From Nitrososphaerota archaeon (GTDB lineage: Archaea > Thermoproteota > Nitrososphaeria > Nitrososphaerales > Nitrosopumilaceae): a stretch of 39,655 nucleotides of DNA. Positions 1-39,655 of this stretch are shown piece after piece (position 1 is the first letter of the stretch; the number at the start of each line of letters is the position of its first letter). Below the pieces are notes generated by a model. That model saw nothing but the letters and a program-made list of their open reading frames with translations. It was not told the DNA's origin and searched no databases. Position numbers and translations under genes: made by a program. Where the stretch lies: NCBI GenBank assembly GCA_027315065.1, contig DAHUYT010000012.1:11036-50690 (forward strand), written 5' to 3'.

Positions 1-63
1 AATACCGATGGCATGGGTTTTCCCGGTCAAAATGACGACAAACTTCTGAGGATTGTAAAATAA
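1..63 (+). CDS. C-terminal tail of an unidentified protein (partial)
   Basis: The first 20 codons of the window are open in frame 1 and end in TAA at 61-63, giving a tail that closes in DDKLLRIVK. The gene begins upstream of the window. The HMG-CoA reductase start follows one base after the stop, so the two are probably co-transcribed. The fragment is too short to assign a family; its reality rests only on the tight junction and the open frame. Confidence 0.5.
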   Translation, partial: NTDGMGFPGQNDDKLLRIVK

Positions 64-64
64 A

Positions 65-1318
65 TTGACTGATTCATCCATACCAAAATTTCATGAAAAG
101 AACAGGGAAGAGAGAATCAAAATAGTGGAATCTTTTGCCGGTCTTTCTAAAGATGATGTTAAAATTCTCAAGAGCAATGGTGGGATCTCATTTGACGAAG
201 CAAACCATATGGTGGAAAATGTGATTGGTACCTTATCATTTCCCCTCGGCATTGCAACTAATTTCAAGATTAATGGGAAGGATTACCTTGTTCCAATGGT
301 GATTGAAGAATCATCAGTTGTTGCCGCTGCATCCAAGGCAGCAAAGCTGGCAAGAAAATATGGTGGTTTTATCATGGAGTCAGACAAGTCATACAGCGTA
401 GGACAAGTTCAGGTAGTGGATGTAGATGTCAAGTCGGCAATTCCAAAGGTGATGAAGGCCTCAGATAATATACTTGATCTTGCCAATTCAAAAAGCAAAA
501 CCTTATCAAAGATGGGTAAGGGAGCAAAGGAGATAACATGCAAGGAACTGAAAACAAAATCTGAAACTATGCTAATAGTTGAGATACTCATTGATGTAGG
601 CGATGCAATGGGGGCAAATGTAACCAATACCATGTGTGAAGGAATTGCTCCGTTAATAGAAGAGATTACAGGTGGAAGGGCACTTCTTAGAATTCTATCA
701 AACTATTCTACAAGGAGAATAGTTAGTGGTAAAGCTATTTTTGATAAAGAAGAGATAGGAGGTGAACAAGTTGTTGACAATATCCTACTTGCATATGAGT
801 TTGCGGCAAATGATCCATATAGGGCAGTCACCCATAACAAAGGGATAATGAATGGAATCATTGCAGTTGCAAACTCTACAGGACAGGATACCAGAGCAAT
901 CGAAGCAGCATCGCACGCTTATGCATCAAAAAATGGCAAGTACACTTCTTTGACAAGGTGGCAAAAAAATAAACAAGGCAATCTGGTAGGTGAGATCAAA
1001 ATACCAATGCCTGTTGGAATTGTTGGAGGAATAGTAAATGTTCATCCTATGATTAAGGTATGTACAAAGATTCTCGGTGTAAAATCAGCAAAGGAATTGG
1101 GATGCATCATTGGGGCAGTTGGTCTTGCTCAAAACTTTAGCGCAATAAGGGCTCTTGCTTCAGAGGGAATACAGAAAGGTCACATGAAACTTCATGCAAA
1201 AAATATAGCAATAAGTGTTGGTGTACCAAAAAGTAAGATGAATGAGGTAGTAGCAAAGATGATAAAAGAGGGAAACGTGTCAGTTACCAGAGCCAACGAA
1301 ATACTCAAGGAACTATAG
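65..1318 (+). CDS. hmgA: Class II hydroxymethylglutaryl-CoA reductase
   Basis: Interconverts HMG-CoA and mevalonate, the committed step toward archaeal isoprenoid lipids; cytosolic. The 417 residues carry the HMG-CoA binding motif ENVIG (51-55), the EESSVVAAAS block (81-90, catalytic Glu), the DAMGAN cofactor-site block (180-185), THNKGI with catalytic Lys259, TGQDTRAIEAASHAYA with Asp275, and GHMKLH with catalytic His373. PLGIATNF and the EE(P/S)S form are class II signatures; class I enzymes have PVGIAGPL and TTEGALVAS. The start is TTG at 65, one base after the upstream stop, and suits the typical class II N-terminus. Cofactor preference (NADH or NADPH) cannot be read from the sequence. 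Family assignment is firm; class assignment is from motif comparison. Confidence 0.93.
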   Translation: MTDSSIPKFHEKNREERIKIVESFAGLSKDDVKILKSNGGISFDEANHMVENVIGTLSFPLGIATNFKINGKDYLVPMVIEESSVVAAASKAAKLARKYGGFIMESDKSYSVGQVQVVDVDVKSAIPKVMKASDNILDLANSKSKTLSKMGKGAKEITCKELKTKSETMLIVEILIDVGDAMGANVTNTMCEGIAPLIEEITGGRALLRILSNYSTRRIVSGKAIFDKEEIGGEQVVDNILLAYEFAANDPYRAVTHNKGIMNGIIAVANSTGQDTRAIEAASHAYASKNGKYTSLTRWQKNKQGNLVGEIKIPMPVGIVGGIVNVHPMIKVCTKILGVKSAKELGCIIGAVGLAQNFSAIRALASEGIQKGHMKLHAKNIAISVGVPKSKMNEVVAKMIKEGNVSVTRANEILKEL

Positions 1319-1347
1319 CGACTAGATATATATCCAAAAGGTTTGGT

Positions 1348-2334
1348 ATGACTACGTTGGCCAAAGTAAAATTTGCGGTACCAAAAGGCAGCATTGAAGA
1401 ATCTACATTTAAGATATTAGAAAAATCTTGGACTAGGGTAGTTAGAAGAGACAGGACCTACAGAATAGTGTTAGATGACCCAGAAATTTCAGTTAAGATG
1501 TTACGCCCGCAAGAGATTCCAAACTTGGTAAGCGATGGTCTGTATGATGTTGGAATAACTGGAAGAGACTGGGTTGGTGAAACAAAATCTGATGTGAGTA
1601 TTCTGCTTGATCTGGAATATGGACGAATAAAACTTGTAATTGCAATTCCAGATTCTTACAATTTCAAATCTCTTGATGAAATGATACTAGCTTATGCAAA
1701 AAAGAAGAAAATTCTCAGAATCTCTTCGGAATATCTCACTACTGCAGCTAAATTTATTACGCAATGTAAAAACTACAAGAAACTTTACGGTTCAAAGCAA
1801 CCTCTAATTGTTACACCTTGGCTAAGATTGGGTTCTAACAAAAATGTACAGATATTTCTCTCCTTTGGGGCAACAGAAGCAAAGCCACCAGAGGATGTAG
1901 ATGCTATAATGGATGTAACCGAGACAGGTACTACACTTACGCAGAATCAACTGAAAATAGTAGATACAGTAATGGAATCAACTGCTGTCTTGATAGCAAA
2001 CAAGACATCACTTAAGGACAAGATTAAGCGCGAAAAGATTTATGACATTGTGACCATGTTACATGGTGCAGTAGAGGGTAAGAAACACTTGCACCTATTC
2101 CTAAACGTAAAGGAAGAAAATATACAAAAATTGCTTGAAGAACTACCATCTCTTAAACGTCCTACCATAAGTCCGTTAAGCGAGAAGGGCTGGTATGGCA
2201 TAAATACTGTTATTCCAAAATCGGAATTTCACAAACTAATTCCAAAATTAAGGAAGATAGCACAAGGCTTAGTTGTACACGAACCAAAACAGATTCTTGC
2301 ACTTGAGGAGATAAAGCGTGACGAGGAAAATTGA
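1348..2334 (+). CDS. hisG: ATP phosphoribosyltransferase, long form (histidine step 1)
   Basis: Condenses ATP and PRPP, the first and feedback-controlled step of histidine synthesis. The N-terminus KFAVPKGSIEESTFKILE is the HisG start signature, followed by DVGITGRDW and the PRPP-binding region DVTETGTTL (about 192-200). At 328 residues it is the long form, with a C-terminal ACT-like regulatory domain (about 230-315), so it should not need HisZ and is probably inhibited by histidine. An AT-rich TATATAT stretch at 1325-1332 may be the operon promoter; it is somewhat close to the ATG at 1348 and better spaced for the in-frame TTG at 1357, so the exact start is uncertain. The gene overlaps hisD by one base (TGATG). 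Confidence 0.93.
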   Translation: MTTLAKVKFAVPKGSIEESTFKILEKSWTRVVRRDRTYRIVLDDPEISVKMLRPQEIPNLVSDGLYDVGITGRDWVGETKSDVSILLDLEYGRIKLVIAIPDSYNFKSLDEMILAYAKKKKILRISSEYLTTAAKFITQCKNYKKLYGSKQPLIVTPWLRLGSNKNVQIFLSFGATEAKPPEDVDAIMDVTETGTTLTQNQLKIVDTVMESTAVLIANKTSLKDKIKREKIYDIVTMLHGAVEGKKHLHLFLNVKEENIQKLLEELPSLKRPTISPLSEKGWYGINTVIPKSEFHKLIPKLRKIAQGLVVHEPKQILALEEIKRDEEN

Positions 2335-3602
2335 TGAGAATCATAGACGTTCAAAACATGGATTCTATACAAGGATCTCTGAGGCCCACGCCTAGCAGGG
2401 GATTAAAGAAGAAAGTAATTTCTATTATCTTAGATGTACGAAGAAGAAAGGATAAGGCATTAAGAGATTATGAACGAAGATTTAACAATGTAAACCTAAA
2501 GTCATTTCGAGTAACTCAAGCTGAGATAAGAACTGCTTACAAACGAGTCTCAAGAGACAAGATTGAGGCAATAAATCTTGCAAAGAAGAGACTTGAAAGA
2601 TCTGAGAATGTAATAAAGAAACAACTACGAAATGTTTCAATCTCAACTGATGGAATCAAGATGGACAAAATCTTTTCTCCTTTAGATAGTGTAGCATGCT
2701 ATATTCCGGGTGGAAAGGCACGATATCCGAGTACAGTAATAATGTCAGTCATACCTGCCAAAGTAGCAGGAGTGAAAAAAATAGTAGCAGTATCTCCGGC
2801 AGATCAAAAAGGCAAGATTGATCCACTTACACTTGTAGCAGCTGATATCTGTGGCGTAAATGAGTTTTACAAAATAGGTGGCGCTCAGGCAATAGCCGCA
2901 CTTGCATATGGTACACAATCAATCCCAAAAGTAGACAAGATAGTTGGTCCTGGGGGAATGTTTGTGACCCTAGCAAAATTCCTTCTTAGTGATATCATTT
3001 CAATAGATATGATTGCAGGTCCTACCGAACTTGCAATTGTTGCTGATTTGTCAGCAGATCCTAACTATGTTGCAGCTGACTTGATCTCACAGGCAGAGCA
3101 CAGTGCTGATACAATGTGTTGTCTGATAACAAACTCTGAATTGCTAAAGAATCAAGTGATAAAATTACTCAAACAAAGAATTAACCTTATATCAAGATCT
3201 GATATAGTCAAAGAGAGTCTTCAAAATAATGGATTTATTGCTATCTGTAAAACAGAAGCTCAAATGATAGACATTTCAAACAAACTTGCTCCAGAGCACT
3301 TGGAGGTTATGACTAGAGACTCGCAGAAGACGGCAAAAAAAATAAATTCTGCAGGTCTTGTACTTGTGGGGAGCAACACTCCATCTTCTGCAAGCGACTA
3401 TCTGTTGGGTTCTAACCATATTCTACCCACTAATGGATTTGGAAAGACAAGAGGCTCTCTTGGAGTACTAGATTACTTGAAGCTGCAGACTAGAATCGAA
3501 TCATCCAAGATATCACTTGAGAAGATTTCAAAATATATGAAGGCATTTACTGATGCAGAAGGACTTCCAAATCACTATGAGGCAGTAAGGAGTAGATTAT
3601 GA
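2334..3602 (+). CDS. hisD: Histidinol dehydrogenase (last two steps of histidine synthesis)
   Basis: Oxidises L-histidinol to L-histidine in two NAD-dependent, Zn-dependent steps. Family signatures are present in order: CYIPGGKARYPSTV, YKIGGAQAIAALAYGT, KIVGPGG, AGPTELAIVAD, the zinc-binding SQAEHS, APEHLEV, SNHILPTNGFGKTRGSLGV, and a C-terminal NHYEAV with the last zinc histidine. About 422 residues is normal. ATG at 2334 overlaps the hisG stop as TGATG; an in-frame TTG at 2331 is an alternative one codon upstream. The AGPTE form replaces the common AGPSE, a minor variation. Translationally coupled to hisG and hisC. Confidence 0.94.
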   Translation: MRIIDVQNMDSIQGSLRPTPSRGLKKKVISIILDVRRRKDKALRDYERRFNNVNLKSFRVTQAEIRTAYKRVSRDKIEAINLAKKRLERSENVIKKQLRNVSISTDGIKMDKIFSPLDSVACYIPGGKARYPSTVIMSVIPAKVAGVKKIVAVSPADQKGKIDPLTLVAADICGVNEFYKIGGAQAIAALAYGTQSIPKVDKIVGPGGMFVTLAKFLLSDIISIDMIAGPTELAIVADLSADPNYVAADLISQAEHSADTMCCLITNSELLKNQVIKLLKQRINLISRSDIVKESLQNNGFIAICKTEAQMIDISNKLAPEHLEVMTRDSQKTAKKINSAGLVLVGSNTPSSASDYLLGSNHILPTNGFGKTRGSLGVLDYLKLQTRIESSKISLEKISKYMKAFTDAEGLPNHYEAVRSRL

Positions 3603-4669
3603 AAAAGAGTTGGTTTGAAAAAAAGATAGAAAATCTATCTAATCTTAGTGGATACAAAAAACCAATCAAGTATTCAAACGTAATCAAGCTTGACTCTAAT
3701 GAAAATTATGCAGTTGACTCTTCCTTCTTTCAAGATCTGATAAATCAAACCAAGGAAAAGATCGATGTACGAGAATATCCTCTAGGAGGAACAGACAGGC
3801 TGATTGCAGCACTATCAAACTACACAAAAATGCCAAAGGAAATGATAGGTGTTGGTAACGGCTCGGACCAAATAATTGACCTAATTCTTGGAAACCTGGC
3901 CTCGAAGGAAACTAAGATTTTGACATCTGATCCAACGTTTGGCTTTTTTGAAGAAAGATGCAAACTGTATGCAATCCCAACAACTAGGATTCAATTTAAC
4001 GAAGAAATGGATATGCGTCTTGAAGATTTTATTGCCAACTCCAAGAATGCCAATATTTTGTATCTAGACTCCCCAAACAATCCGACTGGATTTCAGTTTC
4101 AAAGGAAGCAACTTGAAAAATTGATCCAATCGTTTAACGGACTTGTAATCATAGATGAAGCATATGTCGAATTTGCAGACTATTCTATTACTAACATGAC
4201 AAAAAAGATGAACAATTTAATTGTGCTAAGAACACTCTCAAAATCATTTGGGCTTGCAGGTCTGAGAATTGGTTATTTTATAGCTAACAAGAAAACTGTA
4301 GACGTGTTTTCTCGAGTTATTCAATATCCGTATCCCCTTAATACCGTTGCAATAGAAACAGGAATTCTTGCCTTGAAACGCTCAAAATATTTTACAGATA
4401 TAGCAGATTTTGTGAAAAAGGAACGTACTCGCATAATTGAGAAACTCAGAGAAATGAGAGTTTTCAAGGTATTTGATTCTGAGGCAAACTTTGTTTTGTT
4501 TGCAGCAAATGGCATGAGCCAGAGAATTCACAAGGCGCTCATAGAGCAAGGCATAGTGATAAAGAATTTGGGGAAGATAGGAAAACATGATGGATGCCTC
4601 AGAGTTACTGTTGGCACTCAAGAAATGAATTCAAGATTTCTTACTGCAATACGTGATTTGCTGAATTGA
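3599..4669 (+). CDS. hisC: Histidinol-phosphate aminotransferase
   Basis: PLP-dependent fold-type I aminotransferase converting imidazole-acetol phosphate and glutamate to histidinol phosphate. Visible motifs are LDSNEN near residue 32, SPNNPTG (158-164), the PLP-phosphate/pyridine region IIDEAYVEF (184-192), and RTLSKSFGLAGLRIGY with Schiff-base Lys215. The 356-residue length is typical. ATG overlaps the hisD stop by four bases (ATGA), indicating translational coupling. Its product is the substrate of a histidinol-phosphatase, which makes the HAD gene immediately downstream notable. Confidence 0.94.
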   Translation: MKKSWFEKKIENLSNLSGYKKPIKYSNVIKLDSNENYAVDSSFFQDLINQTKEKIDVREYPLGGTDRLIAALSNYTKMPKEMIGVGNGSDQIIDLILGNLASKETKILTSDPTFGFFEERCKLYAIPTTRIQFNEEMDMRLEDFIANSKNANILYLDSPNNPTGFQFQRKQLEKLIQSFNGLVIIDEAYVEFADYSITNMTKKMNNLIVLRTLSKSFGLAGLRIGYFIANKKTVDVFSRVIQYPYPLNTVAIETGILALKRSKYFTDIADFVKKERTRIIEKLREMRVFKVFDSEANFVLFAANGMSQRIHKALIEQGIVIKNLGKIGKHDGCLRVTVGTQEMNSRFLTAIRDLLN

Positions 4670-4671
4670 CC

Positions 4672-5652
4672 ATGAAAAAAATGGATAATGGCATCTATGT
4701 AGATGCACGAAAAATAAATCAGATCAAAAATTTAGACGCAGTAATATTTGACTGTGATGGAGTACTAATTGATGTTTCAAATTCATATGATCTCACAATA
4801 AAAAAAACGGTAGATTTTGTAGTAAATAAAATTGCCTCAATAAACAAGTCATTACCAGTCACAACAGAAATGATAGACAGTTTCAAAAAAACAGGTGGTT
4901 TTAATGACGAGGTCGATGTGACATATGTTATTATACTTGCAGCTGTGGCGTCAGATAAAACTAGCAAGAATTTTTCTGATTTTGTCTTTGAAATAGCAAA
5001 AAATGCGGATCAAACAGGAATAAAATCAGTTGAGCGATATCTTGACTCGATAAAAATCGACTTGACTGATATCAAAAAGAAACTCGTCTATCCTGCAAAA
5101 AGACTTGAAAGTCCACTCTCATCTATCTTTGATGAACTCTTTTATGGGGAAGATATGTACGTTCAGCTTTACAAGAGATCTCCAAAGTTTTTTAATGGAA
5201 AAGGTTTGATTGAAAATGATACTGTACTTGTAACAAAGAATCTCTTAGATGAACTACATCAAAGATTTAACAAAAAAATCTCCATTGTTACAGGTAGGGG
5301 AATAATATCAGTAAAACACTCTCTCAAGAAACTGTCTGATGAGTTTGACTTGGAGAACTCAAGATTCCTTGAGGATGAACCACGTGAGATAGCAAAGCCA
5401 AACCCTCAATCACTTATATCGTCGATTAAGGGAATGGGATCTTTTTGTTCAATGTTTGTCGGTGATTCTATGGAGGACTTTATCATGGCACACAAGGCAG
5501 TAGAGTCTGGGAATCCTACCCTGTTTTGTGGTATATATGGTACCAGCAAAGACCCAGGTACCAAGAGGGATTTCTTCGAACAAAAAGGTGCAGATATAGT
5601 ACTAGAATCAATCCATCTAATTCCGAAGACATTAAATCTAGTTAGGGCATAA
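4672..5652 (+). CDS. HAD-superfamily phosphatase in the his operon, candidate histidinol-phosphatase
   Basis: The protein has HAD motif [10 protein letters not shown] (nucleophile and general-acid Asp at about 27 and 29), a motif II-like IVTGRG, and motifs III/IV KPNPQSL and [14 protein letters not shown], which together support a Mg-dependent phosphohydrolase of subfamily IA type with a cap between motifs I and II. It is about 326 residues from ATG 4672; TTG at 4666, overlapping the hisC stop, is possible. It lies between hisC and hisB, and no other histidinol-phosphatase (HisN, PHP-type HisJ/HisK or HisB N-domain) is visible in the operon, so dephosphorylation of histidinol phosphate is the natural role. 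The phosphatase fold is seen directly; the substrate is inference from position. Confidence 0.8.
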
Positions 5653-5675
5653 GCCACTTCTCTCATGGGGATTTC

Positions 5676-6263
5676 ATGAAATCTAGGATAAACCATATTG
5701 TTAGAAAGACCAAGGAGACAGAGGTATCAATATCAATTAACTTGGATGGCAATGGTAAGATTTCTGTAAAAACAGGTCTACCGTTTCTTGATCACCTTGT
5801 CATCTCTTTTGCAAAACATGCTACATTTGATCTCAAACTCAACGCAGTTTCAAAAGACGGAATAAATCATCATCTAGTTGAAGATACTGCAATTGCTCTA
5901 GGTAACGTCATAGATGAATCACTTGGAAACAGATCAGGAATAGTGCGATTTGGATATGCATCAATACCGATGGACGAATCTCTTGCAGAGGCCTCGCTCG
6001 ATCTTGTAAGAAGACAGTACCACAAAATTGAACTATCTATAATTCGGAATCAAATTGAGGGAATTTCAAAAGAAGATCTTGAGCACTTTTTCAGATCTCT
6101 AGCCCAGAGCTTGAACATATGCATGCATGTATCAGTCAAATATGGCGAAAATGATCATCACAAAATAGAGGCTGCTATCAAGGCCATAGCTGTAGCATTA
6201 AGAAACGCAGCAAGTCAAGACAAAAAACAAAAGGGAATGCCTAGCACAAAAGGTGTAATGTAA
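5676..6263 (+). CDS. hisB: Imidazoleglycerol-phosphate dehydratase
   Basis: Mn-dependent dehydratase converting imidazole-glycerol phosphate to imidazole-acetol phosphate. The monofunctional 195-residue form carries GLPFLDHL, the metal-binding [13 protein letters not shown], and the second histidine cluster DHHKIEAA; no phosphatase domain is fused. The start at ATG 5676 is 23 bases after the HAD gene. The stop overlaps the next start as TAATG, so hisH is translationally coupled. Assignment is firm. Confidence 0.95.
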
Positions 6264-6868
6264 TGGTAAAAGTAGCAATCTTTGATTATGGTGCAGGTAA
6301 CATATTCAGCCTAAAGTCATCTCTTGAAAAAAATGGAGCTCAAGTGGATGTCATAACCAATATGGATGAAATTAATGGATATGCTGGACTTTTACTACCA
6401 GGTGTGGGAAACTTTGATCCTGCAATCAAAAGTCTTAACACCTCCAAAGTAGCCTTTCAGGATCTTGCCAAGGACCAAATCCCAGTTCTTGGTATATGTC
6501 TTGGAATGGAGATGTTCTTTGAGAAAAGCGAGGAGGGGAAACTAAATGGATTAGGCGTTCTCGAAGGAGAGGTTGTCATACTACCAAACAAGTTCAAAAT
6601 TCCTCATATGGGATGGAATGACTTACAGATAAAGAAATCCAGTGTACTTTTAGAAGGTGTAAAGGAAGGTTCTTGGGTTTACTTTGTTCACTCATACAGG
6701 GTCAAACCAAAAAATGAAGATATCGTAAAAGCTGACTCTGACTATGGAATAAGCGTACCTGCAGTTATAGAGAATGGAAATCTTTTTGGGACTCAGTTTC
6801 ACCCAGAAAAATCTGGCAAAATAGGTGCTGAAATGATTAAAAACTTTTTGCGGACGTGTAAAAAATGA
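6263..6868 (+). CDS. hisH: Imidazole glycerol phosphate synthase, glutamine amidotransferase subunit
   Basis: Class I glutaminase that supplies ammonia to HisF. The triad is visible: Cys79 in LGICLGMEMFFEKSEEG, with His180 and Glu182 in GTQFHPEKSG. LLPGVGNFDPAI, PHMGWN and YFVHSY are also typical of HisH. The 201-residue length is normal. It overlaps hisB by one base and hisA by four (ATGA). It is expected to form a HisHF heterodimer with the product of 7569-8384. Confidence 0.95.
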   Translation: MVKVAIFDYGAGNIFSLKSSLEKNGAQVDVITNMDEINGYAGLLLPGVGNFDPAIKSLNTSKVAFQDLAKDQIPVLGICLGMEMFFEKSEEGKLNGLGVLEGEVVILPNKFKIPHMGWNDLQIKKSSVLLEGVKEGSWVYFVHSYRVKPKNEDIVKADSDYGISVPAVIENGNLFGTQFHPEKSGKIGAEMIKNFLRTCKK

Positions 6869-7572
6869 AAATCATACCAGCAATTGATATTATGGAAAAT
6901 AAGGTAGTTCGTTTGGTAAAAGGTGATCCAACAAATAAAACCGTCTATAATAACAATCCTGTAGAAACTGCCAAGCGGTGGGAAGCCGTAGGTGCAGATA
7001 TGTTACATGTTGTAGATCTTGATGCAACATTAGGATTTGGTTCTAATTTGAAAGTAATAAAAAGAGTTGTAGATGAAATCTCTATACCGGTAGAAGTTGC
7101 AGGAGGTTTGCGCACGGAAGAGACAATAGAAAATGTGCTAGATTTTGCACCAAAAGCAGTGCTTGGAACAGCTGCATTCAAAAATAGAGACATGTTACAG
7201 AGGATATCAAAAAAGTTTGGGAGAGATAGAATAGTGATATCAGCTGATCAGTTAAATGGAAAAATAGTAGTAAATGGATGGAGGGAAAACACTGGAATAG
7301 ATCTTGTGCCAGGAATTGAAGAATTTGTGAATCTAGGTTTTTCAGAATTTCTCATTACGAGTGTTGACCGAGATGGTACCCTCAAAGGTCCAGACCTTGA
7401 TTCCCTAAGAAAGGCATGCAATATTGAAGGAACCCAAGTAATCGCAAGTGGCGGAATTTCCAATCTGGACGATATAGTAGAAGTAAAGAAAGTTGGTGCT
7501 GCGGGTGTTATACTCGGTAAGGCATTATATGATGAAAAAATCACAGTTGAAGAGGTTAAGGCAATAGCATGA
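6865..7572 (+). CDS. hisA: ProFAR isomerase (phosphoribosyl-formimino-AICAR-phosphate isomerase)
   Basis: (beta-alpha)8-barrel isomerase opening the ribose of ProFAR to PRFAR. PAIDIMENKVVRLVKGD holds the catalytic N-terminal Asp, AGGLRTEE and VASGGISN-type phosphate loops are present (ASGGISNLDD near 190), and SADQLNG plus TSVDRDGTLKGPD mark the second half-barrel with the second catalytic Asp. It is 235 residues, close to the usual 240. Four-base ATGA overlaps occur at both ends. The half-barrel similarity to HisF downstream is as expected. Confidence 0.94.
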   Translation: MKIIPAIDIMENKVVRLVKGDPTNKTVYNNNPVETAKRWEAVGADMLHVVDLDATLGFGSNLKVIKRVVDEISIPVEVAGGLRTEETIENVLDFAPKAVLGTAAFKNRDMLQRISKKFGRDRIVISADQLNGKIVVNGWRENTGIDLVPGIEEFVNLGFSEFLITSVDRDGTLKGPDLDSLRKACNIEGTQVIASGGISNLDDIVEVKKVGAAGVILGKALYDEKITVEEVKAIA

Positions 7573-8384
7573 CCCTGACTAAGCGAGTCATACCTTGCTT
7601 GGATGTCGATAACGGCAGAGTTGTCAAGGGCCTGCACTTTAAATCAATAAAGGATGCAGGAGATCCAGTTCTATTGGCGGAAAAGTATAGCAACGAAGGG
7701 GCAGATGAGCTAATATTTCTTGATATTACTGCTTCAGAACAACAACGAGAAACCATCAAAAGTCTTGTTAAAAAAGTAGCGCAAGTAATAGACATACCAT
7801 TTACAGTGGGGGGTGGAGTAAAGACACTTCAAGATGCAAGGGATATTCTTCTAAGTGGTGCTGACAAGGTTGCAATTAACACGGGTGCCGTAAAGAATCC
7901 GGATATAATCACTAAACTAATGGAAATTTTTGGAAAACAATGTGTTGTTGTTGCAATGGATGTAAAACATAACTATGGTATAAAGGAGAACAAGAATATC
8001 TTTACTTTAGATTCTAAAAAATTCTGGTTTGAAGTCTATATTTATGGAGGCAAAACTCCTACAGGACTTGATGCAATAGAGTGGGCAAAAGAAGTAGAAA
8101 GGCGCGGTGCTGGAGAGATATTGTTGACTAGTATAGACATGGATGGTACAAAGGAGGGATACGATATTCAGCTCATCAAGGAGATAGTTAGTGCAGTAAA
8201 TATACCTGTTATCGCTTCTGGCGGTGCCGGAAAACCAAAACACATGCTTGATGTATTCTTACAAACTAATGTAGACGCTGCTCTTGCAGCATCAATATTT
8301 CACTACAAAACACATTCTGTAGACAGGGTGAAAGAATATCTTAAAGAAAATGGTGTTCCTGTAAGGATAGGGGAAATGAGGTGA
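7569..8384 (+). CDS. hisF: Imidazole glycerol phosphate synthase, cyclase subunit
   Basis: (beta-alpha)8 cyclase that uses HisH-derived ammonia to split PRFAR into IGP and [21 protein letters not shown] carries catalytic Asp12, VGGGVKT and IASGGAGKP are the two phosphate-binding loops, AMDVK holds the second catalytic Asp, and [13 protein letters not shown] marks the barrel C-half. At 271 residues it is somewhat longer than the usual 250-255; the extra residues appear to lie in the middle, around [18 protein letters not shown]. Starts at ATG overlapping the hisA stop (ATGA). Confidence 0.95.
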
Positions 8385-8394
8385 GTCAATAATC

Positions 8395-8724
8395 ATGAAA
8401 ATGAAAATTTCAAATATCGACTTTGCAAAAGGAGATGGACTTGTTCCCGTTATAGTTCAAGATGTCAATACAAAAGAAGTCTTGACCTTGGCTTACACAA
8501 ATAAAGAATCGCTTGAGTTAACTCAAAAGACTGGAAATTCTTGGTTTTGGAGCAGATCTAGAAATAAACTATGGATGAAAGGCGAAGAATCTGGAAATAT
8601 ACAAAAAGTAAAAGAAATTTTAGTTGACTGTGATTCTGATGCGATAATATATCTAGTCGATCCGTCAGGTCCTGCTTGTCATACCGGCAATAGAGTCTGT
8701 TTTCACAATCAGTTGGAAAAATAA
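8395..8724 (+). CDS. hisI: Phosphoribosyl-AMP cyclohydrolase
   Basis: Zn/Mg-dependent hydrolase opening the adenine ring of PR-AMP (step 3). The 109 residues include WFWSRSRNKLWMKGE, the metal-binding DCDSDA and the GPACHTG loop. Three cysteines, Cys79, Cys95 and Cys102, have the 16 and 7 spacing of the zinc site known in archaeal HisI. ATG at 8395 is preceded by GAGGTGAG (8378-8385), a strong Shine-Dalgarno-like match that overlaps the hisF stop and supports this start over ATG 8401. It is monofunctional: no HisE (PR-ATP pyrophosphohydrolase) domain is attached. Last gene of the operon. Confidence 0.94.
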   Translation: MKMKISNIDFAKGDGLVPVIVQDVNTKEVLTLAYTNKESLELTQKTGNSWFWSRSRNKLWMKGEESGNIQKVKEILVDCDSDAIIYLVDPSGPACHTGNRVCFHNQLEK

Positions 8725-8725
8725 T

Positions 8726-9214
8726 CTAGCAAGGGTTTATTGGTTTTATTTCTGCTTGTCCGCCCTGTACCCACTCATTTATAACTCTAAAATGTATTGG
8801 ACCGTAAGAGGTACCTGGGAAAGCTATTGTCCAGTTCCCAACCAAATCTTGTGGCGTACATAATTTTTCTATCCTTTCTGTATTTGGTTTGAAAAAGTAA
8901 TTAAAATCAGATTTCAATGTGCCATTAAATGGAGCCTGTGTGAAAATTCCACCTTTGGGATCATATACTACTATCTTGCCTACATCGGTTGGTTTCAAGC
9001 CAGTAACTACCATGAAAACATTATCGTCAAGTCTGTATGTTCCATTGGTAATTGAAAACGGTCCTGAAGTGACCCATTGTGCAGTATTGCTATCCCCAGA
9101 CATTTTTTGTTGATTGTAGAAATAGATGGCAGCTGATGAAATAGATACTATTATGATTACTGCAATTATGGCATTAGATGCATTTCTTTTTTTTCTACTC
9201 TTAGGTTTTTTCAA
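8726..9214 (-). CDS. Membrane-anchored extracytoplasmic protein of unknown function
   Basis: The 162-residue protein begins with a strongly basic stretch (KKPKSRKKR) and one hydrophobic segment at about residues 14-33, then a soluble domain rich in Gly, Thr and aromatic residues with two late cysteines (CTPQDLVG and the terminal PC). This is the layout of a single-pass protein with the C-terminal domain outside the cell; no lipobox is seen. The beta-rich sequence looks like a small extracytoplasmic domain, but I do not recognise the family. The start is TTG. It converges on hisI with one base between stops, and a 37-bp tandem duplication abuts its start, so that duplication lies in its promoter region. 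Confidence 0.75.
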   Translation of the reverse strand: MKKPKSRKKRNASNAIIAVIIIVSISSAAIYFYNQQKMSGDSNTAQWVTSGPFSITNGTYRLDDNVFMVVTGLKPTDVGKIVVYDPKGGIFTQAPFNGTLKSDFNYFFKPNTERIEKLCTPQDLVGNWTIAFPGTSYGPIHFRVINEWVQGGQAEIKPINPC

Positions 9215-9291
9215 ATTTCGTTTGACATTTCTTTAATATCATTAATATTTCTTTAATTTCGTTTGACATTTCTTTAATATCATTAATATTT
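9214..9291. repeat. Two-copy 37-bp direct repeat, period 41 bp
   Basis: Bases 9214-9250 and 9255-9291 are identical, separated by four bases. The unit runs from AATTTCGTTTGACATT to ATTAATATTT. The first copy touches the start codon of the minus-strand membrane protein. Two perfect copies point to a recent tandem duplication; each copy, read on the minus strand, holds an AT-rich block that could act as a promoter element. Two copies and the short spacer do not fit a CRISPR array. Confidence 0.9.
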
Positions 9292-9488
9292 ACTCTAATT
9301 ATAAAAAATTCATAAAATATATCATTTACAATAATTTTTGATACTCTAATCATGTTTCAACCCATCTTTTTTGTATTAAATCCTTAATTCATGTTAATTT
9401 TTACTGAATTATATAGATGATAAAATTAAGTATTACTTAAATTAATATTAGGATTTTTTATGTACCATTTTACAAAGTCATAATTGTC
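9292..9488. promoter_or_regulatory. AT-rich intergenic promoter region of thrC
   Basis: No coding frame is evident here. It is very AT-rich. A perfect palindrome TTAAGTA-T-TACTTAA lies at 9426-9440, and a T-rich TATA-like stretch (ATTTTTTATG, about 9453-9462) lies 27-36 bases before the TTG start of thrC, the spacing of a leaderless archaeal promoter. The palindrome sits just upstream of that box and could be an operator. Confidence 0.5.
9426..9440. promoter_or_regulatory. Perfect 15-base palindrome upstream of thrC, possible operator
   Basis: TTAAGTA-T-TACTTAA has seven-base arms and a one-base centre. It ends 48 bases before the thrC start, just upstream of the presumed TATA element, the place where activator or repressor sites often lie in archaeal promoters. 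The binder is not known. Confidence 0.45.
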
Positions 9489-10706
9489 TTGGCAAAGATA
9501 AAATCGTTGCAATGTAGGGAATGTAAGAGGGAGTATACTCCTACATTTAGGTACATCTGCGAAGAATGCTTTGGCCCTCTTGACGTGTGCTATGATTTTC
9601 CTAAAGTGACCAAGAATACGTTTGCAAACCGTGAACATACTTACTGGCGCTATCATGAACTGTTGCCGATTGAATCAAAATCAAATATAATAAGTATCGG
9701 TGCAGGACTAACTCCTCTCATTAAAGCAGATAAACTAGGTGAGCAGCTTGGTCTTAATAATTTGTACATAAAAAATGATTCTGTAAATCCAACTTTTTCA
9801 TTCAAAGATAGACCGGCAGGTGTTGCAGTTTCAAAAGCAAAAGAATTTGGTCTTTCTGCAGTAGGATGTGCATCAACTGGAAATCTTGCATCAGCTACTG
9901 CGGCTCATGCTGCAAAGGGTGGTTTTTCATGTTATATTTTTGCGCCAAGCGACATTGAACATGCAAAAATCACACAAGCTCTTTCGTACGGGGCACATTT
10001 CATCGCAGTTGATGGTACATATGATGACGCAAACAGGATTGCAGCCCAGATAGGAGACAGTAAGGGAATAGGAATCGTAAATATTAACATGCGTTCATAC
10101 TATGTTGAAGGATCAAAGACTCTAGCCTTTGAGGTTGCAGAACAACTCGATTGGCAAATACCTGATCATCTTGTTGTACCTGTAGGAAGTGGAGCTATGT
10201 TAAATGCTATATGTAAAGGATTTGAGGAACTTGAAGTATTATCTCTTGTAAACAAAGTATCTAATATGCATATGATTGCAGCCCAACCCCATGGTTGTGC
10301 CCCTGTGGTGGATGCCTTTAAGAAAAATAAAACTGAGATTGTACCAGTAGAGAATCCAGATACTATTGCAAAGAGTCTTGCCATAGGAGATCCGGGTGAT
10401 GGTCAATATGTTCTCAAACGATTAAAACAATACAATGGTTATGCTGAAGAATCATCGAACAAGGAGATTCTGGACGCTATTTTGCTGCTTGCAAGGACAG
10501 AAGGAATATTTACAGAACCTGCTGGAGGTGTGTCAGTTGCGGTTCTCAAAAAGATGATCGAGACAGGAAAGATTGACAAGAATGACTCTGTTATATGTTA
10601 TGTAACAGGGAATGGTTTGAAGACTACCGAAGTTATGATGGAAGTACTCTCAAAACCCCAGACCGTGCAAGCCGATATATCCAAGATTGCTGCATTGGTG
10701 AGATAA
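9489..10706 (+). CDS. thrC: Threonine synthase (PLP-dependent, with N-terminal zinc ribbon)
   Basis: Converts O-phosphohomoserine to threonine. A CxxC...CxxC ribbon (Cys9, 12, 24, 27) opens the protein, as in many archaeal ThrC. The fold-type II core has SFKDRP with PLP Lys106, the STGNLASA phosphate/substrate loop (about 130-137), the glycine loop PVGSGAMLNA, and a C-terminal TEPAGGVSVA and VCYVTGNGLK-type ending (VICYVTGNGLK). The 405 residues are normal. The start is TTG with a TATA-like element upstream. The MoaD-E1 fusion begins one base after the stop, so they are almost certainly one transcript. A role as a protein-thiocarboxylate-dependent sulfhydrylase, suggested by the neighbour, is possible but threonine synthase fits the sequence best. 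Confidence 0.87.
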   Translation: MAKIKSLQCRECKREYTPTFRYICEECFGPLDVCYDFPKVTKNTFANREHTYWRYHELLPIESKSNIISIGAGLTPLIKADKLGEQLGLNNLYIKNDSVNPTFSFKDRPAGVAVSKAKEFGLSAVGCASTGNLASATAAHAAKGGFSCYIFAPSDIEHAKITQALSYGAHFIAVDGTYDDANRIAAQIGDSKGIGIVNINMRSYYVEGSKTLAFEVAEQLDWQIPDHLVVPVGSGAMLNAICKGFEELEVLSLVNKVSNMHMIAAQPHGCAPVVDAFKKNKTEIVPVENPDTIAKSLAIGDPGDGQYVLKRLKQYNGYAEESSNKEILDAILLLARTEGIFTEPAGGVSVAVLKKMIETGKIDKNDSVICYVTGNGLKTTEVMMEVLSKPQTVQADISKIAALVR

Positions 10707-10707
10707 T

Positions 10708-12024
10708 GTGGCTAGTATAAAATTCACTATACCATCAGTACTAAACAAAGGCGGAGGGGAAAAAAAAGTCGATATCTTGGCTACTACATTAAATGAGGCA
10801 TTCAACAAAATCTCAGAACAATTCGGAGATGAGTTCAAACGAAGGGTTCTAAATCCTGATGGTACCCCCCGTTCTCTAATCAACATATACGTAAACGGAA
10901 AAAACATGCGGTTTTCAGGAGGGATGGAAACTATACTAAAGGACGGTGACGAGATCTATATACTTCCGGCAGTAGCTGGTGGCTCTGAACTATCTAGCAA
11001 AGAACTTGAACGATATTCTAGACAAGTTATGCTTGAAGAAATAGGATATGAAGGACAACTAAAGCTTAGGAATGCGAAAGCGTGTATCGTAGGAGTAGGT
11101 GGTCTTGGCAATCCTATAGCAAGTAGGCTGGTAGCTATGGGTATTGGTACAATAAGAATTGTGGATAGGGACGTTGTAGAGCTGTCGAATCTACACAGAC
11201 AGACTATGTTTGATGAATCAGATATAGGGCAAGTAAAAGTAGAAGCTGCAGAGCGAAAGTTAAAAAAAATGAATTCTGATGTAGTAATTGAAGCTCTACC
11301 TGTATCTGTAAACGATTACACTGCTTTAGATATTGTAGAGGGATGTGATGTAGTAATAGATGCTCTTGACAGTGTAAATGCAAGATATTCACTCAACAAG
11401 GCATGTGTGGAAAAAAATATCCCATTTGTAACAGGCGCAGCTGTAGGTGTCTCAGGACAAGTATTTACTATCATTCCAAATCAAACCGCTTGTTATCATT
11501 GCGTTTTCCCATCACTTGATGAAAACTCAATGCCAACATGTAGTACTGAGGGGGTACATCCATCGATTCTTTCCATCGTGGGAGGAATTGAGGTTGCAGA
11601 AGCTGTTAAAATACTGATTGGGAGATCTCCGACTTTAACAAATAAACTACTTTACATAGATCTAGACAATCTGGATTTCAGTACAGCAGAATTCAAGAAA
11701 GTTGACGAATGTTCTGTATGCGGGAAAGGCAAAAAAGAAGAATTATCAAAACAAGAACTAATAATTGAAGAACTCTGTGGTCGTAGCAGAGGTAAGAGAA
11801 CCTTTTCAATAACTCCTACGACTATGTTAGAGATCGATATGCCAAAAATTACAAATGTGGCATCAACAAAAGGATTCAAGATACAAAATCAGGGAGAACT
11901 TGGTCTTTCCATATCCACAAATGATGTATTTGTAAGCTTCCTGAAGCGAGGCTCTGCAGTTATTGTAGGGGAAAAAGATGAAGATTCTGCAATCGCATTG
12001 TATAAGACATTGGTAAACGCTTAG
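10708..12024 (+). CDS. MoaD/ThiS-like ubiquitin-fold domain fused to a MoeB/ThiF-type E1 adenylyltransferase
   Basis: Residues 1-92 form a MoaD-like beta-grasp domain ending in PAVAGG (Gly91-Gly92). Residues 98-340 are a HesA/MoeB/ThiF domain: YSRQ, ATP loop GVGGLG (129-134), VDRD (152-155), adenylation Arg in LSNLHRQ, a candidate catalytic Cys278 in PTCST, and structural zinc cysteines CYHC (262-265) and CSVC (335-338). Residues 345-438 are an additional C-terminal domain I do not recognise; it is not rhodanese-like. Such E1s adenylate the C-terminal Gly-Gly of a sulfur carrier for thiocarboxylation, but here the Gly-Gly is internal and would need cleavage to be activated. The start is GTG one base after thrC. 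Domain calls are firm; the pathway served (Moco, tRNA thiolation, amino-acid sulfur) is not decided by the sequence. Confidence 0.88.
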   Translation: MASIKFTIPSVLNKGGGEKKVDILATTLNEAFNKISEQFGDEFKRRVLNPDGTPRSLINIYVNGKNMRFSGGMETILKDGDEIYILPAVAGGSELSSKELERYSRQVMLEEIGYEGQLKLRNAKACIVGVGGLGNPIASRLVAMGIGTIRIVDRDVVELSNLHRQTMFDESDIGQVKVEAAERKLKKMNSDVVIEALPVSVNDYTALDIVEGCDVVIDALDSVNARYSLNKACVEKNIPFVTGAAVGVSGQVFTIIPNQTACYHCVFPSLDENSMPTCSTEGVHPSILSIVGGIEVAEAVKILIGRSPTLTNKLLYIDLDNLDFSTAEFKKVDECSVCGKGKKEELSKQELIIEELCGRSRGKRTFSITPTTMLEIDMPKITNVASTKGFKIQNQGELGLSISTNDVFVSFLKRGSAVIVGEKDEDSAIALYKTLVNA

Positions 12025-12030
12025 AAATAT

Positions 12031-13056
12031 TTACAAAGTCTTAACTACAGACACTAATTTTGAAAAAGGATCTTCCATAGAATCTAGTATTTTTTTCGCC
12101 TTCTCTTTATTCTTTGGACCTTCTATGAGCATTTTTCTGGCTACCTGAAGAATATGTTTGGAATTTGTTTCTCTTTTTACTAACCCGCTTTTTACCAGGT
12201 ATTTCTCAATATGATTAGGTACTGCATCATATGATATAGTTGGAATTCCCATTAACGCAGCTTCGGCAGTCATTGTACCGCCAGATCCTACAAAAAGATC
12301 AGTAACAGAAAGAAGAGATTTTCCATCAATAACCTTGTTCATGATTCTCACTTTATTTCCAAATTCTTTTCTGAGATTCTCTATTTGAGGCTTGTATCTT
12401 GCCAAGACTATGACATTGTATTTTTCTCGCTCTTGGCTAAATTTGTTAATTATGTTATTGCTGATACTGGTTTTTCCAAGAACATATGCTGCAGAAGACT
12501 CTTCAAGTCTAATGACTATGGTTTTTTTATGGCTATTGAGGACAATCGGTTTAACGTTTGAGTCATTTTTTACTATCACTGCCGCATCAATTGCCTTATA
12601 TTGAATTATATTACTTTTTAAAATTCCATATTTTACAAATTCTTCTTTTGGTATTACCCATGGAATAAAGAGTCTCTGTGCAAATGGAAGTGAAAGTCTC
12701 ATTACAGCTTCTGCATGTGGGGAATCGGAGAAAACTATGTGTTTGATGCCTAGGCCAAATGCAACTCTTGAGGCTTCCGGAGAACAGAAACTGATGACCA
12801 AATCCGGAGAGAATTTTGATACTATGTCAGTCAAACGATCAACTCGTTTTGCACTAGCTTTGAGCTTTTCTTTTCTTCCCGAGCCGCCATGTTTTCCAAC
12901 TATGATCAGATTGACATGCTTTAGTTTTGCAAGATCTACGACCTGACCATAATTCCTTGAAGTACACAGTATTTTGTGATTTTTACCTAATTTTCGTGCT
13001 AATGGACCAAAAAATAGCAATTGTTTCGGTGTAAGGACATCAAACCAAATTTTCAA
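12031..13056 (-). CDS. DUF354 family protein (GT-B-like, glycosyltransferase/epimerase-related)
   Basis: The N-terminus MKIWFDVLTPKQLLFF, the central HIVFSDSPHAEAV and the C-terminal LFVGSGGTMTAEAALMGIP followed by ISYD match the archaeal DUF354 family, whose fold resembles UDP-GlcNAc 2-epimerases and GT-B glycosyltransferases. The GSGGTMTAEAA block is the probable nucleotide-binding loop. The 341-residue length is typical. No membrane segment is seen. The start is TTG. It converges on the E1 fusion with six bases between and is divergent from the Rossmann gene. Function in the family is not established; involvement in glycan or lipid-sugar metabolism is inference from fold. Confidence 0.8.
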   Translation of the reverse strand: MKIWFDVLTPKQLLFFGPLARKLGKNHKILCTSRNYGQVVDLAKLKHVNLIIVGKHGGSGRKEKLKASAKRVDRLTDIVSKFSPDLVISFCSPEASRVAFGLGIKHIVFSDSPHAEAVMRLSLPFAQRLFIPWVIPKEEFVKYGILKSNIIQYKAIDAAVIVKNDSNVKPIVLNSHKKTIVIRLEESSAAYVLGKTSISNNIINKFSQEREKYNVIVLARYKPQIENLRKEFGNKVRIMNKVIDGKSLLSVTDLFVGSGGTMTAEAALMGIPTISYDAVPNHIEKYLVKSGLVKRETNSKHILQVARKMLIEGPKNKEKAKKILDSMEDPFSKLVSVVKTL

Positions 13057-13122
13057 ACATTTTGGATAGAATTTGAGGATGGAAAAAGTTTTTCTTAGCC
13101 TATACTCTTAAATTCGCATGAT

Positions 13123-14259
13123 TTGGTCTCCATAAAGATTGTTGTTTACGGACTTAGCACTGAGGGATACTCTATTGCGTGTCAAATGGCAATAAAGGGA
13201 GCAGACGTATTCATTGTGGACGAATCCGCGCATATGGCAATTTCCCTCAAGGCAGAGATAGCTAAGACATATCCAAATGTTACCTCTCTAAAAGAGGATG
13301 AGCCTTTACTTGGTGTAGAACCAATCGATGTGGCAATATCGCACTCTGAATATCTCTTCTTTGCTCCACGAATCAGAAAAACTGGTCAAGAGGCAAAAAT
13401 GGAGATTCATTCAAAATTCAAAGATGCTGTATCTTCTATGAAAAAAGGTGGATCAGTTATTTACAATCTTCCGACAGGGATAGGAGGTAACAATGAAACC
13501 ATATCGCTTTTGGAACATATAACAGGACTTGAATTGGGAAAAGGAATATCATATTTTTATTATCCACTTTCAAAAGGATATGCTCCAGAAATAATTGGCT
13601 CCTTTAATGGGAAAGTTGACGATAAACTTGGTAAATTACTAGAGGTGGAAAAAAAGATGAAAAAGTTTGCATCTATACCTTCGGCTGAAATTATTCATGC
13701 TATAAAGGTCCTGACACAATTTTCAAGCTTGGCAAGTATTCTTGAAGTTTGTAAATTTGCACAAGATTCAGCTACGCGAAATGATCTTATATTCACTGAT
13801 TACAAGGATATCTTTTTGGATGATATGACTAATGGGTTATATGATCTAAGATCACTTGGTACATCTGTTGAAGGAGCAGGTACAATGATGTATCTAGTAA
13901 ATGGAAGTATAAAGGGAATTGAGGGATATGTTAAAAGACTTATTGATGAGATCAGGTCTACTCTGAAGAAGAATGAGCTTAAGGCAAGTAGGACTAGAGT
14001 GGTTCTAGTCTGGACACAAGATTCCTATGAGATGCGGGGAGATAAGGCTGACATGTTAAACTCTCTTGTTACCAAACTGCGTGACTATATAGGGGATGTG
14101 GAGGTGCAGGGGGATGGATCTGGACTTGATCTTTTCCATAATGATAAGACTACCATTATAGTGGCATGCTCAAAATCTGATTATGACAAGGTTGTTAAGA
14201 ATGGGAAAGACTCTGATGTGATAATAATAAAAACCAACCCCTTATGTGAGATATTGTAA
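13123..14259 (+). CDS. Rossmann-fold NAD(P)-binding protein, dehydrogenase-like, function unknown
   Basis: The N-terminus IKIVVYGLSTEGYSIACQMAIKGADVFIVDE is a dinucleotide-binding beta-alpha-beta unit with a G-x-S-x-x-G loop and an acidic end of strand 2, suggesting NAD. The middle part (about 80-260) resembles the 6-phosphogluconate/UDP-sugar dehydrogenase layout: a second Rossmann half followed by a helical region beginning near SAEIIHAIKVLTQF. The C-terminal 100 residues form a separate alpha/beta domain. I do not see the catalytic cysteine motif of UDP-glucose dehydrogenases, so no reaction is assigned. The start is TTG at 13123; 66 bases separate it from the divergent DUF354 gene. grpE follows 13 bases after the stop, possibly in the same transcript. 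Confidence 0.72.
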   Translation: MVSIKIVVYGLSTEGYSIACQMAIKGADVFIVDESAHMAISLKAEIAKTYPNVTSLKEDEPLLGVEPIDVAISHSEYLFFAPRIRKTGQEAKMEIHSKFKDAVSSMKKGGSVIYNLPTGIGGNNETISLLEHITGLELGKGISYFYYPLSKGYAPEIIGSFNGKVDDKLGKLLEVEKKMKKFASIPSAEIIHAIKVLTQFSSLASILEVCKFAQDSATRNDLIFTDYKDIFLDDMTNGLYDLRSLGTSVEGAGTMMYLVNGSIKGIEGYVKRLIDEIRSTLKKNELKASRTRVVLVWTQDSYEMRGDKADMLNSLVTKLRDYIGDVEVQGDGSGLDLFHNDKTTIIVACSKSDYDKVVKNGKDSDVIIIKTNPLCEIL

Positions 14260-14272
14260 TAAAGGTAATGTT

Positions 14273-14851
14273 ATGCAAAATAATGGCGCAGACTTGACAA
14301 GTAATAATGACGAGACTGATGATTTGATAAATGAAATCAATGTAAATAACGAGGAAGGAGAACAGAAAATTGAGAACATTGAGGAACTGAAAAATCAACT
14401 GGAAGAAGAAAAAGAAAAAGCGATCTCACAGGAAAAAAAAATTCAATATTTGTTAGCGGATTTTGAGAATCTAAAGAAAAGAACCGAATCAGATGTTCAA
14501 AATAAGGTAAATTCCATAACTGATGATCTAATTCTGAAATTTTTATCAATTTATGATGATTTTATTCGTGCAAGGGATGCCTTGTCTAAACAGGATGTAA
14601 ATGTAGACGGTTTAGACGCCATTTTAAAGAATATGAATTCCTTCCTGTATGGATATGGAATAAGACCTATTGAAGCATTAGGCGAAGTTTTTGATCCTAG
14701 ATTACACGAAGCTATTTCTATAAAAGATGATCCCTCACTTGATGATAACACGGTTACGGCAGAACTGCGTAAGGGATATATTTTGAAAGACAGAGTTATT
14801 AGACATAGTTTAGTAGAAATATCGAAAAAACATAAAGAGATGATGAACTAA
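14273..14851 (+). CDS. grpE: GrpE nucleotide exchange factor
   Basis: Releases ADP from DnaK. A long, acidic, charged coiled coil (about residues 15-75, rich in E/K, with [11 protein letters not shown] as the GrpE family signature) is followed by the four-helix/beta wing part with [27 protein letters not shown] and a C-terminal [17 protein letters not shown]-type ending. ATG at 14273 gives 192 residues and has AAAGGT eight to thirteen bases upstream; an in-frame ATG at 14246 would overlap the preceding gene and add a non-conserved stretch. One base separates the stop from dnaK, so this is one operon. Confidence 0.92.
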
Positions 14852-14852
14852 G

Positions 14853-16679
14853 ATGGCTAAAATTATTGGTATTGATTTAGGAACTAGTAACTCTGCGGCT
14901 GCTGTTATGATGGGAGGAAAACCATCTCTTATTCCGGCCGCTGAGGGTACTACTATTGGTGGTAAAGCCTTTCCATCTGTAGTGGCGTTTACAAAGGATA
15001 GCCAACTTATAGTGGGAGAACCAGCGAGGAGACAAGCGGTAACAAATCCTGAAGGGACTATAGTTGCAGCAAAAAGAAAGATGGGAACTGATCATACCTT
15101 TAAGATTAATGATAAAGAGTACAAACCACAGCAAATCTCTGCTTTCATTTTACAGAAAATAAAACAAGATGCTGAAGCATTCATTGGTGAAAAAATCGAG
15201 AAAGCGGTAATAACAGTTCCAGCATACTTTGACGATAACCAGAGACAGGCTACTAAAGATGCCGGACAAATAGCTGGACTGGAGGTGGTTAGAATAATTA
15301 ACGAGCCTACTGCTGCAGCACTTGCCTTTGGTCTTGATAAATCTAAACAAGACATGAAAATAATGGTTTTTGATTTGGGCGGGGGAACTCTAGATGTAAC
15401 GATAATGGAAATGGGGGGAGGTGTCTTTGAGGTAATGAGTACATCTGGAGACACGCAATTAGGTGGAACCGATATGGACAAAGTTCTAATTGATTATATT
15501 GTTGACAATTTCAGAAAATCATCTGGGGTAGATCTTAGCAAAGATAGTACGGCAATGGTTAGAGTAAGGGAAGCAGCAGAAAAAGCAAAGATAGAACTCT
15601 CATCAGTATTTGAAACTGACATTAATCTTCCTTTCATATCACATGATCCATCTTCTGGACCGAAAAATCTAGAACTGAAAATAACAAGAGCGAAGTTTGA
15701 GGATCTCATCAATCCAATAGTGGAAAGATGCAGACCATCTATGACAAAGTCACTGGAGGATGCAAAACTATCGCCATCAGATGTCAGTAAGATTATACTT
15801 GTAGGCGGTCCAACCAGGATGCCCTTAATCAGAAAGTTTGTAGCCACTGTTATGGGCAAGGAACCAGAAGCTGGGGTGGATCCAATGGAAGCCGTAGCAT
15901 TAGGCGCTGCTATACAGGCAGGAATCATAGCAGGCGAAGTAACAAGCGATATTGTTCTTTTGGATGTTACCCCTCTCACACTTGGAGTAGAGGTGCTTGG
16001 AGGATTGCGAGAACCAATTATAGATAGGAATACTACTATTCCATCGTCTAAAAGTAAGGTCTTCACAACTGCAGCTGACAACCAGACTGCTGTAACTATC
16101 CATATCGTACAAGGCGAGAGATCTATGGCTTCAGATAATGTCTCACTTGGAAGTTTCAACTTGTCTGGAATTCCTCCAGCGCCAAGAGGCGTGCCTCAAG
16201 TCGAGGTAAAATTTGATATCGACGCAAACGGAATTCTAAATGTTACCGCCAAAGATCTTGCGACTCAAAAGGAAGCCAAAATTACAATCACTGCTAGTAC
16301 CAAACTTTCAAAAGATGATATTGAAAAAATGAAAAAAGACGCTGAAGTCTTTTCTGAACAGGATAAAAAGAAGAAAGAAGAGGTAGAACTAAAAAACGAG
16401 GCTCAACAGTATATCTATGCTACTGAAAAATTGATAAATCAAGATCTCAAAGATAAGATATCTCAAGATCAGGGAATAAAGGTAAGTGAAGCCATAAAGG
16501 AACTCAAAGATGTTCTTGACAAAGAGATTTCTGAAATAAAACCAAAACTTGATGCCTTGAAGAAATTAGTTAATGATATCAGTACCGAACTTTACAAAAA
16601 TGTAACTCCGCCTCCCGGGGCAGGCGCGCAAGGAGATACAGGATCTCCCGGTCAGACTGCTGGAGAAACAACAAACTGA
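14853..16679 (+). CDS. dnaK: Chaperone DnaK (Hsp70)
   Basis: ATP-dependent Hsp70 chaperone. The phosphate-1 motif [14 protein letters not shown] opens the protein, [16 protein letters not shown] and [13 protein letters not shown] follow, phosphate-2 is [10 protein letters not shown], the adenosine motif is [10 protein letters not shown], and the linker/substrate domain begins at [12 protein letters not shown] (about 380). The last 20 residues are a Gly/Pro/Ala/Thr-rich disordered tail. At 608 residues it is a full-length bacterial-type DnaK. Archaeal Hsp70 systems are generally held to be acquired from bacteria; here the complete grpE-dnaK-dnaJ set is kept together. Confidence 0.96.
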
Positions 16680-16681
16680 TG

Positions 16682-16687
16682 TTTATA
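16682..16687 (+). promoter_or_regulatory. TATA-like box of dnaJ
   Basis: TTTATA is about 29 bases before the dnaJ ATG and lies just after the dnaK stop, suggesting a separate leaderless transcript for dnaJ besides read-through from dnaK. Confidence 0.45.
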
Positions 16688-16713
16688 CTGGAGACTAATA
16701 CTATTTTATAATC

Positions 16714-17817
16714 ATGAGTACAAAACGCGATTATTATGAAGTCTTGGGTATTCAGAAAAATGCTTCACAAGATGAAATAAAATCTCAGTATAGAAAAATG
16801 GCCCTTAAATTTCATCCAGACAGGAACAAGTCGCCTGATGCTGCTGAACATTTCAAAGAGATATCCGAAGCTTACGCAGTTTTATCAGATTCTGAAAAGC
16901 GTAAGATCTACGATACTCATGGTCATGCTGGAGTTGATGGCAGATATAGCACCGAAGATATATTCCAAGGATCTAAAGTCAATTTCGAAGATGTTTTTGG
17001 TTCTGGTTTTGAATCAATCTTTGAAAATGTCTTTGGTAGAGGAGGAGGTTTCAGATTTGGTGGCTTTGATTTTGGATTCGGTAGGGAAAAAGGGGCAGAT
17101 CTAGTATATGATACAGAAATAACGCTTGAAGACGTCCTTAGGGGAAAACGGGAAGAAATTGAGCTTCCAAAATACATTGAATGTGTAGATTGCAAGGGAT
17201 CAGGTGCTGCTCCTGGGACATCTATGAGAACTTGTTCTGTTTGTAACGGTCATGGTCAGGTAAGAACATCTCGTAGTAGTGGTTTTTCTACATTTGTTAC
17301 CGTTCAACCATGTAGTACTTGTAGGGGGCAAGGCAAAATAATAGAGAGACCATGTTCTAGGTGCAAAGGAACCGGTAAACAAAAAGGAATACACCATTTC
17401 TCATTTGAAATCCCTCCAGGTATTGAAAGTGGTGAATATCGAATTAAAGGAGAAGGTGAATCAACGTTAAACGGAATAAGCGGTGATCTCATTGTTAGAA
17501 TCAAAGTTAAGCCTCATGAAAAGTTCAAGCGTGATGGTGCAGACATATTTTATGATGAAAATATTTCTATCACTGATGCAGTACTGGGCAAGAAATTGAC
17601 TGTACCAACCTTGGAAGGAACTGAAAAAATTGAAATTGAAGCAGGAAGCCAACCTAATACGATAATAAAGATAAAAGGAAAAGGCTTGTCTCATCAAGGA
17701 TCTAGAGGCAGAGGAGATCAATATGTCAGACTTGTTGTCCACATCCCAAAGAAAATAAACAAACGCCAACGCGAATTACTCGAAGAGCTGCGAGACATCT
17801 TGAACCAAGAGGAATAA
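16714..17817 (+). CDS. dnaJ: Chaperone DnaJ (type I Hsp40)
   Basis: Stimulates DnaK ATPase and delivers substrates. J-domain at 1-70 with HPD at 34-36; a Gly/Phe region follows (about 90-130, GRGGGFRFGGFDFGFG); four zinc-finger repeats are complete: CVDCKGSG, CSVCNGHG, CSTCRGQG and CSRCKGTG; the C-terminal substrate domains run to 367. All zinc cysteines are present. ATG at 16714 lies 34 bases after dnaK. A TTTATA box at 16682-16687, about 29 bases before the start, could give dnaJ its own leaderless transcript in addition to read-through from dnaK. Confidence 0.96.
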   Translation: MSTKRDYYEVLGIQKNASQDEIKSQYRKMALKFHPDRNKSPDAAEHFKEISEAYAVLSDSEKRKIYDTHGHAGVDGRYSTEDIFQGSKVNFEDVFGSGFESIFENVFGRGGGFRFGGFDFGFGREKGADLVYDTEITLEDVLRGKREEIELPKYIECVDCKGSGAAPGTSMRTCSVCNGHGQVRTSRSSGFSTFVTVQPCSTCRGQGKIIERPCSRCKGTGKQKGIHHFSFEIPPGIESGEYRIKGEGESTLNGISGDLIVRIKVKPHEKFKRDGADIFYDENISITDAVLGKKLTVPTLEGTEKIEIEAGSQPNTIIKIKGKGLSHQGSRGRGDQYVRLVVHIPKKINKRQRELLEELRDILNQEE

Positions 17818-17822
17818 GAATT

Positions 17823-18386
17823 TTGAAGATTGCACTAGACGTAGATGGAGTTCTTGCAGACGTTATACATTCTTGGATATCATACAGCAATCAAGTCAGA
17901 ACAACCATACTAAAATCGGACATATCAGAATGGGACTTTTGGAAAAAGTACAATATAAGTAAATTTGATTTCTATGAAGAACTTTCAATGTGCTGGAAAT
18001 CTTGGAAAACCATTCCTCCAACTGAAAACGACATTTCTTCTGTATCAAAGGAGCTTTCAAAGATAGGATCTGTGGATATCGTTACTGCAAGAGAGGACTC
18101 TACTAATAATGATGTAAAAAATTGGCTTAAAATGCATAATGTAACCTTCAAGAACTATGTGGGAGTAGTAGAAGGAACTGAAAAGGCAAAACTTGATTAC
18201 GATATATTCATTGACGACTCTCCTATAAATGCAAAAAGTATGCTTGCTGCAGGAAAATCAATAATACTCTACAATCAGCCATGGAATCTTGATTTTCCTG
18301 ATCCTAGAGCAAAAAGAATCTATGAACTAAAGAATGCGGTTTCCATTATCAATGAAATTAGTCGTAATTGTTCCTTACTGTCATAA
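17823..18386 (+). CDS. HAD-superfamily 5'-nucleotidase-like phosphatase
   Basis: The N-terminus KIALDVDGVLADV contains HAD motif I (Asp6 and Asp8). IVTAREDS is a motif II-type segment, and YDIFIDDSPINAKSM is motif IV. The arrangement and the 187-residue length resemble cytosolic 5'(3')-deoxyribonucleotidases and related bacterial/archaeal NT5C-like phosphatases. The substrate cannot be told from sequence; a nucleotide or small phosphate ester is likely. TTG start five bases after dnaJ, so probably read from the chaperone transcript. Confidence 0.77.
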   Translation: MKIALDVDGVLADVIHSWISYSNQVRTTILKSDISEWDFWKKYNISKFDFYEELSMCWKSWKTIPPTENDISSVSKELSKIGSVDIVTAREDSTNNDVKNWLKMHNVTFKNYVGVVEGTEKAKLDYDIFIDDSPINAKSMLAAGKSIILYNQPWNLDFPDPRAKRIYELKNAVSIINEISRNCSLLS

Positions 18387-18422
18387 AAAAGACACTTATT
18401 CTGGAGTTTTAATTTTGACGTT

Positions 18423-18507
18423 GCGGGGGTCGCCTAGCCTGGTCAACGGCGTAAGGCTCAGAACCTTATCTCTTAGGAGTTCGTGGGTTCAAATCCCACC
18501 TCCCGCA
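18423..18507 (+). tRNA. tRNA-Leu (anticodon CAG)
   Basis: The acceptor arms GCGGGGG and CTCCCGC pair over seven bases with one G-T, the discriminator is A, and no CCA is encoded. The anticodon stem TAAGG/CCTTA encloses the loop CTCAGAA, giving anticodon CAG. A long variable arm (TCTCTTAGGAGTTC) and the T arm GTGGG-TTCAAAT-CCCAC complete a class II leucine tRNA. No intron is present. The T-rich AAAATTTTCT just downstream may end the transcript. Confidence 0.96.
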
Positions 18508-18536
18508 TTACAAAATTTTCTAGTATCACTGAAAAA

Positions 18537-18543
18537 TTTATAA
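18537..18543 (+). promoter_or_regulatory. TATA-like box for the PII-like gene
   Basis: TTTATAA is centred about 28 bases before the ATG at 18568, the usual position for a leaderless archaeal transcript. Confidence 0.5.
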
Positions 18544-18567
18544 TCCATTGGATAATTGTTGACCTTC

Positions 18568-18908
18568 ATGAAAAGGATAGAGGCAGTAATATTGCCAGAT
18601 AAGCTTGATGCTGTAATTGAAGCATTAAAGAAAATTGGTGTTGGCGGTATTACTTTATTTGACGCTAAAGGTTGGGGAGATCAAGTAAATTAGCACGTAA
18701 CTCTGAGAAAACTTTAGACTCGTACACAAAACTCAATGTAAAAAGTTATGTTCTTACAGCAGTGGATGATTCAATTGTTGACAAAGTAATCAGTGCTATT
18801 CTTGATACTGCAAGTACTGGCTCTGTAGGTGACGGAAAGATCTTTGTCGACGATATGGATACCGCAGTAGATATAGGAAGCGGTCAAAAAGGAATTTATG
18901 CAATATAA
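18568..18908 (+). pseudogene. PII-like signal protein (GlnB/GlnK family) interrupted by a one-base frameshift
   Basis: Frame one reads MKRIEAVILPDKLDAVIEAL...FDAKGWGD and stops at TAG 18691-18693. The remainder, in the -1 frame from about 18672, gives the PII C-terminus with TGSVGDGKIFV and ends at 18908. One extra G in the run at 18674-18677 would restore a 113-residue protein with KGWGRSS at the T-loop base, matching the family's KGFGRQK and its length of about 112. The reconstructed T-loop has Asp at the uridylylation Tyr51 position. The two ATP-binding arginines of the RIRTGE motif are Asp and Gly here (VDIGSGQ). Either a real decayed paralogue, a sequencing error, or frameshifted translation. 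It stands alone between tRNA-Leu and gatE. Confidence 0.85.
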
Positions 18909-18916
18909 TGTCATAT

Positions 18917-20827
18917 TCATTCTGAGCTTATACTAATTCGTGACTTTATTTTTGCTTCTAACAATTGATTTATTTTCTGACCATCAACCTTTCCGCGAAG
19001 ATTTTTCATTGCAAGTCCCATCAGCGGTCCAATGGATCTTAATCCTTGCTGCTCAATTATTTTGATATTGGATAATACCAATTCATCTAATATGTTATTT
19101 AGATCTCCATCTTCTATTGTATTAATTGCATTCTTTTGAATTGCATCCTCTATAGAACTAGCGGTTTTATTCATCATACTCTCAAATATGATCTCAAGCG
19201 ATTCCTTTGCAATCCTTCCTTCTGCCAAAAACCCAAATGCTTTTGAAATATCAGAGTCCTTCAATAATCTAGAGTCTAGTCCACGTCTCTCAAGATTAGT
19301 AATGGTTCCACTAAGAACCGATGACACAAAATTGGGAGAAATTCTTTTATCTTTGCATATAGTCTCAAACAAATCTAGATATTCAGAATCAAATATCTGT
19401 AAAGCAAGCTGAGAATTCAACTCGTACTGTCTCTGAAGTTCCAATATGCTCTCTTCCCAAGATCGTGGTATCTTTTTTTTGGCCTCCTCTAACTCGTTAT
19501 TGGTTATCATGATAGGAGGTATGTCAGTCTCAGGATACATTCTAGATGCTCCTGGCCTGGGTCTGAGATATACCGTTTCTCCAGTGATTGTGGCCGCTCT
19601 TGTTTCTGCCGGTACGCCGATTTTTGCATCTTCTATTCTTTTGATTATGGATTCAATTACTATGTCTAGTTTTTTTGGTTCGCCTGCAAGAATTAAGAAA
19701 CCATCATTTTGTTGGCTTTCTAGAATTTTTTTTACTTGTTGTATCTCAGTCTCTTCGATCCCATAGTTTGGAAGCTCGTCTGAATGAAAAATTCCTCCCA
19801 AACCAAAAAATCTCACTAATTCTCCTAATTGCTTACCCAGTCTAATTCCAGGATATGGTTCAAAACCAAATATGCCTGAAAAATTCTTGACCTTTATTGC
19901 TTTTACGGCCGCACCATCCACTAATGCTTTCTGAATGGTCTTTGATTTGCAATTCCTAAAAGCACCTGTTACGTCTTTTACGTCTCTTTCCTTTGCGATA
20001 CGTTCAGTATCTAATCCTTTTAGTTTATCAGCTATTATCTTCAGGCCATGTTGTCTTTTGGCTTCATATTCAACTACTTTTTCAAGCTGATCGAGTTTTT
20101 GTACTCCTTTTACTTCCACAATCCCACCCCCCTCGATAGATACATTGACATCTTGTCTTATTGACCCAAGTCCTCTCTGAACCCTCTTGGTTGCTCGCAA
20201 TAAACGTCCAAGCGTCAATGCTATTTTTTTGATCTCTTCTGGTGTTCCACTCACCGGCTCTAGTGCTATCTCTACTAAGGGTATTCCTAACCTATCTAAG
20301 GTGTATTCTCTAAAGTTAAATGAATCATTTAGAAGTTTTGCAGCATCTTCTTCCAAACAGATACTCTGTACCCCGACATTTTTACCATCTACTTCAAGAC
20401 TTCCTCCAAGTCCAATTAGCATGGTTCTCTGAAAACCAGATGTGTTTGAGCCGTCTATGACCAATTTTCTCATAACATAAATCTCGTTGAAAATGTCTGT
20501 TCTTAACGCAGAAGCCATTATCAAGGCAGTTTCTTTTGAGCTAGGGCTGAGATCATGTGGAGGCTCTTCGTCCTGCTCCACAAGACAGCTACTCTCAGGG
20601 TTGGCATAGTATAGTATGGTCTTCTGTTTACTGGATTCAAATAATGCACTAGGATCAAATTCTCCAAGCTCACTTCTTGATATTCTTAATCTTCTGACAA
20701 ATTTCAACGGATACTCAGTTGACTCAATCAATGAACAATTACAGAATAATTTTGTTCCTGTTGCAAGCTGTTGGTGTACCTCAAGTCCAACCTTTAGACC
20801 TATACTATTTATCTGAATTTCAGACAC
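18917..20827 (-). CDS. gatE: Glutamyl-tRNA(Gln) amidotransferase subunit E
   Basis: tRNA-binding kinase/transamidase subunit of the archaeal GatDE complex, which makes Gln-tRNA(Gln) from Glu-tRNA(Gln). KVGLEVHQQL at the N-terminus is the GatB/GatE cradle signature; GSIRQDVNVSIEGG and RMYPETDIPPI are conserved catalytic-core motifs. An AspRS-like insertion (about 280-400) and a C-terminal helical/YqeY tail complete the 636 residues, the archaeal GatE length rather than the shorter GatB. The start is GTG, 27-28 bases downstream of a TTTTAAAT box. Its partner gatD lies directly upstream. Confidence 0.95.
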   Translation of the reverse strand: MSEIQINSIGLKVGLEVHQQLATGTKLFCNCSLIESTEYPLKFVRRLRISRSELGEFDPSALFESSKQKTILYYANPESSCLVEQDEEPPHDLSPSSKETALIMASALRTDIFNEIYVMRKLVIDGSNTSGFQRTMLIGLGGSLEVDGKNVGVQSICLEEDAAKLLNDSFNFREYTLDRLGIPLVEIALEPVSGTPEEIKKIALTLGRLLRATKRVQRGLGSIRQDVNVSIEGGGIVEVKGVQKLDQLEKVVEYEAKRQHGLKIIADKLKGLDTERIAKERDVKDVTGAFRNCKSKTIQKALVDGAAVKAIKVKNFSGIFGFEPYPGIRLGKQLGELVRFFGLGGIFHSDELPNYGIEETEIQQVKKILESQQNDGFLILAGEPKKLDIVIESIIKRIEDAKIGVPAETRAATITGETVYLRPRPGASRMYPETDIPPIMITNNELEEAKKKIPRSWEESILELQRQYELNSQLALQIFDSEYLDLFETICKDKRISPNFVSSVLSGTITNLERRGLDSRLLKDSDISKAFGFLAEGRIAKESLEIIFESMMNKTASSIEDAIQKNAINTIEDGDLNNILDELVLSNIKIIEQQGLRSIGPLMGLAMKNLRGKVDGQKINQLLEAKIKSRISISSE

Positions 20828-20850
20828 TTCTATTTTTAGCGTTGTACTCG

Positions 20851-20858
20851 TTTTAAAT
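20851..20858 (-). promoter_or_regulatory. TATA-like box for gatE
   Basis: Read on the minus strand the box is ATTTAAAA, centred about 27 bases before the GTG start of gatE, inside the 32-base gap after gatD. This suggests gatE has a leaderless transcript of its own as well as any read-through. Confidence 0.45.
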
Positions 20859-20859
20859 C

Positions 20860-22143
20860 TTAGTCTGAAATTTCAGAGGCGATGTTCTCTTGCATTATCT
20901 TTTCCATTTCATTGATATCTCTAGTATTACCCAATGCCCACATGGATTTAACAAGAGCAGTTTCTGGAATCATATTTCCAAGTGGAATTACACCTAGATT
21001 CAACAAGTCTCTTCCACTATCATAAACTGTCATGCGAACAATCCCGTCTATACATTGTGACGTCATTCCAACGAATAATCCATTTCTTTTCATGCGTGCG
21101 ATGGATTCATGCATTACTTTACCCACATGGCCAAGACCAGTTCCTTCAAAAATAATTGCCTTGTAACCTGAACTCATCGCATAATCTATCAACTTTGGAT
21201 CAAGGCCTGGATAATATTTTACTAACATGACTTGACTATCGAAATTGATCCTAGGATTGTACGTTTTCTTTAAAGGACTAAACAATGGATCTTTCTCAAT
21301 GACATCTTTCTTTACAATAAAAGCAGGAGATCCTCCTATTGTCTGAAATGCATTTCTCTTGCTAGTGTGGTTCTTTCTTACTCTTGTTCCCCAATGGCAT
21401 GCGACCTCATCATCGCTTATTGAATTATGCATCACAACAAAAATTCCGCTAGTATCTGTTTCAACCAGAAACCTAGCTGCTGAAATAAGATTTAGTGCAG
21501 CGTCTGAAGAAGGTCTATCTGAAGATCTTTGTGAACCTACCAAAGCTACAGGTTTTGGAAATCCTGACAATGAAAATGAAAGTGCTGCTGCTGTATAATG
21601 CATTGTATCTGTACCATGAGCTACTATGATGCCTTTGTATTCAGACCTAGAGTATGAATCCAGTTTTTCTGCAATTTTTATCCAATGCTCTGGCAGAAGA
21701 TTTTCAGAATATTCGGAGAACAAAACCTCCGTGTCAATGTTAGCTATCTCGGATATTTCTGGCACACTAGCATTGAGTTCTGCAGCTGTCAGAGCTGGAT
21801 ACACGCCTCCAGTTCTATAATCGATCTTGCTTGCAATAGTTCCACCAGTTGATATCAGTAAAATCTTGGGCAGTTTAGGATCTGTTCGTAACTGTGTTAT
21901 GTTCTCCTTCTTCACAGAATGGCGCGATTCTACTTCTATCTTGATAATTTTTTCAATTTGCAGTCCTATGTTGTAACCATTTTTCAGTTTGAGAACAATA
22001 TGTTCATCATCACTATGTTCGTATCGAGGCATCAAAATTCCTGAATAGGTTGAATCTGTCTGAACTTTAACTAGGTCTCCTATCTCTATCTTATTTTTAG
22101 TTAGGAATTCAAGGCCCTTTCCACGGTATCCAATATGTGACAT
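20860..22143 (-). CDS. gatD: Glutamyl-tRNA(Gln) amidotransferase subunit D
   Basis: Asparaginase-type subunit releasing ammonia from glutamine for GatE. An N-terminal SH3-like/GatD-specific domain (1-80, with GDLVKVQTDSTYSG) precedes the L-asparaginase fold: ILLISTGGTIAS with catalytic Thr102 and VAHGTDTMHYTAAAL with Thr178-Asp179. The C-terminal asparaginase half contains FEGTGLGHVG. The 427-residue length is typical of archaeal GatD. ATG at 22143 is 32 bases after cdc48. Confidence 0.95.
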   Translation of the reverse strand: MSHIGYRGKGLEFLTKNKIEIGDLVKVQTDSTYSGILMPRYEHSDDEHIVLKLKNGYNIGLQIEKIIKIEVESRHSVKKENITQLRTDPKLPKILLISTGGTIASKIDYRTGGVYPALTAAELNASVPEISEIANIDTEVLFSEYSENLLPEHWIKIAEKLDSYSRSEYKGIIVAHGTDTMHYTAAALSFSLSGFPKPVALVGSQRSSDRPSSDAALNLISAARFLVETDTSGIFVVMHNSISDDEVACHWGTRVRKNHTSKRNAFQTIGGSPAFIVKKDVIEKDPLFSPLKKTYNPRINFDSQVMLVKYYPGLDPKLIDYAMSSGYKAIIFEGTGLGHVGKVMHESIARMKRNGLFVGMTSQCIDGIVRMTVYDSGRDLLNLGVIPLGNMIPETALVKSMWALGNTRDINEMEKIMQENIASEISD

Positions 22144-22160
22144 TTGCTAGGATTAGGATT

Positions 22161-22175
22161 GGTATTTTATTAAAA
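22161..22175 (-). promoter_or_regulatory. TATA-like box for gatD
   Basis: On the minus strand the sequence is TTTTAATAAAATACC, centred about 26 bases before the gatD ATG. It lies in the short gap after cdc48 and suggests an independent leaderless transcript. Confidence 0.5.
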
Positions 22176-24380
<2,205 letters not shown>

Positions 24381-24397
24381 TTAAACAACCTCAAACT

Positions 24398-24408
24398 AAT
24401 TTTTATAC
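24398..24408 (-). promoter_or_regulatory. TATA box of cdc48
   Basis: GTATAAAAATT on the minus strand is centred 26 bases before the ATG of cdc48, a close match in sequence and spacing to an archaeal leaderless promoter. Confidence 0.65.
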
Positions 24409-24446
24409 CTTTGTTGTCTTTGATCCAGAACAAATAGATCAGAAGA

Positions 24447-24456
24447 TTAAAATTTA
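24447..24456 (+). promoter_or_regulatory. TATA-like box of the ribosomal protein L2 gene
   Basis: TTAAAATTTA is centred about 28 bases before the TTG start at 24480. The 102-base divergent gap thus carries separate promoters for cdc48 and rpl2. Confidence 0.5.
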
Positions 24457-24479
24457 CAAGAAAGGGCACATTCGATGCT

Positions 24480-25211
24480 TTGGGTAAAAGACCACTAGTG
24501 AGAAGGCGGGGTAGGGGAGGAATGCAGTTTCGTGCAGCATCTACTGGCAAGTTATCTCCAGCAAAATACCCAAGATTTACTCTATCTGAACAACATGAGG
24601 CTGAGGTAGTTGATATAGTTCATGAGACTGGCCGTGACGCGCCTCTTGCTAGAGTAAGATTTGAGAATGGAACTTGGTCCCTTGTTCCGTCAGTTCTGGG
24701 TACTAGGATAGGTTCAAAATTCCAGTTTGGGTTAAAATCAGGTATTTCTTCTGGAAATGTAATCAGTATACAAAACATTCCTGACGGAACGCTTGTATGT
24801 AATGTAGAAAGACATTTTGGAGACGGAGGTTCTCTAGTGAAATCTGCGGGTTCTTATGCCACTGTATTTTCTCATGGTAATGAAGGTGTAACGTTAAAAC
24901 TACCATCAGGCAAGTTTACCACTCTTCATCCACAGAACAGAGCTATGATTGGAGTACTTGCTGGGGGCGGAGCAGGTGATAGGCCTTTCATGAGAGCAGG
25001 CGTGGCATGGCGCAAAATGCGTGCTAGGGGTAGAAAATATCCGATAGTAAGAGGTGTTGCTCAGGCAGTGTATGTACACCCACATGGTGGTGGAAGACAT
25101 CAACATGTTGGTAGAAGTTCAACCGTTTCAAGAAACGCTCCTCCTGGACGTAAAGTCGGTAGCATAGCGGCAAGAAAGACAGGAAGAGCTAGAGTTAAAG
25201 AAAGAGCATAA
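24480..25211 (+). CDS. rpl2: 50S ribosomal protein L2 (uL2)
   Basis: Large-subunit protein near the peptidyl transferase centre. KRPLVRRRGRGGMQFRAAS at the N-terminus, LKLPSGKFTTLHPQNRAMIG, and the conserved loop RGVAQAVYVHPHGGGRHQHVGRSS are L2 signatures. At 243 residues it is archaeal/eukaryotic L8-like in length. The TTG start gives GKRPLV directly, and no upstream in-frame start fits. Unusually for L2, it is not beside L23, S19 or L22 here; the neighbours are cdc48 and an acylphosphatase gene. Confidence 0.95.
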   Translation: MGKRPLVRRRGRGGMQFRAASTGKLSPAKYPRFTLSEQHEAEVVDIVHETGRDAPLARVRFENGTWSLVPSVLGTRIGSKFQFGLKSGISSGNVISIQNIPDGTLVCNVERHFGDGGSLVKSAGSYATVFSHGNEGVTLKLPSGKFTTLHPQNRAMIGVLAGGGAGDRPFMRAGVAWRKMRARGRKYPIVRGVAQAVYVHPHGGGRHQHVGRSSTVSRNAPPGRKVGSIAARKTGRARVKERA

Positions 25212-25251
25212 TCTGCTAAAGCTAATTAATGGTCACGGCAAAACCAGATTT

Positions 25252-25527
25252 GTGGCCAAAAAAAGAGTTCATCTTTACGTTAGCGGGAAGGTTCAGGGAG
25301 TTTATTTCCGGCAGGGCATGAAAGAAACTGCAGAAAAAAACAATGTGAAAGGTTGGGTAAGAAATCTTCCAGATAAAAGGGTTGAAGCAGTATTGGACGG
25401 CGAAGAATCTAATGTGGATGCTGTAATAGACTGGAGCAGTATTGGTCCTCCTGGAGCTATAGTGGAAGAACTCAAAGTTGCAAGCGAAAATAATATTAAA
25501 GAACTTTCAGATTTTGAAATACTTTAG
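25252..25527 (+). CDS. acyP: Acylphosphatase
   Basis: Small ferredoxin-fold enzyme hydrolysing acyl phosphates. GKVQGVYFRQGMKETA carries the catalytic Arg20 and phosphate loop; GWVRNLPDKRVEAVLDG carries catalytic Asn38. The 91-residue length is standard. GTG at 25252, 40 bases after rpl2. The stop overlaps the convergent gene stop by four bases. Confidence 0.93.
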   Translation: MAKKRVHLYVSGKVQGVYFRQGMKETAEKNNVKGWVRNLPDKRVEAVLDGEESNVDAVIDWSSIGPPGAIVEELKVASENNIKELSDFEIL

Positions 25528-25853
25528 TGTATGTTTGAATAAGCATCATGGAGTAGATTCTTGATCTCATCAAGATTTTGATTTGCTTTTATCTCGCTTT
25601 CTTTTGTTGGCTCTTTTCTATCTCTTCTGATTTTTATAATGACAGACTCTCTTTGTGGCTCAATATCCACAAAGTATCTAAAGGTTATAGATTTACAAAA
25701 TACTATCCTATGCATTCGCACATCTTCTAGTACATTGTCACCTAATGAGAAGCAATAGTTTCGTAGTTCTTCAAATAATGGTTTCACTTGAGGTGTTAGC
25801 TGTTTCTTGAAATCATCATATGTTCTTGTATGCCCAGAAATTAGATCATCCAT
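25524..25853 (-). CDS. Small conserved protein, DUF5655-like
   Basis: The 109-residue protein has the pattern of the DUF5655 domain: a helical start (YDDFKKQLTPQVKPLFEELRNYC), SLGDNVLEDV, a beta segment around FRYFVDIEPQRESVIIKIR, and a polar end. No membrane segment or catalytic motif is visible. DUF5655 has no firm function; some members occur in nuclease-like or transport-like proteins. It sits between acyP (convergent) and the SRP RNA gene, which is also read on the minus strand upstream of it. Family assignment is by pattern only. Confidence 0.65.
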   Translation of the reverse strand: MDDLISGHTRTYDDFKKQLTPQVKPLFEELRNYCFSLGDNVLEDVRMHRIVFCKSITFRYFVDIEPQRESVIIKIRRDRKEPTKESEIKANQNLDEIKNLLHDAYSNIH

Positions 25854-25881
25854 GTTTTGTCATTTTATAATGGAATATTTA

Positions 25882-26198
25882 GGTAGTAGCTCTGCCAGTT
25901 CCAGTCTAGGCAAATGGCCTCATCTCAAGTCAAGCAAGATCCGCCACGTAGACGACGCAGCGTGAATGCTCTACCTTAGGATTGCTCCCTCCCGGACCTC
26001 ATCCCTTTCGGCAGTTAGAACTTGAGAGCTATCCCTTCGGACAGTCTCAGTCCTGCATCCACCCGCTTCGGCGTGATTTCATCTCCGCAAGTCAAGCGAG
26101 TATCATCCATCTAGAGATTTACCCAGCAGTTACTGACCTCTGCATATAGCCGGTTTCAGAGGTAGGGCACGGCTAGCGCCCTAGTCTTCCCTACTACC
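25882..26198 (-). ncRNA. ffs: Signal recognition particle RNA (7S RNA)
   Basis: On the minus strand the 5' end GGTAGTAG pairs with the 3' end CTACTACC, closing a roughly 317-base GC-rich RNA in an AT-rich setting. The helix 8 signature GGTCCGGGAGGGAGCA (25983-25998) matches the conserved G-rich SRP54-binding loop. The stem-loop GGGCGCTAGCCGTGCCC near the 5' end fits helices 3/4 of archaeal SRP RNA, and CGCCGAAGCG lies in the helix 6 region bound by SRP19. Length is typical for archaeal SRP RNA. The RNA scaffolds SRP19 and SRP54 for co-translational membrane targeting. RNase P RNA was considered and does not fit. Confidence 0.87.
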
Positions 26199-26230
26199 AA
26201 AATATCTTTATGATGGGATCTTTATGTGCA

Positions 26231-27145
26231 TTAGGGTCGATTTAGTCCTAGATTCAATAGTGTATTGCACACGGAACACACATCCCCAGTGCACTCTTCT
26301 CCACACTTTGAGCAATTTTTCCACATTTTGCCCGTTTCATCTTTAAATGTGGAAGAAACCTTCAAAATTGATTTGTACATGTTGTTCTTGATTCCAATAT
26401 GATTTTTTTCCAACGAATTTAGAAAATTGCGTATCTCAGTCCTTATGCCCTCATTCATGTGGGGGCATTCTTCTGACTGAAACGGAATATCATTTGTAAA
26501 AGCGTAAAAGACAATCTCGCTTTCATAAATTTCACAAAATGGCTTTATTCTTCTTGCTTTGTTATTTGGTAGTTCGGGATCCATCCAACCTATCTTGCTT
26601 GTATCACCTGAAAGAAGGTTGATGATAAAAGTCTGAATAAAATCGTCCATATTGTGACCTGTTGCAACTGTATCCACTCCTAATTCCTTTGCACCAAAAT
26701 CGATAGCACGTCTTCTTAATATGCCACATATAGAACACGATGAGATCTTTTCCTTTTCTCGTAGCTCAAGCGATTGTTCCAAGGTAGTGCCAAAAAGATC
26801 CTTGTATGAATAAACATCATACACAACCTGAATCTTGCTGCAAAAATTTCTTACAATCTCTAATGCCTCGTCTCTGTATCCTGGAATTCCTTCGTCAATT
26901 GTAATGGCCTTGAGCGTAAAATCATGATTCAATGAAATTTGCTTCAATGTATGTAAGAGTGATAGCGAATCCTTTCCGCCAGAAACAGCAACTCCAATCA
27001 CATCTCCGCCATTGATCATCTTGTATTTTGAGATGGTTTTTGCAGTCTTTCTTACAATTGACTTTGAAAAGCAACCTGAACAAAGATTTTCCCCAGAATA
27101 TTTCCTAGAGTAAACTGTTATGTTTTCACACCAATCACATTTCAT
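26231..27145 (-). CDS. tRNA 2-thiolation protein, TtuA/Ncs6 (TtcA-like) family
   Basis: PP-loop ATPase that adenylates a tRNA uridine and inserts sulfur. An N-terminal zinc ribbon (CDWC and CSGC), the PP-loop SGGKDS, a CSIC pair and a later Cys in SEECPH (probable 4Fe-4S ligands), TGHNMDD, and a C-terminal four-Cys zinc ribbon (CSKC, CSVC) make the TtuA/Ncs6 layout complete. About 304 residues. ATG at 27145 is used here; TTG at 27151 has a GGTGA Shine-Dalgarno-like match six bases upstream and would add two residues. These enzymes take sulfur from a ubiquitin-like thiocarboxylate, so the MoaD-E1 fusion at 10708 is a possible partner (inference). Target (U54 or U34) is not decidable. Confidence 0.88.
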   Translation of the reverse strand: MKCDWCENITVYSRKYSGENLCSGCFSKSIVRKTAKTISKYKMINGGDVIGVAVSGGKDSLSLLHTLKQISLNHDFTLKAITIDEGIPGYRDEALEIVRNFCSKIQVVYDVYSYKDLFGTTLEQSLELREKEKISSCSICGILRRRAIDFGAKELGVDTVATGHNMDDFIQTFIINLLSGDTSKIGWMDPELPNNKARRIKPFCEIYESEIVFYAFTNDIPFQSEECPHMNEGIRTEIRNFLNSLEKNHIGIKNNMYKSILKVSSTFKDETGKMWKNCSKCGEECTGDVCSVCNTLLNLGLNRP

Positions 27146-27193
27146 GGCCAAGTCTTCTCACCCCTTAATTTAACTATATTTTGCTCGAGTTTC

Positions 27194-28396
27194 TTAAACT
27201 GTAATAAAGCCAGACTTGAGTGCCGATAATGCTATGTTTAGTCCAAATAAAATAAAAGTAAAGATATACAGCGATAGCATAGTTCCCTTCAATGCTTTTT
27301 CAGACATTCTTTTTTCAATTATGCTATGGATAAATTTGCCGCCATCAAGTATGGGCAAAGGTAGCATGTTGAATATTCCAATAAAAAATGATAACATCCA
27401 CAACCACAACAAAAACATGAATACATCTGGACTCCAATGTATGTAATAGGGTACTACTGGCTTGTAGGAAGGTAACGCAGCCCTCATGATCCCAAGCATG
27501 CCCTTATGGGGGTCGTCTTTTGACGGAGTAGTTATCACAGGAATTTGAAGAGTCTGTCCTGATCTGGTTACAGTGACAGTTGCAGTATCTCCTGGCTTTA
27601 GCTGAACTTTTGTAAAGTCTTGTGGCAGATTTATGTGAATTCCATTGATCTCTGTTATAATGTCGTTTTTTTGTAGTCCGGCCTTTTCAGCTCCTGATCC
27701 AGGTTCGACAGAAATTATTGGAACTCCCAAAGGTTCACTGTATAGTACATTTCGTATGCCGTCTGGCATGATCAGGGCAAAAGATGGATTGAACAAAAGA
27801 AGGCCTGCAATGACAAAAGAGAATATAACATTTGATGTTGCACCTGCACCGATTACTCTGAGCCGTGACATTTTTTTAGCTTTCGCAAATTCTTCTTCAT
27901 CGGGTTCTACAAAACCTGCAAATAGCGCAATAAACACAGCAAAACCTCCTGTCTTGATCTTTATCTTTTCAAGGGTTGCTACTATTCCATGTGCGCCTTC
28001 ATGTATCACTAATACGATTGGCACGGCAAGAAGAAAGTACGCTATGTTGGAACTTGATTGAATTGTAACTCCGGGTATTAACACTGTCATCTCTGCAAAT
28101 GACGCTGGCTTTACAAAGTAGTTTGAAAGATTAGAGATGAGATACCAAAAACCAGCCCCCATCATTATAAACCCCAGTACGACACTTGCATTTGAGAAAA
28201 TTCTTGTTGCGCGTTCCGTTCTGCCTAAAAGCCTGGTTAAAAGTAACTGGACATTTTGATTTTTGTAGGTTATACTGTATGGTTTTATCTCAAAACCATG
28301 TTTATCCAGTTTTGAGATCTTTGCTATCGCAAATACGATAAACCATGCAATCAAGACATAGATGATAGAATTATGCTGTAAAAATTCAAATGTCAA
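27194..28396 (-). CDS. Site-2-protease-type membrane metalloprotease with PDZ domain (M50)
   Basis: Intramembrane zinc protease. HEGAH at 132-136 lies within a transmembrane segment (HExxH) and the second metal motif LPLPILDGG puts Asp351 near the end. Hydrophobic segments lie at about 10-27, 72-90, 118-137, 150-162, 187-203, 325-343 and 372-390. A PDZ domain occupies about 225-305 (LGVPIISVEPGSGAEKAGLQKNDIITEING). Such proteases cleave membrane-bound regulators or remnant signal peptides; the substrate here is unknown. TTG start; the 5' end overlaps the upstream leader of the divergent cutA gene, not its coding part. Confidence 0.91.
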   Translation of the reverse strand: MTFEFLQHNSIIYVLIAWFIVFAIAKISKLDKHGFEIKPYSITYKNQNVQLLLTRLLGRTERATRIFSNASVVLGFIMMGAGFWYLISNLSNYFVKPASFAEMTVLIPGVTIQSSSNIAYFLLAVPIVLVIHEGAHGIVATLEKIKIKTGGFAVFIALFAGFVEPDEEEFAKAKKMSRLRVIGAGATSNVIFSFVIAGLLLFNPSFALIMPDGIRNVLYSEPLGVPIISVEPGSGAEKAGLQKNDIITEINGIHINLPQDFTKVQLKPGDTATVTVTRSGQTLQIPVITTPSKDDPHKGMLGIMRAALPSYKPVVPYYIHWSPDVFMFLLWLWMLSFFIGIFNMLPLPILDGGKFIHSIIEKRMSEKALKGTMLSLYIFTFILFGLNIALSALKSGFITV

Positions 28397-28442
28397 ATTA
28401 ATTGATACTCTTTTTAGTCAGGGCAAATTTATCAGTTGCTAT

Positions 28443-28790
28443 ATGGGGATCGTGATAGTTTCAACATATCCTGACAAAAAATCCATATCTAAAATTGCAA
28501 ATATGACAGTAAACAAGGGATTAGCTGCATGTGTTAATTATACAAAAATAAACTCTGTATATGTATGGAAAGGAAAGACTGAAAACACTGAGGAGTTTTT
28601 GGCACTTTTCAAGACCACGGCAAAAACAAAAGAACTGCTCAAAGAAGAGATTGCAAAAACGCATCCATACCAAATTCCAGAAATTGTGGAACTAAAAATG
28701 GACTCGGTAAATGCATCATATCAGATCTGGCTCATGGATTCAACTCGTAAGGCTAAATCTAAGAAGAGAAACAATGCCTCCAAGAGATGA
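28443..28790 (+). CDS. cutA: CutA1 divalent-cation tolerance protein
   Basis: Small trimeric ferredoxin-like protein linked to copper tolerance in bacteria; the molecular role in archaea is unclear. From ATG 28443: GIVIVSTYPDKKSISKIANMTVNKGLAACVN, SVYVWKGKTENTEEFLALFKTT and HPYQIPEIVELKMD are the family blocks, including the conserved Cys and the HPYxxPE motif. An upstream in-frame start (28362) would add 27 non-conserved residues. The C-terminus has a basic, low-complexity extension (STRKAKSKKRNNASKR) beyond the usual CutA end, which overlaps the pelota C-terminus on the other strand. Confidence 0.93.
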   Translation: MGIVIVSTYPDKKSISKIANMTVNKGLAACVNYTKINSVYVWKGKTENTEEFLALFKTTAKTKELLKEEIAKTHPYQIPEIVELKMDSVNASYQIWLMDSTRKAKSKKRNNASKR

Positions 28791-29792
28791 GATCCTAAGT
28801 CCTACGTCTGTTGTTGAATCTACTGCATATACCTCTACTCCCTTTCCTTCGGATTGATTTAGGAACGCGATAATCTTGTCTTCGTCATGATCCTCGAAAA
28901 TCTTGTCAGAGAAGACTAGAGATTGTACGGCACCCGCTTCGTTTGCTCTTGACGTTTCCTCAAAACCCATTGTAAACTTGTTAATTTTTTTATTTACCAT
29001 AAGCATTATCTCATCTAAAATGGAAGATACCTTTGCAATCTTGCTTTTGGTGAGTGCCTGTCTCATCGTTTCTGACTTGATAAATGTATAGATGCCGTCT
29101 TCTCCACTTGAATCAATTCCATCGATTACACGAATTGCATGTGTCTTAATAGACGGTAATTCAAAAAGAAAATTTCCTAACCTTTTTTTTGTTTCTCCAG
29201 GACCAAATATTATGATCTCATCTTTTTCCCTTATTGTAGATGATATTGCATTTTGAACCTCTTTGAAAAAATCTTCTATATTGAATTTAGATTTGTATCT
29301 TTTTCCGCTTGCGCCAGAATATAGGTTAGGTATAATCTTGAGATGAGTTCCAGTCAGTCTTCCTATGCCACAATCAGTAGTATCTACTGCAACAAGTAAG
29401 AAACTGCCAGTATCTTTCTTTCCAAAAATCAATTTATTTTCAATATCGCTCCAATTTTTCTTAATCAGAGTTATTGGCTCGCCAATTCTCAGAGTTATGG
29501 AATGATGTGAACCCTTGCTAACGGATTCACTGTCTGATTCTGTTATTATTCCATGAACTTTTAATCTGTCAACGACATCATCAATGGAGATTTTTTCCAC
29601 ATCCAGCGCAACACGAATTTTGATCCTTTCTCCCCTATCAGGTCTTGCAAAGTCTTTGTCTTGTTTTACAACACGGGTAGTATCTCCTATTATTTTGTCT
29701 CTATTGCATATGACTCTTCGTAATGTAAAAAGGTCATCAGACTCTTCAGGTATTAATGCGACCGAATTTTCATCTATTTTCTTTGTAATCAA
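28740..29792 (-). CDS. pelA: mRNA surveillance protein pelota (Dom34)
   Basis: eRF1-like factor that with ABCE1 or aEF1A splits stalled ribosomes. The N-terminal Sm-like domain (1-130, with LFTLRRVICNRDKI and HHSITLRIGEPITL), central domain (about 131-260, VAVDTTDCGIG, SSTIREKDEIIIFGPGETKK) and C-terminal L7Ae-like domain (to 350, with ANEAGAVQSLVFSDKIF and EVYAVDSTTDVGLRISSLGGIVSLLRF) are all present. No GGQ motif, as expected for pelota. TTG start. Its last 17 codons overlap the cutA 3' end. Confidence 0.94.
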   Translation of the reverse strand: MITKKIDENSVALIPEESDDLFTLRRVICNRDKIIGDTTRVVKQDKDFARPDRGERIKIRVALDVEKISIDDVVDRLKVHGIITESDSESVSKGSHHSITLRIGEPITLIKKNWSDIENKLIFGKKDTGSFLLVAVDTTDCGIGRLTGTHLKIIPNLYSGASGKRYKSKFNIEDFFKEVQNAISSTIREKDEIIIFGPGETKKRLGNFLFELPSIKTHAIRVIDGIDSSGEDGIYTFIKSETMRQALTKSKIAKVSSILDEIMLMVNKKINKFTMGFEETSRANEAGAVQSLVFSDKIFEDHDEDKIIAFLNQSEGKGVEVYAVDSTTDVGLRISSLGGIVSLLRFSLTS

Positions 29793-29843
29793 CTTTGTAT
29801 CCTATAAGAACCTATAACAATAAAAAAAGAGTGATCTAATTCG

Positions 29844-30257
29844 TTAATTCATTGGACTTACCTGATTCTCTTCAGCCTTTTTTCTCAGATAATTTTGAAC
29901 CCACTCTTGTGTTATTACTCCGGCCTCAGTCAAGTTTACCAGTGTATTGGTCGATGCCTCGCCTGTTACCTTTCCAGTGGTACGTCTGATTTGTCTCCAC
30001 TTTAGATTTGTATTGCCGCTTTTTGATGAATAAATTATGCCAAGAACCTCTTTTGCATTGACAAAAATCATATCGCGAATCTTTTTGAGAGTTACCTTGT
30101 CTGCTGCTTCTACATAGATTAAACCAGGTGAAGTCTCACGTTCAGGAAACACTTCGTAATCTTCCAAGTAACTTTCCGGAACAAACGAATTACACGTACT
30201 TAGGATTACGAATTTCCTAAAACTTTCAAGTGAACAGGTAGCGTCGATTGTTACCAT
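29844..30257 (-). CDS. Conserved-looking hypothetical protein
   Basis: A 137-residue soluble protein of unknown family. The first 90 residues look alpha/beta (RKFVILSTCN, GLIYVEAADKVTLKKIRDMIF, VLGIIYSS), then a basic stretch (KWRQIRRTTGKVTGEAS) and a helical C-terminus (TQEWVQNYLRKKAEENQ). No membrane segment or metal motif. Starts at ATG 30257; pelA begins about 50 bases downstream on the same strand, so the two may be co-transcribed and the protein could act in ribosome quality control, but that is only positional inference. Confidence 0.7.
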   Translation of the reverse strand: MVTIDATCSLESFRKFVILSTCNSFVPESYLEDYEVFPERETSPGLIYVEAADKVTLKKIRDMIFVNAKEVLGIIYSSKSGNTNLKWRQIRRTTGKVTGEASTNTLVNLTEAGVITQEWVQNYLRKKAEENQVSPMN

Positions 30258-30331
30258 TTATCTAGATTTAGCAACCGCCTTTTATCAAGCTTCTTGAAAG
30301 ACTCAATTAGGAACAAAAAAAATTACTTATT

Positions 30332-30392
30332 GCAGGCGTTGATGACCAAATCCCTTTGATTTGATGAGAAGGATCTTGAGTTCTGAGCCTGC
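30332..30392 (+). ncRNA. C/D-box guide sRNA candidate
   Basis: Six-base terminal stem GCAGGC/GCCTGC brackets a C box TTGATGA (30339-30345), a D'-like TTGA (30356-30359), a C' box TTGATGA (30361-30367) and a D box CTGA (30383-30386). The 61-base size is typical of archaeal C/D sRNAs that guide rRNA or tRNA 2'-O-methylation through L7Ae, Nop5 and fibrillarin. Guide segments are 30346-30355 before D' and 30368-30382 before D. The one-base D'-C' gap is short and the D' is imperfect, so the D guide is the more reliable. The strand could in principle be the other, but the box order fits plus only. Targets not assigned. Confidence 0.75.
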
Positions 30393-30398
30393 ACTTGA

Positions 30399-30405
30399 TT
30401 TTTAT
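30399..30405 (+). promoter_or_regulatory. TATA-like box of yjbQ
   Basis: TTTTTAT is centred about 27 bases before the ATG at 30429, and begins seven bases after the guide RNA ends, so the downstream gene is probably read from its own leaderless promoter. Confidence 0.5.
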
Positions 30406-30428
30406 GAAATGAGAAATTCTACTATATC

Positions 30429-30848
30429 ATGAAATCATTCACTGAATATTTGACGTTTAATATTCAATCACGAAGAGGATTTGTGAATATTACTCATGAC
30501 GTGCAAAAAATAATTCAGAAGAGTGGGGTCAAAGATGGCATCTGTCTAGTTAATGCGATGCATATTACAGCTAGTGTATTTATCAATGATGATGAAATCG
30601 GTCTTCATCAAGACTATGAGAAATGGCTCGAAGATTTGGCGCCTCATGAACCAATATCAAAATATGAGCATAATAAAACAGGAGAAGACAATGCAGACGC
30701 CCATCTCAAGAGACAAATCATGGGAAGAGAAGTTGTAGTTGCGATAACAAACGGTCAACTTGATTTTGGACCCTGGGAGCAGGTATTCTACGGAGAGTTT
30801 GACGGGCTAAGACCAAAACGTGTACTTGTAAAGATTATTGGTGAATAG
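30429..30848 (+). CDS. YjbQ/UPF0047 family protein
   Basis: The 139 residues have the family blocks [33 protein letters not shown], and a C-terminal [35 protein letters not shown]. YjbQ proteins have been shown to have weak thiamine-phosphate synthase activity in E. coli and contain conserved histidines that may bind metal; the physiological function is unsettled. ATG start with a well-placed TATA box. Its stop is immediately adjacent to the stop of the small zinc-ribbon gene on the opposite strand. Confidence 0.9.
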
Positions 30849-31010
30849 CTAACTCAGAGAACCGCGTTTTTGGCTTCCTTCTGTAACCGGCATATTCTTA
30901 AAGCTCTCTTCATGATTCTGAGGACCGTGACTACATTTAACGCAACCAACCTTAAAGCCATTAGAATCCTTAACATATGTCTCACAACCACAGAAACAAG
31001 CCATACTCAT
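30849..31010 (-). CDS. 53-residue cysteine-rich zinc-ribbon-like protein
   Basis: On the minus strand an ATG at 31010 opens 53 codons ending in TAG at 30849. The product starts MSMACFCGCETYV and has a second pair CVKCSHGPQNHEE, so four to five cysteines and two histidines suit one zinc site. It is too short for many gene callers. Starts about 36 bases after the DtxR-type regulator stop on the same strand, so the two could be co-transcribed; its stop is directly adjacent to yjbQ. Family unknown. Evidence for coding is the cysteine spacing, uninterrupted frame, and gene-like fit between neighbours. Confidence 0.65.
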   Translation of the reverse strand: MSMACFCGCETYVKDSNGFKVGCVKCSHGPQNHEESFKNMPVTEGSQKRGSLS

Positions 31011-31046
31011 TTCAAAATCTAATCCATGATATAACTTGTTTCAAAA

Positions 31047-31487
31047 CTAAATCTTACAACACTTTCCACGAGGGATGTCATGCCCGTGGGGGCATTTTCT
31101 TGGATGCTTTAACATCGTACATAGGGCATCTGTGAACTGTTCGTTCATGTGATGCTCTATTCCACAAACCATCTCTTCATCAATGTCAACCTTGAGGGCG
31201 CTATCCATCAAAACTTCCAGCAGTCTACTATTTCGCATCATGTTGGAACCAATCTGTTCCCCATTCTTGGTTAGGGAGACTCCACCTTTGTTATAGTTTA
31301 CAAGATTGGTATCATCCAGCTTTTTTAACATCTGTACAACGCTTGGCTGTCTTACATTTAGCATCTTTGCTATCGTGCTTATCTTTACTGGATCTCCGCC
31401 TTCCTTTATGTGCCATATTGCCTTTAAGTACATCTCAACATGCTCGGCCTCTGCCGTCCCAACAAACAGAACTTCTTGATCTTTCAT
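31047..31487 (-). CDS. DtxR/MntR-family metal-dependent transcription regulator
   Basis: A winged-helix DNA-binding domain (about 15-75: HVEMYLKAIWHI, ISTIAKMLNVRQPSVVQMLKKLDDTNLVNYNKGG) is followed by the metal-binding dimerisation domain with CGIEHHMNEQFTDALC and the characteristic end KHPRKCPHGHDIP. The 146-residue length is the short form without the SH3-like domain. A GKCCKI tail adds two cysteines. It would repress uptake or storage genes in response to Fe or Mn; the metal is not decided by the sequence. It follows the TrmB gene by 20 bases, so co-transcription is likely. Confidence 0.92.
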   Translation of the reverse strand: MKDQEVLFVGTAEAEHVEMYLKAIWHIKEGGDPVKISTIAKMLNVRQPSVVQMLKKLDDTNLVNYNKGGVSLTKNGEQIGSNMMRNSRLLEVLMDSALKVDIDEEMVCGIEHHMNEQFTDALCTMLKHPRKCPHGHDIPRGKCCKI

Positions 31488-31507
31488 AATATTTTGTAGT
31501 GTTTACC

Positions 31508-32278
31508 TTACTTTACGTCTTTTGATTCTCTCAATAAATATTCAAAGTACTCGCGCGCAAAGCCTGCAAGACCGGAGTGATCAGCCCATATGGCAACAGC
31601 TTCTTTTGAACCAGAGGTACCTAGTTCTTCTCCAAGTAACAAAACTACATATCTCTTATCTGAGATGATGCCTCCTCCAAAGAGTCCTTTTTTTAATTTA
31701 ACCTTGGATACACGTGACAGCGACTTTAACGTATCAGTATCAACATCTTCAGATACCAAAATTATAATATCTACGCCTCTATCGTGCAATGATCTAAGCT
31801 TTGGCAACGCTTCCTTTGCCACAACCTCGGCGACTTTGGGTATGGCAATCATTACCTCATTTCTGCAAGAGTCAACCATTTCTAGAATCTTGGTTGCTAT
31901 ATTTACGACTCCTGAAATGATCCAAATATCAGGTCTCTCGCTTGTTCCGCTTTGTTCGTAGAGTGGCGTAAGTTCCTTCAGTATCACACTCTCGTTATTT
32001 CTGAAATCTGTCTCAGCTTGCTGTCTTGACGTCTGTACAGCTGTAGCAGGAGATTTTGCAAAATATTGCGTGGGGCGTGAATCATCGGAACCTATCCATC
32101 CCTTATCTTCTAGGGTGCCTAACACCTCGTATATCTTGGAATAGGGCACTCCTGACTTTTGACTCAGGTCAGAGGCTGTTATTGGACCAGTCTTAAGAAG
32201 GGAAGCATACGTCTTTATCTCATAACTTGTAAGCCCCATCTTCTCAAGGGCCTTCCTAGTCTTATCAGACAGGCTCAT
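31508..32278 (-). CDS. TrmB-family transcription regulator
   Basis: An N-terminal TrmB winged helix (about 1-70: LEKMGLTSYEIKTYASLLKTGPITASDLSQKSGVPYSKIYEVLGTLEDKGWI) is typical. The second part (95-250) is the effector/regulatory TrmB_C-like region with DIWIISGVVNIATKIL, LHDRGVDIIILVSEDVD, no long sugar-binding extension, and a C-terminal coil. The 256-residue length fits archaeal TrmB-type regulators. ATG 32278 has a minus-strand ACATATATCA box about 28 bases upstream. It is divergent from the tetraether synthase candidate; a role in its control is plausible only from position. Confidence 0.9.
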   Translation of the reverse strand: MSLSDKTRKALEKMGLTSYEIKTYASLLKTGPITASDLSQKSGVPYSKIYEVLGTLEDKGWIGSDDSRPTQYFAKSPATAVQTSRQQAETDFRNNESVILKELTPLYEQSGTSERPDIWIISGVVNIATKILEMVDSCRNEVMIAIPKVAEVVAKEALPKLRSLHDRGVDIIILVSEDVDTDTLKSLSRVSKVKLKKGLFGGGIISDKRYVVLLLGEELGTSGSKEAVAIWADHSGLAGFAREYFEYLLRESKDVK

Positions 32279-32422
32279 GTAATATCAATCAAAGGATTCA
32301 TGATATATGTGTCTGGGATCGGAGTTTGATCTCAGGCCAGGCACGCACGAGTTCTACCTAATCATCTGGTGTCTTGTTGGAAATGTATTAAATACTCTTT
32401 CCGGAGATATGCCAGTAACAGC
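32279..32422. promoter_or_regulatory. Divergent promoter region with inverted repeat (TrmB gene/radical-SAM gene)
   Basis: This 144-base gap holds a minus-strand TATA-like box (32301-32310) about 28 bases before the TrmB gene, an inverted repeat CTGGGATC (32313-32320)/GATCTCAG (32328-32335) with one G-T type mismatch and a seven-base loop, and a plus-strand TATTAAATAC (about 32385-32394) about 30 bases before ATG 32423. The repeat lies just upstream of the TrmB promoter and may be an operator. Confidence 0.45.
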
Positions 32423-34087
32423 ATGGAACTAATTCAAATATCTAATCTAAAGACTCCTACTATAGGTAAAAAATCTACCATCAGGTTTACTCAAAGCATA
32501 TGTCCAGACTGCAACATGATACTTGATGCCGAGGTCTTTGAAAGAGACGGCAAGGTATTCATGACAAAGACCTGCCCCACACATGGTGAATGTGAGGAGC
32601 TCTATTTTGGTTCATATGAGATGTACAGGAAGTTTAGTACCTATTGGATGGACGGCAAGGGTGCTCATGCTCCTAATGTGATGATTGACAAGTGCTCTTG
32701 TCCAAATAACTGTGGATTGTGCTCTAATCATCTCTCACACAGCGGTCTAGCAAACATGATAGTAACTAACAGATGTGATTTGACTTGCTGGTATTGCTTC
32801 TTTTATGTAAAGAAAGGTCTTGAAGGTGCATACATGTATGAGCCTACCCAAGATCAGGTAAGAGCAATGATGAAGACCCTAAAGGCAGAAAGGCCAATTC
32901 CTGGTAACTCTATGCAAATTACTGGCGGTGAACCAATGCTAAGAGAAGACATTGCTGACGTTATCAAAATAATGAAAGAAGAAGGTGTAGACCACATACA
33001 GATGAATACAAACGGAATTAGGTTTGCTCTAGATCCGGAAGCACTGCGAGAAGTCAGGCTTGCGGGTGTAAATAATCTATATCTTAGCTTTGACGGTGTA
33101 ACTCCAAGAACAAATCCGAAGAATCATTGGGAAATTCCATATGCATTAGAAAGTGCAAGAAAGACAGGAACCACTGTTGTCTTTGTTCCTACAGTTATCA
33201 AATCAATTAATGATCATGAACTAGGCGGCATTATCAGATACGCACAAAAGAATCTTGATGTTGTGCATGCAGTTAACTTCCAGCCAGTCTCGCTGACAGG
33301 AAGAATGGGCAAGAAAGAGCGTGAGAAATACAGAATCACAATACCTGACTGTATACAAAGAATTGAAGAGCAAACAGGTGCTGAAGTAACAGTAGATGAC
33401 TGGTTCCCAGTTCCAAGCTGTATGCCACTGACAAACGTTATTGAGGCATTTTCAAGTAAACCAAAATACGAATTATCAATTCACTTTGCGTGTGGTGCAG
33501 GAACATACATCTTTGAAGATCAGGACACCAAAAAGTTTGTTCCATTAACGAAATTTGCAGATATTCAAGGAATGCTTGAGCTCTTTGAAGACAAGGCAGA
33601 AGAGATTCGTTCTGGCAAAAACAAGTACTTTACAATGCTAGAGGTCGTAAGAAGACTCTCAAGCTTTGTTGATAGAAAGAAACAGCCAGCAGGCCTTGAC
33701 TTGGCAAAGATGTTTGGCAACATCTTGATGAAGAGATCATTTGATTCAGTTGGTTCATGGCATGTAAAGGGACTCTTCTTAGGTATGATGCATTTTCAAG
33801 ACAAGTATAACGAAGACTTGGAAAGACTGCAAAGATGCGATATCCACTATGTGACACCGGACCTTAGAATAATTCCATTCTGTGCATTCAACGTAATACC
33901 AGAATGGTATAGAGACAGAATCCAAAAGAAATATTCTACAACAGTAGAAGAATGGGAACAAAGAGTTGGAGCAAAACTAGAAGATGGTCTCTACAGGGGT
34001 ATCATGAGAAGAGGCTCAGGTGATGAGCTTGCAGCAGGATGTGCAAAAAGCCAGATGTTCCACGAAGCATCTCAAGCTTTGATGTAA
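32423..34087 (+). CDS. Radical-SAM protein, candidate tetraether lipid synthase (Tes)
   Basis: About 554 residues from ATG 32423. The N-terminal ICPDC (Cys27/30), CPTHG (Cys51) and CxCPNNCGLC (Cys91-100) cysteines supply extra metal or FeS sites; the radical-SAM core motif RCDLTCWYCFF (Cys118, 122, 125) and the GGEP loop (ITGGEPMLREDI) follow; further cysteines are at SCMPL, HFACGAG and CAFN. The N-terminal CPxC...CPxHG plus cysteine cluster is the layout of the MJ0619-type family, one member of which is the tetraether synthase that joins two diether lipids into GDGT. Thaumarchaeota make GDGT/crenarchaeol, so the role is expected. Upstream in-frame TTG (32369) adds a non-conserved stretch and was not used. 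Family placement is by motif pattern; other MJ0619-like functions remain possible. Confidence 0.78.
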   Translation: MELIQISNLKTPTIGKKSTIRFTQSICPDCNMILDAEVFERDGKVFMTKTCPTHGECEELYFGSYEMYRKFSTYWMDGKGAHAPNVMIDKCSCPNNCGLCSNHLSHSGLANMIVTNRCDLTCWYCFFYVKKGLEGAYMYEPTQDQVRAMMKTLKAERPIPGNSMQITGGEPMLREDIADVIKIMKEEGVDHIQMNTNGIRFALDPEALREVRLAGVNNLYLSFDGVTPRTNPKNHWEIPYALESARKTGTTVVFVPTVIKSINDHELGGIIRYAQKNLDVVHAVNFQPVSLTGRMGKKEREKYRITIPDCIQRIEEQTGAEVTVDDWFPVPSCMPLTNVIEAFSSKPKYELSIHFACGAGTYIFEDQDTKKFVPLTKFADIQGMLELFEDKAEEIRSGKNKYFTMLEVVRRLSSFVDRKKQPAGLDLAKMFGNILMKRSFDSVGSWHVKGLFLGMMHFQDKYNEDLERLQRCDIHYVTPDLRIIPFCAFNVIPEWYRDRIQKKYSTTVEEWEQRVGAKLEDGLYRGIMRRGSGDELAAGCAKSQMFHEASQALM

Positions 34088-34160
34088 ATTTTATTTCATC
34101 AAATCTCTCACCTTCAAAATTCTAAAGATTAAGTGTAAGAGCATTACACCACAATTCTAA

Positions 34161-35243
34161 TTGAAAATAGGAATCATTCATGGGTTTGTGGGTGGTGGCG
34201 GAGGGACAGAAACAACTCTGCTTGCTCTAATTGAAGGATTGATGGAGCACAAACACATCGTAAACCTGTACACAGTTTCTAAACCGACAATTCCACTACC
34301 TAACATAAAAATCCAATCTATCTTTCCTTTTCGCTTGCCATCTTTTGGCTTGTATCAGAGATATCTTGAATCAAAACTAACTGAAAAGGCAAAAGATGAC
34401 GATCTGATAGTGCAGGTGTCTGGAGGCATAGCCATGCCAAACAGAAAAGACCAAAAAATTATAATTTATTGTCACCATGATTTTAGAAACGAAACAGAAA
34501 AAGATGTTACAAAGTACAAGGGCATATGGTCCGCATATTACAAGCCATACTATATTCTAAGCCAAAAATTTGTCAGTCAGATAGGCAATGAAAACATTAT
34601 ACTTGTAGCAAATTCAAAATTCATACAGGATTCTCTTAAGAGTAGATTTGGGAAAGATTCTATTATAATTTACCCGCCAGTTGATGTTGACATATTTCAG
34701 AATAACCTGAATAAAGAACAACGAGTGCTCACCATCTCGAGATATTCTCAGGAAAAGAACTTGGAATTTGCAATAGATGCATTAAATGAGATAGATACGC
34801 CGTATACCATTATTGGCAATACCAAAACTAGAGTAAATGAGCTATATTATGAGAGTCTTGCCACAAAAATCAAGAATGGAAAATCAACTGGAAAAATACT
34901 GCTAATGAAAAACATAGAACGCGACGAAGTGATAGAGAACCTGAAGAGATCAAAAGTGTATTTTCACGCATCACCTGAAACCTTTGGAATTTCTGTTGTT
35001 GAAAGCATAGCGGCTGGCTGTATTCCAATAGTGCCCAACAATTCTGCTCATGTGCAAACTGTTCCATTTGATGTCCTGCGATACGAACCAGATGACAAAA
35101 GAGATGCCCAAGAAAAAATCAAGAAGGCACTATTAGGAGAGTATGATGGTTTGCTGAATCAACTTAGAAACTCCATTGGCGTTTATGGAAGGGACACTTT
35201 TAAGAAATCCATGACAAACTTCATTGAAAATATAGGAAACTAA
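34161..35243 (+). CDS. Glycosyltransferase family 4 protein
   Basis: GT-B retaining glycosyltransferase. The N-terminal GFVGGGGGTETTLLALIEGL is the acceptor/donor loop of GT4 enzymes; SRYSQEKNLEFAIDAL opens the C-terminal Rossmann half; SPETFGISVVESIAAGCIPIVP carries the EX7E-type donor-binding motif. The 360-residue length is normal; no membrane segment. TTG at 34161. It stands at the edge of the surface-glycan block, 73 bases after the radical-SAM gene. Donor sugar is unknown. Confidence 0.9.
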   Translation: MKIGIIHGFVGGGGGTETTLLALIEGLMEHKHIVNLYTVSKPTIPLPNIKIQSIFPFRLPSFGLYQRYLESKLTEKAKDDDLIVQVSGGIAMPNRKDQKIIIYCHHDFRNETEKDVTKYKGIWSAYYKPYYILSQKFVSQIGNENIILVANSKFIQDSLKSRFGKDSIIIYPPVDVDIFQNNLNKEQRVLTISRYSQEKNLEFAIDALNEIDTPYTIIGNTKTRVNELYYESLATKIKNGKSTGKILLMKNIERDEVIENLKRSKVYFHASPETFGISVVESIAAGCIPIVPNNSAHVQTVPFDVLRYEPDDKRDAQEKIKKALLGEYDGLLNQLRNSIGVYGRDTFKKSMTNFIENIGN

Positions 35244-35250
35244 ATGGTTG

Positions 35251-35973
35251 CTATGGGTCTGATATGTGATATTTTTTCCATCGTTCTGTATCAAGACTCA
35301 TATCAATTGTCAATCTAGGACCAGTATAATCATTGAGTGTCATAGGTTGAATTTCAGGAGTAGTTAATCTGGCCAATTCAAACATTGAAATTTTCTCGTC
35401 TCCAACAATATGCACATAACCATCCAAGTTTTCCTTCTGTACATCCATTATTCCCTTGGATACATCTTGGGCAAAAAGATACGTTCCAAATCTGTCTACA
35501 AACGCACGTGGATAAGGCCATTTTTTCTTTGCCACGAAATTAGTTCTTATAATCAAATATTCAGGTAGTCTGTTTACTTCATATTCTCCTATCAATTTTG
35601 TCAAAGCATAGAAATTCTCAGGATATGGAATAGAGCTTTCTTTATACATTCCAGCATGTCCGTCAAAAACACAAGCAGTACTTATGTAGATGAATCTAGT
35701 GTCTCTTTTCTTGTCAAGAACTGCATCTACCAAGTTTTTGGTACCTTCCACGTTTGTATTCCATGCAAGTGGTCTGTTCTCTTCACATGGTCTTATGTGA
35801 GTCAAAGCAGCCGCATGTATTATGGTATCAAAGTCATGATTTCTTATATAGTCGATGACATTTTTCTTGTTAATTATGTCAAGTTCCTGATGTGTTGGTG
35901 TTAGTGCACTTGGAAAAATCTTTTTTAATTCGGTGCCAAGGGCTCCATTTCCACCTGTGATTAAAACACTCAA
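35251..35973 (-). CDS. RmlD-like nucleotide-sugar 4-keto reductase (short-chain dehydrogenase)
   Basis: Extended SDR with VLITGGNGALGTELK (GxxGxxG, NADP-type), AAALTHIRPCEEN, STACVFDGHAG and YALTKLIGE with catalytic Tyr122 and Lys126, all typical of dTDP-4-dehydrorhamnose reductase-like enzymes. It has only 240 residues against about 290 for RmlD and 370 for WbjC/CapF; the C-terminal cupin of CapF is absent. TTG start. It follows the epimerase gene (36021-37106) on the same strand by 47 bases, so is probably in its operon, and works on the same pathway as the dehydratase gene at 37154. Confidence 0.83.
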   Translation of the reverse strand: MSVLITGGNGALGTELKKIFPSALTPTHQELDIINKKNVIDYIRNHDFDTIIHAAALTHIRPCEENRPLAWNTNVEGTKNLVDAVLDKKRDTRFIYISTACVFDGHAGMYKESSIPYPENFYALTKLIGEYEVNRLPEYLIIRTNFVAKKKWPYPRAFVDRFGTYLFAQDVSKGIMDVQKENLDGYVHIVGDEKISMFELARLTTPEIQPMTLNDYTGPRLTIDMSLDTERWKKYHISDP

Positions 35974-36020
35974 CTTTCTTCTGATGTAAGTAAACTATGT
36001 TGTAAACCTTTCCAGAAAAT

Positions 36021-37106
36021 CTAATACTGTAGCCTATCTATTTTTCCACTCAATATGTTGGCAACTCTCAAGGCAGTCTTACCATCACCTAGTGATTTAT
36101 TCCACTCTAGATCGTTTTCATGCGAGGTAATGACCCTAACTGCAGTTTCTACATTTTTTGGATCTAATCCTGCAAGTATATTGGACCCTTCTTCTATGTA
36201 TTCGGGTCTCTCAGTACTCTCGCGTATTGTAACGCAGGGTCTCTTAAAGTACAGTGCCTCTTCTGGAACTGTACCAGAATCTGTAATGAGGCAGAATGCA
36301 TTCTTCTCTAATTTGGAAAAATCGAAAAAACCAAGAGGTTTTATCAATTCAAGACTGCTTGGTATCTCTCTTTTCTTGATCTTACTTAGCGTTCTTGGAT
36401 GTATTGGATAAATTACTCTCTTCTTGAATTTCTTACCTATTGCTTGCAGGGAAGAGAAGATTTTTTCCAAGGTCTCTGGAGAATCAACATTTTCACTACG
36501 ATGCGCTGTAACCAAAAAGTAATCACTTGGTTCCAAATTCATTTTTTCCATTATATTGCTAGATTCTATCTTGGGTGAAAAGTAGTCTATGGCATCAATT
36601 ATTGGATTTCCTACAACGTATATTTTGCCTGGATGAATGTTTTCTCGAATCAGGTTTTCTCTGGAATATGTTGTATATGGTAACAAAAGAGAAGAGAGAT
36701 GATCAATTATCACTCGATTTTTTTCTTCAGGCATGCGAAAATCATAACTACGCATACCAGCCTCAAGGTGAGCTATCTTTATTCTATGGTGAGCAGCAGG
36801 GATGGCTGCAAGTCCACTATTTGTGTCCCCCAAAATTAGTAAAACATCAGGCTTTTCCTTTAATAGTATCTCTTCTGACTTTGTTATTATATCTGAAACC
36901 TCTGGCCCATACTTGCCCGTTCTTATTTTCAGATCATAGTCAGGTTTGCGAATGTCAAGTTCATCAAAAAAAACTGAATTTAACTCGTAGGTATAATTCT
37001 GGCTTGTATTGACTGTTACATGATCAAAATTTGTGTCTAGCAGAGAGAAAATCCTGCTCAATCTGATTATCTCGGGCCTTGTCCCAAAAATGGACATTAT
37101 TTTCAT
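36021..37106 (-). CDS. wecB: Non-hydrolysing UDP-N-acetylglucosamine 2-epimerase-like enzyme
   Basis: GT-B-like epimerase. MSIFGTRPEIIRLSRI starts the protein after the first Met residues, EAGMRSYDFRMPEEKNRVIID and VTAHRSENVD carry active-site residues, and TDSGTVPEEAL and RESTERPEYIEEGSN complete the UDP-binding C-half. About 361 residues. ATG 37106 is chosen over the in-frame ATG at 37118 because it begins MKIMSIFGTRPE as in the family and lies about 29 bases from the TTTTAAATTT box. In WbjD/CapG the same fold epimerises C2 of UDP-L-sugars; the neighbours favour that over plain UDP-GlcNAc/ManNAc. The gene symbol marks the family, not the proven substrate. Confidence 0.88.
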   Translation of the reverse strand: MKIMSIFGTRPEIIRLSRIFSLLDTNFDHVTVNTSQNYTYELNSVFFDELDIRKPDYDLKIRTGKYGPEVSDIITKSEEILLKEKPDVLLILGDTNSGLAAIPAAHHRIKIAHLEAGMRSYDFRMPEEKNRVIIDHLSSLLLPYTTYSRENLIRENIHPGKIYVVGNPIIDAIDYFSPKIESSNIMEKMNLEPSDYFLVTAHRSENVDSPETLEKIFSSLQAIGKKFKKRVIYPIHPRTLSKIKKREIPSSLELIKPLGFFDFSKLEKNAFCLITDSGTVPEEALYFKRPCVTIRESTERPEYIEEGSNILAGLDPKNVETAVRVITSHENDLEWNKSLGDGKTALRVANILSGKIDRLQY

Positions 37107-37130
37107 ATGATATGGCATGATGTTATTGCC

Positions 37131-37140
37131 AAATTTAAAA
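37131..37140 (-). promoter_or_regulatory. TATA-like box of the epimerase gene
   Basis: TTTTAAATTT on the minus strand is centred about 29 bases before ATG 37106, and only 17 before ATG 37118, which helps choose the former as start. Confidence 0.45.
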
Positions 37141-37153
37141 GGTTTTCAGATGA

Positions 37154-38233
37154 TTGCAAATTAATTTCAAAGGTTACACTATTGAGCAATTAAGACTTAT
37201 TAACTCAGCGCCAATCATTGCATTTGAGTTGGATTATTCATCGGTCATAAATGACCAAAATATTCTGATAACAGGTGGTACAGGAAGCTTTGGTCATCAA
37301 ATGATAAAAGAATTGATGATATACAAACCAAGAATTATCAGGATCTTTAGCAGAGATGAAGATAAACAACATCTTATGAGACAAGAGTTTGCAAATGATC
37401 CCATAATTAAGAGAATGCAGTTTGTCATAGGGGATGTTAGAGACTATGATAGGCTTTACACTGTAACAAAAGATATTGATATAATATTTCATGCTGCAGC
37501 ACTGAAACAAGTTCCAACGGTAGAATCTCATCCTTTTGAGGCAGTAAAGACAAACATCATCGGGGCATACAATATAGTCAAGGCATCTGTTGCCAGAAAA
37601 GTATCTCAAGTAGTTGCGATAAGCACTGACAAGGCAGTAAAACCAGTCAACGCCATGGGTATGACAAAAGCGCTTCAAGAAAAAATAATTCTCTCTGATG
37701 ATTTGTCAAAAGATGATACGATATTTTCCTGTGTTAGGTATGGCAATGTTCTTGGGAGCAGAGGAAGTGTAATGCCGTTATGGGATTTGAAGATAGCAAA
37801 AAAGGAGCCACTTCCTATAACTCATCCTGACATGACTAGGTTCATGTTAACGTTAAGCCAGGCCATCGATCTTGTCTTTTATTCGATAAAAAATGGAAAA
37901 GGAGGAGAAATATTTGTCAAGAAAGCACCTGCTGCCAAAATAGTTGATCTTGCAAAATCATATGCACAATTGAAGACAAGTCACAAGGATTATCCTGTAA
38001 GATACATCGGTATACGGGCAGGCGAAAAAATTGATGAGATTCTAGTATCGGAAGAAGAGATGCGGCGAGTTGAGGAAAAAAAGGATCATTTTGTGATAAA
38101 GCATGAAGAAGAATTTGATATGCAATCGTTGAAAAGCCATGTTAAAGTAAAGGAGTATGGTTCTGCTACTGTCAAACATCTGAACAAAAATGAGCTAATG
38201 GAACTTATGAAGAAACTTAAATGGATTACTTGA
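37154..38233 (+). CDS. UDP-sugar 4,6-dehydratase/5-epimerase, CapE/WbjB/FlaA1 family
   Basis: Extended SDR with ILITGGTGSFGHQM (38-50), AALKQVPTVESHPFEAVKTN and STDKAVKPVNAMGMTKALQEK, where Met occupies the usual SDR Tyr position (Asp159, Lys160, Met168, Lys172), a feature of the inverting UDP-GlcNAc 4,6-dehydratases; NAMGM-type wording is particularly like CapE/WbjB. It would make UDP-2-acetamido-2,6-dideoxy-L-hexos-4-ulose from UDP-GlcNAc. It is 359 residues from TTG 37154, with a 35-residue extension before the Rossmann fold; TTG 37229 would give a more usual 334. Divergent from the epimerase gene. Confidence 0.87.
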   Translation: MQINFKGYTIEQLRLINSAPIIAFELDYSSVINDQNILITGGTGSFGHQMIKELMIYKPRIIRIFSRDEDKQHLMRQEFANDPIIKRMQFVIGDVRDYDRLYTVTKDIDIIFHAAALKQVPTVESHPFEAVKTNIIGAYNIVKASVARKVSQVVAISTDKAVKPVNAMGMTKALQEKIILSDDLSKDDTIFSCVRYGNVLGSRGSVMPLWDLKIAKKEPLPITHPDMTRFMLTLSQAIDLVFYSIKNGKGGEIFVKKAPAAKIVDLAKSYAQLKTSHKDYPVRYIGIRAGEKIDEILVSEEEMRRVEEKKDHFVIKHEEEFDMQSLKSHVKVKEYGSATVKHLNKNELMELMKKLKWIT

Positions 38234-38271
38234 TTTTATATGTATTTTATAAATACGTATATTTTTTCATA
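38234..38271. terminator. AT-rich convergent stop region with T tracts
   Basis: Between the dehydratase and GT2 stops the 38 bases include a near-palindromic GTATTTTATAAATAC and TATTTTTTC on the plus strand. T-tracts like this can end archaeal transcripts; assignment is by composition only. Confidence 0.35.
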
Positions 38272-39162
38272 TTAGGTTTTTTCTTTCACGTTCATGTATG
38301 ACTTTAGTATGGAACCTGAAACAGATTTTGGCAATACTCTGAACATTATATCTCTTAGCATGTGACGACTTCTTGAAACCAGTGGCTTGGTCTTTTGGTA
38401 TTCTTTTATGGCTTTTTCGTATTTTGTTCTCTCTTCTGGTGGGATCTTGTCTAGTATGAATTTTCGTATCTTGTTGGTCTGATCTAAAGATATGGCAGCT
38501 TTTTCCTTTGTAAGTTGTTTTTGGTGTACCCTGTATTTTGCTAATGTTTTCGGTATTAGATGTAATCTACACTTGTGTAAAACACAATATCTCAACCAAA
38601 ATTCGTAATCTTCTTTATAACCAATTGTTTCATCGAATATGCCATATCTCTGAATTGCTGATCTGTGGATCAAACTAGTTGTTCCATTCCCAAAATAATG
38701 GTCAAGCAAAATTACACCTTGTTGAAAAGTTTCTAGTTGGTTGTAGTTTGGTTCTATGAATTTTTCAATCATATCTCCATCTGAATTTATGATGTCATAA
38801 TTTGAATAAAATATGGTATTTTCTCTGTTTTCTACTTTTGAAGATTCTATGATCATCTCTTCTAAAGCATTGGGATATAGTACATCATCTGCACTCAACC
38901 ACTTGAACCATTTGCCAGACATGTTCTTTATTCCTAAATTTAACGCAGATGCGGTACCACCATTTTTCTTTGTAATTGTAAGTATTTTATCTGAATATCT
39001 TTTTAGAATTTCTGGTGAATGATCTGTAGATCCGTCATCTACAACAATGATTTCTATATTGCTGTGTGTTTGGTTTAGAGCTGAATTGATACATTCTTCT
39101 AAGAATTCTTGGGCATTATACACAGGAATGACTATTGAAATTTTATCATTTTGCTGATTCAA
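38272..39162 (-). CDS. Glycosyltransferase family 2 protein
   Basis: GT-A inverting transferase: SIVIPVYNAQEFLEECINSAL at the N-terminus, EIIVVDDGSTDHSPEIL with the nucleotide-binding DDGS, and WLSADDVLYPNAL with the metal-binding DxD variant (ADD). YKEDYEFWLRY carries the catalytic ED-type region. The 296-residue length is typical; no clear membrane helix, so it is likely cytoplasmic or peripheral. TTG start. Convergent with the dehydratase gene. Acceptor and donor are not identified. Confidence 0.9.
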   Translation of the reverse strand: MNQQNDKISIVIPVYNAQEFLEECINSALNQTHSNIEIIVVDDGSTDHSPEILKRYSDKILTITKKNGGTASALNLGIKNMSGKWFKWLSADDVLYPNALEEMIIESSKVENRENTIFYSNYDIINSDGDMIEKFIEPNYNQLETFQQGVILLDHYFGNGTTSLIHRSAIQRYGIFDETIGYKEDYEFWLRYCVLHKCRLHLIPKTLAKYRVHQKQLTKEKAAISLDQTNKIRKFILDKIPPEERTKYEKAIKEYQKTKPLVSRSRHMLRDIMFRVLPKSVSGSILKSYMNVKEKT

Positions 39163-39197
39163 TAAATATCTTTTATCTAGGGGTTATTTTTGGTTAA

Positions 39198-39655
39198 TTG
39201 TTAATTGATATACTGGTGAGAGATAGAAAAGCCATGGTCAGAAGAATTGCATTTCGGGCTTGGTTCTATTTTAGGCAAGGTTGGGCTCAATATTTTGCGT
39301 TTCTATTTGCAGCCGTGAATACTATGACTGTAACGTATTATCTAGCAATCAAGGACGTTCCAGTTTTGAAAGATATATTTTTTGGGTATACATTATTTTT
39401 GTATCAGGAATTGGTATTCCAATACTAGTTGGCGTCGGATATTTTCATTATAAAAAAAGTCGAGCGTATCACGCCGAAGCAGACATAACCACAGAATCTA
39501 ATCCGTATTATTACAAGCTGCCTCCTGGTTATTGGAAAGAAGTAATTATGCCAACATATCTGATTGTCACAACCCTTCTCATGAAGATAACAAAAAACGA
39601 AAAATTAACGGAAGAGGAATTAAAAAAAATACAAGACATTCAACAAAAAATGGAT
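39198..39655 (+). pseudogene. Two-helix membrane protein, frameshifted and truncated by the window end
   Basis: Frame one (TTG 39198) gives an Arg-rich start and a hydrophobic segment (AQYFAFLFAAVNTMTVTYYL), then hits TAG at 39426-39428. From 39377 on, the -1 frame is open to the end of the window and continues the same kind of protein: a second hydrophobic segment (VYIIFVSGIGIPILVGVGY), KKSRAYHAEADITTESNPYY, a Pro/Tyr-rich stretch and an acidic helical end. One extra T in the T6 run at 39378-39383 would join both into one protein. I do not recognise the family. GTG 39216 or ATG 39234 are possible alternative starts. True frameshift and sequencing error are both possible. Confidence 0.6.

Follow-up and report, generated by a model that had tools for sequence, protein, structure and literature searches.

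The window, by which we mean the whole stretch of 39,655 nucleotides analysed here from a member of the Nitrosopumilaceae, carries a gene in which a sulfur carrier is joined to its own activating enzyme, placed directly behind a gene for a PLP enzyme. The features on which our reading is built are the following.

9489-10706, forward strand: PLP enzyme annotated as threonine synthase, placed in the clade of MetM, the O-phosphohomoserine-dependent homocysteine synthase (PALP 7e-74; 100/100 clade with a Nonomuraea enzyme)
10708-12024, forward strand: fused sulfur carrier-E1-TBP-like protein (GTG start, 438 aa)
10708-10983, forward strand: CysO/MoaD-type ubiquitin-fold sulfur-carrier domain, MetO-like, residues 1-92 (ThiS PF02597, moaD_arch, CysO 3dwg_C; strands plus helix in the AlphaFold2 model)
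10978-10983, forward strand: codons of the internal Gly91-Gly92 (invariant in 122/122 fused homologues; the end of free carriers in never-fused lineages with the same operon)
10984-11010, forward strand: variable linker, residues 93-101, with the expected cleavage site at its start (9-47 aa in homologues, 0 invariant residues)
11011-11715, forward strand: ThiF/MoeB-type adenylating E1 domain, residues 102-336 (PF00899 1.2e-75; Foldseek ThiF/MoeB, E about 1e-23)
11539-11541, forward strand: Cys278, candidate catalytic cysteine (invariant across 20 aligned homologues)
11758-12015, forward strand: C-terminal TBP-like domain, residues 351-436 (invariant EELCGR, with Cys357; weak fold matches)

The domain make-up of the fused protein is clear. 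Pfam places ThiS at residues 25-92 (8.6e-10) and ThiF at residues 103-336 (1.2e-75), and the NCBIfam model moaD_arch, which scores 50 bits against a cut-off of 49.5, ends at residue 92. The solved structures nearest to residues 4-92 are a ThiS/MoaD protein (4n6e_B, 5.1e-13) and M. tuberculosis CysO (3dwg_C, 1.6e-12), both aligned through their final residue, and the E1 domain is nearest to ThiF and MoeB among solved structures by Foldseek. These matches bear out the original prediction of a MoaD/ThiS-like domain (residues 1-92, ending AVAGG) fused to a complete MoeB/ThiF-type E1: the protein has the ThiF fold, the ATP-site glycines, Arg105, Asp221 and the zinc cysteines (C262, C265, C335 and C338), residues which, like the proposed catalytic C278, are invariant in 20 diverse homologues. 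An AlphaFold2 model of the fusion built from a 20-sequence alignment (mean pLDDT 80) is confident over the E1 and the C-terminal domain and shows in residues 1-92 the order of strands and helix expected for the predicted beta-grasp, and its pLDDT drops below 50 over residues 89-110, exactly the junction of carrier and E1. The third domain, initially described as unrecognised, indeed has no Pfam match (about residues 350-436), but its confident model (mean pLDDT 85) weakly resembles TBP, which is among the top fold matches (E about 0.06-0.3), and it had already been named TBP by Makarova & Koonin 2010. The EELCGR motif of this domain is invariant in these E1s, which have no rhodanese domain of the kind seen in the f44/f45 relatives; its Cys357 is possibly a sulfur relay cysteine.

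Within the gene product, residues 86-92 read LPAVAGG and run directly into the E1 helix with no stop codon between, so that the carrier has no free C-terminal Gly-Gly and would expose residues 91-92 only after cutting. A frame or assembly error was rejected, as the same ORF occurs in more than 100 genomes, several of them made of one contig. The possibility that the E1 is translated on its own, from a start codon inside the ORF, was rejected as well: there is no in-frame start between residue 73 and Met108, and since Met108, the first in-frame start past the Gly-Gly, would cost the Arg105 helix, a complete E1 cannot be made separately. One contig filed under a Nitrosomonas MAG (L041, JAJFJL010000089.1) bears the archaeal fusion at 71% identity and is most likely a mis-binned archaeal contig.

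Comparison of homologues established that the buried Gly-Gly is kept in all 122 distinct fused proteins, a conservation not due to chance. The carrier ends in AVAGG in 119 of them, in SVAGG in two and in IVGGG in one, and in the 20-sequence alignment LPAVAGG forms unbroken invariant columns, the next invariant column being S104. The linker has no fixed residue: the distance from the Gly-Gly to the E1 motif RYSRQ ranges from 9 to 47 residues, one spacer being poly-Ser/Asn. An invariant tail followed by a variable linker is the pattern that would be expected of a recognised tail and a mere spacer. We also considered self-cleavage by an N-to-O/S shift at the residue after the Gly-Gly and rejected it; that residue is S in 109 proteins, A in seven, L and T in two each, and C and E in one each, and this variation means that a self-cleaving Ser or Cys is not required.

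The best 80 relatives found were all of Nitrosopumilales type. In two wider searches, the fusion proved to be general in the family of the window, the Nitrosopumilaceae (f1; 34/38 genomes), and in f43, and was also found in f38, in most of f37 and once in f17. Deeper families (such as f39, f42, f47 and f48) have the same order of PLP enzyme and carrier, mostly followed by the E1, and there the unfused carriers of these operons stop exactly at the Gly-Gly; at two loci (L175 and L202) carrier and PLP enzyme are still paired though the E1 lies elsewhere. Secondary fission has taken place in one genus of f37, where a stop codon in the linker splits the fusion in two species, leaving carriers that keep 15 and 8 residues past the Gly-Gly (L163:2707-3066 / 3039-4178; L164:3374-3706 / 2245-3423). 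On a tree of 50 E1 sequences the fused state needs six changes in total, of which three are imposed by branches with good support; they involve ammonia-oxidizing archaea (AOA) and kin, an f40/f45 clade, and f17. On this tree the carrier-E1 fusion arose at least three times, and the junction was thus made repeatedly with the Gly-Gly kept on every occasion. The remaining four of the 38 sampled Nitrosopumilaceae genomes (G066, G245, G249 and G259; 98-99% complete) show neither the operon PLP enzyme nor the fusion and retain a ThrC homologue, which reflects either assembly gaps or a dispensable system; short of such gaps, these organisms may be methionine auxotrophs.

A peptidase able to release the carrier may well be present. 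Proteins matching PF14464 (Prok-JAB) were found in all 21 genomes searched, that of the window among them, which encodes two (L142:4567-5007 and L143:4211-4624). Both have the full JAMM motif HSHx7SxxD (HSHPNSAAYPSSTD and HSHPSGAAKPSVTD) and match the desampylase model with scores under its cut-off. The JAMM genes of AOA do not adjoin the PLP-[carrier-E1] operon. A JAMM gene does adjoin the fused gene in f45, in clusters of the form JAMM-[carrier-E1-rhodanese]-cystathionine-gamma-synthase type, and in f40 (CysM-JAMM-[carrier-E1]), and the related f44 cluster reads JAMM-carrier-E1-CysM, its carrier having 15 residues past the Gly-Gly; in the clusters just described, every carrier beside a JAMM gene has its Gly-Gly buried. 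Moreover, the window genome (97.7% complete) has a single E1 and, by the PF02597 family model, two ThiS-family proteins, both with a non-terminal Gly-Gly and none with an exposed one. The second of these proteins lies at Cgi121 and reads ...VVHGGGKNKRKL. It is present in 41/41 sampled Nitrosopumilaceae genomes, in nearly all of them fused to Cgi121 with HGG inside, and the JAMM enzymes may serve this carrier. In the window genome, it and Cgi121 are two overlapping ORFs on contig C7 (L144:4848-5126 and 5095-5628), the Cgi121 ATG overlapping the Gly codons; among the loci read, such a split was seen elsewhere only in G059, nearly all other Nitrosopumilaceae searched having one fused ORF. Taken together, the invariant Gly-Gly with its drifting linker, the free carriers ending at Gly-Gly, the JAMM gene beside an independent fusion, and the combination of two JAMM genes, one E1 and no exposed-Gly-Gly carrier make release of the carrier after Gly92 likely. 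Of the two alternatives originally offered, processing or decoy, the same observations favour processing and disfavour the decoy.

The PLP enzyme encoded just upstream, which the original prediction did not connect with the fusion, points to homocysteine and methionine synthesis. The carrier-E1 gene starts directly after this gene, and the pairing is kept in the relatives compared, whether the carrier is fused or free. Its label as a threonine synthase is by homology, and a further ThrC homologue (L147) is encoded in the window genome, just as AOA relatives show two. The PLP-lysine motif is NPTFSFKDRP in the window enzyme and, with few deviations, NPT[F/Y/N/L]SFKDRP in operon enzymes, as against NPTGSFKDRG in threonine synthases of solved structure and in most of the paralogues that those genomes encode. 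A 39-sequence tree unites every operon enzyme with an actinobacterial enzyme, from Nonomuraea, in a single clade (100/100 support), and canonical threonine synthases, including a ThrC from a hom-thrC-thrB cluster, fall outside it. The Nonomuraea enzyme stands proxy in this placement for MetM of Streptomyces albulus: its gene lies downstream of a SAM riboswitch (68.7 bits) and upstream of a free carrier of 91 aa ending in AVAGG. The same arrangement is reported for S. albulus, in which metO and a SAM riboswitch adjoin the gene for MetM, an enzyme that converts O-phosphohomoserine to homocysteine (Hasebe et al. 2024, via PMC12172450). Judged by motif and phylogeny, the product of 9489-10706 is not the housekeeping threonine synthase and groups with a MetM-type enzyme. 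A cyanobacterial MetM homologue is described as having mainly threonine synthase/deaminase activity (PMC12172450). A search of the window found no SAM riboswitch; as described in the same source, the riboswitch is not universal for MetM, being absent in Microcystis (PMC12172450). An archaeal SRP RNA gene is located at 25884-26196 on the reverse strand (Rfam RF01857, 100.3 bits).

Homocysteine formation by this enzyme from O-phosphohomoserine is consistent with the absence of the classical routes. In a survey of 121 genomes of the order, enzymes of PF01053 (MetB/MetY/CGS, counted at E <= 1e-40) were restricted to f39, f41, f44 and f45, and those of PF01837 (HcyBio) to f42, f46 and f47; the 86 sampled genomes of f1, f43, f37, f38 and f48, that is the fused lineages and one unfused family, had neither at these settings. 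By hand count, the operon PLP enzyme occurs in 80/89 genomes lacking both classical enzymes versus 7/32 with one (Fisher 1.7e-12, a value that is descriptive only because the genomes are related), and some lineages hold both the PLP-carrier operon and a classical homocysteine enzyme.

The best reading of these data, to which we assign a probability of about two in three, is that the locus is a MetM-[MetO-E1] operon for homocysteine whose carrier is freed by JAMM cleavage. The gene product would be a precursor, a MetO/CysO-type carrier continuous with its own ThiF/MoeB-type E1, which a JAMM metallopeptidase of desampylase/Mec+ type encoded elsewhere in the genome would cut after translation behind Gly92, yielding carrier and E1 at 1:1. 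We infer that the E1 would then adenylate the new Gly92 carboxylate on the way to a thiocarboxylate, and that the carrier would hand its sulfur to the adjacent MetM-type PLP enzyme for the making of homocysteine from O-phosphohomoserine; methionine synthesis is the most likely use of this sulfur. The JAMM enzyme may also hydrolyse the carrier-homocysteine adduct, in the manner of Mec+ on CysO-cysteine.

Other accounts of the locus deserve consideration. The fusion could stay uncleaved, its ubiquitin-fold domain being regulatory or a decoy whose Gly-Gly tail occupies the active site of the E1; the carrier served by the E1 would then be the second one, for tRNA thiolation. Such an arrangement could draw on the fused E1 being the only one in the genome, on the ubiquity of the second carrier in the sampled Nitrosopumilaceae, and on a TtuA-like tRNA 2-thiouridine PP-loop enzyme encoded at 26231-27151 on the reverse strand of the window. 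We nevertheless consider it rather unlikely: in nearly all relatives the second carrier, too, is joined at its Gly-Gly to another protein, Cgi121, and so also needs cutting, the Gly-Gly next to the E1 has stayed invariant through three independent fusions and through re-splitting, and the pair of PLP enzyme and carrier occurs without any fused E1. Furthermore, without any cutting the genome would encode no substrate with an exposed Gly-Gly for an E1 whose catalytic residues are all conserved. The TtuA-like enzyme is likely to be another user of carrier activated by the single E1.

Alternatively, the carrier may be cleaved and yet serve cysteine synthesis, in the manner of CysO with a CysM/K-like enzyme encoded elsewhere, or tRNA thiolation. 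CysO is among its nearest solved relatives, a CysK/M homologue does exist elsewhere in the window genome, and CysM is the partner in f40 and f44. This seems to us unlikely, given that the constant neighbour in AOA is the MetM-type enzyme, that the carrier-PLP pairing persists where the E1 lies elsewhere, and that the classical homocysteine enzymes are missing. Conjugation of the released domain to proteins, as a modifier of the SAMP/ubiquitin kind, would fit the SAMP1 model match (43.5 of 60 bits) and the desampylase-model matches, both below cut-off; against the constant metabolic neighbour, we regard it as very improbable as a replacement for a metabolic role, and since archaeal SAMPs can do both jobs it may be an addition and not an alternative.

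The fusion as such is known: 'Ubl-E1-TBP in Thaumarchaeota' was listed by Makarova & Koonin 2010 (PMC2948915), and a 2024 survey of archaeal fusions counted MoaD-MoeB fusions in 61/98 Thaumarchaeota assemblies (PMC11237513), both referring to the protein family of the window ORF. The survey treats it under molybdopterin synthesis (PMC11237513); no Moco genes were found among the neighbouring genes we examined. In their passages on the fusion, the two papers make none of the links drawn here, with an operon of a PLP enzyme, with JAMM genes next to independent fusions and with homocysteine, and they do not explain how a carrier could function with its Gly-Gly buried (PMC2948915; PMC11237513). 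What comparison adds, and what supports processing and a methionine role in AOA, is the invariant Gly-Gly with a drifting linker, free carriers ending at that point, at least three separate origins of the fusion, a JAMM gene beside an independent fusion, and a PLP enzyme of the MetM clade.

Among characterised systems, MetM-MetO as described (Hasebe et al. 2024, via PMC12172450) shares the ThrC-like PLP enzyme with a small sulfur carrier next to it; what sets AOA apart is the joining of carrier and E1, and the window yielded no riboswitch. In CysO-CysM-Mec+ of M. tuberculosis, served by MoeZR, the PLP enzyme uses a phosphorylated amino acid and takes its sulfur from a thiocarboxylate, a scheme that the CysO-like carrier of the window would follow; CysO, however, is free and makes cysteine, and MoeZR has a rhodanese domain where the window protein has a TBP-like one. 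A parallel for processing is MoaX, a MoaD-MoaE fusion of M. tuberculosis that is cut between Gly82 and Ser83 and is inactive if uncut, together with DR2607 of Deinococcus, DRJAMM cutting MoaD-MoaE. There too the carrier is fused at an internal Gly-Gly and activated by cutting, as we propose for the window protein, although the partner is MoaE and not an E1 and the product is molybdopterin. The earlier verdict that either processing or a decoy would be unusual was thus too strong, as the fusion is published and cutting of fused MoaD after Gly-Gly is known; the window family shares with such processed fusions a conserved junction Gly-Gly (122/122) and a JAMM peptidase encoded in the genome. Krishnamoorthy and Begley are said to have described, in 2011, HcyS-HcyF-HcyD-MetY of Wolinella as a protein-thiocarboxylate route to homocysteine in which a JAMM peptidase exposes the C-terminal Gly of the carrier, much as proposed here, with another PLP enzyme and another homoserine ester; the f45 clusters, with their cystathionine-gamma-synthase type enzyme, are the closer match to it.

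AOA are very abundant autotrophs, yet the sampled genomes are without both classical homocysteine enzymes, and the operon offers a concrete candidate route that would re-label a gene annotated as threonine synthase. The joining of a carrier to its activating enzyme, at least three times and always with the Gly-Gly kept, amounts to a natural experiment. It leads one to expect a processing protease and carrier and enzyme made in a 1:1 ratio, and relatives, with their free carrier of ancestral type and two secondary splits, allow the idea to be tested directly. More tentatively, it may be that no ubiquitin-fold sulfur carrier of AOA is made with its Gly-Gly exposed, the first being joined to its own E1 and the other to Cgi121; JAMM proteolysis would then be an obligatory activation for thiocarboxylate chemistry as a whole, methionine synthesis by way of MetM-[MetO-E1] included.
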